DNA from: an uncultured Gellertiella sp.
GTDB taxonomy: Bacteria; Pseudomonadota; Alphaproteobacteria; Rhizobiales; Rhizobiaceae
DNA: 64,000 nt
Direction: 5' to 3'
Assembly (NCBI RefSeq): GCF_963457605.1
Contig: NZ_OY735139.1
Location: 2,200,001-2,264,000, forward strand
The translations under genes were made by a program, and so were the position numbers. The notes below the pieces were generated by a model. The model saw only the letters and a list, made by a program, of their open reading frames with translations, was not told the origin of the DNA and ran no database searches. Shown piece by piece: positions 1 to 64,000 of the stretch (positions within the stretch are counted from its first letter, which is position 1; every line of letters begins with the position of its first letter).

Positions 1-1690
<1,690 letters not shown>

Positions 1691-1797
1691 TCTCATTGAT
1701 CAATCCTCATCAACCAGACAAATTGTCACTGGCATGTCTTGATACAAAAACAGGGCCTCAAAACCCTCCAGCTTCTCGAAAAATGTTGCGCTTCGCT

Positions 1798-1915
1798 GAC
1801 CTGGTGGTCATGGCGGGGTGGATGCACCCGTTCCCATTCCGAACACGGCCGTGAAACGCCCCTGCGCCAATGGTACTTCGTCTCAAGACGCGGGAGAGTA
1901 GGTCGCTGCCAGGTC
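1798..1915 (+). rRNA. rrf: 5S ribosomal RNA
   Basis: The ends pair (GACCTGG at the 5' end with CCAGGTC at the 3' end) and the interior carries the standard 5S core, CCCATTCCGAACACGGC. The length of about 118 nt is normal. It lies about 107 bp after the 23S end and before the initiator tRNA, the usual alphaproteobacterial rrn order. Confidence 0.96.
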
Positions 1916-2036
1916 TGCAAAGCGCAACATCAAAACCTCACAACAAAACAGAACATTAAATTCCAGCTTCTCAAAAAAAACACCCCAACAGGTGTCAAAA
2001 GGCAAGAGCCGCCCCAAACCCTCCCCACGAAGCCAG

Positions 2037-2109
2037 GCTTCGAGGAAGGGCAAACGCAAAATCCGGGCAAACCCCGGCGCTCAAAATATAACGCGGGGTG
2101 GAGCAGCCC
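2037..2109 (+). repeat. Direct repeat copy 1, carrying a 5' tRNA-fMet fragment
   Basis: A block of about 73 bp runs from GCTTCGAGGAAGGGCAAACG through a CCGGG/CCCGG stem to the first 18 bases of the initiator tRNA (CGCGGGGTGGAGCAGCCC, starting at 2092). It then breaks off into unrelated sequence (CCGCCCTCCC). It matches copy 2 (2131-2205) almost base for base, apart from a short A-run difference and a few changes in the CCGGG/CCCGG stem. The copied tRNA portion covers only the acceptor 5' strand and part of the D arm, so it cannot make a tRNA. Apart from the two copies I see nothing in the 1916-2187 interval. Confidence 0.9.
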
Positions 2110-2130
2110 CCGCCCTCCCGCAGAAGAAAA

Positions 2131-2264
<134 letters not shown>

Positions 2265-2279
2265 AATCCAAAACCGCCA

Positions 2280-3269
2280 TCACCCCCAGTTCAGAACACC
2301 CGTTCTAACCGGTGCATCCCACAGGTCCAGCACGGCGTCGTCCAGTTGTGCAAGTGTGATCGAGACGCCCGACATGTCGAGGGATGTGACATAGGTTCCG
2401 ACCAGCGTGCGGATGATCCGGATGCCATCCGCCTCGAACTGTCGCCGGGCAAGGCCATATGTCAGGTAGAGTTCGGCAGGTGAGGTGGCACCGAGGCCGT
2501 TGACAAACAGCAACGCTCCATCGGTACGGCTGCGATCCTGTGCCGCGAGAATTTCGGTACAGATCAGCCGGACCGCATCCCCGGCGCCGGCATAGGCCTG
2601 CCGTGCCCGTCCGGGTTCACCATGAATGCCCACGCCGATTTCAATCTCGTCCGGCCGGAGGCTGAAGCTTTGCCGGTTCAGGTCCGGCACATGCGCACCG
2701 TTGAGGGCAACCCCCATGGTCGAGATCCGCGGCATCAGCGCCGTTCCCAGCGCATGCAGGGCGTCCAGCGACGCCCCGCGCTCGGCGGCGGCTCCCAGCA
2801 GCTTCTCGACGATCAAGGTTCCCGCCACACCGCGCCGATCCTCGCCATATCCCGGATGGCCAGAGACATCGTCTCCGACGAAAAGCACCCGTATATCGTG
2901 GCGGTCTCCGGCAATTTCGGCCGCCATTTCGAAATTCATCACGTCACCATCGTAATTCTTGACGATCAGCAGACAGCCTGACCCGGTATCGGTCTCTTCG
3001 ATCGCAGCCACGATCTGGTCAGGGGTTGGCGAGGTAAAGATCTGGCCGGTGCAGGCGGCGTCAAGCATGCCCGTGCCGACAAAGCCGATATGCAGCGGTT
3101 CATGCCCCGCACCGCCGCCTGAAATCAGCGCAACCTTGCCCGGGGTCAGATGCAGACGGCGGATCGACTGTCGCGACGGGCAGAAGCGGACGAGGTCGCC
3201 ATGGGCTGCGACGAAGCCCTCCAGGCTTTCGGCGACCATGGTGTCGGGCCGGTTCACGAATCTCGGCAT
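2280..3269 (-). CDS. dhaK: Dihydroxyacetone kinase, substrate-binding subunit DhaK
   Basis: 329 aa. DhaK binds dihydroxyacetone (or a close ketose) covalently through a histidine and receives phosphate from ADP held on DhaL. Visible family motifs are GGGAGHEP near residue 53, KNYDGDVMNF, and GVGIHGEPG near residue 215, whose His is the expected hemiaminal nucleophile. The length matches PTS-type DhaK (about 330-356 aa), and there is no fused DhaL domain. A strong GGAGGAGG site precedes the ATG by 3-4 bases. It is the last gene of a minus-strand unit that also encodes DhaL, EIIA, HPr and enzyme I, which supports PEP-dependent rather than ATP-dependent use. The true substrate could be another short ketose such as erythrulose. 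Confidence 0.93.
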   Translation of the reverse strand: MPRFVNRPDTMVAESLEGFVAAHGDLVRFCPSRQSIRRLHLTPGKVALISGGGAGHEPLHIGFVGTGMLDAACTGQIFTSPTPDQIVAAIEETDTGSGCLLIVKNYDGDVMNFEMAAEIAGDRHDIRVLFVGDDVSGHPGYGEDRRGVAGTLIVEKLLGAAAERGASLDALHALGTALMPRISTMGVALNGAHVPDLNRQSFSLRPDEIEIGVGIHGEPGRARQAYAGAGDAVRLICTEILAAQDRSRTDGALLFVNGLGATSPAELYLTYGLARRQFEADGIRIIRTLVGTYVTSLDMSGVSITLAQLDDAVLDLWDAPVRTGVLNWG

Positions 3270-3287
3270 TTGCCTCCTCCCCGGAGC

Positions 3288-3698
3288 CTATTCCGCAGGT
3301 CCTGTCAGTCGTGCCATTTTCTGGATGAAATCGGCAAGCGCATCGTCAAACAGCCGGTTTTTCTTGTCGTCGCCGAAATCCGGCACCATCAGCGCCAGCT
3401 GGCGGAAACCGTCCTGTTCCGTGAAATCCGGCAACTTGCCGGGATGGGCCGCCTGATAGGCCTTCAGAAAATCGTCCCGCTCCGCAGGGCTGACATGGCA
3501 GACCTTGAAAATGGTCGGCAGATGGCGGGCTGGCAGCGGCGTCAGATAGGCAGGGCTGGTGATCTGGGTGACAAAACTGCGATGTTTTCCGAGCGCGTCG
3601 GCGAGCCGCTGACGGGTACCGGACGGCCGAACGTCGATGATCCCCGCCAGGATCGTCTTGTAATCGGCGATGGTTGCGTCGTTTGTGTCCCGCGCCAT
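3288..3698 (-). CDS. Small HTH-like protein of unknown function in dha operon
   Basis: 136 aa from ATG 3698, which begins one base after the enzyme I stop (TGA-C-ATG), so the two are probably translationally coupled. I do not recognise the family. Residues about 15-60 (GTRQRLADALGKHRSFVTQI and following) have the spacing of an XRE-like helix-turn-helix, followed by a conserved-looking stretch (LPARHLPTIFKVCHVS) and a helical C-terminus rich in Asp and Phe. There is no signal peptide or membrane segment. Its place between enzyme I and dhaK suggests a role in regulating or assembling the dihydroxyacetone kinase system; a local repressor is the simplest guess, since no other regulator gene is seen in the operon. 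Confidence 0.8.
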   Translation of the reverse strand: MARDTNDATIADYKTILAGIIDVRPSGTRQRLADALGKHRSFVTQITSPAYLTPLPARHLPTIFKVCHVSPAERDDFLKAYQAAHPGKLPDFTEQDGFRQLALMVPDFGDDKKNRLFDDALADFIQKMARLTGPAE

Positions 3699-3699
3699 G

Positions 3700-5304
3700 T
3701 CAGTCGATTGCCGCCTGTTGTCCGTTGGCGTCAAGGGTCGCCAAAATTGCTTTTACCGCGCGGAGATGCACCGGCGCTACGGAAAAATGCCGGATGCCAC
3801 AGGCAAGCAGCGGGCCGAGACAGGCGGGGTCTGCCGCCATGTCGCCGCACAGCGTCACCGGAACGCCCATCTGCCTGGAGAGCCCAACCGCCCGGGAGAG
3901 CAGGCGGTAAAGCGCCGGGCGGCTGGCCTCAAGCAGCGGCATGACAGCGGCCAGGTCTCGGGCAGCGCCCGCCAGATATTGCCCGAGATCATTGGTGCCA
4001 AACGAGAAGAAATCCACCTTCGGGAAACAGTCGAGCATCAGGGCCGCAGCCGGCACTTCCACCATCATGCCGACGGGTGGTATTGCGCCGTCCATGCCCT
4101 GCTGGTGGAGAGCGGTGCATTCTGCGGCGAGCGCCAGCAGCAACGCCTCGACTTCCGCGGGGATGGTCACCATCGGCAACAGGATGCGCAACGGCCCATG
4201 GCACCTTGCCCGCAGCAGGGCGCGCAGTTGCGTGCCGAGGAGCTCGGGCCGGGCGAGCAACAGGCGAATTCCCCTGAGGCCAGGTATCGATCCGGGATCG
4301 GAAAGCAGTGCCGGGGACCGCTTGTCACCGCCGAAATCAAACAGCCGGATGGCGACGGACTTGCCCGCCGCCCAGTCGAGAAGCTCGCGATAGACGGTAT
4401 ATTGTGCCTCTTCGGCGGAAAGTTCAGCCGGATTCCTGAGCAGGAATTCCGACCGGACAAGGCCGATCCCGACGATGTCGCAGGCGTTGACGCCGGCAAG
4501 TTCACGGGGATCGTTGAGATTGATCGAGATCTCGAGCGGCACGCCGTCGCGGCTTCGGATCTTGCCGTGATCGGCACGGGCAATGGCAGGCTCCGGGTCG
4601 CAGGCCGGTCGATCATCCCGTTGCGGAAATGTGGGGTTGACGATCAGCCGCCCGGCATCCGCGTCCACCATCACCCATGCCCCGCCGATATCGGCGATTT
4701 CGCCGAGGCCGACAATCATCGGCACGCCGCGTGCCCGCGCCAGCATGGCGACATGGCTTGCCGTGCTGCCCTGCGAGAGGGCAATGCCGCCGCCGGCTGA
4801 CCAGTCATGGCCGAGAAACAGACTTGGTTCGATATCCCTGCCGACATAGACCGAGCCCGCCGGAAATGTGCCGGAGGGCCTGCCGGCAAGGGCGTCGAGC
4901 ACCCGGTTCCTGATGTCGAGGATGTCGACGGCGCGGGCGCGGATGCTCTCGTCATCGCTGGTGTCGAAACCGGCAATATAGGCATCCATGGCTGCCATCC
5001 AGCCTCTGGCACAGTCTTCGTGCTGCTGCAGCCCGGCTGTCACCATGTCCAGCATGGCCGGGTCCAGCAGAAACTCGATCTGGAATTCCAGCATGGCGGT
5101 GGAATCGGGGGGCGCAAGGAGGGCAAGCTGCCGCAATTCGCCAATGGCGGTCTCGACCGCAGCCGCAAGGGCTGCCATCCCCGCCATGCCCTCCGAAGTG
5201 TTCGGGCAAACTTCCGGCAAAACCCGGGTTTCCGCCCGAAACACCGGACCGGTGGCTTGACCCGGCGACGCGGGATGACCGATGAATTCAGCCGGTTGCG
5301 TCAT
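3700..5304 (-). CDS. PTS enzyme I (PEP-protein phosphotransferase) of the Dha system
   Basis: 534 aa from ATG 5304, which has a GAGGA site and overlaps the HPr stop by 17 bases; a TTG at 5322 is a weaker alternative. Enzyme I autophosphorylates from PEP and passes phosphate to HPr. The swivelling domain carries the active-site motif GSTASHVAMLARARG near residue 183. The PEP-binding barrel has GLVRSEFLL, RLFDFGGDK, SFGTNDLGQY and the C-terminal Cys in TLCGDMAADP near residue 490, so both halves are intact. There is no GAF domain, unlike enzyme I-Ntr. E. coli DhaM carries only the N-terminal part of enzyme I; here a whole one is encoded, making the pathway independent of a general sugar PTS. 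Confidence 0.92.
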   Translation of the reverse strand: MTQPAEFIGHPASPGQATGPVFRAETRVLPEVCPNTSEGMAGMAALAAAVETAIGELRQLALLAPPDSTAMLEFQIEFLLDPAMLDMVTAGLQQHEDCARGWMAAMDAYIAGFDTSDDESIRARAVDILDIRNRVLDALAGRPSGTFPAGSVYVGRDIEPSLFLGHDWSAGGGIALSQGSTASHVAMLARARGVPMIVGLGEIADIGGAWVMVDADAGRLIVNPTFPQRDDRPACDPEPAIARADHGKIRSRDGVPLEISINLNDPRELAGVNACDIVGIGLVRSEFLLRNPAELSAEEAQYTVYRELLDWAAGKSVAIRLFDFGGDKRSPALLSDPGSIPGLRGIRLLLARPELLGTQLRALLRARCHGPLRILLPMVTIPAEVEALLLALAAECTALHQQGMDGAIPPVGMMVEVPAAALMLDCFPKVDFFSFGTNDLGQYLAGAARDLAAVMPLLEASRPALYRLLSRAVGLSRQMGVPVTLCGDMAADPACLGPLLACGIRHFSVAPVHLRAVKAILATLDANGQQAAID

Positions 5305-5626
5305 GCGCCCGGTCCTCGTCAAAATCCCGTTCGATCAGCTGGCAAAGAGCGGTCACGGCGGCATCGCCATTCGGACCGGTGGCGCGGATTTTCAGCCGCG
5401 AGCCCTTGCGGATCCGCGCCCCGATGATCTTGACGATACTCTTGCCATTCAGCCACTCGCCACTGACCTCGATTTCCACGCTGCAGGCAAAGGATCTGGC
5501 AAGCCGGGTAAAGGTCACGGAGGGGCGAGCGTGCAGGCCGGGAGCATGGGTGATCTCGATCTCCGCCTGCCACTGTTCAGCATCGGCCAGTGTCCCGGAT
5601 CGGTCGGCGGCGTTTCGGTTGATCAT
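5288..5626 (-). CDS. HPr-like phosphocarrier protein
   Basis: 112 aa. HPr relays phosphate from enzyme I to the EIIA component. The active-site motif THAPGLHARPSVTF places the phospho-accepting His at about residue 32, and the GKSIVKIIGA stretch keeps the serine that lies near position 46 in classical HPr. The protein is about 20 residues longer at the N-terminus than a free HPr. Its ATG (5626-5624) overlaps the EIIA stop (5628-5626) by one base in TGATG, so the genes are coupled. In E. coli this domain is the middle part of DhaM; here it is a separate gene. Confidence 0.93.
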   Translation of the reverse strand: MINRNAADRSGTLADAEQWQAEIEITHAPGLHARPSVTFTRLARSFACSVEIEVSGEWLNGKSIVKIIGARIRKGSRLKIRATGPNGDAAVTALCQLIERDFDEDRAHDATG

Positions 5627-6024
5627 CAGGCAGACAACTCCTCCGCTGTCGCCACCACGCGGGCAAGGCAGGCACCGCCGGAGGCCTCGGTTGCCGCGAT
5701 CACCGCGCCTTCGACAATCGGCGCATTGCAGACGACCGCCAGCGCGGCGCGGGCGGGATCGAGCTGTTCCACTGCCATTTCGCTGTTGGTTTCCGCCCCG
5801 CCGAGATCGACGAAGATCGCGACGCCCGCAGGCGACCAGGCGCGGTCGATGGCCTGTTTGATATCGGCAAGCCTCGTGCCGAGCCCGCCCGCACCATTGC
5901 CGCCGCACCAGGCGAGCTTGACGCTGTCGCCCACCATCTGGCGCACCATGTCGGCGGTCCCTTCCGCAATCAGCGGCGAATGGGAGACGATGACGATACC
6001 GACATTTGCGGATTTCGGGCTCAT
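5626..6024 (-). CDS. dhaM: DhaM-type EIIA domain protein
   Basis: 132 aa, the size of a single mannose-type EIIA domain. This component takes phosphate from HPr and rephosphorylates the ADP bound to DhaL. The active-site His lies in VIVSHSPLIAEG near residue 15, followed by GGNGAGGLGT and FVDLGGAETNSE, both typical of DhaM. Its start overlaps the dhaL stop (ATGA) and its stop overlaps the HPr start. The E. coli protein continues with HPr and enzyme I-N domains; this one stops after EIIA. Confidence 0.94.
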   Translation of the reverse strand: MSPKSANVGIVIVSHSPLIAEGTADMVRQMVGDSVKLAWCGGNGAGGLGTRLADIKQAIDRAWSPAGVAIFVDLGGAETNSEMAVEQLDPARAALAVVCNAPIVEGAVIAATEASGGACLARVVATAEELSA

Positions 6025-6632
6025 GCGGCGTTCTGTCCTTCCAGATAGGCGCAGATGGCTCCGGCCAGCACGGCGCAGCTGGCGGCACCGGGGTCGATAT
6101 GGCCGATGGAGCGGTCGCCGAGGAATTTTGCCCGCCCGCGCATTGCCTTCATGCCGGTGGTGCGGCGTGCTGCCCGGTCTGCCTCCTGGGCGATGGCCTG
6201 ATAATCCCTGTGGCGGGAAAGCTCAAGTTCCAGAGGGTAAAGCACATCCAGCAGCGTCTTGTCACCAATGTCGGAGCGTCCCCGGCGGGCAACTGCCGCG
6301 ATGGCCGGTTTGAACAGCAGCTCGAACCCCACATCGCCCAGACGGGCGGCTTCGCGGCCGAGGGCCATCAGCAACGTGCCATAGAGCGGACCCGAGGCAC
6401 CGCCGATTGTTTCGACCAGAATCCGGCCCGCACCCTCAAGTGCCTCGGCCAGCGGCAACAGCGCCAGTCTGTCCCGTTCGGCATAGACCGCCTCGGCACC
6501 TCGTCGCATGTTGCTGCCATGGTCGCCATCGCCGATCCGCCTGTCGAACTCGCTGAGAGCCTCGGCATGTTCGGCGATTGCCGCCCGGCAGGCTGCAATC
6601 AGGCCGGATATACGTTCCGGGTGCTCCCGCAT
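6021..6632 (-). CDS. dhaL: Dihydroxyacetone kinase, ADP-binding subunit DhaL
   Basis: 203 aa. DhaL holds a tightly bound ADP/ATP that is recharged by DhaM and donates phosphate to DhaK-bound substrate. The Mg/nucleotide motif RRIGDGDHGSNM is near residue 32, GGASGPLYGT follows near 80, and GDRSIGHIDPGAAS is near the C-terminus; all are DhaL hallmarks. The length fits free-standing DhaL (about 210 aa). It starts 13 bp after the stop of the DhaK-DhaL fusion gene, and its stop overlaps dhaM in ATGA. DhaL therefore occurs twice in this operon, once free and once as a fused domain. Confidence 0.95.
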   Translation of the reverse strand: MREHPERISGLIAACRAAIAEHAEALSEFDRRIGDGDHGSNMRRGAEAVYAERDRLALLPLAEALEGAGRILVETIGGASGPLYGTLLMALGREAARLGDVGFELLFKPAIAAVARRGRSDIGDKTLLDVLYPLELELSRHRDYQAIAQEADRAARRTTGMKAMRGRAKFLGDRSIGHIDPGAASCAVLAGAICAYLEGQNAA

Positions 6633-6645
6633 CGCCTTGCGCCCC

Positions 6646-8292
6646 TCACTTCCTCACAGGCCGGTGTGCCACGATTTCGAACAGTTCGGCAACCGCAATT
6701 GCGCCCGGATCGGCGCTGCCGATGAGATCCCGCGCACTGACATAGCTTGCCCGTCCGGCCCGGGCCCGGGTCATCTGGCTGGTTGCCTCCGCCCCGGCGC
6801 GTGCCGCTTTGGCCGCGTCCTCCACAGATCCCGCCGCAAAGGCTTCAAGTGCGGGTTGCAGCGCGTCCACCATGGTGCGGTCGCCCAGGCCCGCGCCGCC
6901 ATAGAAGGTCATGCGGCCAAGGCCCGCCAGAAGCGCGGCACCGAGATCGGGTCTTTCGGCCATGGCCTTGCCGGCGGCGGTGAGAAAGATCGACAGAAGC
7001 ACGCCGCTCGACCCGCCCATGCTGGTGGACAGCAGGCTGCCGATGGCACCGAGCAGGGCGGCAGGGCTTCCAAGCGGCAGCTGGTCGAGCCGCGCCAGGA
7101 TGCTGCGCGCCCCGGTGGCAAGTGTCGAGCCGGTATCGCCGTCACCGGACCTTGCATCGAGCCGGTTCAGCTCCGGCTCAAGCACGATCAGCCGTTCGCA
7201 GATGGAGGAGAGCAGGTCCCGCACAGCTGCATCGGCACTTGCTGCCGCCGCCCCGGTCCGGTCTGGGGCGGCGGGTGCGGGCAGGATCTCGATCGCATGG
7301 CGGGCGACCGGACGGATCCAGGCTTCCGGCTCGACCTGCGCCGAAAGCGCCTGTTCGCGCGCGGCGTCGAGCTTCAGGAGCGACAGGGAAAAGCCGTTCA
7401 TGTTCAGCGCCGTCATCAGTGGCGCGGGGCCGAGGGTCAGGCTCACCCGTCCGGCGAGCGGCGAGGTCAGCACCGCCTCGGCAATCACACTCATTTCGAT
7501 GGGCGGCACCGCACCGAGATTGTTGATCAGCAACGCATGGCCGGCACCGGGATCAAGCGCCTCTGCAAGCCTTCCGGCCATGGTCCCGACGATTGCCGCA
7601 ACGGCACTCAGGCCGATCCGCTCGACGCCCGGCTCGCCGTGAATGCCGAGCCCAAGCTCCGCCTCGTCGGCCCCCATCCGCTCCTCATGCGCCTGGCCGG
7701 GGATCGAGCAGGAGGAGAGCGACACGCCGAGCGAGACGATGTCGCGGGCCGCTTCTGCAGCCGCCCTGGCAACCACCTCCAGCGTTTCGCCCTGTTCGGC
7801 CAGATGACCGGCGATCTTGTGGACGAAGAGTGTTCCCGCCACGCCGCGCGGCTGGGCGATCCCGGGCAGGGCGATGTCATCGGCGACGATCACCATTTCG
7901 ACCCGAAATCCCTCGGCGCGTGCCCTTTCTGCCGCCAGCCCGAAATTCAGCCGGTCGCCGGTATAATTCTTGACGATCAGCAATGCACCCGGCGCGCCGG
8001 TCACCGCCCGGATGGCTGTCAGCACCGCATCGACGCCCGGCGAGGCGAAGATGTCGCCGGAGACGGCAGCCGTCAGCATGCCGCGCCCGACAAAACCCGC
8101 ATGCGATGGTTCGTGCCCGGCCCCGCCGCCCGAAATCACCGCCACCTTCGACTTCGTCCAGCCGCCGCGCAGGATGACCTTGATGTCGGGATAGGTGTCG
8201 AGGCGGGCAAGCCGTCCGGCGGGTGCGGTGCGCAGCAACCCGTCCAGCGCTTCGGTGACGATGTCCTGCCTTCTGTTGACAAAATGTTTCAT
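6646..8292 (-). CDS. Single-chain ATP-type dihydroxyacetone (ketose) kinase, DhaK-DhaL fusion
   Basis: 548 aa. Residues 1-330 form a DhaK domain (GGGAGHEPSHAGFVG, KNYTGDRLNFGLA, and GLGIHGEPG with the catalytic His near 219). Residues about 365-548 form a DhaL domain (RSGDGDTGST near 385, GGSSGVLLS, SADPGA near the end). The length equals that of ATP-dependent kinases such as the Citrobacter enzyme (about 552 aa), so it should phosphorylate dihydroxyacetone, glyceraldehyde or a C4 ketose directly from ATP. A GGGAGAGTGAG site precedes the ATG. It lies between the ABC ATPases and the PTS-type subunits. Two kinases with different phosphate donors in one operon suggests two related substrates, perhaps dihydroxyacetone and an erythrulose isomer. 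Confidence 0.92.
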   Translation of the reverse strand: MKHFVNRRQDIVTEALDGLLRTAPAGRLARLDTYPDIKVILRGGWTKSKVAVISGGGAGHEPSHAGFVGRGMLTAAVSGDIFASPGVDAVLTAIRAVTGAPGALLIVKNYTGDRLNFGLAAERARAEGFRVEMVIVADDIALPGIAQPRGVAGTLFVHKIAGHLAEQGETLEVVARAAAEAARDIVSLGVSLSSCSIPGQAHEERMGADEAELGLGIHGEPGVERIGLSAVAAIVGTMAGRLAEALDPGAGHALLINNLGAVPPIEMSVIAEAVLTSPLAGRVSLTLGPAPLMTALNMNGFSLSLLKLDAAREQALSAQVEPEAWIRPVARHAIEILPAPAAPDRTGAAAASADAAVRDLLSSICERLIVLEPELNRLDARSGDGDTGSTLATGARSILARLDQLPLGSPAALLGAIGSLLSTSMGGSSGVLLSIFLTAAGKAMAERPDLGAALLAGLGRMTFYGGAGLGDRTMVDALQPALEAFAAGSVEDAAKAARAGAEATSQMTRARAGRASYVSARDLIGSADPGAIAVAELFEIVAHRPVRK

Positions 8293-8316
8293 CTCACTCT
8301 CCCTTCTGCCCGATCC

Positions 8317-9333
8317 TCATGCCCCGGCTCCCAGTCTTTGCCCGTCCACGCCGAAATACAGCGGCTGCCGGAGTGTCAGGCGGATAAGGTCGCCGGAACG
8401 GAACGGCACATGCGGATCGGCCAGCGTCACCAGCTTGCGCCCGGCAATCGTCAGATGCAGGTGCTTCTGGTCGCCGAGATGTTCGACCCAGTCGATTTCG
8501 GCATTCGGCTCGCCGGAGGTGTCGATATCAAGATGCTCGGTGCGTGCGCCGATGGTGTGCGTGCCCCGGGGTGCGTCTGATCCCGGCAACAGGCCGGGCG
8601 GGATCAGGTTGATATGCGGCTGGCCGAGCCGGGCGGCGACATGCAGGCTGGCCGGATTGCCGTAGATCTCGCGCGGCGTGCCGATCTGCACCAGCCGCCC
8701 ATGGTCGAGAATGCCGATCCGGTCGGCCATGGTCATCGCCTCGATCTGGTCATGGGTGACATAGAGCAGCGTCGAGCCGAGGTCCTTCTGGATGCGTTTC
8801 AGCTCCAGCCGCAGTTCGCCGCGCAGCTTGGCATCGAGCGAGGACAGGGGCTCATCCATCAGATAGATCGCCGGACGCCGGATCAGCGCCCGACCGATCG
8901 CCACCCGCTGCATCTCGCCGCCGGAAAGCCGGGTCGCCCGGCTTTCGAGCTTGTGGCCGATGCGTACCATCTCCGCGACCTCCCGCACCCGCCGGTCAAG
9001 TTCGGTGGCCGAAACCCGATGCACGGGCGAGCGCAGCGGAAAGGCCAGATTGTCGTAGACGCTCAGGTGCGGATAGAGCGAGTATTGCTGGAAGACGAAA
9101 GCGGTGTCACGTGCTGCCGGTGACAGGCCGGTCACCGACCGGCCGTCGATGCTGACATCACCATGGTCGGGCCGCTCGAGCCCAGCGATCAGCCGCAGCG
9201 TCGTGGTTTTTCCGGCCCCGGTCGGTCCGAGCAGCACGACGAATTCGCCATCGGCGACCGTAAGCCCGATGCCATCGACCGCATTGGTATCGCCAAAGCG
9301 CCGGGTCAGTTGGGTCAGCACGACCTCAGCCAT
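8317..9333 (-). CDS. ABC importer ATP-binding protein 2 (MalK/UgpC type)
   Basis: 338 aa from ATG 9333, which overlaps the end of the preceding ATPase gene by 8 bases. It shows Walker A GPTGAGKTT near residue 36, signature LSGGEMQR, Walker B IYLMDEPLSSLD and the switch His in YVTHDQIEAMT. The C-terminal OB-like region (about 240-338) is typical of MalK-type ATPases in sugar and polyol importers. It pairs with the ATPase encoded just upstream; importers with two different ATPases are known for the rhizobial glycerol transporter (GlpS/GlpT), which this operon resembles in composition. Confidence 0.93.
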   Translation of the reverse strand: MAEVVLTQLTRRFGDTNAVDGIGLTVADGEFVVLLGPTGAGKTTTLRLIAGLERPDHGDVSIDGRSVTGLSPAARDTAFVFQQYSLYPHLSVYDNLAFPLRSPVHRVSATELDRRVREVAEMVRIGHKLESRATRLSGGEMQRVAIGRALIRRPAIYLMDEPLSSLDAKLRGELRLELKRIQKDLGSTLLYVTHDQIEAMTMADRIGILDHGRLVQIGTPREIYGNPASLHVAARLGQPHINLIPPGLLPGSDAPRGTHTIGARTEHLDIDTSGEPNAEIDWVEHLGDQKHLHLTIAGRKLVTLADPHVPFRSGDLIRLTLRQPLYFGVDGQRLGAGA

Positions 9334-10423
9334 GGCCGATCTCCTGATGGAGGGAGGAAAGAAGCGCCCGCCCGGACGTCGCGTCAAAGAGCGACAGGCC
9401 GGTACTGGTCAGGTCCATGCCGACGATGTCGCCGATCCCGAAATCGCGGTCGGCCTGCACCCGCGCCTTCAGCAGGCCGGAGGGGGTCTCGACCGCGACG
9501 ATCTGGTTGGTGCCGAGATATTCGCTGCCATAGACCCTGCCCTTCAGCAGGGCACCGTCCCGGAAGCGGATATGTTCGGGGCGGATGCCGAGCGCCAGCG
9601 GCCCTTCGGCCACATCTTCCCGCACCTCGGGCACCGGGAGGTCCACACCGTCGATTGTGACGGACGTCTGGCCCTTGCGCAATGCGCCGGTAAAGCGCAG
9701 GAAATTCATCGGCGGCGAGCCGATGAAATCGGCCACATACATGCTTGCAGGCCGGTTGTAGATCTCCTCCGGCGTGCCGAACTGTTCGATGATGCCATGA
9801 TTCATCACCGCGATCTTGTCGGCCATCGCCATCGCCTCGTGCTGGTCATGGGTGACATAGACGGTGGTGGCATGGATGCGGTTATGCAATTCCCGCAGTT
9901 CATGCACCATGGTCTCGCGAAATTCCGCGTCCAGCGTGCCGAGCGGCTCGTCCATCAGAAAACATTTGGGCCGGCGCACGATGGCCCGCCCGAGGGCTAC
10001 CCGCTGCCGGTCGCCCCCGGCCAGCCCGGAGACGGAGCGATCAAGGATATGGTCGATCTGCAGCAGCCGGGCGGTTTCCTCGATGCGCGCCCGCGCTTCC
10101 GCCCTGGGCACCCCCTGCGACAGCAGGGGAAAGCCGAGATTCCTGCGGACATTCATATGCGGATAGAGGGCGAAGAGCTGGAAGACGAAGGCAATGTCGC
10201 GGCCACTTGCCCGGTTGAAGGTGACATCTTCCCCATCGAGCCGGATCGAGCCGCTGGATGGCAACTCCAGCCCTGCGATCATCCGCAGCGTCGTGGTCTT
10301 GCCGCAGCCGGAGGGTCCGAGCAGGGCGAGGAATTCCCCGTCCCGGACGGTGAAACTCGACCCCTTGACCGCGATGAAGGACCCGAATTCCTTCCTCAGA
10401 TTTTCGATCCTGATTTCGGCCAT
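9326..10423 (-). CDS. ABC importer ATP-binding protein 1 (MalK/UgpC type)
   Basis: 365 aa. Walker A GPSGCGKTT near residue 38, Walker B FLMDEPLGTLD and switch YVTHDQHEAMAMA are complete. The signature position reads LAGGDRQR instead of LSGGQ, a mild deviation that may be tolerated if the partner ATPase keeps the canonical form. The C-terminal domain (SPPMNFLRF, GIRPEHIRF) is that of the MalK/UgpC group. The gene lies 3 bp after the 73-aa membrane protein and overlaps the second ATPase gene. The two probably form an asymmetric heterodimer driving import of the substrate of the downstream kinases. Confidence 0.92.
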   Translation of the reverse strand: MAEIRIENLRKEFGSFIAVKGSSFTVRDGEFLALLGPSGCGKTTTLRMIAGLELPSSGSIRLDGEDVTFNRASGRDIAFVFQLFALYPHMNVRRNLGFPLLSQGVPRAEARARIEETARLLQIDHILDRSVSGLAGGDRQRVALGRAIVRRPKCFLMDEPLGTLDAEFRETMVHELRELHNRIHATTVYVTHDQHEAMAMADKIAVMNHGIIEQFGTPEEIYNRPASMYVADFIGSPPMNFLRFTGALRKGQTSVTIDGVDLPVPEVREDVAEGPLALGIRPEHIRFRDGALLKGRVYGSEYLGTNQIVAVETPSGLLKARVQADRDFGIGDIVGMDLTSTGLSLFDATSGRALLSSLHQEIGHG

Positions 10424-10426
10424 TCT

Positions 10427-10648
10427 CTACTCCGGAAATTTCGAAACGATGATGAACATCACCGTTCCCGCCAGAAGGGTGACGAAGGACCAGGTGAAGA
10501 GGAGGAGGAGGAATGGCTGGAACAGCATGAGAAAGCCGAGCATGATCAGGCTCATGGCAATCGTTTCCATCGGTCCGCGCCGCAGAAGGAAGGAGCGTTT
10601 CGGCCTGGCGCTCGGCACCGGCGGTGGCGTATTCGGGGTACCGGTCAT
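10427..10648 (-). CDS. Small membrane protein of the ABC importer operon
   Basis: 73 aa with a proline-rich N-terminus (residues 1-30), a hydrophobic segment or hairpin at about 30-68 (MSLIMLGFLMLFQPFLLLLF and VTLLAGTVMFIIVSK), and a short polar tail. Its ATG overlaps the permease stop in ATGA and it ends 3 bp before the first ATPase gene, so it is almost certainly translated with the transporter. A small membrane protein also occurs in the rhizobial glycerol importer operon (GlpU); whether this one is related I cannot tell. It may assist permease assembly or ATPase docking. Confidence 0.8.
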   Translation of the reverse strand: MTGTPNTPPPVPSARPKRSFLLRRGPMETIAMSLIMLGFLMLFQPFLLLLFTWSFVTLLAGTVMFIIVSKFPE

Positions 10649-11598
10649 TTGCGCACAGCTCCGAAGGTGATCCCCCGCAGCAGCTGCTTGCGCAGGAGGA
10701 TGGTGAAGACAAGGATCGGCACCAGGAAGATGGTGGTACCGGCGGCCACCGCAGGCCAGTCCTGCCCGCCCTCGCCGATGATCGTCGGAATGAAGGGCGG
10801 CGCGGTCTGGGCGGTGCCGGAGGTCAGGAGTACGGCAAAGGCATATTCGTTCCAGGCAAAGATCAGGCAGAAGATCGCCGTTGCCGCAATGCCGGTGGTC
10901 GCCTGCGGCAGCACCACCTTGCGGAAGGCCTCGATCCGCGTATAGCCGTCGATCATCGCCGCCTCTTCATATTCGCGCGGGATTTCGTCGATGAAGCCCT
11001 TCAGCAGCCAGACGGCGAGCGAGACATTGACGGCGGTATAGAGCAGGATCATCCCGAGTGCGGTGTCGGACAGGCCGAGCTGGCGGTACATCAGATAGAT
11101 CGGGATCGCCACCGCAATCGGCGGCATCATCCGCGTTGACAGGATGAAGAACAGCAGGTCATCGGCCAGCGGCACCTTGAAGCGGGAAAAGCCATAGGCG
11201 GCAAGGGTGCCGAGAGATACGGCGAGAAAGGTCGAGCCGAAGGCGATGATCAGCGAATTGGCAAAGCGCGGCCAGTAGTTGGAGGGACCCGCGATCACCA
11301 TGTTGCGGCTGCGGGTGATCTCGTCGCAGGTGCCGGTCGGGGGTCCGAGCGACTGGATATAGTCGGGCGTCTGCCGCGTCCTCGTGGTGAAGAGATTGCA
11401 GAAACCCTCCAGCGTCGGCTGGAAGATGATTTTGGGGGGATAGCTGATCGAATCCGGCGGCGACTTGATGCTGGTGAGGAAGATCCAGGCAAGCGGGATC
11501 ATCGTGACCAGCGCATAGGCAATGACGATGGTGGCAGCGACGCGCCTGACGGTGTTGCCGGGTTCCAGCACGGAATGGGCGGCGTTTTTCGAACTCAT
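10645..11598 (-). CDS. ABC importer permease 2 (MalG-like)
   Basis: 317 aa with about six membrane segments: one near residues 20-42 and the rest from about 105 to 300. The EAA loop that contacts the ATPase reads EEAAMIDGYTRIEAFRKVVLP near residues 210-230, as in MalG-like permeases. A soluble insert of about 60 residues (50-110) after the first segment is the periplasmic loop common in this family. The start overlaps the stop of permease 1 (ATGA) and the stop overlaps the small membrane protein gene, so all three are coupled. Confidence 0.93.
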   Translation of the reverse strand: MSSKNAAHSVLEPGNTVRRVAATIVIAYALVTMIPLAWIFLTSIKSPPDSISYPPKIIFQPTLEGFCNLFTTRTRQTPDYIQSLGPPTGTCDEITRSRNMVIAGPSNYWPRFANSLIIAFGSTFLAVSLGTLAAYGFSRFKVPLADDLLFFILSTRMMPPIAVAIPIYLMYRQLGLSDTALGMILLYTAVNVSLAVWLLKGFIDEIPREYEEAAMIDGYTRIEAFRKVVLPQATTGIAATAIFCLIFAWNEYAFAVLLTSGTAQTAPPFIPTIIGEGGQDWPAVAAGTTIFLVPILVFTILLRKQLLRGITFGAVRK

Positions 11599-12593
11599 CT
11601 TTGCTTCACCCGGTTGAGCGCTTTCACATAGATGTTGGCAAGGCCGAACACCGCGACGAAAAGGATGATGGCGAAGGCCGACGACCGGCCGGTCAGCCAG
11701 CTCTCGAAGGCCTCGCGCTTCAGCGTGATCGAGGCGACTTCGGTGGTCGAGCCCGGACCGCCGCCGGTCAGAAGCACCACCATGTCGAACATCTTGAAAT
11801 TCTCGATGCCGCGAAACAGCACCGCCAGCATGATGAAGGGCAGCGTCATGGGCACGGTGATCGACCAGAATTGCCGCAGGGCCGAAGCCCGGTCGACCTC
11901 CGCCGCCTCATAGATATAGTCGGGTATCGACCGCAGCCCCGCCAGGCAGATCAGCATCACATAGGGGGTCCACATCCAGGTATCGACGATGATGATCGCC
12001 CAGGGCGACAGGTTCACCGAGCCCAGCATTTCGAAGGAAGAGGGCGGGATGTCGGTGAAGAAGGAAATGATGTAATTGAACAGGCCGATCTGCGGCTGGT
12101 AGAGAAACCGCCAGAAATTGCCGACCACGGCGGGCGACAGCATCATCGGAATGAGGATCACCGTCGTCCAGAAGGCATGGCCGCGAAATTTCCGGTCGAT
12201 GAGATAGGCAAGCGAAAAGCCGATCAGCATCTGCAGCACGATGGTCCAGAAGACGAAATGCGCCGTGGTCTGCATGGCGGCCCAGATATCGGGGTCGGTA
12301 AGCACCCTTGTATAGTTGCGGATACCGACGCCCTGGATCGGCGCATTCGGCCGGTTGGCGCGAAAATTGGTGAAGGACAGGTAGACCGCCCAGATCAGCG
12401 GAAAGATGTTGATGGCGAGAAGCAGAGCCATGGCAGGCGTGATGAACAGCCAGGCAATGGCGCGATCCGACAGGCCACGAATGCGCCGCGCGGCGGCAGG
12501 CGGCGTCGCCCGGGCAGCCCTGTCGGCCACGCGCCCGGCCCGGCCCTTCGCATCGCCGGATCCGGTGGCTGGTCTTGTGGGGGATTGGGTCAC
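11595..12593 (-). CDS. ABC importer permease 1 (MalF-like)
   Basis: About 332 aa when started at GTG 12593, which has an AGGGAT site at proper distance; a TTG at 12632 would add 13 residues without a clear site. Membrane segments begin with IAWLFITPAMALLLAINIFP, and the EAA loop YEAAEVDRASALRQFWSITVP lies in the last third. The length and single periplasmic loop fit sugar/polyol MalF-like permeases. It pairs with the permease encoded next. The binding-protein gene lies 112 bp upstream, separated by a small hairpin. Confidence 0.92.
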   Translation of the reverse strand: MTQSPTRPATGSGDAKGRAGRVADRAARATPPAAARRIRGLSDRAIAWLFITPAMALLLAINIFPLIWAVYLSFTNFRANRPNAPIQGVGIRNYTRVLTDPDIWAAMQTTAHFVFWTIVLQMLIGFSLAYLIDRKFRGHAFWTTVILIPMMLSPAVVGNFWRFLYQPQIGLFNYIISFFTDIPPSSFEMLGSVNLSPWAIIIVDTWMWTPYVMLICLAGLRSIPDYIYEAAEVDRASALRQFWSITVPMTLPFIMLAVLFRGIENFKMFDMVVLLTGGGPGSTTEVASITLKREAFESWLTGRSSAFAIILFVAVFGLANIYVKALNRVKQR

Positions 12594-12648
12594 GGGATAT
12601 CCCTGAATTGTGCCGTGCAGGCCGCCTCGCAATGTCGGACGGGCTGGC

Positions 12649-12667
12649 CCGGAGCGTCATGCTCCGG
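12649..12667 (-). promoter_or_regulatory. Intercistronic hairpin between binding protein and permease genes
   Basis: A perfect 7-bp inverted repeat (CCGGAGC, loop GTCAT, GCTCCGG) lies in the 112-bp gap after the binding-protein stop. There is no T run, so it is more likely an mRNA 3'-end stabiliser or partial terminator, as found between malE and malF, allowing excess binding protein over permease. This role is inferred from position. Confidence 0.5.
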
Positions 12668-12705
12668 ACCGCCCTCACCGGGGGGCAGGTGACGCCCTTG
12701 AGGCG

Positions 12706-14034
12706 TCAGAGCTTGCCTTCATCCTGGAAGATCTGCGTCCAGTCCTTGACCAGCGCGTCAAGGGCTTCCTTGGCCGTGCCCTGGTCAGCCACGACATAGT
12801 CATGCAGGCGCTTCTGCATGGCCTGCAGCAGGATGGCATAGGAGGGTTCCTGCCAGAAGTCCTCCACCTGGTTCATCGCCACCAGGAAATCGGCAGCAAA
12901 GGGCTGGCTGTCCTTGAAACCGGGGTCGTTGAGCACGGCCTTGTGGACCGAATAGCCGCCGAGCTTCCACCATTTCTTCTGCACGTCGGGCTGGGCGAAC
13001 CATTTGATATAGTTGAGCGCACCCTGCATGTTGTCGGTATTGGCGACAACCGAGATGCCCTGACCGCCAAGCGTCGAGGCGGCGATTTTTTCCGAGGGAT
13101 TGACGAAGAAGCCGATCTTGTCGCCCCCCACCTTCTCGTCCTTGACGAGGCCGGGGAAGAAGGCAAACCAGTTCATCGCCATGGCGACCTGTCCGGACTT
13201 GAAGGCGTCGAGACCTTCGCCCATGTAGCTGTCGGTATAACCCGGCGGCTGGGCGGTCTTGTAGAGTTTCTTGTAGGCTTCCAGCCCCTTGACCGCATCG
13301 GCGGAATTGACGGCGCCCTCCATGTCATATTTGCCGGGGGTGTTTTCATACTTGAAACCGAACGGGTACAGCGCCGAAGTCGCCCCCATGGTGATGCCTT
13401 CCGAAGCGCGCTCGGTGAAGATCGCCGCCCCATAGACCTTCTTGCCGTCGATTTCCTTGCCGGTGAAGAATTCGGCGACCTGCTGCAACTCGTCCCAGGT
13501 CTTCGGGGCAGCGAGGTCACGGCCGTATTTTGCCTTGAAGGCGGTCTGCAGATCGGGCTTGGCAAACCAGTCCTTGCGATAGAACCAGCCATTCGCGTCG
13601 CCCATGGCCGGCAGCGCCCAGTAATTCGGCGTGCCCTTCGGCCAGGTGGAATAGGCATTGACGGCGGCGTCGGCGAAATCGCTCATCTTGATGCCTTCCT
13701 TGTCGAAGAAATCGTTGAGCTTGACGTAATAGCCGTTTTCAGCCGATCCCCCCAGCCACTGGCTGTCGCCGATCAGGAGATCGCAGAGCTTGCCACCGGA
13801 ATTCAGTTCGTTGAGGATGCGGTCGGCGAAATTTGGCCAGGGCACGAATTCGTACTTCATCTGCGTGCCGGTTTGCGCGGTAAAATCCTTCGACAGTTCC
13901 ACCAGCGCATTGGCGGGGTCCCAGGCCGCCCAGCAGAGCGTCAGTTCATCGGCTTTTGCTGCGGCCGGTGTCATCAGCGCTGGCAGAACCAGTGCGGTGG
14001 CGAGCCCGAGCAGGCCCTTCGAAATCTTCAGCAT
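12706..14034 (-). CDS. ABC importer periplasmic substrate-binding protein
   Basis: 442 aa. Residues 1-28 form a signal peptide (hydrophobic LLGLATALVLPALM, then AAAKADE). The remainder has the two-lobed family-1 fold seen for sugar, polyol and glycerol-phosphate binding proteins (LTLCWAAWDPANALVELSKD at the start; aromatic-rich PAMGDANGWFYRKDWF in the middle). The size is in the normal range. A GGGAGG site stands 5 bases before the ATG. It is the first gene of the unit; the downstream kinases point to dihydroxyacetone, glyceraldehyde or a tetrulose/tetritol as the likely ligand, but the sequence alone does not identify it. Confidence 0.93.
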   Translation of the reverse strand: MLKISKGLLGLATALVLPALMTPAAAKADELTLCWAAWDPANALVELSKDFTAQTGTQMKYEFVPWPNFADRILNELNSGGKLCDLLIGDSQWLGGSAENGYYVKLNDFFDKEGIKMSDFADAAVNAYSTWPKGTPNYWALPAMGDANGWFYRKDWFAKPDLQTAFKAKYGRDLAAPKTWDELQQVAEFFTGKEIDGKKVYGAAIFTERASEGITMGATSALYPFGFKYENTPGKYDMEGAVNSADAVKGLEAYKKLYKTAQPPGYTDSYMGEGLDAFKSGQVAMAMNWFAFFPGLVKDEKVGGDKIGFFVNPSEKIAASTLGGQGISVVANTDNMQGALNYIKWFAQPDVQKKWWKLGGYSVHKAVLNDPGFKDSQPFAADFLVAMNQVEDFWQEPSYAILLQAMQKRLHDYVVADQGTAKEALDALVKDWTQIFQDEGKL

Positions 14035-14438
14035 GTCATCCTCCCAGATGTGAAAGCCGCGTCGATGCCGCTTTCAGAATGTGCCTTTTCCCACTCTGCC
14101 CGCCACGCTCCTGTTACCCTTCGTGTTGAGCAATATGTTGAGTGATAAGCCATTAACTAAACAATGCAAGAGGCAATCCTTGCTGCGCTGCAAGCAGGAC
14201 CGGGCACTGCCGAAGACCCGGGCACTGCCGGCGGGATATCGGGGATCCCTGGTATCTGGCGCAAGGAGCACCCGTGTCCACCGGGTCGGGACGGTCTGCC
14301 GCGCAGTCTTCAACGGCTGAATTATGAAGAAATATCACATTGTTATGAAGTTGATATCGAGTTGAGATACCACAAATTAAGAATTATGTTTTATCATTTT
14401 ATATTGAACGAATGCCGCTATATATAAAAGGGATTTTT
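14035..14438. promoter_or_regulatory. Divergent promoter region, importer operon and chemoreceptor
   Basis: This 404-bp gene-free stretch separates the two divergent start codons. It holds two direct TGTTGAG motifs 12 bp apart (14124-14130 and 14136-14142), a direct repeat of CCGGGCACTGCCG around 14200-14230, and an AT-rich part (14325-14430) just before the chemoreceptor. Short open frames here have no convincing start site or composition and are not called. The promoters themselves cannot be placed with confidence. Confidence 0.45.
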
Positions 14439-16787
14439 ATGTCCGAGCATGCTGCCAGCCCGTCCTCTGCCCCTGCAAAACAACACAAAGGGCGCTCTCC
14501 GCTGGCCACTCTGGCAATGGCGGGCGGTTTTGCCATGGTGCTGGGGGCTGCAGCTTTCGGGGTATGGGCCTTTACCACGTCGGAAATGACTGCAGCCATC
14601 GAGAAAATCAGGGCGAAGGAGGAGACCGACACGCGCGATCACGCCCACCAGGTCGAGCAGGCGCTGAAGCAGGTCTACCAGAACATCCGTACGCTTTCGA
14701 TGCTGCCCGATGTGCGTGGCATGGATCGCCACGCCAGCAACCTCGGCCCATCCGCAAAGGCGACGATCCAGCAGGTCTACAACAACCTCTGGAGCAATGT
14801 CAGCGTATCGGAAATCTACTTCATTCCGGAAAGTTTCGACCCTGCGAAAACCGATCCCGTGACCGGCAAGCCGGAAGCTCCGGCGCTGATGTATGACGAG
14901 ATGATCACCGGCGAAGGGCCGGCAACCACGGCGACCGCAAGCAATGACAGCACGGTTCTCGAACAGCCGGAAGTGGAAGACGACGAATATGCGCTGATCC
15001 ACGGGCAGATCGGCTATTTCCGTTCCCACCTTCCGGACAATCACTCGATTGAAGGCCTGAACATTCCGATTGTCTCGGGCTCGACCGTCGTCACCTGCGA
15101 CAATTCCGATTTCAACCGCACGCTGGTGAATTACGATCGGCAGGGACTGGTGTTCTCGGTGCCCTTTTTCAAGCCGGATGGCACCTTCGGCGGTGTGGTC
15201 TCCGCCATCGTGCGGCTGCGGGTGCTGGAAAAATACCTGCCGGTGGCCGATGCCGCACTGGTCAATTCCGGCTATCACCTCGCCATTTCCTCCACCGATC
15301 CCGGCCAGGCAACGGCGTCGAAGGACTTTGTCTATGATGGCGCGGCAGATCCGTCGCTGCCCTATTCGGAAGTCGTGTCGCTGGATATTCCGGATCCCCA
15401 GGGGGCCTGGAAATTCTGGCGCGGCATGTCTGCCGCGGCTTTCGAAAACAACGGCGAGATCATGAAGATCCGCAGCCAGGCAACCGCCGGTTATGTCACC
15501 ATTGCTGTCGCGGGCGTGCTGATCCTGCTGCTGGCCTATGCCTTCAACCGGCGCATCCTGCGCCCCGCCCAGCGCATCACCGCAGCCCTCATCGACATCT
15601 CGCAGGGCAAGATCGACCGGGAAGTGCCGCTGGCGGCCCGCAAGGACATGCTGGGCGATATCAGCCGGGCGGTGACAACCTTCAAGAACAAGGTGACGGA
15701 ATTGCGGGACGCCGATCAGGCGCGGGCCCGCGAGGCGGTCGAGCGCATGCAATTGCAGGAAGAGCGCGAGGCGGAAGCGGCACGGCGTGCCAGCGACGTG
15801 CTGGTCGTGGTGCAGAATCTCGGCGCAGGCCTCGAACGGCTGGCGGACTGCAACATCAGCATGACCATTGACGAGGCCTTTGTTGCCGATTTCGAACAGA
15901 TCCGCCACGATTTCAACCGCTCGATCAGCGCTTTTCAGGATACGCTGACCGAGGTGCTCGACAATACAGCGCGGGTGCAGGCAACCAGCGCGGAAATGTC
16001 GGAAGCCGCCGATGACCTCGCCCGCCGCTCGGAACAGCAGGCGGCAGCGCTGGAACAGACCAGCGCGGCGCTTGAAGAAATCAATGTGAATGTCTCCATG
16101 TCGAAGGAAGGCGCCAGCCAGACCCGGGCTCTCGTCAGCGAAGCCCATAGCTGCTCGACCCAGTCGAGCTCGGTGGTTGATGAGGCGATTGCCGCAATGG
16201 AGCGCATCCAGCGCTCGTCGAGCGAAATCTCCAACATCATCGGGGTGATCGACCAGATCGCCTTCCAGACCAATCTTCTGGCGCTGAACGCCGGCGTCGA
16301 GGCGGCGCGCGCGGGTGACGCGGGCAAGGGTTTTGCCGTGGTGGCGCACGAAGTGCGCGAGCTCGCCCAGCGCTGCACCACAGCGGCCCGGCAGATCAAG
16401 GACCTGATCGGCAAATCCTCCGAAGAGGTCGAAAGTGGCGTCAAGCTGGTCGGAGCGACAGGCCAGGCCCTGAAACGGATCGATACCTATGTCGAATCGA
16501 TCGATGAACGGGTTGCCCGTATCGTCAGCGCCATTTCCGAACAGTCGATCGGTCTGAACGAGGTCACGTCAGGCCTGCATTCCATCGACGAGATGACCCA
16601 GCGCAACGCCGCGCTCAGCCAGAGCACCGCCGATCTCAGCATTCAGCTTTCCAGCGATGCCAACGGCTTGTCGGAGCTTGTCGCCCGCTTCAAGCTGAAC
16701 CGTCGCGAAGGGACCCGCTCCGCCGAGGCCCCGGTCTGGAGCGAGGCACAACGCCGTGCAAACCGGACAATGAAGCGCTCGGCATAA
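14439..16787 (+). CDS. Methyl-accepting chemotaxis protein
   Basis: 782 aa from ATG 14439, preceded by AAAGGGA; an ATG nine codons earlier lacks a site. A cytoplasmic N-terminus is followed by a first membrane segment (about 24-46), a large periplasmic sensor domain (about 47-345, probably of the Cache type), a second segment (about 348-371), a HAMP linker and the cytoplasmic signalling domain. The conserved hairpin tip IDQIAFQTNLLALNAGVEAA lies near residues 605-625. The C-terminus lacks a CheR-docking pentapeptide. It senses an unidentified ligand and controls CheA. It faces the polyol-type importer across a shared promoter region, so the attractant may be the transported compound, but this is inference. 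Confidence 0.95.
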   Translation: MSEHAASPSSAPAKQHKGRSPLATLAMAGGFAMVLGAAAFGVWAFTTSEMTAAIEKIRAKEETDTRDHAHQVEQALKQVYQNIRTLSMLPDVRGMDRHASNLGPSAKATIQQVYNNLWSNVSVSEIYFIPESFDPAKTDPVTGKPEAPALMYDEMITGEGPATTATASNDSTVLEQPEVEDDEYALIHGQIGYFRSHLPDNHSIEGLNIPIVSGSTVVTCDNSDFNRTLVNYDRQGLVFSVPFFKPDGTFGGVVSAIVRLRVLEKYLPVADAALVNSGYHLAISSTDPGQATASKDFVYDGAADPSLPYSEVVSLDIPDPQGAWKFWRGMSAAAFENNGEIMKIRSQATAGYVTIAVAGVLILLLAYAFNRRILRPAQRITAALIDISQGKIDREVPLAARKDMLGDISRAVTTFKNKVTELRDADQARAREAVERMQLQEEREAEAARRASDVLVVVQNLGAGLERLADCNISMTIDEAFVADFEQIRHDFNRSISAFQDTLTEVLDNTARVQATSAEMSEAADDLARRSEQQAAALEQTSAALEEINVNVSMSKEGASQTRALVSEAHSCSTQSSSVVDEAIAAMERIQRSSSEISNIIGVIDQIAFQTNLLALNAGVEAARAGDAGKGFAVVAHEVRELAQRCTTAARQIKDLIGKSSEEVESGVKLVGATGQALKRIDTYVESIDERVARIVSAISEQSIGLNEVTSGLHSIDEMTQRNAALSQSTADLSIQLSSDANGLSELVARFKLNRREGTRSAEAPVWSEAQRRANRTMKRSA

Positions 16788-16817
16788 TTCCGTCCGCAGC
16801 CGCCGAAGCCTCGCCGT

Positions 16818-19409
16818 CTATATCTGACGGCGAAGGCGGCGGCGGGCGGCAGCGTTGCCGCGGGCGTGGCGCGAGGGGGCCATGGCCCAGCCCTTCAGCG
16901 TTTCGGCCAGTACCAGATAGGCGACAACAAGCACGCCGATGCCGGCCATCAGCGTCGATGGGGGCACCACGAAGCCGAACCATCTGCCGACGGGGGTGAA
17001 TGGCAGGGCGATTGCCAGTGCCAGCGCCGTCAGCGAGGAGGCGGTCAGCCAGGGGCGGGGCAGGTCGCGCCAGGGTCTGGCACCGGTACGGATGATGAAG
17101 ATCACCAGGATTTGCGTCGCCATCGATTCGAGGAACCAGGTGGTGCGGAATTCTTCCGGGCTCGCATGAAACACGAGGATCAGCAGGCCGAAGGTCAGGA
17201 GATCGAACAGCGAGGACAGCGGCCCCATGATCCCGGCAAAACGGATGATGCCGCCCATGTCCCAGACCTGCGGCTTCGCCGTTGCCTCGCGGCGCACCGC
17301 GTCAAAGGGAATGCCGATCTCGGAGAAATCATAGAGCAGGTTGTTGACGAGGATCTGGACCGGCAGCATCGGCAGGAAGGGCAGGATCAGCGAGGCAAGC
17401 GCCATCGACACCATATTGCCGAAATTCGAACTGGCCCCCATTCTTATATATTTGAGAATATTGGCGAAGGTCCGGCGACCCTCCTCCACCCCGTCTGCCA
17501 CCACTTCCAGATCGGACTGCAGCAGGATCATGTCGGCGGCCGCCTGGGCCACGCCGCTTGCCCCTTCGACGGACAGGCCGATATCGGCAAGCCGCAGGGC
17601 CGGCGCGTCATTGATCCCGTCGCCGAGAAAACCGACCACATGGCCGGATGTCTGGAGCGCCCGCACGATGCGCGATTTCTGGTCCGGGGCCAGCCGTCCA
17701 TAGGCATGGACCATGCGCACCTGCACCGACAGCGCCGCGTCGCTCATGGCGGCGATATCGGGGCCTGACAGCACCCTGTCGACCTTGAGGCCGACGAGAT
17801 TGGCAAGTCGCCTGACCACGACAGGATCGTCGCCCGACAGGATTTTCAGCCGGATCCCCGCATCCGCAAGGCGCTTGATCGCGGCAGCGGCGGTGGGCTT
17901 CGGCGGGTCGGCAAAGACGGCAAAGCCCTCGAAGATCATGTCGGCGAGATCGTCATTGTCGAGCGGGGCACCTCTTTCGGCAATACTGTCGGCAAAGGGG
18001 CGGGAGGACACCGCCACGGCCCGCAAGCCGTCACCGGCAAGGGCGGCGACCGTCGCCCCGGCCCTGTCGCGAGCCGCCGCGTCCATCGGCAGAGGTCCTG
18101 CGGACGTGCGCATCCCGCTGCAGAGCGGCAGGACGGATTCCGGCGCGCCCTTGACAATCAGCACCGCCCCTTCGGCGCCGCCCGCAAGCACGGCACCGCG
18201 TCGGCTGGCGAAATTGAAGCTCAACCTCCCGAGCAGGGTCCAGCCCGTGGCCGCGTCGGGATTTGCCCGCATCAGGGCGGCATCCAGCGAGCCGCGATCC
18301 CCGCCAAGGCTGGCAGCGATTGCAGCGAGCTGTGCGGCGCGGGATTGATCCGTTCCGGCAAAGTCTGTGCTGCGCGTCAGCGAGATTTCCGCCGAGGTCA
18401 GGGTTCCCGTCTTGTCGGTGCACAGGATGGACATGGCACCGAGATCGTGGATCGAGGCAAGCCGCTTGACGATGACCTTCTTTCCCGCCATCCGGATCGC
18501 GCCGCGCGACAGCGTGACCGTGGTGATCATCGGCAGCAGTTCCGGCGTCAGCCCGACCGCGAGTGCGACGGAAAACAGCAGGGAATCCAGCATGGGCTGG
18601 CCGAGCAGCACCCGTGCGGCAAGAACTGCCAGCACCAGCCCCATGGTCAGCCGGGCGACCGCCACGCCGTAATCATGCAGGTCGCGCTGGAAGGGCGAAA
18701 GGGTCTGGTCCTGCGAGAGAGCCGCAGCGGCTGCGCCGAAGACGGTGTCCGGGCCGGTTCCCGCCACCAGCGCAACCGCCTCGCCGGTCTCGGCAACCGA
18801 GCCGCGAAACAGGGCATTGACCGCCTCGCTGGCCGACAGAGCCGTCACCATGCCGGCGTGTTTTTCAACTGCGTAGGGCTCGCCGGTCAGCGACGCCTCA
18901 TTGGCGGTAAAGGCGGTGCTGTCAAGAATCAGCGCATCCGCCGGCACGATATCGCCGGCCCGGACCCGCATCCGGTCACCCGGCACCACCTGGTCGACAT
19001 TGATCTCGACATAGGCACCGTCCCGCAGCACTTCTGCCTTCAGCGCCACGGACTGGCGCAGCACCTCGGCGGCACGCACCGCCTGGCCCTCCTGAAAAGT
19101 ATCGAGGCCGATCGACAGCATCAGGATCAGAATGATGATCGTGCCGCCGGCCACATCGCCGGTTCCGACCGAAACCAGACCGGCAATCAACAGGATGATG
19201 GCGAGAGGTTCGAGCAACCGGCGGGCAATCCCCCTTGCGGCACTGTCGGCCTTGACGATCCGGTCGCTGTTGGGTCCGTATCGTGCAAGACGGTCGCGCG
19301 CCTCTGCCCCGGTCAATCCTTCTGCCGGTGCCCGAAGCTGGGCCGCGAGTGCCTCGCTGGTCTGGGTCCAGAAGGGCGGATGGGGGACGATAGCCGTGGG
19401 GTCGCTCAT
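16818..19409 (-). CDS. mgtA: P-type ATPase, magnesium-transporter (MgtA/MgtB) type
   Basis: 863 aa. It carries the phosphorylation motif DKTGTLT near residue 330, the hinge GDGINDAPALR near 620, and the membrane motif VGLTPELLPMI just before the P domain, which is characteristic of Mg-importing P-ATPases. Membrane segments form the usual two, two and six arrangement. The actuator motif reads SLTGEPYAVEK, so the common TGES serine is replaced by proline. MgtA-type pumps take Mg2+ into the cytoplasm. The gene stands alone, converging on the chemoreceptor and lying 92 bp downstream of the CbpA unit. No Mg-sensing leader could be recognised in those 92 bp. Confidence 0.9.
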   Translation of the reverse strand: MSDPTAIVPHPPFWTQTSEALAAQLRAPAEGLTGAEARDRLARYGPNSDRIVKADSAARGIARRLLEPLAIILLIAGLVSVGTGDVAGGTIIILILMLSIGLDTFQEGQAVRAAEVLRQSVALKAEVLRDGAYVEINVDQVVPGDRMRVRAGDIVPADALILDSTAFTANEASLTGEPYAVEKHAGMVTALSASEAVNALFRGSVAETGEAVALVAGTGPDTVFGAAAAALSQDQTLSPFQRDLHDYGVAVARLTMGLVLAVLAARVLLGQPMLDSLLFSVALAVGLTPELLPMITTVTLSRGAIRMAGKKVIVKRLASIHDLGAMSILCTDKTGTLTSAEISLTRSTDFAGTDQSRAAQLAAIAASLGGDRGSLDAALMRANPDAATGWTLLGRLSFNFASRRGAVLAGGAEGAVLIVKGAPESVLPLCSGMRTSAGPLPMDAAARDRAGATVAALAGDGLRAVAVSSRPFADSIAERGAPLDNDDLADMIFEGFAVFADPPKPTAAAAIKRLADAGIRLKILSGDDPVVVRRLANLVGLKVDRVLSGPDIAAMSDAALSVQVRMVHAYGRLAPDQKSRIVRALQTSGHVVGFLGDGINDAPALRLADIGLSVEGASGVAQAAADMILLQSDLEVVADGVEEGRRTFANILKYIRMGASSNFGNMVSMALASLILPFLPMLPVQILVNNLLYDFSEIGIPFDAVRREATAKPQVWDMGGIIRFAGIMGPLSSLFDLLTFGLLILVFHASPEEFRTTWFLESMATQILVIFIIRTGARPWRDLPRPWLTASSLTALALAIALPFTPVGRWFGFVVPPSTLMAGIGVLVVAYLVLAETLKGWAMAPSRHARGNAAARRRLRRQI

Positions 19410-19501
19410 GTTTGTCCTCGCGGGGTGGGGTGGCTTCCGCAGGCCTGGAATGTGTCAGGGAAAGGGTGCAATCGACGTTTCACGCGAAAAAACAAATAAA
19501 A

Positions 19502-20527
19502 TCAGTCCTCAGGGGTTTCGGTCACGCGGCGCACAAGGTCATATTTGATCTCGGTCACCTTCAGCGAACGATACCAGTCGATGAGATCGCCCCAGGGATC
19601 GTTGATTTTGGCCAGGCCAGAGATGAATGCAACGATGGTGCCGACTTCCGTCTTGCCGCTCAGGACGAAACAGGCCCCCGCCGCCAGAATGGCGGCATTG
19701 CCGAGCAGGACCATGCCATTCATCAGGAAGTTCATGCTGAACTTGATCTTGTACATCGACATGTTGATGGCGAAAATGGCGTGGATACGGCCATGCTGCC
19801 CGCCATCGCGGTCCCGCGCGCCGCCTTCGGCCACCAGCGCCTCGCTGATGGCCCGCATCACCCCGGTTCTGGCCGCCACCCGGCGGTTGATCGCCGCCTG
19901 CATCAGCTTGACGAAGACAATCTGCGGAATGAAGACGAAGGCGATGATCAGCGCCATCAGCGGCTGCAAATACAGGAGATAGCCGGTCACCGCGAGCAGG
20001 ATGCCGATCTGCAGCAAGGGCTGCGAGATGCTGTCGCCGACAAAGCCGCCAATCGGTTCGGCCTCCGCGACGATGACAGAGAGCTGTATTCCTTCGCCGA
20101 GGGCTTCGGATGGCTTGCCATCCAGCCGCTTGACCACGTCGAATATATGGATGCGCAACCAGCTGATCGCGGTCTCGCTGACCCAGTTGCGATAGAGGTT
20201 CAGGAACAGCTTCACCAGGCCTTCGCTGAGCCCCACGGCCGCATAGATCAGCGCCAGGACCACCACCCGATGGAAGGCCCCGCCTTCCGAGACGATGTTG
20301 ACGATCCGGCGCTGCAATTCGAGCGGTGCGGTTTCCAGCACAAACAGCAGGATCGACAGACCGGCGATGCCAAGCTGGTGCACATGGCTCACCTGCCAGA
20401 TGAAGCGGAACAGCGCCTTCGGCAGCCGGGGCGAGGGACGGGGGGTAAAGGGGGCAAACAGCATGGATTTGTCTTCTGCTTTCCGCCGCATCTGACGGGA
20501 TACCGGCTGCGGTTGCGGATGTCTCAC
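19502..20527 (-). CDS. ABC-exporter-type transmembrane domain protein without ATPase domain
   Basis: 341 aa from GTG 20527, whose bases overlap the cbpM stop (GTGA); ATG 20464 is an alternative start. About six hydrophobic segments span residues 50-330, with a loop pattern (RNWVSETAISWLRIHIFDVV, GQLSVIVAE-like coupling region, TEVGTIVAFISGLAKINDPW) like the membrane half of ABC exporters. The protein ends where the nucleotide-binding domain would begin, and no ATPase gene is nearby. It may need an ATPase encoded elsewhere or may work without one, as SbmA/BacA-like proteins do. Its coupling to a J-domain chaperone pair is unexplained. Confidence 0.8.
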   Translation of the reverse strand: MRHPQPQPVSRQMRRKAEDKSMLFAPFTPRPSPRLPKALFRFIWQVSHVHQLGIAGLSILLFVLETAPLELQRRIVNIVSEGGAFHRVVVLALIYAAVGLSEGLVKLFLNLYRNWVSETAISWLRIHIFDVVKRLDGKPSEALGEGIQLSVIVAEAEPIGGFVGDSISQPLLQIGILLAVTGYLLYLQPLMALIIAFVFIPQIVFVKLMQAAINRRVAARTGVMRAISEALVAEGGARDRDGGQHGRIHAIFAINMSMYKIKFSMNFLMNGMVLLGNAAILAAGACFVLSGKTEVGTIVAFISGLAKINDPWGDLIDWYRSLKVTEIKYDLVRRVTETPED

Positions 20528-20841
20528 TCCAGATCGATGATGGCACGGGCGGATCGGCGCTCCGGGCGCATCTCCCGCCCGTTCAGGCTGTCGAGCAGGG
20601 TCCCCATCCGGCTGCGCAGGCCATGCAACTGGTCAATCAGTTCCATGACAATGTCGATGCCCGCTTCGTTGACACCCATCTGGTCACGCAGGTCGAGGAT
20701 CAGCCGGGCGCGGGCAAGATCCGCGTCGGTAAATGCCGGTCTGTCGTCCAGCTGAAGCGGCACCAGCCAGCCCTCGGCGATAAAGCTTTCAAGCACGGTA
20801 AACTCGATCTGCAGATGCTGGCGGAATTCGAATTCGTCCAT
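20524..20841 (-). CDS. cbpM: Chaperone modulator CbpM
   Basis: 105 aa, the normal CbpM length. CbpM is a MerR-like winged-helix protein that binds the J domain of CbpA and blocks its co-chaperone and DNA-binding activity. Visible features are the N-terminal HTH-like part (FTVLESFIAEGWLVP), the helical stretch DADLARARLILDLRDQMGVN and a coiled helix (IDIVMELIDQLHGLRSRMG). It follows cbpA with a 3-bp gap and overlaps the next gene, so it is translated from the same mRNA. Confidence 0.9.
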   Translation of the reverse strand: MDEFEFRQHLQIEFTVLESFIAEGWLVPLQLDDRPAFTDADLARARLILDLRDQMGVNEAGIDIVMELIDQLHGLRSRMGTLLDSLNGREMRPERRSARAIIDLE

Positions 20842-20844
20842 GCT

Positions 20845-21762
20845 TCACACTCCCATGGTCCGGCGCGGGGCTTGCGCCTTTCCGGCCTGCCAGTCGCGTA
20901 CAAAGTCTGAAAGCGCGGCGTCTGCTTTCTCGGGCAGCAGGATTTTCAGCGTCAGAAACAGATCGCCGTGCGCGCCGTCGCGTTTTGGCGCACCCTTTCC
21001 CTTCAGCCTGAGCACCTTGCCGCTGTTGGAATGGGCAGGCAGCGTCACGTGCAGCGGGCCGGATGGGGTCGGGACGTCGATCTTGCCACCCAGCACGGCC
21101 TCCGAAATCGAGATCGGCAGCTCGAACCGGATGTCATCGCCATCAAGCCGAAAGAGAGGGTGGGGCCGCACCCGGATTTCGATCAGCGCATCGCCGGCTT
21201 CGCCGCCATTGAAACCGGCGTCGCCCTTGCCCCGCAACCGCAGGGTCTGCCCGTCGCGGGTGCCGGGTGGTATCCTGATGTCGAGAGGCGGGCCATCGGG
21301 CAGGCTGATGTCGCGGTGGATGCCGTTGAAAGCGTCGAGAAATTCGACCTCCATGGCAAAATGCCGGTCCTGGCCACGCGCTCTTGCCGTTCCGCCCGCT
21401 CCGGCGCGACGTGAAAAGAAGCTCGAGAATATATCGTCGCCGTCCCCGAAATCGGCATAGCCCCCGGCATTGGCATAGCGGTCCTTTTGTCCCGCCGTTC
21501 CGGCATAATCGCGATAATAGTGTTTTGGCGGCGCATCGGCTCCGGAAGCATCGATCTCGCCGCTGTCGAAGCGCTTGCGCTTGTCCTCATCAGACAGGAT
21601 GGCATAGGCGGAGGCGGCTGCCTTGAATTTCTCTTCCGATGCCGTGTTGCCCGGATTGAGATCGGGATGCAGCTTCTTGGCAAGCTTGCGATAGGCCGTC
21701 TGTATCTCCTTTTGCGTCGCGGTCCGCTTGACGCCGAGAATGTCGTAGGGATCGTCAGCCAT
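20845..21762 (-). CDS. cbpA: CbpA-type DnaJ-family co-chaperone
   Basis: 305 aa from ATG 21762, chosen because the J domain begins at once (ADDPYDILGVKRTATQKEIQ). The HPD motif that stimulates DnaK is in KLHPDLNPG near residue 34. A short Gly/Phe/Asp-rich linker follows, with no zinc finger, and residues about 115-290 form the two-barrel DnaJ C-terminal domain (RIPPGTRDGQTLRLRGKG; GGKIDVPTPSGP). This type B layout and the adjacent cbpM identify CbpA, a stress and stationary-phase co-chaperone that can also bind DNA. Confidence 0.93.
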   Translation of the reverse strand: MADDPYDILGVKRTATQKEIQTAYRKLAKKLHPDLNPGNTASEEKFKAAASAYAILSDEDKRKRFDSGEIDASGADAPPKHYYRDYAGTAGQKDRYANAGGYADFGDGDDIFSSFFSRRAGAGGTARARGQDRHFAMEVEFLDAFNGIHRDISLPDGPPLDIRIPPGTRDGQTLRLRGKGDAGFNGGEAGDALIEIRVRPHPLFRLDGDDIRFELPISISEAVLGGKIDVPTPSGPLHVTLPAHSNSGKVLRLKGKGAPKRDGAHGDLFLTLKILLPEKADAALSDFVRDWQAGKAQAPRRTMGV

Positions 21763-21920
21763 GAATATCTCCGCTGCGGGAATGCAAACCTTTTCAATCA
21801 GAGCATGTCGTTCTCGCAAAACTGCCGCGCGGCACCTGTGACAAGGTCTATGTGGTGCAGGGCGGCGTTTTGTCCACACGGCCAGACCCGTACCATGCTA
21901 TCCTCGCTTTCCCGAGCCTG

Positions 21921-21973
21921 CGCCTTGATCCCGATCAAGCTCGCCTTGATCCCGATCAAGCTCGCCTTGATCA
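21921..21973 (+). repeat. 21-bp tandem repeats carrying two perfect FNR/FixK-type boxes
   Basis: A 21-bp unit occurs twice exactly (21921-21941, 21942-21962) and a third time in part (21963-21973). Each full unit contains the palindrome TTGAT-CCCG-ATCAA (21925-21938 and 21946-21959), the exact consensus half sites and spacing of FNR/FixK anaeroboxes; the third has only the left half. They end about 42 bp (box 2) and 63 bp (box 1) before the ATG of the YbhN-like gene. Regulation by a CRP/FNR-family protein is inferred; the repeats could instead be a neutral duplication. Confidence 0.75.
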
Positions 21974-22000
21974 GGCCCCTCTCAACCGAGGACTGCGCAG

Positions 22001-23080
22001 ATGTCGAACCAGGCCAAACCGGATAGCCAACAGGACGATGCCCTGCACGCGACAGATCCCGCCGACGCCGCCTTCGAGCGTTCGACTGCACCGGAAACCG
22101 GAGAACCGCTGGGGCCGCTGCTGGGCTGGGGGATCGGCCTTCTGGCGCTGGCGGGTCTTGTCACTTTCCTGTTGCATTTCGGCGATTTCACCGTCTTCGT
22201 CAAAACGATCCGCGGTGCCGATCTGCGCTGGCTTCTGGCGGCCCTCGCCTGCCAGATCCTCACCTATCTCTGCGCCGCTGCCGTCTGGTCGAGAGTGCTG
22301 AAACACGCGGGTGCACCGATGAAACTGCGCAGCCTTCTCGGGCTGGCATTGGTGGAGCTGTTTGCCAATCAGGCGGTGCCGACAGGCGGGCTGAGCGGCA
22401 GCATCATGGTGGTGCGCGGTCTGGTCCGGCGGGGCATCGCCCCGGCCACGGCGGTAACCGCGCTGGTGGTGGCGGCACTCTCCTACTATGCCGCCTATCT
22501 GCTGGTGGCGCTCTCGGCCTTTTCGCTGTTGTGGAACATGGGCGATTTCAGCGATGCCTGGGCCTCCCTGCTGGTGATTTTCGCGGTCATCCTCGCCGTC
22601 ATTGCCGGTTCGGTCGTGCTGCTCATCCGCTCCCACGGCAATTTCATCCCGGACTGGGCCCGGCATTGGCATTTTGTCCAGCGCTTTGCCGATCTGCTTG
22701 CCGAGGTCAGGATGGATGTGCTCGGCGATGGCCGGCTTCTGGCGGAAACAATTGGCCTTCAGGCCGCGCTGTTCCTGATCGATTCCGCCACGCTCTGGTG
22801 CGCGGCACGGGCTGTCGGGCTTGCCGTCGAGCCGCAACAGGCCTTCATCGCCTTCCTGCTGGCGTCGGTGGTCACCACCATTTCGCCGATACCGATGGGG
22901 CTCGGAACCTTCGAGGGGACCAGTATCGGCATCCTGCATTTTTTCGGTGCCAGCGTGGAGTCAAGCCTCGCCGCGACCCTGTTGTTGCGTGGCTTCACCC
23001 TGTGGCTGCCGATGTTGCCGGGCCTGATCCTGATCCGCCGCGAATCCCGCCATCACCCGGCACGCGCCGTGCAGGCATGA
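22001..23080 (+). CDS. YbhN / lysylphosphatidylglycerol synthase-like membrane protein
   Basis: 359 aa. A polar N-terminus (1-38) is followed by about eight membrane segments. Motifs fit the UPF0104/YbhN flippase-like family: ANQAVPTGGLSGSIMVVRGL near residue 122 and SPIPMGLGTFEGTSIGIL near 298. It corresponds to the membrane half of MprF-like proteins without the aminoacyltransferase domain. Its substrate is unknown; a lipid or undecaprenyl-linked molecule is likely. GAGGA precedes the ATG by 8 bases. Upstream lie two perfect FNR/FixK-type boxes. Confidence 0.88.
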   Translation: MSNQAKPDSQQDDALHATDPADAAFERSTAPETGEPLGPLLGWGIGLLALAGLVTFLLHFGDFTVFVKTIRGADLRWLLAALACQILTYLCAAAVWSRVLKHAGAPMKLRSLLGLALVELFANQAVPTGGLSGSIMVVRGLVRRGIAPATAVTALVVAALSYYAAYLLVALSAFSLLWNMGDFSDAWASLLVIFAVILAVIAGSVVLLIRSHGNFIPDWARHWHFVQRFADLLAEVRMDVLGDGRLLAETIGLQAALFLIDSATLWCAARAVGLAVEPQQAFIAFLLASVVTTISPIPMGLGTFEGTSIGILHFFGASVESSLAATLLLRGFTLWLPMLPGLILIRRESRHHPARAVQA

Positions 23081-23092
23081 GTGACCTGACCC

Positions 23093-24262
23093 TCAGAGCC
23101 TGATCCATGCGCCATTGCGCCTCGACGAGGCGATGCAGGCCTCGACGAAGGCAACGCCCTTCACCCCGTCGGCGACGGTCGGGTAGAGGACGGAGGGGTC
23201 GACGGGCACACCCTTTCGCCTTGCCTGGATGGCGCGGGCGGCTTCCGAGTAGATCGTCGCAAAACCCTCGAGATAACCTTCCGGGTGGCCGGGTGGCACG
23301 CGGCTGACGCGACCGGCGGATGCATTCGATCCCGCCCCGCCACGGGTGATCAGCTGTTTCGGCTTGCCGAGCGCCGTGAACCACAGGTAGTTCGGGTCCT
23401 CCTGGCTCCATTCGAGCCCGGCCCTGGTGCCATAGACCCGGACCTTGAGGCCATTTTCCTTGCCCGATGCCACCTGGCTGCACCAGAGCAGGCCCTTCGC
23501 CCCGCCCCTGAAGCGCAACATTACATGGGCATTGTCATCCAGCCTGCGACCGGGCACGAAAACATGGACATCGGCTGCAAGCTCCTCCAGTTCCAGCCCG
23601 GAGACAAAGCAGCCGAGATTATAGGCATGGGTGCCGATATCGCCGGTCGAGCCGCCCGCACCCGATTGTTTCGGGTCGGTCCGCCAGGCGGCCTGCTTCT
23701 GGCCGGTCTGCTCCAGGGGTTCGGCGAGCCAGTCCTGGGCATATTCCATCTGCACCAGCCGGATATCGCCAAGCTCGCCGCTCGCCACCATCTCGCGCGC
23801 CTGCCGAATCATCGGGTAGCCGGTATAGTTGTGGGTCAGGATGAACAGCGCATCGGACTGCCCGGCCGCCTTCAGCAGCTTCTTCGCATCCGCCATGTTC
23901 GAGGTCAGCGGCTTGTCGCAGATCACGTGGATGCCGCGCTTGAGGAATTCCCGTGCCGCCGGATAATGCATGTGGTTGGGTGTGACGATGGCCACCGCCT
24001 CGATGCCGTCCTTCAGCCGTGCCTCGCGGATCGCCATAGATGTGAAATCGTCATAGGTGCGGGCGGGATCAAGCCCGAGTTCGGCGCCCGACTGGCGGGC
24101 CTTTTCCGGTGTCGAGGACAGGGCACCTGCAACCAGCTCATAGTGATCGTCGATCCGCGCCGCGATACGATGCACCGCGCCGATAAAGGCCCCGGAGCCA
24201 CCGCCCACCATGCCAAGGCGAATCCGCGATTCCCGCTTTTCTGCCGTTCCTTCTATAGCCAT
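23093..24262 (-). CDS. Gfo/Idh/MocA-family oxidoreductase
   Basis: 389 aa from ATG 24262 with GGAG 7 bases upstream; an in-frame GTG at 24274 is an alternative. The N-terminal Rossmann motif is GMVGGGSGAFIGAVHR, the cofactor/catalytic Lys motif reads CDKPLTSN (EKP variant), and the substrate region contains THNYTGYP and GDIGTHAYNLG with the catalytic His. Such enzymes oxidise sugars or inositols with NAD(P). It follows a TIM-barrel isomerase-like gene by 20 bp. Pairs of this kind act in inositol-like and 3-keto-glycoside routes; the substrate here is not evident. Confidence 0.9.
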   Translation of the reverse strand: MAIEGTAEKRESRIRLGMVGGGSGAFIGAVHRIAARIDDHYELVAGALSSTPEKARQSGAELGLDPARTYDDFTSMAIREARLKDGIEAVAIVTPNHMHYPAAREFLKRGIHVICDKPLTSNMADAKKLLKAAGQSDALFILTHNYTGYPMIRQAREMVASGELGDIRLVQMEYAQDWLAEPLEQTGQKQAAWRTDPKQSGAGGSTGDIGTHAYNLGCFVSGLELEELAADVHVFVPGRRLDDNAHVMLRFRGGAKGLLWCSQVASGKENGLKVRVYGTRAGLEWSQEDPNYLWFTALGKPKQLITRGGAGSNASAGRVSRVPPGHPEGYLEGFATIYSEAARAIQARRKGVPVDPSVLYPTVADGVKGVAFVEACIASSRRNGAWIRL

Positions 24263-24282
24263 TGTCTTCTCCACATACTCTG

Positions 24283-25335
24283 TCAGATACCCAGCATGCG
24301 CCGGTTGGAAACCTCGTCCGTGCCGCCACCGGCAAAATCGTCAAACGCCTTTTCGGTCACCTTTATGATGTGATTGCGGACGAATGCCGCGCCTTTGCGG
24401 GCTCCATCTTCGGGATGCTTGAGGCAGCATTCCCATTCCACCACCGCCCAGCCTTGAAAATCATGCTGGGTGAGCCTCGAAAAGATAGAGCCGAAATCCA
24501 CCTGTCCATCCCCTGGCGAACGGAAACGCCCGGCGCGGTTCACCCAGGACTGGAAGCCGCCATAGACGCCCTGCCGTCCCGTCGGGTTGAATTCCGCGTC
24601 CTTGACGTGAAACATCTTGATCCGTTCGTGGTAGATATCGATGTGATCGAGATAGTCGAGGCACTGCAGGACATAATGCGAGGGATCGTAGAGCATGTTG
24701 GCGCGGCGGTGATTGCCGACCCGCTCCAGAAACATCTCGAAGGTCACGCCATCATGCAGGTCTTCGCCGGGATGGATTTCATAGGCGATATCGACGCCGA
24801 CGCTTTCGGCATGGTCGAGGATCGGTCGCCAGCGGCGGGCAAGCTCGTCAAAGCCGGTTTCCACCAGTCCTGCCGGGCGCTGCGGCCAGGGATAGAGATA
24901 GGGCCAGCAGAGCGCCCCGGAAAAGGACGCCATGGCGTCAAGCCCGAGGTGTCGCGACGCCGTCAGGCAAAGCTTGACCTGCTCCACCGCCCATTCCTGG
25001 CGCGCCCGGGGATTGCCCCGCACCCCGGGCGCTGCAAAACCGTCGAAGGCGTCGTCATAGGCCGGGTGAACCGCGACCAGCTGGCCTTGCAGATGGGTCG
25101 AGAGTTCGGTCACCTCGACGCCATTGGCCCGCGCAATGCCTGCAAATTCGTCGCAATAGTCTTTCGAAGTCGCCGCCTTCCCAAGGTCGATCAGCCGTGC
25201 GTCCCAGCTTGGCACCTGCACGCCGAAATAGCCGCACTCGGCGGCCCAGCGGGTAATGCCGTCCCACGAATTGAACGGCGCGGCGTCGCCCGCAAATTGC
25301 GCCAGAAACAGTGCCGGTCCCCTGATCGTCTTCAT
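24283..25335 (-). CDS. Sugar isomerase/epimerase-like TIM-barrel protein
   Basis: 350 aa of the xylose-isomerase-like/AP-endonuclease-2 fold. Likely metal ligands appear in order: Glu in YEIHPGEDLHDG, Asp and His in MLYDPSHYVLQ, His in MFHVKDAEF and Glu in AVVEWECCLKHPEDG. The last stretch is typical of the subgroup found beside Gfo/Idh/MocA dehydrogenases. It probably isomerises, epimerises or dehydrates a keto-sugar or inositol intermediate formed by its partner. It is the first gene of the two-gene unit; no transporter or regulator is adjacent. Confidence 0.88.
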   Translation of the reverse strand: MKTIRGPALFLAQFAGDAAPFNSWDGITRWAAECGYFGVQVPSWDARLIDLGKAATSKDYCDEFAGIARANGVEVTELSTHLQGQLVAVHPAYDDAFDGFAAPGVRGNPRARQEWAVEQVKLCLTASRHLGLDAMASFSGALCWPYLYPWPQRPAGLVETGFDELARRWRPILDHAESVGVDIAYEIHPGEDLHDGVTFEMFLERVGNHRRANMLYDPSHYVLQCLDYLDHIDIYHERIKMFHVKDAEFNPTGRQGVYGGFQSWVNRAGRFRSPGDGQVDFGSIFSRLTQHDFQGWAVVEWECCLKHPEDGARKGAAFVRNHIIKVTEKAFDDFAGGGTDEVSNRRMLGI

Positions 25336-25633
25336 GCCATGCCTCCCTTTGGCAAATCGATGGAGGGACGCGCCCGCCCCGTTTTCTAATTGTCGGGATC
25401 ATGCTGACCCGGACAAACCCCTGAGGCATTCGGGACGTCGCATTCAGAAGCCCGTGTGCCGCGAACAGGAACCTGATCGCAAACCATGCCCGCCGTCAAC
25501 CAGATGGTTGTGAAATCCGGTGCCGAATACGGCAGGGCTGCCTGTTGCGCCCGCCGGGGGCGGGATATTCGTGTGATCTCCTCCATGCGCGCGACCACTG
25601 GTCAGCGCCGGAAAAGCGACTATCTTGCCAGTC

Positions 25634-26641
25634 ATGAAAGCTGAAGCACTGCTTTTTCCGACGCCGGACGGGCTCTATTGCCCTGCGGGCGATTTCCATG
25701 TGGATCCCGTGAGACCTGTTGCCCGGGCGCTGATTACGCATGGCCATTCCGACCACGCCCGCTCCGGCCACGGGGCCGTGCTCGCGTCACGCGAAACGCT
25801 CGACATCATGCGCATCCGGATGGGGGAGGGTCATTGCCGGACCGAAGACATTGCGGCGATCGGTAGCCGGATTCACATCAATGGCGTCGGCGTCGAATTT
25901 CATCCGGCGGGGCATGTGCTCGGCTCCTGCCAGATCCTCGTGGAACACGGGGGCACCCGCATCGTTGTCTCCGGCGACTACAAGCGCAGCCTTGATCCCA
26001 CCTGCGCGCCGTTTGCGCCCGCGGCCTGCGATGTCTTCATCACCGAGGCGACCTTCGGCCTGCCGGTCTTCCATCATCCCGATCCGCTCACCGAAACCGG
26101 CAAGCTGCTGTCCTCCCTTGCCCAGTTTCCCGAGCGCACCCATTTCGTCGGGGCCTATGCACTCGGCAAGGCCCAGCGGGTGATCGCGCTGCTGCGGGCT
26201 TCAGGATACGACAAGGTGATCTACCTGCATGGCGCACTCGTCCGGCTCTGTGACTATTATCGCAGCGAAGGGATAGATCTCGGCGACCTGAAGGTGGCGG
26301 TCGAGGAGCCGGAAGCAGATTTTCGCGGTGCCGTGGTGATCGGGCCGCCCTCTGCCTTTTCAGGCGTCTGGATGCGCCGGTTTGCCGATCCGCTGCCAGC
26401 CTTTGCCTCCGGCTGGATGATGGTGCGCCAGCGGGCCCGTCAGCGCGGCGTCGAATTGCCGCTGGTGATCTCGGATCATTGCGACTGGCCGGAATTGCTT
26501 TCCACCATCCGCGAGATCGCCCCATCGGAAGTCTGGGTGACGCACGGGCGCGAGGAGGCGCTGGTGCGCTGGTGTGCGCTTCAGGGCATTGCGGCCAAGC
26601 CGCTGCATCTCGTCGGTTATGAAGAGGAGGAAGAGACATGA
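25634..26641 (+). CDS. Ligase-associated DNA exonuclease (metallo-beta-lactamase fold)
   Basis: 335 aa from ATG 25634. The metal motif HGHSDHARSGH near residue 37 is the HxHxDH signature; FHPAGHVLGSCQ, VVSGDYKR and SDHCDWPELL continue the beta-CASP-like pattern seen in SNM1/CPSF-type nucleases. This family is encoded directly before an ATP-dependent DNA ligase in many bacteria and trims DNA ends for joining. Here too its stop overlaps the ligase start in ATGA, so the two are coupled. The roughly 300 bp upstream (25336-25633) hold the divergent promoters and no gene. Confidence 0.92.
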   Translation: MKAEALLFPTPDGLYCPAGDFHVDPVRPVARALITHGHSDHARSGHGAVLASRETLDIMRIRMGEGHCRTEDIAAIGSRIHINGVGVEFHPAGHVLGSCQILVEHGGTRIVVSGDYKRSLDPTCAPFAPAACDVFITEATFGLPVFHHPDPLTETGKLLSSLAQFPERTHFVGAYALGKAQRVIALLRASGYDKVIYLHGALVRLCDYYRSEGIDLGDLKVAVEEPEADFRGAVVIGPPSAFSGVWMRRFADPLPAFASGWMMVRQRARQRGVELPLVISDHCDWPELLSTIREIAPSEVWVTHGREEALVRWCALQGIAAKPLHLVGYEEEEET

Positions 26642-28251
26642 AAGCCTTTTCCGCCCTTCTCGACCGGGTCGTCCTGACACCCGGGCGCAATGCCAAGCGG
26701 AAGCTGTTAGCCGACTATTTTCGCGACGTGCCTGATCCCGACCGCGGCTATGCCCTGGCCGCCATCGCGGGAACCCTCGACGTTGCCAATGTGAAGCCGA
26801 AGCTCTTGCGCGAGCTGGTGATGGAGAGGATCGATGAACAGCTGTTTCGCTATTCCTACGACTATGTCGGGGATCTTGCCGAAACGATTGCGCTGATCTG
26901 GGACAATGAGCGCGACCCGGCTGCGCGCCTGCACGAACCCCGGCTTTCGGAGGTGATCGAAAGCCTCAACCATGCCGGCAAAACCACAGTCAGGGGGCTG
27001 GTGCGCGACAGGCTGGATGCGCTCGATTCGTCCGGCCGCTATGCGTTTCTCAAGCTTGCAACCGGCTCGTTTCGCATGGGCGTTTCCGCCCGGCTTGCGA
27101 TGCAGGCCCTGGCGGAACTCGGAGACAGGGATGCGACCGAAATCGAGGCGATCTGGCATGGTCTGAAGCCGCCCTATGAACCGCTGTTCGCCTGGATCGA
27201 GGGACGGGCCGACCGTCCGGTGCTGACCAGCCCGGTCATCTTCCATCCTGTCATGCTTGCCAATCCGGTGCAGGATGGCGATCTTGCAGGGCTTGACCCG
27301 CGCGACTATGCCGCCGAGTGGAAATGGGACGGCATCCGCATCCAGCTCACCTGCCGGAATGGGCTGAACAGGATTTTTTCGCGCAGCGGCGAGGATATTT
27401 CCGCGAGTTTCCCGGATATTCTGCTGGCGATTACCTTCGAAGGCACTGTGGACGGCGAGCTGCTTGTCGGCGGCTCCTTTCACGGCAACGGCGCTGCGCG
27501 ACCGTTTTCGGATTTGCAGCAGCGGCTGAACCGCAAGGCCGTGACGGCACGGACCCTGGAGGAATTTCCGGCCTTCGTGCGGAGCTACGATTTGCTGTTC
27601 AGGGGCAATGAGGATATCCGCGCGATGCCGTTTCTGGAACGGCGGGAAGCGCTGAAATCCGTGCTTTCCGGGGCGGATCCGCTCCGTTTCGACCTGTCGC
27701 CGCTTGTGGAATTCGCCAGCTGGGAAGAGCTTGATCACCTGCGGAAAGCGCCGCCCGATCCGGTCATCGAAGGCGTGATGCTGAAACGGCTCGACAGCGC
27801 CTATCAGGCAGGACGCTACAAGGGGCCGTGGTTCAAGTGGAAGCGCGATCCCCACACGGTCGATGCGGTGCTGATCTACGCCCAGCGCGGTCACGGCAAA
27901 CGGTCGAGCTTCTATTCGGATTTCACCTTCGGTGTGTGGACGAACGGGCCGGACGGCGAACATCTCGTTCCCGTCGGCAAGGCCTATTTCGGCTTTACCG
28001 ATGCGGAACTGCAGGTGCTCGACCGGTTCGTGCGCAACAACACCATTGACCGCTTCGGCCCGGTGAGGGTGCTGAAGGCGACGAAAGAGGATGGTTTCGT
28101 GGTGGAAGTGGCTTTCGAAGGGCTGAACCGCTCGAACCGGCACAAGTCCGGCGTGGCGATGCGCTTTCCGCGCATAGTCCGCCTGCGTACCGACAAACTG
28201 CCTGCGGATGCCGACCGGCTGGAGACCCTCAAGGCGATGATTGACGGATAA
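26638..28251 (+). CDS. ATP-dependent DNA ligase (bacterial LIG cassette type)
   Basis: 537 aa. The N-terminal helical DNA-binding domain (about 1-200) is followed by the nucleotidyltransferase core with the adenylated Lys in EWKWDGIRIQ near residue 228, motif III (VDGELLVG), motif IV (VIEGVMLKR) and motif V (WFKWKRDP), then an OB-fold domain. It has no polymerase or phosphoesterase domain, so it is not LigD. It seals nicks using ATP, probably together with the coupled exonuclease. In known four-gene cassettes a helicase (Lhr-Core) and a metallophosphoesterase nuclease follow; neither is present here. Confidence 0.95.
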   Translation: MKAFSALLDRVVLTPGRNAKRKLLADYFRDVPDPDRGYALAAIAGTLDVANVKPKLLRELVMERIDEQLFRYSYDYVGDLAETIALIWDNERDPAARLHEPRLSEVIESLNHAGKTTVRGLVRDRLDALDSSGRYAFLKLATGSFRMGVSARLAMQALAELGDRDATEIEAIWHGLKPPYEPLFAWIEGRADRPVLTSPVIFHPVMLANPVQDGDLAGLDPRDYAAEWKWDGIRIQLTCRNGLNRIFSRSGEDISASFPDILLAITFEGTVDGELLVGGSFHGNGAARPFSDLQQRLNRKAVTARTLEEFPAFVRSYDLLFRGNEDIRAMPFLERREALKSVLSGADPLRFDLSPLVEFASWEELDHLRKAPPDPVIEGVMLKRLDSAYQAGRYKGPWFKWKRDPHTVDAVLIYAQRGHGKRSSFYSDFTFGVWTNGPDGEHLVPVGKAYFGFTDAELQVLDRFVRNNTIDRFGPVRVLKATKEDGFVVEVAFEGLNRSNRHKSGVAMRFPRIVRLRTDKLPADADRLETLKAMIDG

Positions 28252-28317
28252 TCCTGGCCAGATCATCCCGATACCCGCAACACCTCGTCCCACGGGAGAT
28301 CAGCCGCACCCGTCCCC

Positions 28318-29466
28318 TCAGGCGCTCTTCCACGGTGCCGACTTGAACCAGGAGACGGTGTAGGCGGTGGCGGTCAGGATGGCGAAGCCGGCAAGATTGA
28401 CGGCAAGCGTCGGCAGGAAGGAGCGGTCGGTGCGGTCAAGCACGATGCCGAGGACCTGGGCGGTGAACATGCCGGTGATGAACACTGCGAGCGACTGCTG
28501 GCCAACCTTGCGCATGACATCGACGAGCCTGCCCTTCAGCCGGTGCCCGCCGGGACCCATGGCATGGGTGACGATATAGGCCAGTGCCAGGAAATGCACA
28601 TAGCGCAGGATGCCGAAGGCACTCTTGTCGGTCAGCGCCAAGATGCTCGCAGCGGCATGGTTGAAGAAGGCGACATTGTCGAGCACCAGATACCAGGCAA
28701 AGGGCACGGTGGCGACGACGATGGCAATCGCAACGGCCATCAGCCGCCTGTCCAGCCCGGGGACGGGCAGCGTGCGGCGCATGATGAAGAAGCCGGTGAA
28801 GAAGACCAGCTGCCAGCCAAAGGGATTGAAGAACCAGGTCCGCGTCGTCCAGGGTTCTGCCGGAAGCAGCAGCAGGCCCGCCTGGGTGAAGCCCCAGAGC
28901 ACGGCCATCAGCACGAAGGGCAGGGCGCGGTGCAGCCGCTCGGCCAGCAGCATCACCGGCATCAGGGCAAGGATCACCATATACATCGGCAAAATGTCGA
29001 AATAGTTCGCGACATAGGTGAGCGTGAACAGGTGCGGCAGCAGCGTTGCCGGTGTCTGGAAGAACATGTCGAGGTTGAGGCTGTTGATGTAGGTCGAGCC
29101 ATCCGGCTTCAGCCCGGCCACCGCCATCAGGGTGGCGACCGCGATGAACAGGCAGATATGCGCCCAGTAGATCTGCCAGATCCGGTGGACGATCCGGGCG
29201 GTCAGCACCAGCAGGCCCTCCCGGTCGAACAGCCGTCCGAAGGCGATGGAGGAGGCCATGCCGGACAGGAAGACGAAGATCTCGGTCGCATCGGAAAAGC
29301 CGAAGCGCGCCGGTATCCACAGCGCCCATTCGTCATAGGGGACATGGGCGACGAAGATGATGAACATCCCCATCCCCCGGAAGAAGTCGAGCCGGGGATC
29401 GCGGACCTTCTTGGCCGGTACCATCGCCGCAGCGATTTCGGGATCAAAAACTGTTTTTGTAAGCAT
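28318..29466 (-). CDS. opgC: OpgC-family acyltransferase-like membrane protein
   Basis: 382 aa from ATG 29466; a TTG at 29487 is less likely. About ten hydrophobic segments follow the N-terminal motif RDPRLDFFRGMGMFIIFVAH, and EIFVFLSGMASSIAFGR is typical of OpgC. OpgC proteins add succinyl groups to osmoregulated periplasmic glucans (cyclic beta-glucan in rhizobia); homologues also occur without that role. The start lies inside the last codons of the ThDP enzyme gene (23-bp overlap), an unusual coupling between functionally unrelated families. Confidence 0.9.
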   Translation of the reverse strand: MLTKTVFDPEIAAAMVPAKKVRDPRLDFFRGMGMFIIFVAHVPYDEWALWIPARFGFSDATEIFVFLSGMASSIAFGRLFDREGLLVLTARIVHRIWQIYWAHICLFIAVATLMAVAGLKPDGSTYINSLNLDMFFQTPATLLPHLFTLTYVANYFDILPMYMVILALMPVMLLAERLHRALPFVLMAVLWGFTQAGLLLLPAEPWTTRTWFFNPFGWQLVFFTGFFIMRRTLPVPGLDRRLMAVAIAIVVATVPFAWYLVLDNVAFFNHAAASILALTDKSAFGILRYVHFLALAYIVTHAMGPGGHRLKGRLVDVMRKVGQQSLAVFITGMFTAQVLGIVLDRTDRSFLPTLAVNLAGFAILTATAYTVSWFKSAPWKSA

Positions 29467-31078
29467 CGGCGTCAAACTCGCAGGCAATCAGGCTGAATGT
29501 GTCCCGGGCGGCGGTATCGCTGAGCGCGGTGCCAAGGCTGTGTGCGTCCCGCACGGTTTGGCCGGAGCCACCGAACCCTCTGGCAATCGCGGCAAAATCG
29601 GTCCGCCCCAGCGCAATTCCGGCGGGGGCAAGCCCGGAGGCCGCCTGTTTCATGGCGATCAGCGCCAGGCTCTGGTCCTGGAACACCAGCACGGTGACGG
29701 GCAGGGCAAGATCGCGCAGCGTTGCAAGTTCGCCGATCCCCATTTCCAGCCCGCCATCGCCCATCACGGCGATGACGCGGCGTCCGGGGTTGGCGCGGCT
29801 TGCGCCGATTGCCAGCGGCAGGGCGGCGGCCATGGTGCAGAAACCTGCCGATTGCAAGAGATGCAGCGGATGCTTTGCCCGCCATTTCTGCGACAGCAGA
29901 ATGCGGTGCGCCCCGCTGTCGACGGTAACGATGGCGTCCTCGCCCGCAGCCTTCGCCAGCGCATCGATGATTGCATGCGGGCCCCAGGCTGCCGGCGTTG
30001 CAAATTGCCGGTCGAGTGCCTGTCGTGCCCTGACCGGTTCGCCTTCCGGCCAGCTGCTGCCCGGGGAAACGGAGGCTTCCAGTGCCCGTATTGCCCGGTC
30101 CACCGGCGCGGTCAGGCGCAAGCCCGCGTGATGCATGGCATGATCGGCGGGGGCAGCGGTCAGTTCGATCATCCGTGCGGGATCGTCGAGCAGATCCAGC
30201 CAGCCGAGGCGCATTTCGATCGGATCATAGCCGACCATCAGCAGCAGGTCTGAAGCCCGCACGAGGTCGAGCAGGACCCGGTCGGCTGCGGGCGACAGGC
30301 CGGCACCGCCCAGCGACAACGGGTGGTCTTCCGAAAGGATGCCCTTGCCCTTGTAGGTGGTGATCACGGGAATGCAGCGCTTTTCGGCAAGTGCCCGGAG
30401 CGCGGTGCCCGCACCATGGCGCGCCGCCTCGAAGCCCGCAAGGATCAGCGGCCTGTCGGCTGCAGCCAGCCGTGCGGCGAGCGACTGGATCGCGGGATCG
30501 GCAGGGCTGATGGTGGGCAGGACGGTCTGCGGCGGGGCAATTGCCTTCGCCTTCCGGTCGGGCATGGCGGCAACGGCGGGGGAGAGATCAAGATGCACGG
30601 GCCCCATCGGTTCGGCAAGCGCGATGGCAAGTGCCCGCGCAACGGTCGGCCCGGCGCTTTCCTCGTTGATTTCAAAGCTTGCCTTGACCAGCGGGCGCAG
30701 CATTGCCGCATGGTCGATCACCTGATGGGTGTAGCGGGCGCGGGTATCGCGGTCGACCACGCCGGAGATCACGATCAGCGGCACATGTTCCTGGCTGGCA
30801 TCGGCAATGCCGTTGACCGCATTGGCAAGACCCGGACCCACCGTCGTGACCAGCAGGCCCGGCGTGGCGGTGGTGGTGGCAGCGCCGGCGGCCATCAGGG
30901 CGGCTGCGGTTTCATGCCGGGCGAGATTGAAGGCGATGCCTGCCTTTTCCAGCGCATCCACCAGCGTCACCACCTCGCCGCCCGGCATGCCGAAGGCGAG
31001 GCGGATGCCATGCGCGTGGAGCGTCTTCGCCACGGTATCGGCAACGCGGGCAGAGGCGGAAGCGGTCTCGACAGTCAT
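29444..31078 (-). CDS. Thiamine diphosphate-dependent enzyme (acetolactate synthase-like)
   Basis: 544 aa with three domains: PYR domain with the cofactor-activating Glu in LARHETAAALMAAG near residue 56, a central domain (about 190-320), and a PP domain with GDGGLEMGIGE near 440. The usual ThDP motif ends in Asn about 25-30 residues after GDG; here the matching place reads VFQDQSLAL, so the Asn ligand appears replaced. Relatives include acetolactate synthase and benzoylformate or sulfoacetaldehyde-type enzymes. No small regulatory subunit gene is adjacent, so it is probably not a biosynthetic IlvB. The reaction is unknown; it overlaps opgC. Confidence 0.85.
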   Translation of the reverse strand: MTVETASASARVADTVAKTLHAHGIRLAFGMPGGEVVTLVDALEKAGIAFNLARHETAAALMAAGAATTTATPGLLVTTVGPGLANAVNGIADASQEHVPLIVISGVVDRDTRARYTHQVIDHAAMLRPLVKASFEINEESAGPTVARALAIALAEPMGPVHLDLSPAVAAMPDRKAKAIAPPQTVLPTISPADPAIQSLAARLAAADRPLILAGFEAARHGAGTALRALAEKRCIPVITTYKGKGILSEDHPLSLGGAGLSPAADRVLLDLVRASDLLLMVGYDPIEMRLGWLDLLDDPARMIELTAAPADHAMHHAGLRLTAPVDRAIRALEASVSPGSSWPEGEPVRARQALDRQFATPAAWGPHAIIDALAKAAGEDAIVTVDSGAHRILLSQKWRAKHPLHLLQSAGFCTMAAALPLAIGASRANPGRRVIAVMGDGGLEMGIGELATLRDLALPVTVLVFQDQSLALIAMKQAASGLAPAGIALGRTDFAAIARGFGGSGQTVRDAHSLGTALSDTAARDTFSLIACEFDADAYKNSF

Positions 31079-31179
31079 CAGAAAATCAGTCCTTCGCGAA
31101 AACGTGAAGCCGGGTCAATTGCCGGATTCATCATGAGTCTTTAGGTAGTTCAATGTCGATGCGGCAAGGAGAATGCCCG

Positions 31180-31974
31180 ATGAAACTGCCTTCATTGTTG
31201 ATCCTGACCCTGGCCGCGGCTTCGCCCGCTCTCGCCGCCACCAGTTGCGGTGGGGCGACACCCTGTTCGGTCAAGCTTGGCGACTACCGCATCGAAGTGC
31301 CCAAGGGGGAAAAACCGAAGGGCGCGCTGGTGTTCTTCCACGGTTATGCCAGTTCCGCAGCGGACCAGATGAAGCATCGGGCGCTGGTCGATGCGGCGCT
31401 GAAGCACGGTCTCGCCTTTGTTGCCGTCGATGGCAAGGATGGCGTCTGGTCGCTGCCGAACCTGCCGGAGAAGGGCCGTAACGACCCTGTATTCATCGAT
31501 CAGGTCGTTTCCGACGTCACCAAGCGCTTCGGCATTCAGCCGAAAGACATGGTGATCGGCGGCTTCTCGCTCGGCGCGTCGGCTGCCTGGTACACGGTCT
31601 GCCGAGAAGGCGACCGGTTTGCCGCGTCTGTGACTTTTTCCGGTGTATTCTGGGACCCGCTGCCAAAGCCGGAGGATTGCACGAGCGCCATTCCGCCGAT
31701 GATCCACTTTCACGGCCGGGCGGACAAGACCTTTCCGCTCGAAGGGCGCGCGCTCGGCGGACGGTTCCATCAGGGCAATACTTTCAAGAGTTTCGGTGTG
31801 GTCCGTGCCAGCGCCACCTGTGGTCCCAAGCGCGAGACGAAGGTGATTGCCGGCATTTCCTGCGAGGTTGCCCCTGGCTGTTCCCGTGGCGAAAGCGCGC
31901 TTTGCCTGCACAAGGGCGGTCATGAGGTCAATCCTGCCAATCTCGATGCGGGGCTGACGGAGCTCGGTTTCTAG
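31180..31974 (+). CDS. Secreted alpha/beta hydrolase (PHB-depolymerase/LpqC-like)
   Basis: 264 aa from ATG 31180. Residues 1-19 form a signal peptide ending in ALA. The nucleophile elbow GGFSLGASAAW is near residue 128, and the C-terminal GGHEVNPA supplies the probable catalytic His. Paired cysteines (in TSCGGATPC and the CEVAPGCSRGESALC region) suggest disulfides, fitting a periplasmic location. The fold resembles esterases called polyhydroxybutyrate depolymerase or feruloyl-esterase-like; the real substrate is not evident. The gene stands alone. Confidence 0.85.
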   Translation: MKLPSLLILTLAAASPALAATSCGGATPCSVKLGDYRIEVPKGEKPKGALVFFHGYASSAADQMKHRALVDAALKHGLAFVAVDGKDGVWSLPNLPEKGRNDPVFIDQVVSDVTKRFGIQPKDMVIGGFSLGASAAWYTVCREGDRFAASVTFSGVFWDPLPKPEDCTSAIPPMIHFHGRADKTFPLEGRALGGRFHQGNTFKSFGVVRASATCGPKRETKVIAGISCEVAPGCSRGESALCLHKGGHEVNPANLDAGLTELGF

Positions 31975-31985
31975 AGCTCCGTCAG
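31954..31985. terminator. Perfect 12-bp inverted repeat over the hydrolase stop codon
   Basis: CTGACGGAGCTC (31954-31965) and GAGCTCCGTCAG (31974-31985) pair perfectly around an 8-base loop, and the TAG stop (31972-31974) lies at the edge of the loop. It stands between two converging genes and is followed by a T-rich stretch, so a bidirectional terminator is likely. The last coding codons are part of the stem. Confidence 0.7.
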
Positions 31986-31998
31986 TCATTTGTTTCGG

Positions 31999-32481
31999 TC
32001 AGTCGTTGCGGGCCTTGACGACGAAGGCAACCACGACGCCGAAAATGATATGGCCGACGAGCGAGGCCCAGGTCAGCGGGATGAAGCCGAGGAAGGCCGG
32101 CAGCCCGCCGATCAGATGCGCCATCACATAGAGGGCGAAGACCCAGAGACCGGTGCCGAAGCCGATGCCGGTCAGAAGCAGCGGCAGCGACGGGAAGATC
32201 AGCCGCTGCAGCGGGCGGGCGATGAAGAGATAGCCGATCGGATAGAATATGATGCCGACCGATCCGTGGATCAGTTCGGCAAGCGCACGGCTCGACAGGC
32301 CGAAGACGGTCTGCACGAGGCCGGCCGGCTCCAGCGGACCGCCGACAAAGATCGGCGTGATGAACCGGGCCCACACTTCCCAGCTGAGATCGGCGGCGAC
32401 CCCGGCAAGAATGATGGTGATGATCAGGCGGCTGGTTACTTCGGGAAACAGCGAGGCGCTGCGGCTTTCGGTCATGGTCAT
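31999..32481 (-). CDS. Four-helix membrane protein, unknown function
   Basis: 160 aa, not recognised. Four hydrophobic segments are visible at about residues 18-38, 65-90, 95-125 and 128-155, with short polar ends. There is no signal peptide or known motif. It follows the TPR-protein gene by 20 bp on the same strand and is the last gene of the sigma-factor unit, so it is probably co-expressed with it. Confidence 0.8.
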   Translation of the reverse strand: MTMTESRSASLFPEVTSRLIITIILAGVAADLSWEVWARFITPIFVGGPLEPAGLVQTVFGLSSRALAELIHGSVGIIFYPIGYLFIARPLQRLIFPSLPLLLTGIGFGTGLWVFALYVMAHLIGGLPAFLGFIPLTWASLVGHIIFGVVVAFVVKARND

Positions 32482-32501
32482 GGTGTTGTCCTCCTCAAGG
32501 T

Positions 32502-33818
32502 TCAGTGCATGGCCCGGATTTCGATCGAGCGCATCAGGCGGTCTTCCGCCTTCAGCCCGCGACGAACCTGCCGGATACGGGAAAGGCCTTCGGCATCGCC
32601 GTTGAGGCCCGCTGCCTTGGCAAGCGCCAGCACGAAGAAATCGCGCTGCGCATTGCTGCCGCCGAGTTTCGGCATGTTGCGCACGAGATGATCAAGCATC
32701 TGCCGGTCGGCAGCCGTGCCGAGGCCGGAAAGGATGCGGCCAAGCGGAACGCCGACTTCGCCGGCAACCCTTGCCTGATCGCCGGGACCCATCGCCCGCT
32801 CCTCGATGCTGACCAGCAGTTCCCGGGCGCTGCCATAGTCGCCGATCGCCACCAGGGCTGCCAGATTATGCATGGCGGCAAAGATCAGCGTCGTGTCGGT
32901 GCGGCGGCGGCGGGCCACTTCGGCCAGATCCTGCCAGCGCGAGCCGACATGGACGCCGCTCTGGTTGAGCCGCCACAGCAGCGACACCGCATTGGCCATG
33001 TCGCGGAAATCGTCGGTCTGGGTCGGGCGGACATCCTCGTCATAGATGTCGAGAACCCGCTCATGATCGCCCTGCTCGAGATGCAGCAGCGCCAGATGCC
33101 AGGCCATGTGGAACGAGAAGTTGTTGCAGCGCGACCAGGCGCGGCGGCTCTGTTCCAGCCAGTCAATGCCCTCGCCCGTCGCGCCACGCATTTCATGCAC
33201 GTGGGAAACGGCATGCAGGCCCCAGCTGTCGTTCGGCTCCAGCGAGACGGCGCGGCGACCGATCAGTTCGGCCTCGTCATAATGGCCGTGCTCTTCCAGC
33301 GCAAAGGCGTGGCAGCCGAGAATGAAGCCGGCGGCCGGCATGTCCTGGCTCCAATGGGTAAGCGCCCTGGTGCTGCTTTCCAGCATGCCCCTGGCATCAC
33401 CCGTCATGAAGCGCAGAGCCTGGGCGATCTTGAAGGGCAGGAAGGCGGCGGGCTTGTGGGCAAAGCCCCGGTCAAGCGTCCGGGCGGCCTCGGCAAACGA
33501 GATGTTGGCGGCATCGTCCAGCGCGCTCACCAGCACCCGCTCGTCATCGGTGCCGCCATCCCTGGCGGCAAGCGCACCACGGGCGGCGTCAAGCGCCTTG
33601 GCGGCATTCGGCACCAGTTCGGAGCGGGCGAGGATGAGATTGGCAAAGCCGCGCAGCGCAAAGGCACCGACATGGTTGGGGTCGGCGGCAAGTGCAGCTT
33701 CCAGCTGCGGGCCGGTCTCGGGCCGATGCGCCGCAAGACCAAACACGGCACCCTCGAACGCCTGGGTGGCTTTCATATCCGTGGTGCTGGCGGAAAAATC
33801 GAAACGGTCTTTCATCAT
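32502..33818 (-). CDS. TPR protein of the TTC38-like family
   Basis: 438 aa, almost wholly helical, with degenerate tetratricopeptide repeats (for example HYDEAELIGRRAVSLEPNDSWGLHAVSHV and HLALLHLEQGDHERVLDIYDE), matching the TTC38 group, which is widespread in proteobacteria and of unknown molecular function. Its ATG shares a base with the anti-sigma stop (TGATG), so it is part of the sigma-factor operon. No signal peptide is seen, so it is cytoplasmic. It could be a binding partner in the stress response or its main output. Confidence 0.85.
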   Translation of the reverse strand: MMKDRFDFSASTTDMKATQAFEGAVFGLAAHRPETGPQLEAALAADPNHVGAFALRGFANLILARSELVPNAAKALDAARGALAARDGGTDDERVLVSALDDAANISFAEAARTLDRGFAHKPAAFLPFKIAQALRFMTGDARGMLESSTRALTHWSQDMPAAGFILGCHAFALEEHGHYDEAELIGRRAVSLEPNDSWGLHAVSHVHEMRGATGEGIDWLEQSRRAWSRCNNFSFHMAWHLALLHLEQGDHERVLDIYDEDVRPTQTDDFRDMANAVSLLWRLNQSGVHVGSRWQDLAEVARRRRTDTTLIFAAMHNLAALVAIGDYGSARELLVSIEERAMGPGDQARVAGEVGVPLGRILSGLGTAADRQMLDHLVRNMPKLGGSNAQRDFFVLALAKAAGLNGDAEGLSRIRQVRRGLKAEDRLMRSIEIRAMH

Positions 33819-34069
33819 CAGTTCTGCTCCCCGATGGAGGTGTTATGGCTGTTGCTCCTGAGGTTCAGGCGCTCGAAAAGATCTGTCGGCACCGCTTCGG
33901 CGCGGAAGCTGGCAGCGGCAAGCGAGCGCAGGTTTTTCAGGCTGCGCACATAGGCGCGGCAATTGGTGCACTGGAGGAGGTGAAGGCCGATCAGAAGGCG
34001 GGATTTGCGACCGCCCTCGTGGCTTACGTAATCGCTGGCGACGCCAGGTATGTCTTTGCAGGTGAGCAC
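33818..34069 (-). CDS. Zinc-binding anti-sigma factor (zf-HC2/ChrR-like)
   Basis: 83 aa. The H-x3-C-x2-C motif of zinc anti-sigma proteins is present (LHLLQCTNC around residue 30-37) with an upstream Cys at residue 4. No membrane segment follows, so this is a soluble anti-sigma factor that would hold the cognate ECF sigma factor until a signal (often redox) releases it. It lies 135 bp downstream of the sigma gene and overlaps the TPR gene by one base. Confidence 0.85.
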   Translation of the reverse strand: MLTCKDIPGVASDYVSHEGGRKSRLLIGLHLLQCTNCRAYVRSLKNLRSLAAASFRAEAVPTDLFERLNLRSNSHNTSIGEQN

Positions 34070-34204
34070 GGTATCGATGCCTTTCCAGTCGGGTTGTCGC
34101 GTCGTTCTGGCCGTTAGACTGGGGACGGGCTCGCCTGTTACAGAAATATATGATCACATGTTTGTGAAGCGGATATTAACCGTGATTCCAGGCGTCAGGG
34201 CGGC

Positions 34205-34876
34205 TCACGCACCCTTGCCCGACAGCCTTGCCTCGACCTGATTGCGCAGCCGTCCGCGGGCCCTGTGCAACAGGATTCTCTGGTTTTCAGGGGTCAGCGA
34301 CAGGGCTTCGCACACTTCGGCGGCGGATTTGCCCTCGACATCGCGCATGATCAGCACGGCGCGCTGGCCATCGGGAAGGCTGTCGATCAACTGGCGGACA
34401 TGTTTCCACAGTTCCCGGCCCGCAACGATTCGCTCGGGCGTCAGCCCGTCGAAGGAGGCAGGCTGTTCGCGCCAGTGGCCACGCGCATCGAACCGGTCAG
34501 CCGGAATGTCGACGCCTGCGGCGCTGTCATCACCCGCCTCGTCGGCCAGCGCGGTATAGCGGCCTTCCTTGCGGGCGTGGGTCTTGGCCTTGTTGAGGAG
34601 GATGGCGATGATCCAGCTCGACAGTTGCGAGCGCTCTTCGAAGCGGGAAACATTGGCAAGTACGGAAAGCCAGGTTTCCTGGGCAATGTCTTCCGCCGCC
34701 GCCCGGTTCTTCACGATGGTCTGGGCAAGGCCGACAAGGGCTGCGTGATGGCGTTCGACGAGCGCGCGCAGGGCAGAGGGATCCCCGCCTTTCAGCCGGG
34801 CCAGAAAATCGGCGTCGGCATGAATGCGCAGGGCAAAGCCTGCCGCCGCAATCCAGAATCCGATCGATACTGCCAA
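34205..34876 (-). CDS. ECF-type RNA polymerase sigma factor
   Basis: Up to 223 aa from TTG 34876. Region 2 is clear (NRAAAEDIAQETWLSVLANV, SSWIIAILLNKAKTHARK) and region 4 ends in GQRAVLIMRDVEGKSAAEVC and NQRILLHRARGRLRN. Between them a long linker contains WREQPASFDGLTPERI. The start is uncertain: no ATG or GTG exists in frame before the conserved part, so a TTG (or rarer codon) must serve, or the natural N-terminus begins near HADADFLARLKGGD. It directs transcription of a small regulon, presumably including its own operon (anti-sigma, TPR and membrane protein). The 217 bp upstream contain no gene. Confidence 0.9.
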   Translation of the reverse strand: MAVSIGFWIAAAGFALRIHADADFLARLKGGDPSALRALVERHHAALVGLAQTIVKNRAAAEDIAQETWLSVLANVSRFEERSQLSSWIIAILLNKAKTHARKEGRYTALADEAGDDSAAGVDIPADRFDARGHWREQPASFDGLTPERIVAGRELWKHVRQLIDSLPDGQRAVLIMRDVEGKSAAEVCEALSLTPENQRILLHRARGRLRNQVEARLSGKGA

Positions 34877-35093
34877 TGCACCCCCGACACCGCCTAAGCG
34901 GATCTGGCCGCGAAGCGCAGCCAGCCATGGGGTTCTAGCGGAAAAAATCGAAAACCGGAATTGGCCAGGCCGAATTAGCTGCCGGAATTCTGAAGCGCGG
35001 CGCGTTTTGCTGGATTCAACAGAGCCGCGCTTTCGCTCTCATGTTGCGCATATGCGTTATCGTTCAACCGAGGGCGATTGAACGCGACATGCG

Positions 35094-35882
35094 TTAGCGG
35101 TTCTTGAACCGGGCGGGGCGTTTTTCGACAAAGGCCGCCATGCCTTCCTTCTGGTCGTCGAGCGCGAACATCGCGTGGAACACCCGGCGCTCATGCCGCA
35201 GCCCCTCGGCAAGGTTGACCTGGTCGGCGCGGTGGATGGCTTCCTTGACCATCATGGTGGCGGGCATCGACTGGGACGCGATGGTGTCGGCGGTGCGAAG
35301 CGCGTCCTCGACCAGTTCGGCAGCAGGCAGGATGCGGGAGACGAGGCCCGCCCGTTCCGCCTCGGCGGCATCCATCATCCGCCCGGTCAGGCACATTTCC
35401 ATCGCCTTGGAGCGTCCGATCAGCCGGGTCAGCCGCTGGCTGCCGCCCATGCCCGGCATCACACCGAGCTTGATTTCCGGCTGGCCGAATTTCGCGGTGT
35501 CGGCAGCGAGGATGAAATCGCACATCATCGCCAGTTCGCAGCCGCCGCCAAGCGCATAGCCGACGACCGCAGCAATCACCGGCTTGCGCAGGCCCGCCAT
35601 CCGGTCCCAGGCGGAAAACCAGTCGTTGGAATACATGTCGATATAGGTGGCCGACTGCATTTCCTTGATGTCGGCCCCGGCGGCGAAGGCCTTGTCCGAC
35701 CCCGTCACCACCATGCAGCCGATCTCCGGACTGGCATCGAAACCTTCGAGGGCCTCAAGCAGTTCGGATGTCAGCTGCGCATTGATCGCGTTCAGCGCCT
35801 TTGGCCGGTTGAGGGTCACGAGCCCGACACGGCCACGGGTTTCGGCAAGGATGGTCTCGTAAGTCGTGGTGACGGGGGTCAT
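35094..35882 (-). CDS. Enoyl-CoA hydratase (crotonase family)
   Basis: 262 aa. The oxyanion-hole segments [11 protein letters not shown] (near residue 65) and the catalytic region [16 protein letters not shown] with the two conserved Glu positions (GGCELA and [14 protein letters not shown]) are intact. It would hydrate short enoyl-CoA such as methacrylyl-CoA, matching step three of valine breakdown. It is the last gene of a minus-strand unit with isobutyryl-CoA dehydrogenase, 3-hydroxyisobutyryl-CoA hydrolase and 3-hydroxyisobutyrate dehydrogenase. Confidence 0.93.
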
Positions 35883-35896
35883 GGTCAGCTGTTTCC

Positions 35897-36784
35897 TCAG
35901 GCACTCAGGTCGCGCAGATGGCGGATGATCGCGGAGAAGTCTTCCTGTCCATGGCCGGATTTGTCAAATGCCGTGTAGAGTTCGGTGGCATGGGCACCGA
36001 GCGGCGTGCTGGCTCCGCTGGCCGCCGCCGCCTCCTGCGACAGTTTCAGGTCCTTCAGCATCAGGGCACTGGCAAAGCCCGGCCGGTAATCCCGGTTGGC
36101 GGGCGAGGCGGGAACCGGGCCGGGGACCGGGCAATTGCTGGTCAGCGCCCAGCACTGGCCGGACGAGGTCGAGGCGACGTCAAACAGCGCCTGATGGGAA
36201 AGGCCGAGCTTTTCCGCCAGCACGAAGGCTTCGCTGACCGCCGCCATGGAAATGCCGAGGATCATGTTGTTGCAGATCTTGGCCGCCTGGCCCGCCCCTG
36301 CCTCACCGCAATGGACGAGCCGCTTGCCCATTGCCTCCAGCACCGGTTTTGCCCGGGCAAAAGCCTCTGGCGACCCACCGGCCATGAAGGTGAGCGTACC
36401 CGCCGCAGCGCCGCCGGTGCCGCCGGAAACCGGCGCATCCAGCGACATCTGGCCGGCACCTGCCGCAAGCCCATGCGCCTTGCGGGCGCTCCCGACATCG
36501 ATGGTCGAGCAATCGATCAGCAGCGAGCCGGATCTGGCAAGCGGGATCAGGCTCTCCCAGACAGAGAGCACATGCCGTCCGGCGGGCAGCATGGTGACGA
36601 TGACGGACGCATCCCGGGCAGCCTCTTCGGCAGACGCGGCAATCGCCACCCCCCGGTCGCGGGCCTCGGCAAGGCTTGCCTCCGCCAGATCGAAGCCGGT
36701 GACGGCAAAGCCCGCCCGGACGAGATTGGCAGCCATCGGGCCGCCCATGTTTCCAAGGCCGATGAAGGCAATTGTCTCTGCCAT
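35897..36784 (-). CDS. mmsB: 3-hydroxyisobutyrate dehydrogenase
   Basis: 295 aa from ATG 36784, preceded by GGAAAGGAAAA. The N-terminal NAD motif [19 protein letters not shown] and [16 protein letters not shown] (substrate signature near residue 120), plus the catalytic Lys in [14 protein letters not shown] near 170, define the beta-hydroxyacid dehydrogenase family. It oxidises 3-hydroxyisobutyrate to methylmalonate semialdehyde. It lies 14 bp upstream of the hydratase gene and directly after the hydrolase gene. Confidence 0.93.
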
Positions 36785-36803
36785 GGGTTTTCCTTTCCGG
36801 AGT

Positions 36804-37874
36804 TCAGGCAAAAAGCGGCGGGTGCCGGGGAATGAAATAGGCGGCGACATCGGACGGGTCCACCCCGGCGAGATCAGCAGGCGACCAGCGCGGGTTGCGG
36901 TCCTTGTCGATGATGGCGGCGCGCACGCCCTCGTAAAAGTCCCGGCCCGCGATCATGCCTGCGGTCACGGCAAATTCCCGTTCCAGACAGGCGGCAAGGT
37001 CGGGGGCGATACGACCCATCCGGTAAAGCGCCAGCGTCACCTTCAGGCTGGTCGGCGATTTCGCCTTGAGAAGCGCCAATGTTTCCGCCGCGAAGGGGTC
37101 ATCTTCCCCCGCAAGGGCGATGAATATCCCTTCCATCGTCTGCCGGTCAAAACACCGGTCGATCAGGGCCAGATGATCGTCCGGGATTGCCGGTACAGGG
37201 GGGGCTGCAACTTCCGCAATCGCGGTGGTAACGGCGTCATGACCGGCACCCGGCGCAAGGCCGGCAAGCCGCCGCTCCAGTGCCGAAAGGCTTGCTTCCG
37301 GCACGAAATGATCGGCCATCCCGGCACGCATGGTTTCTGCCGGACCCTGCGGCACGCCTGAAAGCGCGATATAGGTGCCGAAGAAGCCCGGCCTGCGGGT
37401 CAGCAGATAGGAGGCGCCGACATCGGGGAAAAAGCCTATTCCCGCTTCCGGCATGGCAAATTTCGTCCGTTCGATCACGATGCGGTGGCGGGCATGGGCG
37501 GCCAGGCCGACACCGCCGCCCATGGTGATGCCGTTCATCACCGCAATCACCGGCCTGGCAAAGCGGCTGATCCGCGCATCGAGCCGGTATTCCTCGCGCC
37601 AGAAGGTTTCCGGCAGGTGCTCGCCGGCTTTTCCGGCATCATAGAGCGCGCGAATGTCGCCGCCCGCGCAAAAAGCCCGGTCGCCCGCCCCGGTCATCCA
37701 GACCGCGCGGATTTCGGGATCGGCGGCAAAGGCATCGAGTGCCGTCTCGATCGCGCGCACCATGGCCAGCGACAGGCTGTTCAGCACCTTCGGGCGGTTG
37801 AGGATGATCCTGCCGAGGCTGCCCTGCCGGGAGACGAGCAGCTCCGGATCTGCCTGCTGCATCCCGCCGTTCAT
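36804..37874 (-). CDS. 3-hydroxyisobutyryl-CoA hydrolase
   Basis: 356 aa, longer than a hydratase and matching HIBCH. Family landmarks are AFCAGGDIRALYDAGK near residue 68, NGITMGGGVGLAAHARHRI near 113, and FAMPEAGIGFFPDVGASYLL near 138, with the catalytic Glu and Asp. It removes CoA from 3-hydroxyisobutyryl-CoA and so avoids build-up of toxic methacrylyl-CoA. Its ATG overlaps the acyl-CoA dehydrogenase stop (ATGA). Confidence 0.94.
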   Translation of the reverse strand: MNGGMQQADPELLVSRQGSLGRIILNRPKVLNSLSLAMVRAIETALDAFAADPEIRAVWMTGAGDRAFCAGGDIRALYDAGKAGEHLPETFWREEYRLDARISRFARPVIAVMNGITMGGGVGLAAHARHRIVIERTKFAMPEAGIGFFPDVGASYLLTRRPGFFGTYIALSGVPQGPAETMRAGMADHFVPEASLSALERRLAGLAPGAGHDAVTTAIAEVAAPPVPAIPDDHLALIDRCFDRQTMEGIFIALAGEDDPFAAETLALLKAKSPTSLKVTLALYRMGRIAPDLAACLEREFAVTAGMIAGRDFYEGVRAAIIDKDRNPRWSPADLAGVDPSDVAAYFIPRHPPLFA

Positions 37875-39016
37875 GCCTGCCTCGCGACGATGGAGCGGGC
37901 GATGATCACCCGCATGATCTCGTTGGTGCCTTCGAGGATCTGGTGGACGCGCAGGTCGCGCACGATCTTTTCCAGCCCGTAATCGGCGAGATAGCCATAG
38001 CCGCCGAGCATCTGCAGCGCCTGGTTGGCCACCTCGAAGGCGCGGTCGGTCACATGGCGCTTGGCCATGGCGCAGAGCCTTGTCGCATCCGGGGCCCGGG
38101 CGTCGAGCGCCGAGGCCGCGCGCCAGAGGAAGGTGCGTGCCACTTCCAGATCGGTTTCCATGTCGGCAAGCCGGAACTGCAGGGCCTGAAAATCAAGGAT
38201 CGCCTGGCCGAAGGCCCTGCGCTCGCGCATATGGGCAAGCGCCCTGTCAAAGGCGCTCTGGGCACCGCCAAGGGCGGCGGCGGCAATGTTGAGCCGCCCG
38301 CCATCGAGCCCGCTCATCGCAATCCGGAAGCCGTCGCCTTCCGCGCCGAGCCGGTTGTCTGCGGGCACCCGTACCTGGTCGAGGATCACCGCGCGGGTCG
38401 GCTGGGCGTGCCAGCCCATCTTTTTCTCATTGGCCCCGAAGGACAGGCCCGGCATGTCTTTCGTCACCACGAAGGCGGAAATGCCCTTCGGCCCTTCCGC
38501 TCCGGTGCGGGCCATCACCAGATAGAGGCCGGCGCTGCCTGCGCCCGAAATGAACTGTTTCTCTCCGGACAGACTATAGTGGTCGCCATCGCGCACCGCC
38601 CGGGTCTTCAGCGCCGCCGCATCCGAGCCGCAGCCCGGTTCGGTCAGGCAATAGCTGGAAAGGGTCGCCATGGTCAGGAGCTCGGGCAGGAACCGCCGCT
38701 TCTGGTTCTCCGATCCATAGCGATCGATCATTCCCGCCACCATGTTGTGGATCGATACATAGGCGGCTATGGAGGGGCAGCCACGGGCCAGCTGCTCGAT
38801 GATCACGGCGGTATCGAGCCGGGTAAGGCCGGTGCCGCCCTGCTCTTCGCCGACATAGATGCCGCCCATGCCGAGCATGGCCGCCTTGCGCAGCACTTCG
38901 ACCGGGAAAAACCGGGTCTGGTCCCAGTCAAGCGCGTGGGGCGCGATTTCGTCCGCGGCAAAGGTGCCCGCCATGTCGCGAATGGCGGCCTGCTCCTCGG
39001 TCAAGCTGAAATCCAT
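37871..39016 (-). CDS. Acyl-CoA dehydrogenase (isobutyryl-CoA dehydrogenase type)
   Basis: 381 aa from the second of two adjacent ATGs (39019/39016), preceded by AGGAGG. FAD-binding and substrate motifs include YCLTEPGCGSDAAALKTRA near residue 130 and QFISGAGSAGLYLVMAR. The catalytic Glu region is in HQILEGTNEIMRVIIARSI at the C-terminus. From its neighbours it probably oxidises isobutyryl-CoA to methacrylyl-CoA. It is the first gene of the valine-type operon and faces a LysR gene. Confidence 0.92.
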   Translation of the reverse strand: MDFSLTEEQAAIRDMAGTFAADEIAPHALDWDQTRFFPVEVLRKAAMLGMGGIYVGEEQGGTGLTRLDTAVIIEQLARGCPSIAAYVSIHNMVAGMIDRYGSENQKRRFLPELLTMATLSSYCLTEPGCGSDAAALKTRAVRDGDHYSLSGEKQFISGAGSAGLYLVMARTGAEGPKGISAFVVTKDMPGLSFGANEKKMGWHAQPTRAVILDQVRVPADNRLGAEGDGFRIAMSGLDGGRLNIAAAALGGAQSAFDRALAHMRERRAFGQAILDFQALQFRLADMETDLEVARTFLWRAASALDARAPDATRLCAMAKRHVTDRAFEVANQALQMLGGYGYLADYGLEKIVRDLRVHQILEGTNEIMRVIIARSIVARQA

Positions 39017-39096
39017 CATTCCTCCTTCAGGCTCTCTCGCCTCACCCCTGCGCGCCCGTTCTGGCCGGGTTGCGCCACCGGTCTGCCGCCAGCCAT

Positions 39097-39147
39097 TGCA
39101 CAAATTTTCGCACCATAATACGGGTAAATTTCCGTGTTTATTGTGCA
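39097..39147. promoter_or_regulatory. Inverted repeat in the valine-operon/LysR intergenic region
   Basis: TGCACAA at 39097-39103 is mirrored by TTGTGCA at 39141-39147 in the 140-bp divergent gap. The right arm lies 9 bp before the LysR start. The arms are four helical turns apart, which fits a tetrameric LysR-type regulator binding two sites; autoregulation is inferred. Confidence 0.45.
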
Positions 39148-39156
39148 GGAATTCAC

Positions 39157-40101
39157 ATGTTGAAGCCGTTCGACTGGGATCTTCTCCGTTCCTTTCTGGC
39201 TGTTGCCCGCAGCGGAAAGCTGACCACAGCCGCGCGGCGGCTGAAAGTTGACCATTCTACACTGTCGAGGCGGATTGCGGCACTTGAATTCGCGTTGAAA
39301 ACCAAGCTCTTCGACAAAAGTCTGAACGGCTATGCGCTGACGCTCGACGGCGAGCGGTTGCTGGCCGAGGCCGAACGGGTGGAATCCACCGTCATCGGCA
39401 TCCAGAACGACATTGCCGCCGAAAGCACGCAAGTGTCCGGAACCGTACGGATCGGAACCCCCGACGGCTTCGGCACACGCTTCCTCGCAGCGCGCATCGG
39501 CGCGCTTTGCGCACGGCATCCGCATCTTGACGTCGAGCTGGTGGCAACCCCCCGCAGCTTCAGCCTGTCGAAGCGCGAGGCCGATATCGCCATCGGGCTG
39601 TCCAATCCCCACCATGGCAAGCTGCACACGCAGAAACTGACCGATTACGAACTCGGCGTCTATGGCGCGGCGGAAGGCGCGGAGCGCTTCGGCGACATCG
39701 CCGACCCCCAGGATCTGCAGCGCAGGCCCTTCGTCAGCTATATAGACGACCTGATCTTCACGCCGGAACTCGACTATCTCCCGCATGTCGCAAGAGCGCT
39801 TGCGCCGAGGCTGAAAAGCTCCAACCTGCTGGCCCAGGCGGAAGCCATAGCGTCCGGCGCGGGCCTTGGCGTCCTGCCCTGCTTTCTCGCAGATGGCGAT
39901 CCCCGTCTGATCAGGCTATTGCCCCACAAAGTGCGGTTGGTGCGCAGTTTCTACATGAGCGTTCACGCGGATTTGCGCGATCTCGCCCGCCTGAAGGCAA
40001 CCACTGGCTTTATTGCCGACATAGTCCGCACCGGAAAAGTTATATTTCTACCAAAATCCGTCGCAGATCACACAAAAATGATAAAATCCCATATTGACTG
40101 A
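39157..40101 (+). CDS. LysR-family transcriptional regulator
   Basis: 314 aa from ATG 39157 with AGGA upstream. The N-terminal winged HTH is clear (LLRSFLAVARSGKLTTAARR, LKVDHSTLSRRIAALE). The effector domain (about 95-300) contains SGTVRIGTPDGFGTRFLA and the usual two-lobed pattern. It faces the isobutyryl-CoA dehydrogenase operon, so it may control it, although valine catabolism is more often under other regulator types. The reading frame runs into an AT-rich end. Confidence 0.9.
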   Translation: MLKPFDWDLLRSFLAVARSGKLTTAARRLKVDHSTLSRRIAALEFALKTKLFDKSLNGYALTLDGERLLAEAERVESTVIGIQNDIAAESTQVSGTVRIGTPDGFGTRFLAARIGALCARHPHLDVELVATPRSFSLSKREADIAIGLSNPHHGKLHTQKLTDYELGVYGAAEGAERFGDIADPQDLQRRPFVSYIDDLIFTPELDYLPHVARALAPRLKSSNLLAQAEAIASGAGLGVLPCFLADGDPRLIRLLPHKVRLVRSFYMSVHADLRDLARLKATTGFIADIVRTGKVIFLPKSVADHTKMIKSHID

Positions 40102-40233
40102 CTTGACAAATAAAATGGAACACGGGCATTTCGGCGCATACATACAATTTTGATGCCTGATAACCGTGGGGGATCCGCCGCATTCGTGCAGCGGAGGGGA
40201 CGTCCGTAGGCGGAGCAGGCCGGGGAGGGTTGG

Positions 40234-41178
40234 ATGGCTTTTGACCAGGCGGCAGAGGTGGCTGACAGTGTCGGTGATACCGGCGGTGATGCCGTGCAGG
40301 GGGCGGGCAGGCTGGAAACAATCCTGCGCGAGCGGCTGCCGGCATTTTCCCGGGCGGAACGCCGCCTTGCCACCTATTTCCTCAACAATCTCACCGGATT
40401 GCAGTTCGAGACCGGTGCAAGTCTGGCGCAGGCGGTCGGTGTCAGCGAAATGACCGTCACCCGGTTCATCCGCACCCTTGGCTTTGAAAACCTGAAAACG
40501 CTGAAGCGGCAATTGCGCCCTGACCTGTCCACGGGAAGCCGGGATATCGACGATTACCTCGCCCGCTTCCAGGTGCGCGGGTCCCGGCAGGAAGCGTTGC
40601 GCGACAGCCTGAGGATGGAACTCGACGCCGTGGTCAAGGCCTATGCCCTCACCGCTTCACCGCAATGGGAAGAGGCGGCTGCGACCGTCGAGGAAGCGAC
40701 AACCGTTTATGTTCTGGGCTTCCAGGCCTCGAAAGGCCTGGCGATGGACTTCGCCTCCCGGCTGCTGTGGATGCGGCCCGGGGTCATTTTCGTCAACAGT
40801 GACAGTGGCACCTATGGTGAGGTGCTGATGGCGGATCGCGACAGCAGCGTGGTCATCCTGCTCGATACCGCCACCTATTCCAGCCGGGCGGTCAAGCTTG
40901 CCGAACGGCTGAAGGCGATCGACATGCCGCTGATCATCATCACCGACAAGTTCAGCCTGTGGGGCTGGTCCTATTCGAAATGGGTGTTTGAGGCCCATAC
41001 CTATGTCAAGACCTTCTGGGATTCGACGGCGGGCATTTCGGTGATCACCAATCTGATGCTCGACAGCGTTGCCGGGCGTCTCGGCCCCCGCGCCAGGGCC
41101 AATTACCAGCGCATGGCGGATGTGGGAAAGATGCTGGGCGAATTCGTCAGCAAACACACACTCGGCCACCGGGAATAG
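40234..41178 (+). CDS. RpiR/MurR-family transcriptional regulator (HTH plus SIS domain)
   Basis: 314 aa with GGGAGGG before the ATG. The N-terminal HTH (residues about 25-100) shows RAERRLATYFLNNL, QAVGVSEMTVTRFIRTLGFEN. The SIS domain (about 140-270) shows VYVLGFQASKGLAMDFASRL and SSVVILLDTATYSSRAV, but lacks some residues seen in strict sugar-phosphate binders. It is 46 bp upstream of the amidase gene on the same strand and probably controls that unit. The 132 bp upstream hold no gene; TTGACA at 40103-40108 could be part of its promoter. Confidence 0.9.
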   Translation: MAFDQAAEVADSVGDTGGDAVQGAGRLETILRERLPAFSRAERRLATYFLNNLTGLQFETGASLAQAVGVSEMTVTRFIRTLGFENLKTLKRQLRPDLSTGSRDIDDYLARFQVRGSRQEALRDSLRMELDAVVKAYALTASPQWEEAAATVEEATTVYVLGFQASKGLAMDFASRLLWMRPGVIFVNSDSGTYGEVLMADRDSSVVILLDTATYSSRAVKLAERLKAIDMPLIIITDKFSLWGWSYSKWVFEAHTYVKTFWDSTAGISVITNLMLDSVAGRLGPRARANYQRMADVGKMLGEFVSKHTLGHRE

Positions 41179-41224
41179 ACCGCTTGCGGTCCTGTCCTGC
41201 GCTTCCTCCAGCAAAGAGAAATCC

Positions 41225-42664
41225 ATGAATGTTTCCGACTATACATCCCTCGATGGTCTGGGCCTCGCGGCCCTGATCCGCGACGGGGCTGTGTCCACCG
41301 GCGAAGTCGTCAAGGCCGCACAGGCCGCCGCCGCCGCCATCAATCCCGAGATCAATGCCGTCATCGAGTTCTACGATGATTTCGAGGACACGTCGGCGCT
41401 GGCCGACGGCCCGTTTCGCGGCGTGCCGTTTCTGGTCAAGGATGTCGGCGAGCACTTCGTCGGGCGCAAGGCGGAAAATGGCAGCCGTCTCGCCGAAGGC
41501 CTGCTGACGGAGGCCAATGACCATTATGCCGACCTGGTGCTGGCCAGCGGCGTCAACCTGATGGGCCGCACCAACACCCCGGAATTCTCGCTGGCGCTGT
41601 GCGCCGACAATCTTCTCTATGGCGCGACATCCAACCCCTGGCGCAAGGACTATTCGACCAGCGGTTCTTCGGGTGGCGCGGGTGCCGCCGTTGCTGCGGG
41701 CATTGCCCCGGTGGCCCACGCCTCCGACATGGGTGGCTCGACCCGCGGGCCCGCCGCCTGGTGCGGCACCGTCGGCCTGCAGCCGTCGCGGGGCCGGGTC
41801 TCTGCCGGACCCTTCGAGGATGAGCTCGGCTATGGCATGGCACAGAATTTCGTCCTCACCCGCACGGTGCGCGACACCGCCGCCATGCTGGATTGCCTCG
41901 GCAAGCCGATGCCCGGCGATCCCCACGTGATCGCCCGCCCCGACCGTCCCTGGCTGTCCTTTGTCGAGGGCGGCCAGCGGCGGCTGAAGATCGGCTTTTC
42001 CACAGCACCGCTGATGGATGCACCGGTCGATCCGGAAATCGCCGCAGCAGTGCGCAAGACCGCAGCCCTGCTGGAAGAACTCGGCCATATCGTCGTCGAG
42101 GCCCAGCCCGACATCGACCTGCCGCTGATGGACGAAGGCTGCAAGAACCTCTGGTATTTCGGCTTCGACGCCTGGCTCGACTGGCTCGGGGATCGCTGCG
42201 GCCGCAAGGTCGGGCCGGATACGGTCGGCCAGGCGACGCTGATGTTCTACGAATTTGCCAAGAAGCAGACGGCGGAAGCCTTTTTCACCACGATGAGCGA
42301 CTTCAACACGCTGCGCCGCCGCATGGCGGGCTTCTGGCAGACCCATGACATCTGGCTGTCGCCGACCTGCGCGCAGGTCGCCGAGCCGAACGGCAAATAT
42401 GGCATGAATATCGCCATCCCGCCGGAAGAGTTCCTGATCCGCGAGGAGGCGCCCTGCCAGTTCATGGTGCCCTATAATGTGGCGGGCCAGCCGGCCCTGT
42501 CGCTGCCGCTTGCCCTGCATTCGAACGGCCTGCCGATCGGCGTGCAGCTCGGCGCGCGCCACGGCGAAGAGCACCTGCTGATTGCGGTCGGTGCGGAACT
42601 GGAACAGGCCATGCCCTGGGCGGGACGCACGCCGCCGCTGCATGCGGACAATGTAAAGAAGTGA
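41225..42664 (+). CDS. Amidase-signature family hydrolase
   Basis: 479 aa. The Ser-cisSer-Lys triad is visible: Lys in PFLVKDVGEHF near residue 77, cis-Ser and neighbours in STSGSSGGAGAAVAAG near 145, and the nucleophile in DMGGSTRGPAAWCG near 172. Amidases of this group split small amides, cyclic amides or amino-acid amides. Its stop overlaps the start of the serine hydrolase gene (GTGA), so the two act together. Size and partner recall NylA/NylB of nylon-oligomer degraders; this similarity is structural and does not prove the substrate. Confidence 0.92.
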   Translation: MNVSDYTSLDGLGLAALIRDGAVSTGEVVKAAQAAAAAINPEINAVIEFYDDFEDTSALADGPFRGVPFLVKDVGEHFVGRKAENGSRLAEGLLTEANDHYADLVLASGVNLMGRTNTPEFSLALCADNLLYGATSNPWRKDYSTSGSSGGAGAAVAAGIAPVAHASDMGGSTRGPAAWCGTVGLQPSRGRVSAGPFEDELGYGMAQNFVLTRTVRDTAAMLDCLGKPMPGDPHVIARPDRPWLSFVEGGQRRLKIGFSTAPLMDAPVDPEIAAAVRKTAALLEELGHIVVEAQPDIDLPLMDEGCKNLWYFGFDAWLDWLGDRCGRKVGPDTVGQATLMFYEFAKKQTAEAFFTTMSDFNTLRRRMAGFWQTHDIWLSPTCAQVAEPNGKYGMNIAIPPEEFLIREEAPCQFMVPYNVAGQPALSLPLALHSNGLPIGVQLGARHGEEHLLIAVGAELEQAMPWAGRTPPLHADNVKK

Positions 42665-43827
42665 GCATAGAGAGAATGATTCGTACCTACCCGAACCCGC
42701 AGCTTGCGGTCGTCGACGACAACAAGGGGAACTGGAACCTGCCGGAAAACCGGCGCAAGGGGTTCCACTCCCTGCATGAAATCGCCCGCTACACCACGAC
42801 TTTCCGGGCGTCGAACGTGATGAAGCTCGAAAGGCGCGCCGCCCTGCCGATTGCCGAACTCGACTGCGTGCGGCACCTGACGGCCAAGCCGTGGTTTTCC
42901 GCCATGGCTGTTGCCCATGGCCAGCATCTGCTGTTTGAACGCTACGCCCCGGATTTCGGGCCGGAGAAGATGCATAGCATCCAGTCGATCTCGAAATTGC
43001 TGGTCCACCTTATTTTCGGCCAGCTCTACGAGGCGGGACTCGTCGATCTTGACGCTCCGGTGTCGCGCTACCTGCCCGAGGTGGCGAGCGGCTACGCGCA
43101 GGCGCGGCTGCAGGACGTCCTCAACATGAATGTCTTCAATGACTATTCCGAGGACTATTCCGATCCCGATGCCGCCTATTATGTGCATGAGGAGGCGATG
43201 GGCTGGCGGCTGCCGCGCGACCCGGAGAACGAACTGACGCTGCAGGGCTTCATCGCGACCATCGAAAGTCCGGATCCGGTCAATCGCACCGGCATGGTGC
43301 ATTACAAGGATTCCAACTCCGAAATCCTCGGCTGGATCGCCGAGCGGGTGTCGGGCAGGCGGCTGCGCGATTTCATTGCCGATATCGTCGATGCCGCCGG
43401 CATCGAGGGCCGCTTTGCGATGTGCACGGACCGGACCGGTTTTCCCGTTATCGACGGTGGCGGCTGCCTGACCCTGCGCGACCTCATCCGGTATGGATCG
43501 ATCTTTGCCCGGGAGGGCATGGGGATCAATGGCAAGCGCGTCGGCAGCGCCGCCTTCATGGAAAGGACGGTCAGGGAAGGCACCGGCTGGTCAAGGCCGG
43601 ACGATGTCTATCGCTATTCCAACCAGTCCGAGACCGATGGCAAATGGATCGGCCATGGCGGCTATTGCGGGCAATATCTGATGATCCACCGCGAAACCGG
43701 ACTGGTCTGCGCCCATCTCAGCGTGTCGGAAGACAAGGACGGGATCTGTGACGAGCATTTTGCCGACATCTGGAACACGATGGATGCGGTCGCAACCCTG
43801 ATGGCCCCCCGTCTCAACAAGGCGTAA
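42661..43827 (+). CDS. Serine hydrolase, beta-lactamase/6-aminohexanoate-dimer-hydrolase-like
   Basis: 388 aa from GTG 42661; an ATG at 42676 is an alternative. The SxxK motif is in MHSIQSISKLLVH near residue 108 and the Tyr/Asn motif in MVHYKDSNSEILGWIAE near 215, which fits the NylB/EstB branch better than true class C beta-lactamases. No signal peptide is present, so it acts in the cytoplasm, unlike antibiotic resistance enzymes. It is coupled to the amidase gene. It may hydrolyse an ester or the amide link of an omega-amino acid compound. Confidence 0.87.
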   Translation: MSIERMIRTYPNPQLAVVDDNKGNWNLPENRRKGFHSLHEIARYTTTFRASNVMKLERRAALPIAELDCVRHLTAKPWFSAMAVAHGQHLLFERYAPDFGPEKMHSIQSISKLLVHLIFGQLYEAGLVDLDAPVSRYLPEVASGYAQARLQDVLNMNVFNDYSEDYSDPDAAYYVHEEAMGWRLPRDPENELTLQGFIATIESPDPVNRTGMVHYKDSNSEILGWIAERVSGRRLRDFIADIVDAAGIEGRFAMCTDRTGFPVIDGGGCLTLRDLIRYGSIFAREGMGINGKRVGSAAFMERTVREGTGWSRPDDVYRYSNQSETDGKWIGHGGYCGQYLMIHRETGLVCAHLSVSEDKDGICDEHFADIWNTMDAVATLMAPRLNKA

Positions 43828-43887
43828 CGCGCCTGAAGCGGACCCGGGCAAGGCGTGCGCCGGACCGAAGGGCCCGGCGTTCGCATC

Positions 43888-44574
43888 TCAGGCCACAGAA
43901 ACCCTGGCGATCGGGCCGGATGCGGTAAAGTGCTTGGGAAACAGCGCGGCCACGGCGGTAAAGGCGGTGCGCATCGCGTCTTCGTTCGAATAGGGATTGG
44001 TCATGGTGATGAGGTCGAGCCAGATGCCTTCCAGAAGGATCCGGATCACCCGCGCGGCATCACGGGCATTGACGGCATAGCCGCCATCCTCCGCCAGACC
44101 GGTGCAGAAACGCTCCAGCGTTTCGGCATATTCGATGTCATTCGAACCGCACATTTCCTGATAGACCGGACGGCCCTGCGCCTCGCCCCAGAAGGCGCAC
44201 CAGGCGGCCAGCCGGTCCGGCGTGCAGACCACCTCGTTGAAATCGGCCCTGACCATGGCGGCAAGCTTTTCCGCCGTGTCGTCGGGCGCTTCCTCCACCG
44301 ACTTGACCCAGTTTTCGCGATATTCCTGCGCCAGGAACAGCAGCGTATCGGTGAGCAACTGGTCCTTGGTGTTGAAATGGAAATTGATCAGCCCATGCGA
44401 AAGCCCTGCCGTCGTCGCCACCTCTGTCAAGGTCGTCTTGGCGTAGCCACAACGACCAATGGTAATGATCGTAGACTCGATCAACTGCTGGCGGCGGGCA
44501 TCGCGGCTCGCCTTGCGTGGCAAACTGTCAGGCATTTTTGGCTTCAAAGTCTTGTCCATGGTCCGGTCCCGCAT
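43888..44574 (-). CDS. TetR-family regulator, BetI-like
   Basis: 228 aa. The N-terminal HTH reads RRQQLIESTIITIGRCGYAK and LTEVATTAGLSHGLINFHFN, close to BetI, the choline-responsive repressor; the C-terminal ligand domain (about 90-210) includes WCAFWGEAQGRPVYQEM, also BetI-like. It lies alone on the minus strand and faces the aminotransferase gene, across a 212-bp gap with repeated palindromic sites. A repressor answering to a quaternary or onium-type ligand is plausible. Confidence 0.88.
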   Translation of the reverse strand: MRDRTMDKTLKPKMPDSLPRKASRDARRQQLIESTIITIGRCGYAKTTLTEVATTAGLSHGLINFHFNTKDQLLTDTLLFLAQEYRENWVKSVEEAPDDTAEKLAAMVRADFNEVVCTPDRLAAWCAFWGEAQGRPVYQEMCGSNDIEYAETLERFCTGLAEDGGYAVNARDAARVIRILLEGIWLDLITMTNPYSNEDAMRTAFTAVAALFPKHFTASGPIARVSVA

Positions 44575-44657
44575 CAGGAAGGGCTAAAGTGGGCGATCTG
44601 TTCACAGTAATCAACCACGGTCCGCGTCGAAAACAGACAATACCAAGATCTTTTCCA

Positions 44658-44705
44658 TTGACAACATAGTCAAAATAACATTCTGATTATCAACACAGTC
44701 AAAAT
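44658..44705. promoter_or_regulatory. Candidate TetR operator, palindrome plus direct repeat
   Basis: TTGAC-N6-GTCAA at 44658-44673 is a perfect inverted repeat. A 15-bp sequence, CAACATAGTCAAAAT (44662-44676), returns 29 bp later as CAACACAGTCAAAAT (44691-44705). Both lie between the divergent TetR and aminotransferase genes, as expected for an autoregulated repressor controlling both. Confidence 0.6.
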
Positions 44706-44786
44706 CCCGAATGGACAGGTGAACTGGTGGCGCTGGTGCTGCCGTCACAGTCGCGGGGAAAACAGTATGCCCAAGAGGTTTTATCG

Positions 44787-46133
44787 ATGACGACTCTCAA
44801 GCCCCGCAACCTGACCAAGTCCAACGAGCAGTATCAGCGCGCCGTCAAGCGCCTGCCGCTCGGCGTCTCCTCCACCTTCCGTTACTGGGGCGATGACCGC
44901 ACCATCTACGTGAAGCACGGCAAGGGCGGTCGCACCTGGGACATCGATGACAATTGCTACGTCGATTACCGTCTCGGCTACGGCCCGGCCATTCTCGGCT
45001 ACGCCGACGACCGCGTTGATGCCGCTGCCCGCAAGGGCATGGAAGTCGGCGGCGTCTTCGCCCTGTCGACCGAGCGCGAACTGATCGTTGCCGACCGTAT
45101 CGCCAAGATGGTTCCGGCCGCCGAACTGGTGCGCTTCTCCAACTCCGGCACCGAAGCGGTGATGGCCGCCCTGCGTCTCGCCCGCGCCCATACCGGCCGC
45201 GACAGCTACCTGCTGGTCGAAGGCGGCTACCATGGCCTGTTCGACGCGGCCATGTGGATGTCGAACGTTGACGAATGGGACAAGAATTCCAACCAGGATC
45301 CGGAAGTCATTTCCTATTCCAAGGGCATTCCGCAGACCCTGAAGGCACTGGCCCATGTTGTCCCGAACAACAACATGCAGCGCCTCGAAGACACCTTCAA
45401 GAAGCACGGCCATAGCCTGGCCGCCATGCTGATCGAGCCGATCCAGGGCAATTGCTGCTCGATCATGGCTTCGGTCGAATATGTCAAATATGCCCGCGAA
45501 CTTTGCGACAAGTACGGCGTGCTGCTGATCATCGACGAAGTGAAGTCCGGCTTCCGCGTCGGCAAGGGCGGCATCCAGGGCATCTACGGCGTCAAGCCCG
45601 ACATCACCACCTTCGCCAAGGCCGTTGCCAACGGCTACCCGATTGCCGTCGTTGCCGGCAGCGAGAAGGTCATGCGCACCTTCAAGTACGGTGGCGCAGC
45701 CCATGGCGGCACCTACACCGCCCATTCGGTATCGCTGGCCGCTGCTGAAGCCTGCCTGCAGATCCTCGACGAGACCCCGGCGCTCGAAACCATCGCCAAC
45801 TATGGTGAAGCGCTGAAGAAGGGCCTCTCCGAGATCCTCGACCGTCGCAACATCGTGCATTCCTACACCGGTCATCCCTCGATGTTCGGCCTGTTCTTCG
45901 CCGACAAGGCGCCGGACAACTATCGTGAATGGAAGAAGTCGGACTACTCCTTCTATGACACTATGGCCTATCACCTGCACGATCTCGGCATCATCTGCGA
46001 GCCCGACAGCCGCGAGCCCTGGTTCATCTGCGAAGCCCATGACGAGAGCTGCCTGAAGGACACGCTGAAGGCGGTCGAAATCGCTGTCGATCTGACCCTC
46101 GAGCAGATCGAAGCCGAGAAGAAGGCCTCCTGA
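44787..46133 (+). CDS. Class III PLP-dependent aminotransferase
   Basis: 448 aa from ATG 44787 with AGAGG upstream. PLP motifs include RFSNSGTEAVMAALRLARAH near residue 130, the Asp in LLIIDEVKSGFRVG near 250 and the Schiff-base Lys in TTFAKAVANGYP near 275. Sequence style is close to glutamate-1-semialdehyde aminomutase and beta-amino acid aminotransferases. Codons are strongly biased to C-ending and few rare ones, more than in the neighbours, suggesting high expression. It probably deaminates the amine produced or imported by this locus. Confidence 0.92.
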   Translation: MTTLKPRNLTKSNEQYQRAVKRLPLGVSSTFRYWGDDRTIYVKHGKGGRTWDIDDNCYVDYRLGYGPAILGYADDRVDAAARKGMEVGGVFALSTERELIVADRIAKMVPAAELVRFSNSGTEAVMAALRLARAHTGRDSYLLVEGGYHGLFDAAMWMSNVDEWDKNSNQDPEVISYSKGIPQTLKALAHVVPNNNMQRLEDTFKKHGHSLAAMLIEPIQGNCCSIMASVEYVKYARELCDKYGVLLIIDEVKSGFRVGKGGIQGIYGVKPDITTFAKAVANGYPIAVVAGSEKVMRTFKYGGAAHGGTYTAHSVSLAAAEACLQILDETPALETIANYGEALKKGLSEILDRRNIVHSYTGHPSMFGLFFADKAPDNYREWKKSDYSFYDTMAYHLHDLGIICEPDSREPWFICEAHDESCLKDTLKAVEIAVDLTLEQIEAEKKAS

Positions 46134-46158
46134 ACGGCGGACCTGAACAATTGACATG

Positions 46159-46213
46159 AGGCCGCCGGGCACCTGCACATCAAGGTTAAAGATGAGCAAT
46201 GGCCCGGCGGCTT
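46159..46213 (+). terminator. GC-rich hairpin after the aminotransferase gene
   Basis: GCCGCCGGGC (46161-46170) pairs perfectly with GCCCGGCGGC (46202-46211), extended by flanking A-T and G-T pairs, around a 31-base loop and followed by a short T run. It would end the aminotransferase message or attenuate read-through into the importer genes. Confidence 0.55.
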
Positions 46214-46231
46214 TCGCATATCCGGACGAAA

Positions 46232-46316
46232 CACCTGTCGATTGAAATGCCCAGCGGGAGTAAGCGGCAGATTGCAGGCAGTCCATCCGGACAGTGACTT
46301 GATGGCTCGACAGGTG
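46232..46316 (+). promoter_or_regulatory. Possible structured mRNA leader before the Pot-type importer
   Basis: CACCTGTCGA (46232-46241) pairs perfectly with TCGACAGGTG (46307-46316), closing a 65-nt internal region that ends 40 bp before the binding-protein ATG. The closed region contains several G- and C-rich short segments that can pair. It matches no riboswitch class I can recall by eye, so it may be a new cis-regulatory RNA or simply a leader stem. Confidence 0.4.
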
Positions 46317-46356
46317 CCGGTGGTGCCGCGACGCCAGCTCGAAAGGGAGTGAGAGC

Positions 46357-47472
46357 ATGAGATTTATGACGCGCCGGCATTGCCTCGCATTGCTGGGCTC
46401 CATAGGCTTTGGCGCATTGTCCGCCCCCTATGTCCGCAAGGTGCGCGCCGATGATCAGGTCCTCAACGTCTACAACTGGGCCGATTATATCGGCGAGACG
46501 ACGATCGAGGATTTCCAGAGCAAGACCAATATTGCCGTCACCTATGATACCTATACGTCGAGCGACGAGATGCAGGCCAAGATGCTGGCCGGCACCACCG
46601 GCTACGATGTGGTCAACATGTCCGGCCTGTCGATGCGGACCTTCAACAAGGCCGGGATTTTTGACGAACTTGATCGTTCGCGGCTGAAAGGCTGGTCCAA
46701 TCTCGACCCCGCGATTCTTGCCCTGCTGGGGGCCTGGGACACGGGCAACAGGCACGGCATTCCCTATATGTGGGGTTCTGTCGGCTTTGCCTATAATGTC
46801 GACATGATCAAGAAGCGCCTGCCCGATGCGGATCTCGAATCGCTCGACATCCTGTTCAAGCCCGAAAATGCGGCCAAGCTTGCCGACTGCGGCATTTCCA
46901 TGCTCGACAGTTCCACCGACGTGCTGGAAATGGGCCTGCGCTATCTCGGCAAGGATGGCGACAGCCGCAGCGTCGAGGATTACAAGGCCGTTGCCGACCT
47001 CATCGCAAAAATCCGGCCCTCGATCCGGACATTCGACAATGCCAACTATGTCAACGCCCTGCCGAATGGCGAGCTGTGCCTGGTCAACAGCTGGTCGGGA
47101 GACTATTCGACCGCCAAAGCGCGGGCAAAGGAGGCGGGCATCACTGTCAATCTCGCCTATTTCGTGCCCAGAACCGGGGCACCCGTCTGGATCGATACCC
47201 TGTGCATTCCCAGGGATGCCAGCAACAAGGGGGCGGCCTACAGCTTCCTTGATTACATGCTGCAGCCCGAAGTGATTGCCAAATGCTCGAATTTCACCAA
47301 CTATGCAAACGGCAATCTGGCATCGAGGGCATTTCTCAAGCCTGAGGTTCTGGCCAATCCGGCAATTTATCCGACGGCTGAGATCATGAAGCGTCTTTGG
47401 GCACCAAAGCCGTTGACCGAGCAGCAGGATCGGGACATCACCCGGATCTGGAACGATATCAGGACGAGTTAG
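46357..47472 (+). CDS. PotF/PotD-like ABC substrate-binding protein
   Basis: 371 aa. The N-terminus MTRRHCLALLGSIGFGALSA with a twin Arg and hydrophobic stretch looks like a Tat-type or Sec signal, cleaved after VRADD. The mature start VLNVYNWADYIGETTIEDFQ is the signature of spermidine/putrescine-type binding proteins. The ligand may be a polyamine, or another cation such as an onium compound. It has a GGGAG site before the ATG and heads a four-gene importer unit. Confidence 0.92.
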   Translation: MRFMTRRHCLALLGSIGFGALSAPYVRKVRADDQVLNVYNWADYIGETTIEDFQSKTNIAVTYDTYTSSDEMQAKMLAGTTGYDVVNMSGLSMRTFNKAGIFDELDRSRLKGWSNLDPAILALLGAWDTGNRHGIPYMWGSVGFAYNVDMIKKRLPDADLESLDILFKPENAAKLADCGISMLDSSTDVLEMGLRYLGKDGDSRSVEDYKAVADLIAKIRPSIRTFDNANYVNALPNGELCLVNSWSGDYSTAKARAKEAGITVNLAYFVPRTGAPVWIDTLCIPRDASNKGAAYSFLDYMLQPEVIAKCSNFTNYANGNLASRAFLKPEVLANPAIYPTAEIMKRLWAPKPLTEQQDRDITRIWNDIRTS

Positions 47473-47522
47473 GTGATCGAAATGCAGAAAAACGGTTTCA
47501 CGACATCAGGAGCAGCGTGAGT

Positions 47523-48644
47523 ATGACGGGCATGACAGAAACTAAACCGGCGCCTTTCATCCGTATTGACGGCGTCACCAAGAAATTCGGCGAATTCACC
47601 GCCGTCGACAATGTCACGCTCGATATTGAAAAGGGCGAGTTCTTCGCCCTGCTCGGCGGGTCCGGCTGTGGCAAGACCACCTTGCTGCGCATGCTGGCCG
47701 GGTTCGAGACGCCGACCAGCGGACGGGTGTTCATCGACGGCCAGGACATGACCGAGGTGCCACCCTATGACCGGCCGGTCAACATGATGTTCCAGTCCTA
47801 TGCGCTCTTCCCGCATATGACGGTCGAAAAGAACATCAGCTACGGCCTGAAGCACGAAAACATCTCGCAGAAGGAGCGCGAGGAACGGGTGCGCGACATT
47901 CTCGAGCTGGTCCGGCTGACACCGCTGGCCGGCCGCAAGCCGCACCAGATCTCCGGCGGCCAGCGCCAGCGCGTGGCGCTTGCCCGCTCACTGGTCAAGC
48001 AGCCGAAGCTGCTGTTGCTCGACGAGCCGCTCGGCGCGCTTGACAAGAAACTGCGCGAACATACCCAGTTCGAACTCGCCAATATCCAGGACAAGCTCGG
48101 CATCACCTTCGTGGTGGTGACCCATGACCAGGAAGAGGCGATGACGCTTGCGTCCCGCATCGCGGTAATGGACAAGGGGCTGGTCAAGCAGATCGGCACC
48201 GCCTCCGGCATCTACGAATTCCCGGCGAGCCGCTTCGTGGCGGGCTTCATCGGCTCGATCAACATGTTCGACGGCACGGTGACGGCAGTCGACAACGACA
48301 TCGCGACGGTTGACGTCCCGCAGCTCGGGGCTGTCGTCAAGGGCCGCGCGGACCCGTCGATCCAGAAGGGTGCAAACCTCTCCGTCGCCGTTCGCCCGGA
48401 AAAGATCCGCATCAGCCGCGAAGCGCCCGCCGATGACAGCATCAACAACATTCCCGGCGTGGTCCAGGATCTCGGCTATTTCGGCAAGGATTCGCTGTAC
48501 CGGGTCAAGCTCGCCAACGACACGATCCTCTCGGTCAACAGCGTCAATGACCGTCGCGGCGGTGAAAACGAGCGTGTGGCCCAGTGGGAAGACAAGGTTT
48601 GGCTGCATTTCGAACCCTCCTCCGTCATCCTGCTGCAGGAGTAG
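47523..48644 (+). CDS. PotA-like ABC ATP-binding protein
   Basis: 373 aa from ATG 47523; GTG 47517 and ATG 47532 are alternatives. Walker A GGSGCGKTT near residue 45, signature ISGGQRQR, Walker B LLLLDEPLGALD and switch VVTHDQEEAMT are complete. The C-terminal TOBE-like domain contains VAVRPEKIRIS. It follows the binding-protein gene by 50 bp and precedes the permease gene by 4 bp. Confidence 0.95.
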   Translation: MTGMTETKPAPFIRIDGVTKKFGEFTAVDNVTLDIEKGEFFALLGGSGCGKTTLLRMLAGFETPTSGRVFIDGQDMTEVPPYDRPVNMMFQSYALFPHMTVEKNISYGLKHENISQKEREERVRDILELVRLTPLAGRKPHQISGGQRQRVALARSLVKQPKLLLLDEPLGALDKKLREHTQFELANIQDKLGITFVVVTHDQEEAMTLASRIAVMDKGLVKQIGTASGIYEFPASRFVAGFIGSINMFDGTVTAVDNDIATVDVPQLGAVVKGRADPSIQKGANLSVAVRPEKIRISREAPADDSINNIPGVVQDLGYFGKDSLYRVKLANDTILSVNSVNDRRGGENERVAQWEDKVWLHFEPSSVILLQE

Positions 48645-48648
48645 GCCG

Positions 48649-49602
48649 ATGAGCATCGAATCCCACGACGCGTCCACCAGACGCAGCGCGCTTGCCAACT
48701 GGTTCAACGAGAAGGGCTGGCGGCAGATCATCATCTATCTGCCGTTCTTCTGGCTGTTCCTGTTCTTCTTCCTGCCCTTCATCATCGTGCTGGCGATGAG
48801 CATCGCGATCCGAACCGGCACATCCCCACCGTTTTCCTTCATCACGGTGGCCCCCTTCATCAACACGGCGAATTTTGCGCGGCTGTTTGAAGACAGCCTC
48901 TATATCCGCGCCTTCCTGACCTCGCTCTACAATGCGACGACGGCGACCGTGCTGTGCCTGCTGGTCGGTTATCCCATGGCGCTCGGCCTTACCAGGGTCT
49001 CCTCCAGCTGGCGCAATATCCTGCTGATGCTGATCATCCTGCCGTTCTGGACCTCGTTCCTGTTGCGCGTCTATGCCTGGATCGGGCTGATGGGATCGAA
49101 CAGCTGGTTCAACAGGCTGCTGACCGCAATCTATAATGTGGTGGTGCCGCAGGCCTCGCAGCTCGATCATATCCAGATGATGAACACCAATTTCGCGGTG
49201 GTTCTCGTCATGGTCTATTCCTACCTGCCGTTCATGATCCTGCCGCTCTACGCCAATCTGGAGAAGCTCGATTCGACCCTCAACGAGGCGGCGATGGATC
49301 TCGGTTCCCGGCCTTTCCAGGTGTTTCGCGACATTACCCTGCCGCTTTCCGTGCCCGGCATCATCGCCGGCGGCCTGCTGGTCTTCATCCCGGCTTCCGG
49401 CGAACTGATCATCCCGAGCCTTGTCGGCAGCGCCTCGGATCCGATGATCGGTCGGGTGATCAGCGACGAATTTGCCTCGGCGCGTGACTGGCCGATGGCC
49501 GCGGCCGTCGCCGTTGCCCTGCTGATCCTGCTGGTCGGGCCGACGATGCTCTACAACCATTTCGACGCCAAAGCCCAGGCGGGCCTGGAGAAGAACCCAT
49601 GA
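48649..49602 (+). CDS. PotB-like ABC permease
   Basis: 317 aa with six predicted membrane segments (starting at IIIYLPFFWLFLFFFLPFII). The EAA loop reads LNEAAMDLGSRPFQVFRDIT near residue 215. A roughly 60-residue segment after the first helix faces the periplasm, as in PotB. The stop overlaps the next permease gene (ATGA). Confidence 0.94.
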   Translation: MSIESHDASTRRSALANWFNEKGWRQIIIYLPFFWLFLFFFLPFIIVLAMSIAIRTGTSPPFSFITVAPFINTANFARLFEDSLYIRAFLTSLYNATTATVLCLLVGYPMALGLTRVSSSWRNILLMLIILPFWTSFLLRVYAWIGLMGSNSWFNRLLTAIYNVVVPQASQLDHIQMMNTNFAVVLVMVYSYLPFMILPLYANLEKLDSTLNEAAMDLGSRPFQVFRDITLPLSVPGIIAGGLLVFIPASGELIIPSLVGSASDPMIGRVISDEFASARDWPMAAAVAVALLILLVGPTMLYNHFDAKAQAGLEKNP

Positions 49603-50438
49603 ACAAGAAACCGCTGTTTCTTTATACCTGTCTTTGTTTCGGCTTCGCCTTCTTCTATGTGCCGATCCTGTCGATGATCTTCTTCTCGTTCAACCGGTCG
49701 CGGCTGGCGACCGTCTGGGGCGGCTTTTCGGTCGAATGGTATGGCAAGCTGTTCCACAATGAGCAGATTTTCCATTCGGCCATGCTGTCGCTGGAAATTG
49801 CACTGCTGAGCGCCACGTTTGCCACGATGTTCGGCACGCTGGCCGGGGTCGCGCTGTCGCGGTTCAAGCGGTTTCGCGGACGGACCATGCTCACCGGCTT
49901 CGTCACCGCGCCGCTGATCATGCCCGAAGTCATCACCGGCATTTCGATGCTGATGATGTTCATCCTGATGGCGTCATGGATCGGCTGGCCGGAAAAGCGC
50001 GGTTTCACCACCATCACCATCGCCCACATCACCTTCTCGCTGACCTTCGTGACGACAATCGTCCAGTCACGCCTGTCCTCGACCGATATTTCCGTCGAGG
50101 AAGCCGCGATGGATCTCGGCTCGAAGCCCTGGCAGGTGCTGAAGGACATTACGCTGCCGATCATCTCGCCCGCCATCATGTCCGGCTGGCTGCTGGCTTT
50201 CACCATTTCGCTCGATGACGTGGTGATCACCAACTTCACCTCCGGCCCCGGCACCACGACCCTGCCGATCCTGATCTGGTCGAAGGTGAAGCTCGGCGTG
50301 ACGCCTGACATCAATGCGCTGGCAACGATCATCATCTCGGTCGTCGCCGTCGGCGTGACGATCACCGGCATCGTCATGCAGCGCCAGGAAAAGCGCCGCG
50401 AGCGCGATATCCAGATGGCCATCCGCGCCAACAACTGA
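49599..50438 (+). CDS. PotC-like ABC permease
   Basis: 279 aa with about six membrane segments (LFLYTCLCFGFAFFYVPILS first). The EAA loop reads VEEAAMDLGSKPWQVLKDIT near residue 165. Together with the previous permease it forms the membrane channel of the importer. A terminator-like hairpin follows within 10 bases of the stop. Confidence 0.94.
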   Translation: MNKKPLFLYTCLCFGFAFFYVPILSMIFFSFNRSRLATVWGGFSVEWYGKLFHNEQIFHSAMLSLEIALLSATFATMFGTLAGVALSRFKRFRGRTMLTGFVTAPLIMPEVITGISMLMMFILMASWIGWPEKRGFTTITIAHITFSLTFVTTIVQSRLSSTDISVEEAAMDLGSKPWQVLKDITLPIISPAIMSGWLLAFTISLDDVVITNFTSGPGTTTLPILIWSKVKLGVTPDINALATIIISVVAVGVTITGIVMQRQEKRRERDIQMAIRANN

Positions 50439-50443
50439 TTTTG

Positions 50444-50466
50444 ACCGCCCCGCAAGGGGCGGTTTT
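50444..50466 (+). terminator. Terminator or attenuator after the importer genes
   Basis: ACCGCCCC-GCAA-GGGGCGGT (50444-50463) is a perfect 8-bp stem with a tetraloop, followed directly by a short T run. It lies between the second permease and the cupin gene, so distal expression of cupin and acuI may be reduced or come from a separate promoter. Confidence 0.7.
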
Positions 50467-50506
50467 CCTTGCCCTCCTGATCTGCCCTGAAAGGAGCATC
50501 GCCCCG

Positions 50507-51184
50507 ATGCCCGAGAATGCACTTCGTCGCCTTGTTGGCGAGATTCACCAGTATCTCACGAAATTTCCCGGCGACGGGATTGCCGATGTGCGCGCCGGCA
50601 TCGAACGCTACCGCGACGGGCCGCAGCAGGTACGGACGGCGCGTCAGACCCCGGTGCTCCAGCACCTAGCGCGTGCGCTTGAGGTCACGGCCCAGCAGGG
50701 CGAACCCGGCCTTGCCGAGGCGATCCGGGCGGCTGCCCCGCATCTCGAGTGGATCACCTACAATGCCTATGGCCCCGAGCAGATCGGTGCCGGATTTGCA
50801 AATGGGCATGCCTTTGCCACGCTGCTGGGCGAGGAGGGCGCATTCTTCGCCAAGGATTTTGACATGGGCATCTTCCTGATCGAGCCCAACATCTTCTATC
50901 GTGACCACAAGCACCAGGCACCCGAACTCTATGCGCCGCTCACCGGCCCGCATGGCTGGCGCTTCGAGCCGGGTGCCGCCTTCGAATGGCTGGAGGCCAA
51001 TGTTCCGGTCTGGAATGTGCCGAACCGGCCACATGCGACGATCACCGGCAGCGAACCGTTCCTGTGCATCTTCTGCTGGACCAAGGATGCCTGGGAGCCC
51101 GCCTATATCATTCCTTCGGATGACTGGGCGGCGATTGACACGGCGCTGGCCAACGGAAACCGTGACGCGATACCGGTCGTCTGA
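50507..51184 (+). CDS. Cupin of the DMSP-lyase family (DddL/DddQ-like)
   Basis: 225 aa from ATG 50507 with AAAGGAG upstream. The C-terminal cupin (about 115-215) shows the metal motif RDHKHQAPELYAPLTG, where two His, a Glu and a Tyr match the family pattern HxHx3ELY, followed by a second motif with His in VPNRPHATITGSEPFL. The N-terminal helical part (about 1-110) also fits this family. Known members cleave dimethylsulfoniopropionate to dimethyl sulfide and acrylate. Next to an AcuI-type reductase and a cation importer, it may release acrylate from an onium propionate; the exact substrate is not shown. Confidence 0.75.
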   Translation: MPENALRRLVGEIHQYLTKFPGDGIADVRAGIERYRDGPQQVRTARQTPVLQHLARALEVTAQQGEPGLAEAIRAAAPHLEWITYNAYGPEQIGAGFANGHAFATLLGEEGAFFAKDFDMGIFLIEPNIFYRDHKHQAPELYAPLTGPHGWRFEPGAAFEWLEANVPVWNVPNRPHATITGSEPFLCIFCWTKDAWEPAYIIPSDDWAAIDTALANGNRDAIPVV

Positions 51185-51222
51185 CCCGGCGGCCCATCCA
51201 TTCCAATTCAAGGAGCATTCCC

Positions 51223-52212
51223 ATGACGACATTCCGTGCCATGGTCATCGATCAGGTTGACGGCAAGCCGAAGGCAGGCATTCGCGAGCTGACGCTTGCC
51301 GACCTCCCGGACAATGACGTGCTGGTCAAGGTCGAGTATTCGACCCTCAACTACAAGGACGGCCTGTCGATCTCCGGCAAGGGCCGCATTGCCCGCAAGT
51401 TCCCGATGGTGGCCGGTGCCGATCTTGCCGGAACGGTGGTCGAAAGCCGCTCGCCCGACTGGAAGGCCGGCGACAAGGTCGTGGTCAATGGCTGGGGCAT
51501 GTCGGAAACCGAATGGGGCGGCTATGCCGGTTACCAGCGCGTCAAGGCCAGCTGGCTGACCCGCCTGCCCGGGGCCTTCACGCTCGAACAGTCGATGGCG
51601 ATCGGCACCGCCGGTTACACCGCAGCCCTCTGCGTCAACGCGCTCGAAGACTGGGGCGTGATCGAAAAGGGCGGCAAGGAAGTGCTGGTCACCGGAGCCG
51701 CCGGCGGTGTGGGCTCGGTCGCCGTGGCGCTGCTTGCCGCGCGCGGCTACACCGTCACCGCCTCGACCGGTCGTCCCGACACCCATGACTATCTGGCCTC
51801 GCTGGGTGCCAGCGCCTTCATCGACCGTGCCTCGCTCGCGGAAAAGGCAGGACCGCTGCAGAAGGAGCGCTGGGCTGGTGCCGTGGATTCGGTCGGCACG
51901 ACCACGCTTGCAAATGTGCTGGCGCAGACGGTCTATGGCGGTGCGGTGGCGGCCTGCGGTCTCGCCGGTGGTTTCGACCTGCCGACGACGGTGATGCCGC
52001 ATATTCTGCGCGGCGTTGCCCTGCTCGGCGTCGATTCGGTGATGGCGCCTGCGGCAAAACGCGACCGCGCCTGGGCGCTGCTCGCCGAAAGCCTTGACAG
52101 GGACAAGCTTGCCGCGATGACCACCGTCGAACCGATGGACAATCTGCCTGCGCTTGCCGACGCCATCATGGCTGGCCAGACCCGTGGCCGGGTGGTGATC
52201 AGGATCGCCTGA
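51223..52212 (+). CDS. acuI: Acryloyl-CoA reductase / quinone oxidoreductase, AcuI-like
   Basis: 329 aa with AAGGAG before the ATG. It is a zinc-free medium-chain dehydrogenase: YSTLNYKDGLSISGKG near residue 40, the NADPH motif VTGAAGGVGSVAVALL near 155 and ASTGRPDTHDYL. The pattern ALEDWGVIEKGGKEVLVTGA fits the YhdH/AcuI group, which reduces acryloyl-CoA to propionyl-CoA and protects against acrylate toxicity. It lies 38 bp after the DMSP-lyase-like gene. A general YhdH role cannot be excluded. Confidence 0.87.
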   Translation: MTTFRAMVIDQVDGKPKAGIRELTLADLPDNDVLVKVEYSTLNYKDGLSISGKGRIARKFPMVAGADLAGTVVESRSPDWKAGDKVVVNGWGMSETEWGGYAGYQRVKASWLTRLPGAFTLEQSMAIGTAGYTAALCVNALEDWGVIEKGGKEVLVTGAAGGVGSVAVALLAARGYTVTASTGRPDTHDYLASLGASAFIDRASLAEKAGPLQKERWAGAVDSVGTTTLANVLAQTVYGGAVAACGLAGGFDLPTTVMPHILRGVALLGVDSVMAPAAKRDRAWALLAESLDRDKLAAMTTVEPMDNLPALADAIMAGQTRGRVVIRIA

Positions 52213-52234
52213 TCCCGGGGCAAATCAAATCGGA

Positions 52235-52269
52235 AAGGGCGCGGGTCGACACCCGTGCCCTTTTCTTTT
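52235..52269. terminator. Rho-independent terminator after acuI
   Basis: AAGGGCGCGGGT (52235-52246) pairs with ACCCGTGCCCTT (52251-52262) with one G-T pair, loop CGAC, followed by TTCTTTT. It ends the acuI transcript and stands between two converging genes. Confidence 0.88.
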
Positions 52270-52284
52270 GTCCTGCTGCGATCC

Positions 52285-53769
52285 TCAGGAAAGGTCGATC
52301 CAGGCGGTCTTGAGATCTGAATATTTGTCCAGCGCATGCAGCGACTTGTCGCGCCCGAAACCGGATTGCTTGAAGCCGCCGAGCGGCACGGTGATGTCCG
52401 ATCCGCCATAGGTGTTGACATGCACGACGCCGGCATGGATCGCCCGCACCATCCGGTGGGCACGGGAGAGATTCGAGGTCCAGACGGCGGAGGCAAGTCC
52501 GAAATCCGTGGCATTGGCAAGCCGAACCGCCTCTTCCTCGGTCTTGAACGGGGTGACGGCCAGTACCGGGCCAAAGACCTCCTCGCGAAACAGCGTCATC
52601 CCGGGGCGCACGCCGGTGACGATGGTGGGGGCCATATAGGTACCGCCGGTCTCCACCAGGATGCGGCTGCCGCCGGAGAGCACCGCGCCGCCCTCCGCTT
52701 TCGCCTGTTCGACAAAGGCGAGATCCTTGGCCAGCTGGTCCTCGCTCGAGACAGCGCCGATATCGCTCGACAGATCAAGCGGATTGCCGATCCGGAATTT
52801 TGCTGCGGCGTCATGGAGTTTCTCGACGAAGGCGTCGTGGATGTCGTCCTCTACGAGGAGCCGCGAGCCTGCCACGCAGACCTGCCCTGAATTGCGGAAA
52901 ATGCCCGCCGCCGAGACCTTTGCCGCCCTGGCGAGATCGGCGGTGTCGTTGAAGACGATATTCGGCGACTTGCCGCCAAGCTCGAGAAAGACCCGCTTCA
53001 GGTTCGACTGGGCCGAGTATTGCATCAGCTGTCGTCCGACGCCGCCGGAGCCGGTAAACGCGAGCGCGTCGACATCCATATGCAGGGCGAGCGCCTTGCC
53101 GGTGATCGCGCCCTTGCCGGTGACCACATTGAACACACCCTCCGGCATGCCCGCTTCCAGGGCCAGTTCGGCAAGGCGGAGCAGGGAGAGCGAGGCGATT
53201 TCGGCGGGCTTCAGCACCACCGTATTGCCCGCGGCGAGTGCCGGTGCGACTTTCCACGCCCCGATCATCATCGGGAAATTCCATGGCACGATGGCACCGA
53301 CAACCCCGAGCGGCTCGCGATGCACCAGGGCCAGCACCTCCGGCACGGTCGGGGCAATCTCGTCATAGATCTTGTCGAGCGCCTCGCCATAATAGCGGAA
53401 GGTGCCCGCTGCTGAGAGCGGCTCGGCCTTCAGCGCCATGTTGATTTCGGTGCCATTGTCGCGCACCCCCAGCACCGCCAGTTCCAGCGCATGCCGCTCG
53501 ATGAGATCGGCGAGCTTCAGCAGCACCTTCTTGCGGAAGGCGGGACCGGAGCGTGACCAGGTGCCCTTGTCGAAGGCCGCCCGGGCGCTTGCCACCGCCG
53601 CATCGATGTCGCGCGCGCTGCCTGCGGCAATCGTGGTGAGATGCGTGCCGTCAATCGGGCTGGTCACGACAAGCTGCGCCTCGCCTTCGATGGACCTGCC
53701 GCCGATCAGATGACCGCGCGGGGCAATCGGCTCGGCGGCGAGGCTGTTGATGGCGTCCTGAGTGAGCAT
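52285..53769 (-). CDS. NAD(P)-dependent aldehyde dehydrogenase
   Basis: 494 aa from ATG 53769 with GGGAGGAA upstream. The catalytic Glu is in FLELGGKSPNIVF near residue 257 and the Cys in NSGQVCVAGSRLLV near 290; the cofactor segment AIVPWNFPMM is intact. It oxidises an aldehyde to an acid, probably the semialdehyde made by the aminotransferase of the facing operon. It is divergent from the IclR gene across a 224-bp gap with a perfect palindrome. Confidence 0.93.
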   Translation of the reverse strand: MLTQDAINSLAAEPIAPRGHLIGGRSIEGEAQLVVTSPIDGTHLTTIAAGSARDIDAAVASARAAFDKGTWSRSGPAFRKKVLLKLADLIERHALELAVLGVRDNGTEINMALKAEPLSAAGTFRYYGEALDKIYDEIAPTVPEVLALVHREPLGVVGAIVPWNFPMMIGAWKVAPALAAGNTVVLKPAEIASLSLLRLAELALEAGMPEGVFNVVTGKGAITGKALALHMDVDALAFTGSGGVGRQLMQYSAQSNLKRVFLELGGKSPNIVFNDTADLARAAKVSAAGIFRNSGQVCVAGSRLLVEDDIHDAFVEKLHDAAAKFRIGNPLDLSSDIGAVSSEDQLAKDLAFVEQAKAEGGAVLSGGSRILVETGGTYMAPTIVTGVRPGMTLFREEVFGPVLAVTPFKTEEEAVRLANATDFGLASAVWTSNLSRAHRMVRAIHAGVVHVNTYGGSDITVPLGGFKQSGFGRDKSLHALDKYSDLKTAWIDLS

Positions 53770-53799
53770 GGAGGGTTCCTCCCGGAGAGTTTTCGGCAT

Positions 53800-53816
53800 G
53801 GTTCACTATGTGAACC
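53800..53816. promoter_or_regulatory. Perfect palindrome, candidate IclR operator
   Basis: GGTTCAC-TAT-GTGAACC lies 30 bp upstream of the aldehyde dehydrogenase start and about 180 bp before the IclR start. The remaining gap (53817-53993) is AT-rich at first and holds no gene. Control of both divergent units by the adjacent regulator is inferred. Confidence 0.6.
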
Positions 53817-53993
53817 TCTGTTTCATATTTAGACTTGCAAAGTTTTGTGGCCGGTGTCAATGTAATTCACACGTTAAATAAATTCCAGCGCACAAAAGCC
53901 GCCGGATGCCGGAAGAGGAGCCATTGCCCCGGGAGGGAAATGGTCCGGCAGGACAGGGCGGATGTGCGGCCAGACGGGGGAGGAGGCAAGGGC

Positions 53994-54797
53994 ATGAGCA
54001 CGGTTGGCAAGGCCATGGCGCTTCTCGACGCCTTCGACCTCAGGCATCCGGATCTGGGCCTGACGGAAATCGCCCGGGCTGCCGGTTATGACAAGGCGAC
54101 CACCCGACGGCTGCTGATCCAGCTCTGCGCCCATGGCATGATCGAGCATGATGCCGTCAGCCGCCGCTACCGGCTCGGCCCGGCGCTGGTCCGGCTGGCG
54201 CGCATTCGCGAAGCGCATTTTCCCTTCATCGAGATCGCCCGGCCCTTCGTCCAGCAATTGGCCGATACCACCGGCGAGACCACCCATCTCTCCGAATTCG
54301 ACTGCGGTTATCTGAATTCGACCTTCGTGGCGGAATCCGCGCGCGCCAACCGCGTCAGCGTGTCCGTCGGCGCGCGCCTGCCGCTGAACGGCACCGCCTC
54401 GGGCCTGGCCTTTCTGGCCCACGCGCCGGAGGCCTATGTCGAGCACTATCTCGCGGGCCGGCTGGAAAGCCACACCCGCTTTACCCTGACCGATCCTGAA
54501 AAGGTCCGCACCGTGCTCGGCGAGGTTCGCGAGCGCGGCTATTCGATCAGCGTGCAGGGTCATGAAGAAGGGGTCTACAGCACCGGCGCCGCGATCTTCG
54601 GGCGTGAGCGGATGCCGATCGGCGCGGTCGCCATCGCCTGCCCGCTGGTGCGCACCGACGAGGATACGGGCCGCCGTTTCGGCGAGGCCGTGCGGCGCAT
54701 CGCCGCTGAAATATCGAGCCGGCTTTCCGGCAGATCCACCCATTTGCCCCGGCAATTCCGACAATCCTCACCGCACGTTACAAAGGCAGGCGCATGA
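53994..54797 (+). CDS. IclR-family transcriptional regulator
   Basis: 267 aa from ATG 53994 with GGAGGAGG upstream; ATG 53940 also has a site and would add 18 residues. The winged HTH (MSTVGKAMALLDAFDLRHPD, LTEIARAAGYDKATTRRLL) and the IclR effector domain (about 80-255, with SVSVGARLPLNGTASGLAFL) are intact. Its stop overlaps the Tm-1-like gene (ATGA), so the regulator is translated with the enzymes it probably controls. Confidence 0.92.
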   Translation: MSTVGKAMALLDAFDLRHPDLGLTEIARAAGYDKATTRRLLIQLCAHGMIEHDAVSRRYRLGPALVRLARIREAHFPFIEIARPFVQQLADTTGETTHLSEFDCGYLNSTFVAESARANRVSVSVGARLPLNGTASGLAFLAHAPEAYVEHYLAGRLESHTRFTLTDPEKVRTVLGEVRERGYSISVQGHEEGVYSTGAAIFGRERMPIGAVAIACPLVRTDEDTGRRFGEAVRRIAAEISSRLSGRSTHLPRQFRQSSPHVTKAGA

Positions 54798-56056
54798 CCC
54801 GTCCCGTCATTCTCGTCATCGGCACAGGCGATACGAAATCCGAAGAACTCGAATTCATGGCCGAATGCATCCGTCAGGCAGGCGGCGACGCGCTGCAGAT
54901 GGATGTCAGCATTCTCGGCGACCCACCCTATGCGCCGGATTTTTCCAAGCATGACGTGCTGGCCTCAGCCGGGCTCTCGCTTGCCGATGCGACATCCGGC
55001 GGCGACGAGATGTCGGCGATGACGATGATGGCGGGCGGCGCGACGGTGCTGGCCCGCTCCCTGTTTGATGCCGGGCGCATCCACGGCATCCTGGCGCTCG
55101 GCGGCTCGATGGGCACCGATCTGGCGCTCGACGTGGCACTTGCCCTGCCGCTCGGCGTGCCGAAATTCGTCGTGTCCACCATATCCTATTCCCACCTGCT
55201 GCCACCCGACCGCATCGCCACCGACCTGATGATGATCCTCTGGGCCGGAGGACTTTTCGGCCTGAACAGCGTCTGCAAGGCGGTGCTGAGCCAGGCCTGC
55301 GGCGCCGTGGTCGGTGCCGCCCGCACCGCCATTCGCCCGGTGCGGTCGAGGCCGGTGGTCGGCATGAGCTCGCTCGGGAAGTCCTGCCTGAAATACATGA
55401 CCCTTCTGAAGCCGGAACTTGAAAGACGCGGCTATGAACTGGTGGTCTTCCACACCACCGGCATGGGTGGCCGGGCGCTCGAAGCCGTGGCGGCCCAGCG
55501 CGGTTTCGACGTGGTGATGGATTTCTCGTTGCAGGAACTTGCCAATTACGAACATGGCTCGGTGGTCAATTCCGGGGCGGACCGGCTGGAAAATGCCGGC
55601 CGTCTCGGCATCCCGCAGATCGTTGCCCCCGGTGCCGTCGACATGATCGATGTCGCCGCCTGGCAGCCCCGCCCCGGTCCTTTGGCCGAGCGCGCCTATC
55701 ACGGCCACAACCGGCTGATCGGCTCGATCATCGCCACGCCGGAGGAGCGACGGCAGATTGCCGCGCGGATCGGCGAGAAGCTTGCCGCCGCCACCGGCCC
55801 GGTCGCCTTCATCCTGCCAAATGGCGGCATCCAGCAATGGGACCAGCCCGGCGAACCCTTCTACGAGCCGGAAAGCCTTGGCGTTTTCACCGAGGCAATG
55901 CGCGCCGCCATCCGGCCGCCGGTCGAGCTGATCGATATCCCCGATCACATCAACAGCCCCGGCTTTGCCGCCGCAGCCCTCGAAGTCTTCGACCGCTGGA
56001 TCGCGGAGGGGAAAATTCCGGCAGGTGTCACCAGCAAGGCCGGAGAACCCGCATGA
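54794..56056 (+). CDS. Tm-1-like / UPF0261 family protein
   Basis: 420 aa. The N-terminus VILVIGTGDTKSEELEFMAE and the middle ALGGSMGTDLALDVALALP and VGMSSLGKSCLKYMTLL (around residue 190) fit the UPF0261 family, related to the tomato Tm-1 N-terminal domain, with a nucleotide-binding fold. The molecular role in bacteria is unknown. It is often paired with a TIM-barrel protein, which is missing here. It is coupled at both ends, to IclR and to the HAD gene. Confidence 0.85.
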   Translation: MTRPVILVIGTGDTKSEELEFMAECIRQAGGDALQMDVSILGDPPYAPDFSKHDVLASAGLSLADATSGGDEMSAMTMMAGGATVLARSLFDAGRIHGILALGGSMGTDLALDVALALPLGVPKFVVSTISYSHLLPPDRIATDLMMILWAGGLFGLNSVCKAVLSQACGAVVGAARTAIRPVRSRPVVGMSSLGKSCLKYMTLLKPELERRGYELVVFHTTGMGGRALEAVAAQRGFDVVMDFSLQELANYEHGSVVNSGADRLENAGRLGIPQIVAPGAVDMIDVAAWQPRPGPLAERAYHGHNRLIGSIIATPEERRQIAARIGEKLAAATGPVAFILPNGGIQQWDQPGEPFYEPESLGVFTEAMRAAIRPPVELIDIPDHINSPGFAAAALEVFDRWIAEGKIPAGVTSKAGEPA

Positions 56057-56718
56057 GCGTGACACTGGCAAAGGCGCTGGTCCTCGATTTCGGCGGGGTG
56101 ATTTCGAAGACGATGTTCGAGACCCACGACCTCACCGAAAGCGCCCTCGGCCTGGCGAAGGGTACGCTCGCCTGGCGGGGGCCTTTCGATCCGGACCATG
56201 ACCCGCTCTGGCAAGAGATGCAGCGCGACGAGATTTCCGAGCGCGACTACTGGCATGTCCGCGCGGCGGAAACCGGCAGGCTGATCGGCGAGGACTGGAG
56301 CGACATGCAGAGCTTCGTGATCCGCGCCCGGGGGGCCGAGCCGGATGCGGTCATCCGCCCGGAAATGCGTGACGCCATCGCCCGGGTTGCAAAGGCCGGC
56401 CATCGGCTGGCGATCCTCTCCAACGAGCTCGATCTCTTCTATGGCAAGGATTTTCGCGCCAAACTGCCGCTCCTCCAGTCCTTCGAGCTGGTGAGTGACG
56501 CCACCTATACCGGCATCCTGAAGCCCGATCCCCGGGCCTATCAGACGGTGCTCGATCAACTTGCCCTTCTCCCCGGCGATTGCGTGTTTGTCGATGACCA
56601 GCTGCGCAATGTCAGGGGAGCCGGGGCCATCGGCATGCGTACCGTCCATTTCGACGTGATGAACCCCCACAACTCCTGTCAAGAAGCGCTGGGCCATTTT
56701 GGTCTCGCCACCGCATAA
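56053..56718 (+). CDS. HAD-superfamily hydrolase (subfamily IA)
   Basis: 221 aa. Motif I reads ALVLDFGGVISK, with the nucleophile Asp followed by Phe-Gly-Gly, common in this branch; motif II Ser/Asn is in LAILSNELDLFY, the Lys in GILKPDPRAYQ and motif IV in CVFVDDQLRNVRGA. It probably dephosphorylates a small metabolite. Its start overlaps the Tm-1-like gene and the aminotransferase follows in 12 bp. Confidence 0.88.
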   Translation: MSVTLAKALVLDFGGVISKTMFETHDLTESALGLAKGTLAWRGPFDPDHDPLWQEMQRDEISERDYWHVRAAETGRLIGEDWSDMQSFVIRARGAEPDAVIRPEMRDAIARVAKAGHRLAILSNELDLFYGKDFRAKLPLLQSFELVSDATYTGILKPDPRAYQTVLDQLALLPGDCVFVDDQLRNVRGAGAIGMRTVHFDVMNPHNSCQEALGHFGLATA

Positions 56719-56730
56719 GAGGACGCCACA

Positions 56731-58080
56731 ATGCGCGACAACAATTTTCTGGCCGAACAGAACGCACGGCATATCTGGCACCCGATGGCCCATCCGGCCG
56801 ACATGCAGGCCAATCCGCCGAAGATCATTGCCGGTGGCAAGGGCACCCATGTCACCGATATCGACGGCAACACCGTGCTGGATGCGGTCGGTGGCCTGTG
56901 GAATGTCAATCTCGGCTATAGTTCGGAGCCGGTGAAGAAGGCGATTGCCGCCCAGCTTGACCAGCTTCCCTATTATTCCGCCTTTCGGGGCACCTCGACG
57001 GCTCCCGCCATCGAGCTTGCCCATGAACTGGCGGAATGGTTTGCGCCTGAAGGCATGGTGCGCTCCTTCTTCACCTCGGGTGGCTCCGATTCGGTCGAAA
57101 CCGCCCTGCGGCTTGCCCGCCAGTACTGGAAGATCCGTGGCCAGGGCGACCGCACCAAGTTCATCGCGCTGAAGAAGGGCTATCACGGCACCCATTTCGG
57201 CGGGGCCTCGGCCAATGGCAATGCCAATTTCCGCCGCAACTACGAGCCGCTGATGCCGGGCTTCTTCCACATGCCCGCCCCCTATGCCTATCGCAATCCC
57301 TTCAACGAAACCGATCCGGCAAAGCTCGCCCAACTGATCGTGCAAGCCTTCGAGGACGAAATCGCGTTTCAGGGAGGCGATACGATTGCCGCCGTCATCC
57401 TGGAGCCGGTTCTGGGCGCAGGCGGCGTCATCGTTCCCCATTCGAGCTTCATGCCCGCCATCCGCGCGCTTTGCGACAAGCATGAGATCCTGCTGATTGC
57501 CGACGAGGTGGTGACCGGTTTCGGGCGCACCGGCTCCTGGTCCGGCTCGCGGCTCTGGGGCGTCCAGCCCGACATGATGTGCATCGCCAAGGCGATCACC
57601 TCGGGCTATTTCCCGCTCGGTGCCACCCTGATCGGCCAGAAGATGGCGGATGCCTTCGAGAGCGACAAGACCACCTTCGGTGCGATAGGCCATGGCTATA
57701 CCTATTCCGCCCATCCGGTCGGCTGTGCGGCAGCGCTGGCAGCGCTTGCCGAAACCCGCCGCCTGAAGCTCGATGAAAACGCCGCTGCGCGTGGCACCGA
57801 ATTCCAGGCAGGCCTGCAGGGTCTGAAGGACCGGCATGAGGCGGTCGGCGATGTCAGGGGTATCGGCCTGATGGCGGCCATCGAGCTGGTCGCCGACCGC
57901 GCCACGAAGAAACCTGCCGACAAGAAGGTGATGGCAAAGGCTGCCGAAGCTGCCTATGCCGAGGGCGTCATGGTCCGGGTGTCCGGCAACAACATCATCC
58001 TGTCGCCGCCGCTGATCCTGAATGCAGATGAAGTCCAGCAGATCGTCGCGGCGCTCGACGTGGCGCTTGCCAGCCTTTAA
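56731..58080 (+). CDS. Class III aminotransferase (omega-amino acid type)
   Basis: 449 aa with GAGGA upstream. PLP motifs are FFTSGGSDSVETALRLARQYW near residue 112, Asp in LLIADEVVTGFGRTG near 255 and the Lys in MMCIAKAITSGYFPLGA near 285. This pattern is that of omega-amino acid:pyruvate aminotransferases, which turn beta-alanine, GABA or taurine-like amines into semialdehydes. The facing aldehyde dehydrogenase could take the product. It ends the operon; hairpin repeats follow at once. Confidence 0.93.
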   Translation: MRDNNFLAEQNARHIWHPMAHPADMQANPPKIIAGGKGTHVTDIDGNTVLDAVGGLWNVNLGYSSEPVKKAIAAQLDQLPYYSAFRGTSTAPAIELAHELAEWFAPEGMVRSFFTSGGSDSVETALRLARQYWKIRGQGDRTKFIALKKGYHGTHFGGASANGNANFRRNYEPLMPGFFHMPAPYAYRNPFNETDPAKLAQLIVQAFEDEIAFQGGDTIAAVILEPVLGAGGVIVPHSSFMPAIRALCDKHEILLIADEVVTGFGRTGSWSGSRLWGVQPDMMCIAKAITSGYFPLGATLIGQKMADAFESDKTTFGAIGHGYTYSAHPVGCAAALAALAETRRLKLDENAAARGTEFQAGLQGLKDRHEAVGDVRGIGLMAAIELVADRATKKPADKKVMAKAAEAAYAEGVMVRVSGNNIILSPPLILNADEVQQIVAALDVALASL

Positions 58081-58126
58081 AGTTTGTCGGGGAAAAGTGG
58101 GATCCGGTTTTCCCCGCACGGACAAA
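58081..58126. repeat. Intergenic hairpin repeat, copy 1
   Basis: A 46-bp imperfect palindrome with nested stems (GTTTGTC near the start, GGACAAA at the end; GGGGAAAA with TTTTCCCC inside). It starts right after the aminotransferase stop and could also end its transcript. Copy 2 lies 11 bp downstream. Confidence 0.8.
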
Positions 58127-58137
58127 AAAAATTCTAG

Positions 58138-58183
58138 AGTTTGTCAGGGAAAAGTGGAATCCGGTTTTCCCGAAAGGACAAAC
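58138..58183. repeat. Intergenic hairpin repeat, copy 2
   Basis: Second copy, with better pairing: GTTTGTC with GACAAAC and GGGAAAA with TTTTCCC around GTGGAATCCGG. The sequence is about 85% identical to copy 1. Such short palindromic intergenic elements are common and mobile in rhizobial genomes. Confidence 0.8.
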
Positions 58184-58199
58184 GAAAACAAAGGGCCCT

Positions 58200-58236
58200 A
58201 GAGTCTGTCTGGTTCAATATGAACCTGACAGACTCT
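58200..58236. repeat. Third intergenic palindrome
   Basis: AGAGTCTGTCTGGTTC (58200-58215) and GAACCTGACAGACTCT (58221-58236) pair with one mismatch around AATAT. It differs in sequence from the two preceding repeats but shares the GTCTGTC/GACAGAC theme. Confidence 0.75.
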
Positions 58237-58288
58237 AAAGTCAGCTCCGCCCTCCGGTTTCTTTTTTTGCCGGAGAGCGGATCTTCCA

Positions 58289-58315
58289 TTTACTATTAGT
58301 AAATAATATATTATT
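58289..58315. promoter_or_regulatory. AT-rich palindromes, candidate toxin-antitoxin operator
   Basis: TTTACTA-T-TAGTAAA (58289-58303) is a perfect inverted repeat, followed by AATAATATATTATT (58302-58315), also self-complementary. They lie 50-75 bp before the antitoxin start in a very AT-rich stretch. Binding by the RHH antitoxin for autoregulation is inferred. Confidence 0.5.
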
Positions 58316-58365
58316 ATAAGAAAATTACATACTACCTTTGGTTTTAGCTGTGTGGATAGATATCG

Positions 58366-58629
58366 ATGGCCGATCAGACCGTGCCTGCCGTGCCGCTTAC
58401 GCTCGTTATCCCCTCCGATATTCTCGTCGATATCGAAGCCATTGCGGCAATTTGCGTCCGGTCACGCAGCTGGGTCATCATCCGCGCCCTGAAGACGTAC
58501 ATTGCTTCAGAAGGACGTGAAATCAAGAGCATAGCTCATTCTGCGCAGGAGATCGACATGGGAATGGCCATTGATCTCGACGAGGTGATTTCTCAGGTCG
58601 AGCGAATTTCGCAAGGACGCAAGCCATGA
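58366..58629 (+). CDS. RHH-type antitoxin
   Basis: 87 aa. The N-terminal half (PLTLVIPSDILVDIEAIAAI and CVRSRSWVIIRALKTYIAS) fits a ribbon-helix-helix DNA-binding domain of the ParD/CopG type; the C-terminal half (IDLDEVISQVERISQGRKP) would wrap the toxin. Its stop overlaps the toxin start in ATGA, the normal arrangement for a toxin-antitoxin pair. Confidence 0.87.
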   Translation: MADQTVPAVPLTLVIPSDILVDIEAIAAICVRSRSWVIIRALKTYIASEGREIKSIAHSAQEIDMGMAIDLDEVISQVERISQGRKP

Positions 58630-58964
58630 AGATATGGATCGCCGCCGCCGTTCAGGCGCGAATTGTCGAGGAGGCCACCTATCTCTGGCAGCGCAGTCCG
58701 CAGATGGCGGAACGGTTCAGCAACGCCCTGAAACGGTTGCGCAATGACCTGACTGATGTCGGCAAGATCCGGGATGTGCCGGGCGTCCTGCCTGTTCCCG
58801 AAGTCTGTCGCCTGCGGGTCGGTGACTATAATTTCGACTACCGTCTGGACAGGAATTCCGGTGCCGCACTGGCGATCAGCGCCGCCCGCCTGCCGATGCC
58901 GTTGCTGGCGATAGACGATGATTTCGATTGCGAATTGCGGCCCGCGCAGGTGAGGGATTTCTGA
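58626..58964 (+). CDS. RelE/ParE-family toxin
   Basis: 112 aa. The order of elements (WIAAAVQARIVEEATYLWQR, then FSNALKRLRNDLTD, then CRLRVGDYNFDYRLDR) is that of the RelE/ParE fold. ParE members poison gyrase and RelE members cut mRNA; sequence alone does not decide. The gene is coupled to the antitoxin and ends 7 bp before the converging hpaI stop. Confidence 0.85.
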   Translation: MKIWIAAAVQARIVEEATYLWQRSPQMAERFSNALKRLRNDLTDVGKIRDVPGVLPVPEVCRLRVGDYNFDYRLDRNSGAALAISAARLPMPLLAIDDDFDCELRPAQVRDF

Positions 58965-58971
58965 CCCTGCT

Positions 58972-59790
58972 TCAATAGCTAGCAGACGGCTTTTGCGGGG
59001 GGCTGCCGGTGGTGCCCTCCGTCGTGCCCCTGAACCCGCGCGCCAGCGCCGTGGTCGCCTGGGAAAACAGCGTGACATCGGTGCCGACGGCGACGAATTT
59101 TGCGCCAAGCTCGATATAGCGCCGGGCGAGCAGGGGATCGCTGGTCAGGATGCCCGCCGGCTTTCCCGCCGCCTGGATGCGCAGGATCGCCCTTTCGATG
59201 GTCTCGAGCACCACGGGATCGCTGCCCCGGCCGGGATAGCCCATGTCGGCGGCGAGATCGGCGGGGCCGATGAAGATCGCATCGACGCCCTCGACTGCGG
59301 CAATCGCCTCGATGGCATCGACAGCCGCCTTGCTTTCGACCTGTACGATCAGGCAGATCTCGTCATTGGCGGTGGTGAGATAGTCGGGGATCCGGTTGAA
59401 GGCGGAGGCACGGGCCACCGCCGCACCCACGCCGCGCACGCCCTTCGGCGGGTAGTTCATCGCCTTGACCAGCTGGCGCGCCTGGTCGGCGCTGTCGACC
59501 ATCGGCACCAGCACGGTCTGTGCGCCGATATCGAGCACCTGCTTGATCATCCAGGTCTCGCCGACCGGCACCCGCACCACCGGGGCCACCGGGCAGGCGG
59601 CAAGGGTCTGCAACTGGGAGAGCAGCAGCGGAATGTCGTTCGGCCCGTGTTCGCCATCGATCAGCAGCCAGTCGAATCCGGCCCCCCCGGCGATCTCGGC
59701 GGTATAGGGGCTGGCAAGGCTCAGCCAGAAGCCGATCATCGCCCTGTCGCCACGAAGGCCTGCCTTGAAAGGGTTTATGGGTGCGGGCAT
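58972..59790 (-). CDS. hpaI: 4-hydroxy-2-oxo-heptane-1,7-dioate aldolase
   Basis: 272 aa. Class II pyruvate aldolase motifs are present: FDWLLIDGEHGPND with the base His near residue 48, metal Glu in IVQVESKAAVDAIE and Asp in IFIGPADLAADMGYPG. It cleaves the hydrated heptanedioate to pyruvate and succinic semialdehyde, the last step of the homoprotocatechuate pathway. AAGGA precedes the ATG. It is the last gene of the hpa unit, 21 bp after hpaH. Confidence 0.92.
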   Translation of the reverse strand: MPAPINPFKAGLRGDRAMIGFWLSLASPYTAEIAGGAGFDWLLIDGEHGPNDIPLLLSQLQTLAACPVAPVVRVPVGETWMIKQVLDIGAQTVLVPMVDSADQARQLVKAMNYPPKGVRGVGAAVARASAFNRIPDYLTTANDEICLIVQVESKAAVDAIEAIAAVEGVDAIFIGPADLAADMGYPGRGSDPVVLETIERAILRIQAAGKPAGILTSDPLLARRYIELGAKFVAVGTDVTLFSQATTALARGFRGTTEGTTGSPPQKPSASY

Positions 59791-59811
59791 GGCGCTGGTC
59801 CTTGTATGCGT

Positions 59812-60615
59812 TCAGGCGAAAAAGGCACTGACGGTGCCAAAGGGGCCGAAATCGGCGATGATGGTGTCGCCATGCCTTGCTTCGACCGGGCGGATGAAGG
59901 AGCCCGAGAGCACCACGTCGCCTGCCGAAATCGACGCGCCATAGGTGGCAAGCCGGTTGGCAAGCCAGGCGATCCCGGCGGCGGGCTGGTTGAGCACCCC
60001 GGCGCCGAGCCCGGTTTCCTCGACCTCGCCATTGCGCGACACGATGGCGCCCATCCAGCGCATGTCGACCTCGCCGGGCCGCACGGGACGACCGCCGAGC
60101 ACAATACCGCCATTGGCCGCATTGTCGGAGATGGTGTCGAAGATCGTGCGGGCCTTGCGGGTCTCGGCATCGACGCGTTCGATGCGGGTGTCGAGGATTT
60201 CAAGCGAGGGCGAGATGAAGTCGGTGGCATTCAGCACGTCGAATACCGTGACTCCCGGGCCTTTCAGCGGTGCCTTCATGATGAAGGCAATTTCCGCCTC
60301 CACCCGTGGCGCGATGAAGCGGTCGGCGGGAATGGTGGCGCTGTCGGCAAAGAACATGTCATCGAGCAGCACGCCCGAATCGGGGATCGAAATGTTCAGC
60401 GCATATTGCATCGCCTTGGAGGTAAGGCCGATCTTGAAGCCGCGCGCCACCCGTCCGCTGTCGATCTTGAGCCGGATCAGTTCCGCCTGCACCCGGTAGG
60501 CATCGTCCATGGTCGCATCGGGAAAATCGAGGCTGAGAAGGCGGATCTGGCGACGCGTCCGTTCCGCCACAAACAGGCGGCGGGCGGCATCGGCAATCTG
60601 GGTCTCGGTCAGCAT
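59812..60615 (-). CDS. hpaH: 2-oxo-hept-4-ene-1,7-dioate hydratase
   Basis: 267 aa, the usual length. Family motifs are YRVQAELIRLKIDSGR near residue 40, GFKIGLTSKAMQ near 60, VEAEIAFIMK near 105 and ALEILDTRIE-like ISPSLEILDTRIE near 140. It adds water to the oxo-heptenedioate before the aldolase step. Its ATG overlaps the hpaG stop (ATGCTGA). Confidence 0.93.
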   Translation of the reverse strand: MLTETQIADAARRLFVAERTRRQIRLLSLDFPDATMDDAYRVQAELIRLKIDSGRVARGFKIGLTSKAMQYALNISIPDSGVLLDDMFFADSATIPADRFIAPRVEAEIAFIMKAPLKGPGVTVFDVLNATDFISPSLEILDTRIERVDAETRKARTIFDTISDNAANGGIVLGGRPVRPGEVDMRWMGAIVSRNGEVEETGLGAGVLNQPAAGIAWLANRLATYGASISAGDVVLSGSFIRPVEARHGDTIIADFGPFGTVSAFFA

Positions 60616-61490
60616 CCGGCCATATCCTCGTCAGCAACGGTATTGCGCAAGGTTCCGATACCGTCGGCTTCCACTTCTATCACATCGCCCGGCTTCAGCC
60701 AGACCGGCGGATCGAATCGCGCCCCGGCCCCCGTCGGCGTGCCGGTGACGATCACGTCACCCGGCACCAGCGTGGTGAAGGTCGAGATATAGGCGATGAT
60801 CTTGCGGAAGGAAAAGATCATCCGCGATGTCCGGTCTTCCTGCCGTGTCTCGCCATTGACTCGGGTGACAAGCCTCACATCGGCGAGCTGGCTTTCGTCC
60901 CGGTAGGGCACCAGCCACGGGCCGATGGACCCGGTGCGGTCGAAATTCTTGCCCTGGGTGACGTTGAACTTCGCATGGCGCACCCAGTCGCGGATCGTGC
61001 CCTCATTGCAGAGCGACAGCGCGGCGATATGGTCGAGCGCGTCCTTCTCGGCAATCCGGCGCCCCCCCTTGCCGATGACGATGACGATCTCGCCTTCGTA
61101 ATCGAGCTCTGGGCTTTCCGGCGGGCGGATCAGCGGCTGGTCATGGCCGGTGAAGGAGCGCGGGAAGCGGATGAACAGCGACGGATTGGACGGGGCTTTC
61201 TGCCCGTCCTTGTATTCCTCGTTGCGGTCGGGAAAGTTGACCCCGACGCAGATCAGCTTTTCCGGCGACCGGAGCGGGATGTCGTAGGTGATGTCCGATA
61301 CCGGGAAATCGGCTTCAAGACCACGCGCCGCCTCTTCCAGGCGAAGAAGGGCACCTGCCTCCACCACGGCCTGAAGGGTCGGATAATCCGGGCCGAAGCG
61401 GGCCGACAGATCTATCACGCCCGCGTCGGTGATGATCCCGTAGCCCTGCTGGCCGTGGCGGGTGAAGCTTGCAAACTTCGAATGCGTCAT
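60609..61490 (-). CDS. hpaG: Fumarylacetoacetate-hydrolase-family enzyme, HpaG-like
   Basis: 293 aa from ATG 61490 with AAGGAAG upstream. The FAH core shows LICVGVNFPDRNEEY near residue 79, LDYEGEIVIVIGK near 130 with metal-binding Glu residues and DVIVTGTPTGAGARFDPP near the end. By its place between hpaD and hpaH it should decarboxylate (and perhaps isomerise) the ring-cleavage product. HpaG of enterobacteria is a double-domain protein of about 430 aa, while this is a single domain, so isomerase activity may be carried by another gene. Confidence 0.85.
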   Translation of the reverse strand: MTHSKFASFTRHGQQGYGIITDAGVIDLSARFGPDYPTLQAVVEAGALLRLEEAARGLEADFPVSDITYDIPLRSPEKLICVGVNFPDRNEEYKDGQKAPSNPSLFIRFPRSFTGHDQPLIRPPESPELDYEGEIVIVIGKGGRRIAEKDALDHIAALSLCNEGTIRDWVRHAKFNVTQGKNFDRTGSIGPWLVPYRDESQLADVRLVTRVNGETRQEDRTSRMIFSFRKIIAYISTFTTLVPGDVIVTGTPTGAGARFDPPVWLKPGDVIEVEADGIGTLRNTVADEDMAGC

Positions 61491-61538
61491 TGTCACTTCC
61501 TTGGGTAAAGGGGGGGTGAGGGCCGTCGCCGGCACGCC

Positions 61539-62519
61539 TTACGGCGCGATGATCGGCTGGGCCTTCAGCAGCGCCTCGCGGACCTCGGCACCGCCGAACA
61601 GGCTGCCATGTTCGAACCAGCTTTTCGGCGCGGGCGCGCCCCAGAGGGTCTGGCGCTGCGGGTCTTTCAGATCCCATTTGATCGGCTCCAGGTCCGGGTC
61701 GACGGTCTGGTAATCCGAGCAATAGATCTCGATGCGATGGCCATCGGGATCGAGGATATAGAGGAAGAAGGCGTTTGAAATGCCATGGCGACCGGGGCCG
61801 CGTTCGATATTGGCGAGATAGCCGGTGGTCGACATCAGGTCGAGGAGATCGATGATGTTGAGGGGCGTCGGCACCCAGAAGGCGGTGTGGTGCAGGCGGG
61901 GGCCACGGCCATTGGTAAAGGCGATGTCATGAACGCCGCCCTTGCGGTGCATCCAGGCCGCCCAGAGCTTCTTGCTCTCCTCGTCCTCGGTATATTCCGT
62001 CACCCGGAAGCCCATCTCGTTATAGAAGGCGACGGAGGCGTCGACATCGGGCGTGAAGCAGTTGAAATGGTCGATGCGCAGCGGCTTGACGCCCTTGTAG
62101 AGCCTGTATTGCTGGTGGATCGGGGCGAGCCGTTCCATCTTGTGGTAGAATTCCAGCGGAATGCCGAAATTGTCCCGGGTCCGGAGCGTGCGGCCCTGAT
62201 GGGGGCGCTCGACCCATGCGGCCGGCAGGCCCTTCGCCTCGAACCAGCTCTTTGCCCGGTCGAGATCCTCTTCGCCATAAACCTTCATGCCGAGCACATT
62301 GGCGACGGGACTGTCGCCCTGTTTCAGCACCATGCAGTGATGGCCGCGTTCTTCGAGCGCCCGGAGGTAGATTTCCCGGTCGTCCTCATAGGTCACCTGC
62401 AGGCCGAGCGTGTCGACATAGAAGGCGCGCGAGGCGGCGAGATCCCTGACGATGAACTCGACATGGCTGAGCCGCACGGTGTTGAAGTCGGGGTAAAGAT
62501 TCGGATTGGGTATCGGCAT
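61539..62519 (-). CDS. hpaD: 3,4-dihydroxyphenylacetate 2,3-dioxygenase
   Basis: 326 aa with GAGGAGGAAA before the ATG. Two vicinal-oxygen-chelate domains are visible (first from LSHVEFIVRDLAASRAFYVD, second from RIDHFNCFTPDVDASVAFYN). Metal ligands are His in IDHFNCF, His in RLHHTAFWV and Glu in GHRIEIYCSDY. It cleaves homoprotocatechuate next to the ring hydroxyls using Fe(II) or Mn(II) and O2. It follows hpaE by 115 bp and precedes hpaG by 48 bp. Confidence 0.93.
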   Translation of the reverse strand: MPIPNPNLYPDFNTVRLSHVEFIVRDLAASRAFYVDTLGLQVTYEDDREIYLRALEERGHHCMVLKQGDSPVANVLGMKVYGEEDLDRAKSWFEAKGLPAAWVERPHQGRTLRTRDNFGIPLEFYHKMERLAPIHQQYRLYKGVKPLRIDHFNCFTPDVDASVAFYNEMGFRVTEYTEDEESKKLWAAWMHRKGGVHDIAFTNGRGPRLHHTAFWVPTPLNIIDLLDLMSTTGYLANIERGPGRHGISNAFFLYILDPDGHRIEIYCSDYQTVDPDLEPIKWDLKDPQRQTLWGAPAPKSWFEHGSLFGGAEVREALLKAQPIIAP

Positions 62520-62634
62520 GGTTTCCTCCTCAGCCAGAGGTGCCCACCGGAGGGCAAGAAGGCTGGCTGTCCGTTTCGCTGCAATGGGTCGGGTCCGGCG
62601 GCAGGCGCGCCGCCGGACATTCGGTCAGGCCGTG

Positions 62635-64000
<1,366 letters not shown>

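Follow-up and report, generated by a model that had tools for sequence, protein, structure and literature searches.

A PotF-type importer, a DMSP-lyase-family cupin and an AcuI-type reductase in an uncultured Gellertiella: a possible route from N-methylated amines to acrylate

Gene content of the locus and its importer

The window, a stretch of 64,000 nucleotides of contig NZ_OY735139.1 from an uncultured Gellertiella sp., holds on one strand the genes for a class III aminotransferase, a four-gene ABC importer, a cupin and an AcuI-type acrylyl-CoA reductase, with a divergent repressor gene on one side and a convergent aldehyde dehydrogenase gene on the other (Table 1). The order importer, cupin, AcuI and its coordinates are as given by the initial annotation, and so is the 38 bp spacing between cupin and acuI (51184 to 51223); the BetI-like repressor and the aminotransferase that it counted to the same locus are indeed found there, both just outside its stated interval 46357–52212. 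The cupin starts with an ATG at 50507 that is preceded by AAAGGAG. The hairpin between permease 2 and the cupin comprises nine pairs (50443–50464), seven of them G-C, and was not flagged by a terminator pattern scan; given this hairpin and its short T run upstream of the cupin, a single uninterrupted transcript from importer to cupin is not assured.

Table 1. Features of the locus (positions in the window)
Feature	Position	Strand	Basis or remark
BetI-like TetR repressor, divergent	43888..44574	-	PF13977/PF00440 above cut-off
Putative operator TTGACAACATAGTCAA, repressor-aminotransferase gap	44658..44673		both half-sites TTGAC/GTCAA intact
Class III (GSAM-like) aminotransferase	44787..46133	+	PF00202
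PotF-type periplasmic binding protein	46357..47472	+	nearest solved relatives are PotF chains
PotG/PotA-type ATPase	about 47523..48644	+	TIGR01187 399.7 bits (cut-off 355.6)
Permease 1	48649..49602	+	PF00528
Permease 2	49599..50438	+	PF00528
Terminator-like hairpin, permease 2/cupin gap	about 50443..50466	+	-19.2 kcal/mol, z -3.68; short T run
PF16867 cupin, candidate acrylate-forming lyase	50507..51184	+	Pfam, active-site residues, AlphaFold2, Foldseek
AcuI-type acrylyl-CoA reductase	51223..52212	+	TIGR02823 above cut-off, NF051456 just below
Terminator-like hairpin 3' of acuI	52232..52265	+	15-pair stem, T tail, -27.7 kcal/mol, z -6.08
Aldehyde dehydrogenase (PuuC/BADH-like), convergent, possible partner	52285..53799	-	NCBIfam matches below cut-offs

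The importer was initially described as polyamine-type. The solved structure nearest to its binding protein is 7oyv (E 8.5e-92), whose chain bears the name putrescine-binding protein. With this chain, perhaps an engineered variant, as the reference, 11 ligand-site positions of PotF were compared. The window protein shares eight of them (Trp, Asp, Tyr, Trp, Asp, Trp, Asp, Tyr), and these eight recur in 63 to 66 of the 66 binding proteins related to it. The PotF positions are taken here to be diamine-binding residues, and the kept aspartates would suit two positive charges rather than a carboxylate. The ligand-site Ser is present in the window protein but in just 29 of the 66 copies, and within the DDPEE run 63/66 copies have Ser at one of the two acid positions and 65/66 have Asp at the other. 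The likeness to the PotFGHI putrescine importer covers the binding-protein family, eight of the 11 compared ligand-site positions and the gene set, whereas the NCBIfam PotF equivalog cut-off is not reached (342.1, cut-off 636) and the genetic partner here is a catabolic operon.

The cupin and the adjoining acuI

Against the Pfam family DMSP_lyase (PF16867) the cupin scores 81.6 bits (cut-off 27), and the HxHx3ELY motif noted earlier is present as HKHQAPELY, followed by a downstream His. The six residues reported as essential in DddQ, Tyr120, His123, His125, Glu129, Tyr131 and His163 (PMC4437653), correspond to Y133, H136, H138, E142, Y144 and H178 of the window cupin, in a 227-residue numbering from which two must be subtracted when counting from the ATG at 50507. 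The metal ligands His/His/Glu/His and the catalytic Tyr pair are complete and are kept across the clade; among 82 cupins five of the essential positions are invariant, and H136 is found in 79. An invariant Arg-Asp ahead of the metal histidines might line the site of the amine. The AlphaFold2 model has a mean pLDDT of 96.9, and the six best Foldseek matches of this predicted model are DddQ structures, with a TM score of 0.63–0.74 by query length for 4la2, 4b29 and 5cu1. In contrast to this likeness in family, fold and essential residues, identity to DddQ is only 20–24% over the structural alignment, the signatures are Tyr-Arg-Asp-His and Trp-Arg-Phe whereas the solved DddQ proteins have Tyr-Asp-Trp-His, Tyr-Gly-Trp-His or Tyr-Pro-Phe-His, and the surrounding operon consists of N-demethylation and amine genes, unlike that of a DddQ-type lyase. 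The initial annotation had tied its proposal to a place of the cupin within the DMSP-lyase clade; an unrooted 50-row tree, which took in the three solved DddQ proteins 4la2, 4b29 and 5cu1 and left out DddL, DddW, DddK, DddU and DddY, places the window cupin apart from the clade of these three, a result that bears in part on that condition.

The AcuI-type reductase scores 419.6 bits against TIGR02823 (cut-off 297.25) and 429.5 against the acrylyl-CoA reductase equivalog NF051456, about 10 bits short of the cut-off of 440. A genome-wide comparison at E≤1e-30 gave this copy as its single match, and no acuI was found at E 1e-30 in the locus DNA examined around the cupins of 80 relatives (best 80 of 186 named), so that the link between cupin and acuI rests on this genome. 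The acrylate idea of the initial annotation is supported, as the cation importer, the complete DMSP-lyase-type active site and the sole acuI directly behind the cupin all appear to point to acrylate.

Conservation of the operon and further loci in the genome

Relatives were retrieved by scanning genome contigs with a cupin alignment as query, a single-cupin query having given none, and the counts refer to the best 80 of 186 named cupin relatives; a search of viral contigs found none. Importer and cupin occur together in 60 of these 80 loci, which argues against a chance association, and in 59 they are joined by at least one GbcA-like Rieske gene. A Rieske gene is present in 67/80, GcvT in 42/80 and an amidohydrolase in 36/80, while 4/80 cupins have neither importer nor Rieske gene in the locus DNA examined. 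Besides the GcvT-like protein and the amidohydrolase, flavoenzymes and a methyltransferase are frequent partners in the relatives' operons. Glycine betaine demethylation draws on the same Rieske and GcvT-like families, with GbcA as the Rieske oxygenase and folate enzymes of the GcvT type; the operon differs from it by scores far under the GbcA cut-off (151.3 and 127.7 for the Fuscovulum Rieske partners against NF058607, cut-off 670) and by two Rieske genes, two CrtI-like flavoenzymes, the aminotransferase and the cupin as extra components. The GcvT-like protein scores 259.5 bits against the trimethylamine N-oxide demethylase model and 226.3 against GcvT, both below the cut-offs, and 130.5 against the DMSP demethylase model (cut-off 410). 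Rhizobium and Shinella also have related PF16867 cupins, there in demethylation clusters with an NADH:flavin oxidoreductase, the Rhizobium cluster having ETF and formaldehyde genes as well; these clusters, which presumably resemble stachydrine genes, do not obviously need a beta-elimination.

In the Gellertiella genome itself, homologues of operon genes lie at C2:1976684-1985577 (Rieske2 58%, FAD1 67%, FAD2 42%, GcvT 52%, methyltransferase 54%) and at C2:1390299-1397736 (Rieske1 45%, amidohydrolase 47%, two binding proteins 64% and 47%). The window locus may be one of three parts of a split catabolic regulon, these two loci being the others. Another CrtI-like pair of the genome (L158) and a further locus (L160) yielded no additional operon genes except a distant Rieske gene. 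The window aminotransferase shares 80% identity with the copy in the Fuscovulum ytuae operon, 90% with G228 and 77% with G186; its identification as the transaminase GntE was rejected (NF041362 436.8, cut-off 525). Aldehyde dehydrogenases also occur near the L086, L133, L139 and G969 copies, and one is found near few of the relatives' loci, 2 of the best 80 of 186 at E 1e-30.

A homologue of the repressor is encoded in 17 of the named loci (best 80 of 186). The BetI-like character noted initially is borne out by PF13977, above its cut-off, while BetI proper was rejected with a TIGR03384 score of 100.9 (cut-off 201.3). The window site TTGACAACATAGTCAA has two mismatches to the palindrome TTGACWGNNCWGTCAA, which is also present in the repressor gaps of loci in other genomes. 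At no more than one mismatch, TTGACWGNNCWGTCAA has two sites in the 4.17 Mb genome, one at each of the two other own loci, and the reversed-pattern control has 0, although the palindrome was read partly from the gaps of these loci (B and C), so that the scan is not fully blind. The half-sites alone occur nine times, compared with five for the reversed pattern. The site of locus B precedes a second class III aminotransferase and not the flavoenzymes. We infer that these palindromes may be bound by the BetI-like repressor.

An ADP-forming CoA ligase is present in eight of the ten cupin-less loci that have the aminotransferase, and its closest solved relative is DddX. Of the DddX residues (PMC8163506), His292 and Trp391 are kept, Trp391 being also present in a remote paralogue and therefore not specific, whereas Glu432, Tyr181 and Asp208 are missing in all eight copies. 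As the catalytic Glu432 falls into a gap in 8/8 copies, identity with DddX was rejected, and the exchange of cupin for ligase is no proof of an elimination step.

A proposed catabolic route and its alternatives

Gene content, active-site residues, the predicted fold, operator-like sites, the conserved operon and the single acuI were read from the sequence. The reading that we tentatively prefer, although its probability falls somewhat short of even, is that of a split regulon whose target is a polyamine-like amine, N-methylated and di-cationic, that would be broken down through acrylate by the cupin, where the substrate, the order of steps, the lyase activity and the leaving group are inferred. 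The PotF-type ABC importer would take up the amine, GbcA-like Rieske oxygenases and the flavoenzyme/GcvT pair would strip its N-methyl groups, and the class III aminotransferase would act on the terminal amine so freed in an aminopropyl unit and turn it into an aldehyde. Oxidation by an aldehyde dehydrogenase, perhaps that of the convergent gene, would yield an N-(2-carboxyethyl)amine, which is to DMSP its nitrogen analogue. The metal-bound Tyr of the cupin would then take the alpha proton, with the amine leaving by beta-elimination (retro-aza-Michael) to give acrylate, which would be activated by a ligase and reduced by AcuI to propionyl-CoA. The gene set would be governed by the BetI-like repressor with TTGACWGNNCWGTCAA as its operator. 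The cupin DMSP lyase DddK adds secondary amines to acrylate as the wild-type enzyme, and primary amines are added best by its variant W26G (PMC12582016). As this aza-Michael addition is the reverse of the proposed cupin step, it supports the proposal; both are cupin chemistry joining or splitting amine and acrylate, the DddK reaction described there being promiscuous and synthetic while the natural splitting direction is proposed here. In an unlikely extension of this scheme, a new route would dismantle N-methylated aminopropyl polyamines, for instance the long-chain ones that silica-forming algae contain, unit by unit, each turn consisting of demethylation, transamination, oxidation and C-N cleavage by the cupin, releasing one acrylate and exposing the next amine. 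Cocamidopropyl betaine or dimethylaminopropylamine was kept solely as a synthetic analogue, since the distribution of the operon seems too broad for a xenobiotic of recent date.

The main alternative, possible if rather doubtful, is that the cupin is no acrylate lyase and catalyses a different metal-dependent reaction linked to N-demethylation, its substrate being for instance an N-formyl or N-hydroxymethyl intermediate; acuI would then be its neighbour by coincidence, or would serve acryloyl-CoA of other origin. The frequency of Rieske (67), GcvT (42) and amidohydrolase (36) genes in the best 80 of 186 loci, together with the presence of acuI only here, would fit this, as would the related cupins in the NADH:flavin oxidoreductase clusters and the ETF and formaldehyde genes of the Rhizobium one; however, the cupin retains all six catalytic residues of DddQ, the metal-bound Tyr base among them, and the genome's single found acuI adjoins the cupin.

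The initial annotation had named DMSP, beta-alanine betaine and an amide or amine precursor as possible substrates. The amine precursor fits best, while DMSP and the betaine are unlikely given the eight PotF ligand-site residues kept in the binding proteins and the N-demethylation families of the partners. It is improbable that importer, aminotransferase and aldehyde dehydrogenase make DMSP from DMSP-amine (3-dimethylsulfoniopropylamine), or that DMSP itself is catabolised, with acrylate and dimethyl sulfide as the cupin's products and a DmdA-like demethylase role for the GcvT-like protein. Cupin and AcuI are the classical pair for this, DddX is the nearest solved relative of the cupin-less-locus ligase and the DMSP demethylase model matches the GcvT-like protein, but this match is below cut-off and those to trimethylamine N-oxide demethylase and GcvT, also sub-cut-off, are closer; moreover, the GbcA-like Rieske protein is a regular partner, the cupin lies outside the solved DddQ clade, and many relatives' record titles suggest, as an uncounted impression, fresh water, waste water, sediment and soil. 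Equally improbable is the import of a zwitterionic betaine such as beta-alanine betaine and its cleavage to trimethylamine and acrylate: the BetI-kind repressor, the GbcA-like Rieske partners and the cupin with AcuI would suit it, but the importer keeps the PotF aspartates and the aminotransferase would be needless in a trimethylamine-releasing route.

The initial annotation knew of no described system with the full gene set, and a literature search, mostly without subscription papers, found none either; a pathway spread over three genome places, with methylated-amine uptake and a probable acrylate route, looks undescribed. If the cupin splits a C-N bond, acrylate would have a biological source independent of DMSP, amine catabolism would gain a new step, and the synthetic aza-Michael activity reported for DddK would have a natural counterpart; and if the unit-by-unit route were true, the DMSP-lyase fold would have a natural nitrogen branch and acrylate would arise outside the DMSP cycle. 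Public plasmid records (Fuscovulum, Mesorhizobium) give clade members the name "dimethylsulfonioproprionate lyase family protein". Such gene names may serve to infer DMSP degradation, an inference that may mislead since the clade is largely found in the amine operon.

Cupins longer than 262 residues (58 of 98 called cupins) carry an extension of about 57 residues, which matches a separate 81-residue ORF behind gcvT at the second locus of the Gellertiella genome (44% over 50 residues, E 1e-12), a domain link in favour of the preferred reading; the reading frame holding this ORF matches the extension profile at E 1.2e-23. As the match is to the N-terminal extension and not to the cupin domain, the ORF was rejected as a cupin remnant.

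The PF16867 cupin and acuI

The locus is real, conserved and larger than reported in the initial annotation, whose gene positions agree with the gene calls. Its proposal that the cupin acts in acrylate formation is plausible from sequence, while DMSP and betaine, which it had named as possible substrates, are disfavoured.

Features of the locus and related loci (locus B and C identities are to the Fuscovulum copies, those of TetR and binding proteins to the window copies)
Feature	Position	Remarks
PF16867 cupin	50507-51184	ATG 50507, AAAGGAG ahead of start
acuI	starts 38 bases past cupin end (51184)	
Operator-like site TTGACAACATAGTCAA	44658-44673	window repressor gap; two mismatches, half-sites intact
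Locus B, own genome	C2:1976684-1985577	Rieske2 58%, TetR 42%, methyltransferase 54%, FAD1 67%, FAD2 42%, GcvT 52%; second class III aminotransferase
Locus C, own genome	C2:1390299-1397736	amidohydrolase 47%, NADH:flavin oxidoreductase, binding proteins 64% and 47%, Rieske1 45%
Fuscovulum ytuae operon		aminotransferase, two CrtI-like flavoenzymes, GcvT-like, two Rieske, importer, cupin, amidohydrolase, methyltransferase

The cupin belongs clearly to PF16867 (Pfam). DMSP lyases of the DddQ kind are its nearest solved relatives by sequence, and a Foldseek search with its AlphaFold2 model (mean pLDDT 96.9) returned DddQ entries in the top six places, then DddY, with DddK lower. All residues given as essential for DddQ in PMC4437653 are present. 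Across 82 cupins, namely the window copy and 81 called in the best 80 of 186 relatives' loci, Y133, R134, D135, H138, E142, Y144 and H178 occur in every copy and H136 in 79 (numbering of the 227-residue form). None of the three solved DddQ chains has the Arg-Asp pair or the Trp-Arg-Phe run. An unrooted tree of 50 PF16867 rows, three of them long and with DddL, DddW, DddK, DddU and DddY left out, places the window cupin in a 19-row clade (support 97/91) grouped with cupins from CoA-ligase operons in Leisingera and Phaeobacter (95/80), apart from the three solved lyases in their own clade (99/96).

Related cupins of Leisingera, Phaeobacter and a third genome, G256 (L033, L034, L045), are flanked by an AMP-forming CoA ligase and by hydratase/dehydrogenase and thiolase genes, with a betaine-type importer adjoining in L034 and L045; these clusters are candidate pathways for omega-onium acids. 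In a Rhizobium etli demethylation cluster, a second PF16867-annotated cupin (L035:10334-11026) has neither Tyr and lacks metal ligands when aligned, which makes it unlikely to be such an enzyme. Two tandem PF16867-type cupins in G247 (L042:5083-11546) adjoin an iron alcohol dehydrogenase and a DddP-like M24 protein scoring 413.7 of 600 bits. A small ChrR-type cupin (Cupin_7) follows the PF16867 cupin at L137:11002-11364 and similarly in several operons, its family being present in 13 of the 80 loci. A same-genus genome (L159) holds a cupin of 52% identity next to a MarR-type regulator, and neither the PotF-type importer nor the aminotransferase was found in the 20 kb read.

The sole acuI found in the genome stands behind the cupin, with a strong terminator-like hairpin after it. 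No acuI was found in the fetched stretches of the 80 loci, which counts against the cupin-acuI link being general.

A conserved operon, with homologues at two other loci of this genome

Relatives were sought with a nine-cupin alignment, and the best 80 of the 186 found, all with a called cupin, were kept for clustering of gene families and mapping. This sample favours close kin, and contig ends and the 10 kb flank make its counts lower bounds. Binding protein, ATPase, both permeases and cupin occur together in 60 of the 80 loci, 59 of them with a Rieske gene (at least one in 67 overall), and the second permease lies immediately ahead of the cupin in 60. GcvT (at least 42), the first flavoenzyme (at least 38, mostly cut by the flank), the second flavoenzyme (at least 37), amidohydrolase (at least 36), methyltransferase (at least 35), TetR repressor (at least 17) and aminotransferase (at least 7) complete the set, whose fullest order is that of Fuscovulum ytuae. 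Four loci (L062, L070, L103, L109) showed neither importer nor Rieske gene. GbcA is the best match of both Rieske proteins, scoring far under its cut-off. Carriers among the best 80 include Defluviimonas, Tabrizicola, Rhodobacter, Fuscovulum, Aestuariivirga and Rhizobium, and many record titles give the uncounted impression of fresh water, waste water, sediment and soil. The aminotransferase (44787-46133) is 90% identical to that of G228, a genome of another family, whereas the cupins share 53%, a difference that points to exchange of genes within the operon.

No Rieske, flavoenzyme or GcvT gene of the operon's kind lies beside the cupin within the window; genome searches, with the stretches then read, found homologues elsewhere, in loci B and C. 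Behind the gcvT of locus B, an 81-residue ORF aligns with the Fuscovulum cupin's N-terminal extension (44% over 50 residues, E 1e-12). A profile of this extension, built, with that ORF left out, from the 58 cupins among 98 called whose length is above 262 residues, matched the reading frame holding it at E 1.2e-23; the stretch printed for this match is a side match, and the ORF's placement rests on the 50-residue alignment. The profile had no match in cupin-less loci L139-L142 and L169-L175. By sequence, a domain-fusion link thus joins locus B and the cupin.

Proposed intermediate, ligand and possible substrate

Aminotransferase matches, each sample including the own genome, numbered 7 among 297 genomes of the order (1e-100), 7 among 385 of the class and 3 among 398 of the phylum (both 1e-170). 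With the 80 loci, these gave eleven distinct loci with both aminotransferase and cupin, none with a close copy of an ADP-forming CoA ligase (G969 has a 29% one), and ten with no cupin in the fetched stretch. Eight of these ten carry the ligase, with 47-69% identity to the L139 copy (itself counted), and the other two (L141, L170) lie at contig ends. Fisher's test of 8:0 against 0:11 gives 1.3e-5, the true evidence being weaker since four of the eight are of one genus. The ligase's nearest solved relative is DddX (E 1.7e-81), with which it shares His292 and Trp391; the remote G969 paralogue has Trp391 as well. All eight copies lack Glu432, which PMC8163506 gives as the base in DddX. Cupin and ligase thus appear to stand in for one another on a carboxylate, a pattern consistent with an acid intermediate after the aminotransferase step and no proof of elimination.

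The window binding protein aligns with PotF end to end. At eight positions of the PotF ligand site (reference chain 7oyv, perhaps an engineered variant), 66 cluster members including the window copy have Trp 66, Asp 66, Tyr 66, Trp 66, Asp 63, Trp 66, Asp 65 and Tyr 66 times. A Ser is kept in 29; as for two further acid positions, one reads Ser in 63 copies and the other Asp in 65. These residues speak for a ligand with two positive charges; the G228 binding protein is of another type (25% identical).

The cupin DMSP lyase DddK adds secondary amines to acrylate, and primary amines best as variant W26G, a reaction in which a Tyr is proposed to act as the acid (PMC12582016). Aminotransferase and an aldehyde dehydrogenase would convert an aminopropyl amine to an N-(2-carboxyethyl)amine, which the cupin would split into acrylate and amine, the reverse of the DddK addition, and AcuI would clear the acrylate after its activation. 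N-methylated polyamines of the sort found in silica-forming algae are possible natural substrates. Their length and methylation are species-specific, and a freshwater-type synurid also has them, with aminobutyl units (PMC12206195). Given these aminobutyl units, an aminopropyl substrate would need other algae. Diatoms could supply aminopropyl polyamines.

A putative operator

Twelve-base words common to repressor-adjacent gaps and the gaps of the three own loci yielded a palindrome, TTGACWGNNCWGTCAA. At up to one mismatch it occurs 21 times in 2.14 Mb of fetched loci, motif-source loci and some duplicates included, against once for the reversed pattern. By gene coordinates, seventeen of the sites fall in the gap that separates the repressor from the first operon gene, two in loci B and C, one ahead of an aminotransferase at a stretch end and one within a gene. 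The palindrome is present in 14 of 17 repressor-bearing loci among the 80, and at this threshold absent from the other three (L111, L117, L136), from cupin-less L139-L142 and from G186. The own genome (4.17 Mb) has two such sites and none for the reversed control, in a scan not fully blind since loci B and C were among the source gaps. The locus B site lies between second aminotransferase and repressor, not ahead of the flavoenzymes, and the locus C site upstream of Rieske1.

Two-mismatch sites in the window number two (0.22 expected), as do intact half-sites (0.03 expected); genome-wide, nine intact half-sites against five for the reversed pattern make half-sites alone weak evidence, and the weight of the window site rests on its place in the repressor gap. 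The second two-mismatch site (40094-40109) lies just upstream of RpiR, amidase and beta-lactamase-fold genes, of which the amidase is a possible member of the same regulon.
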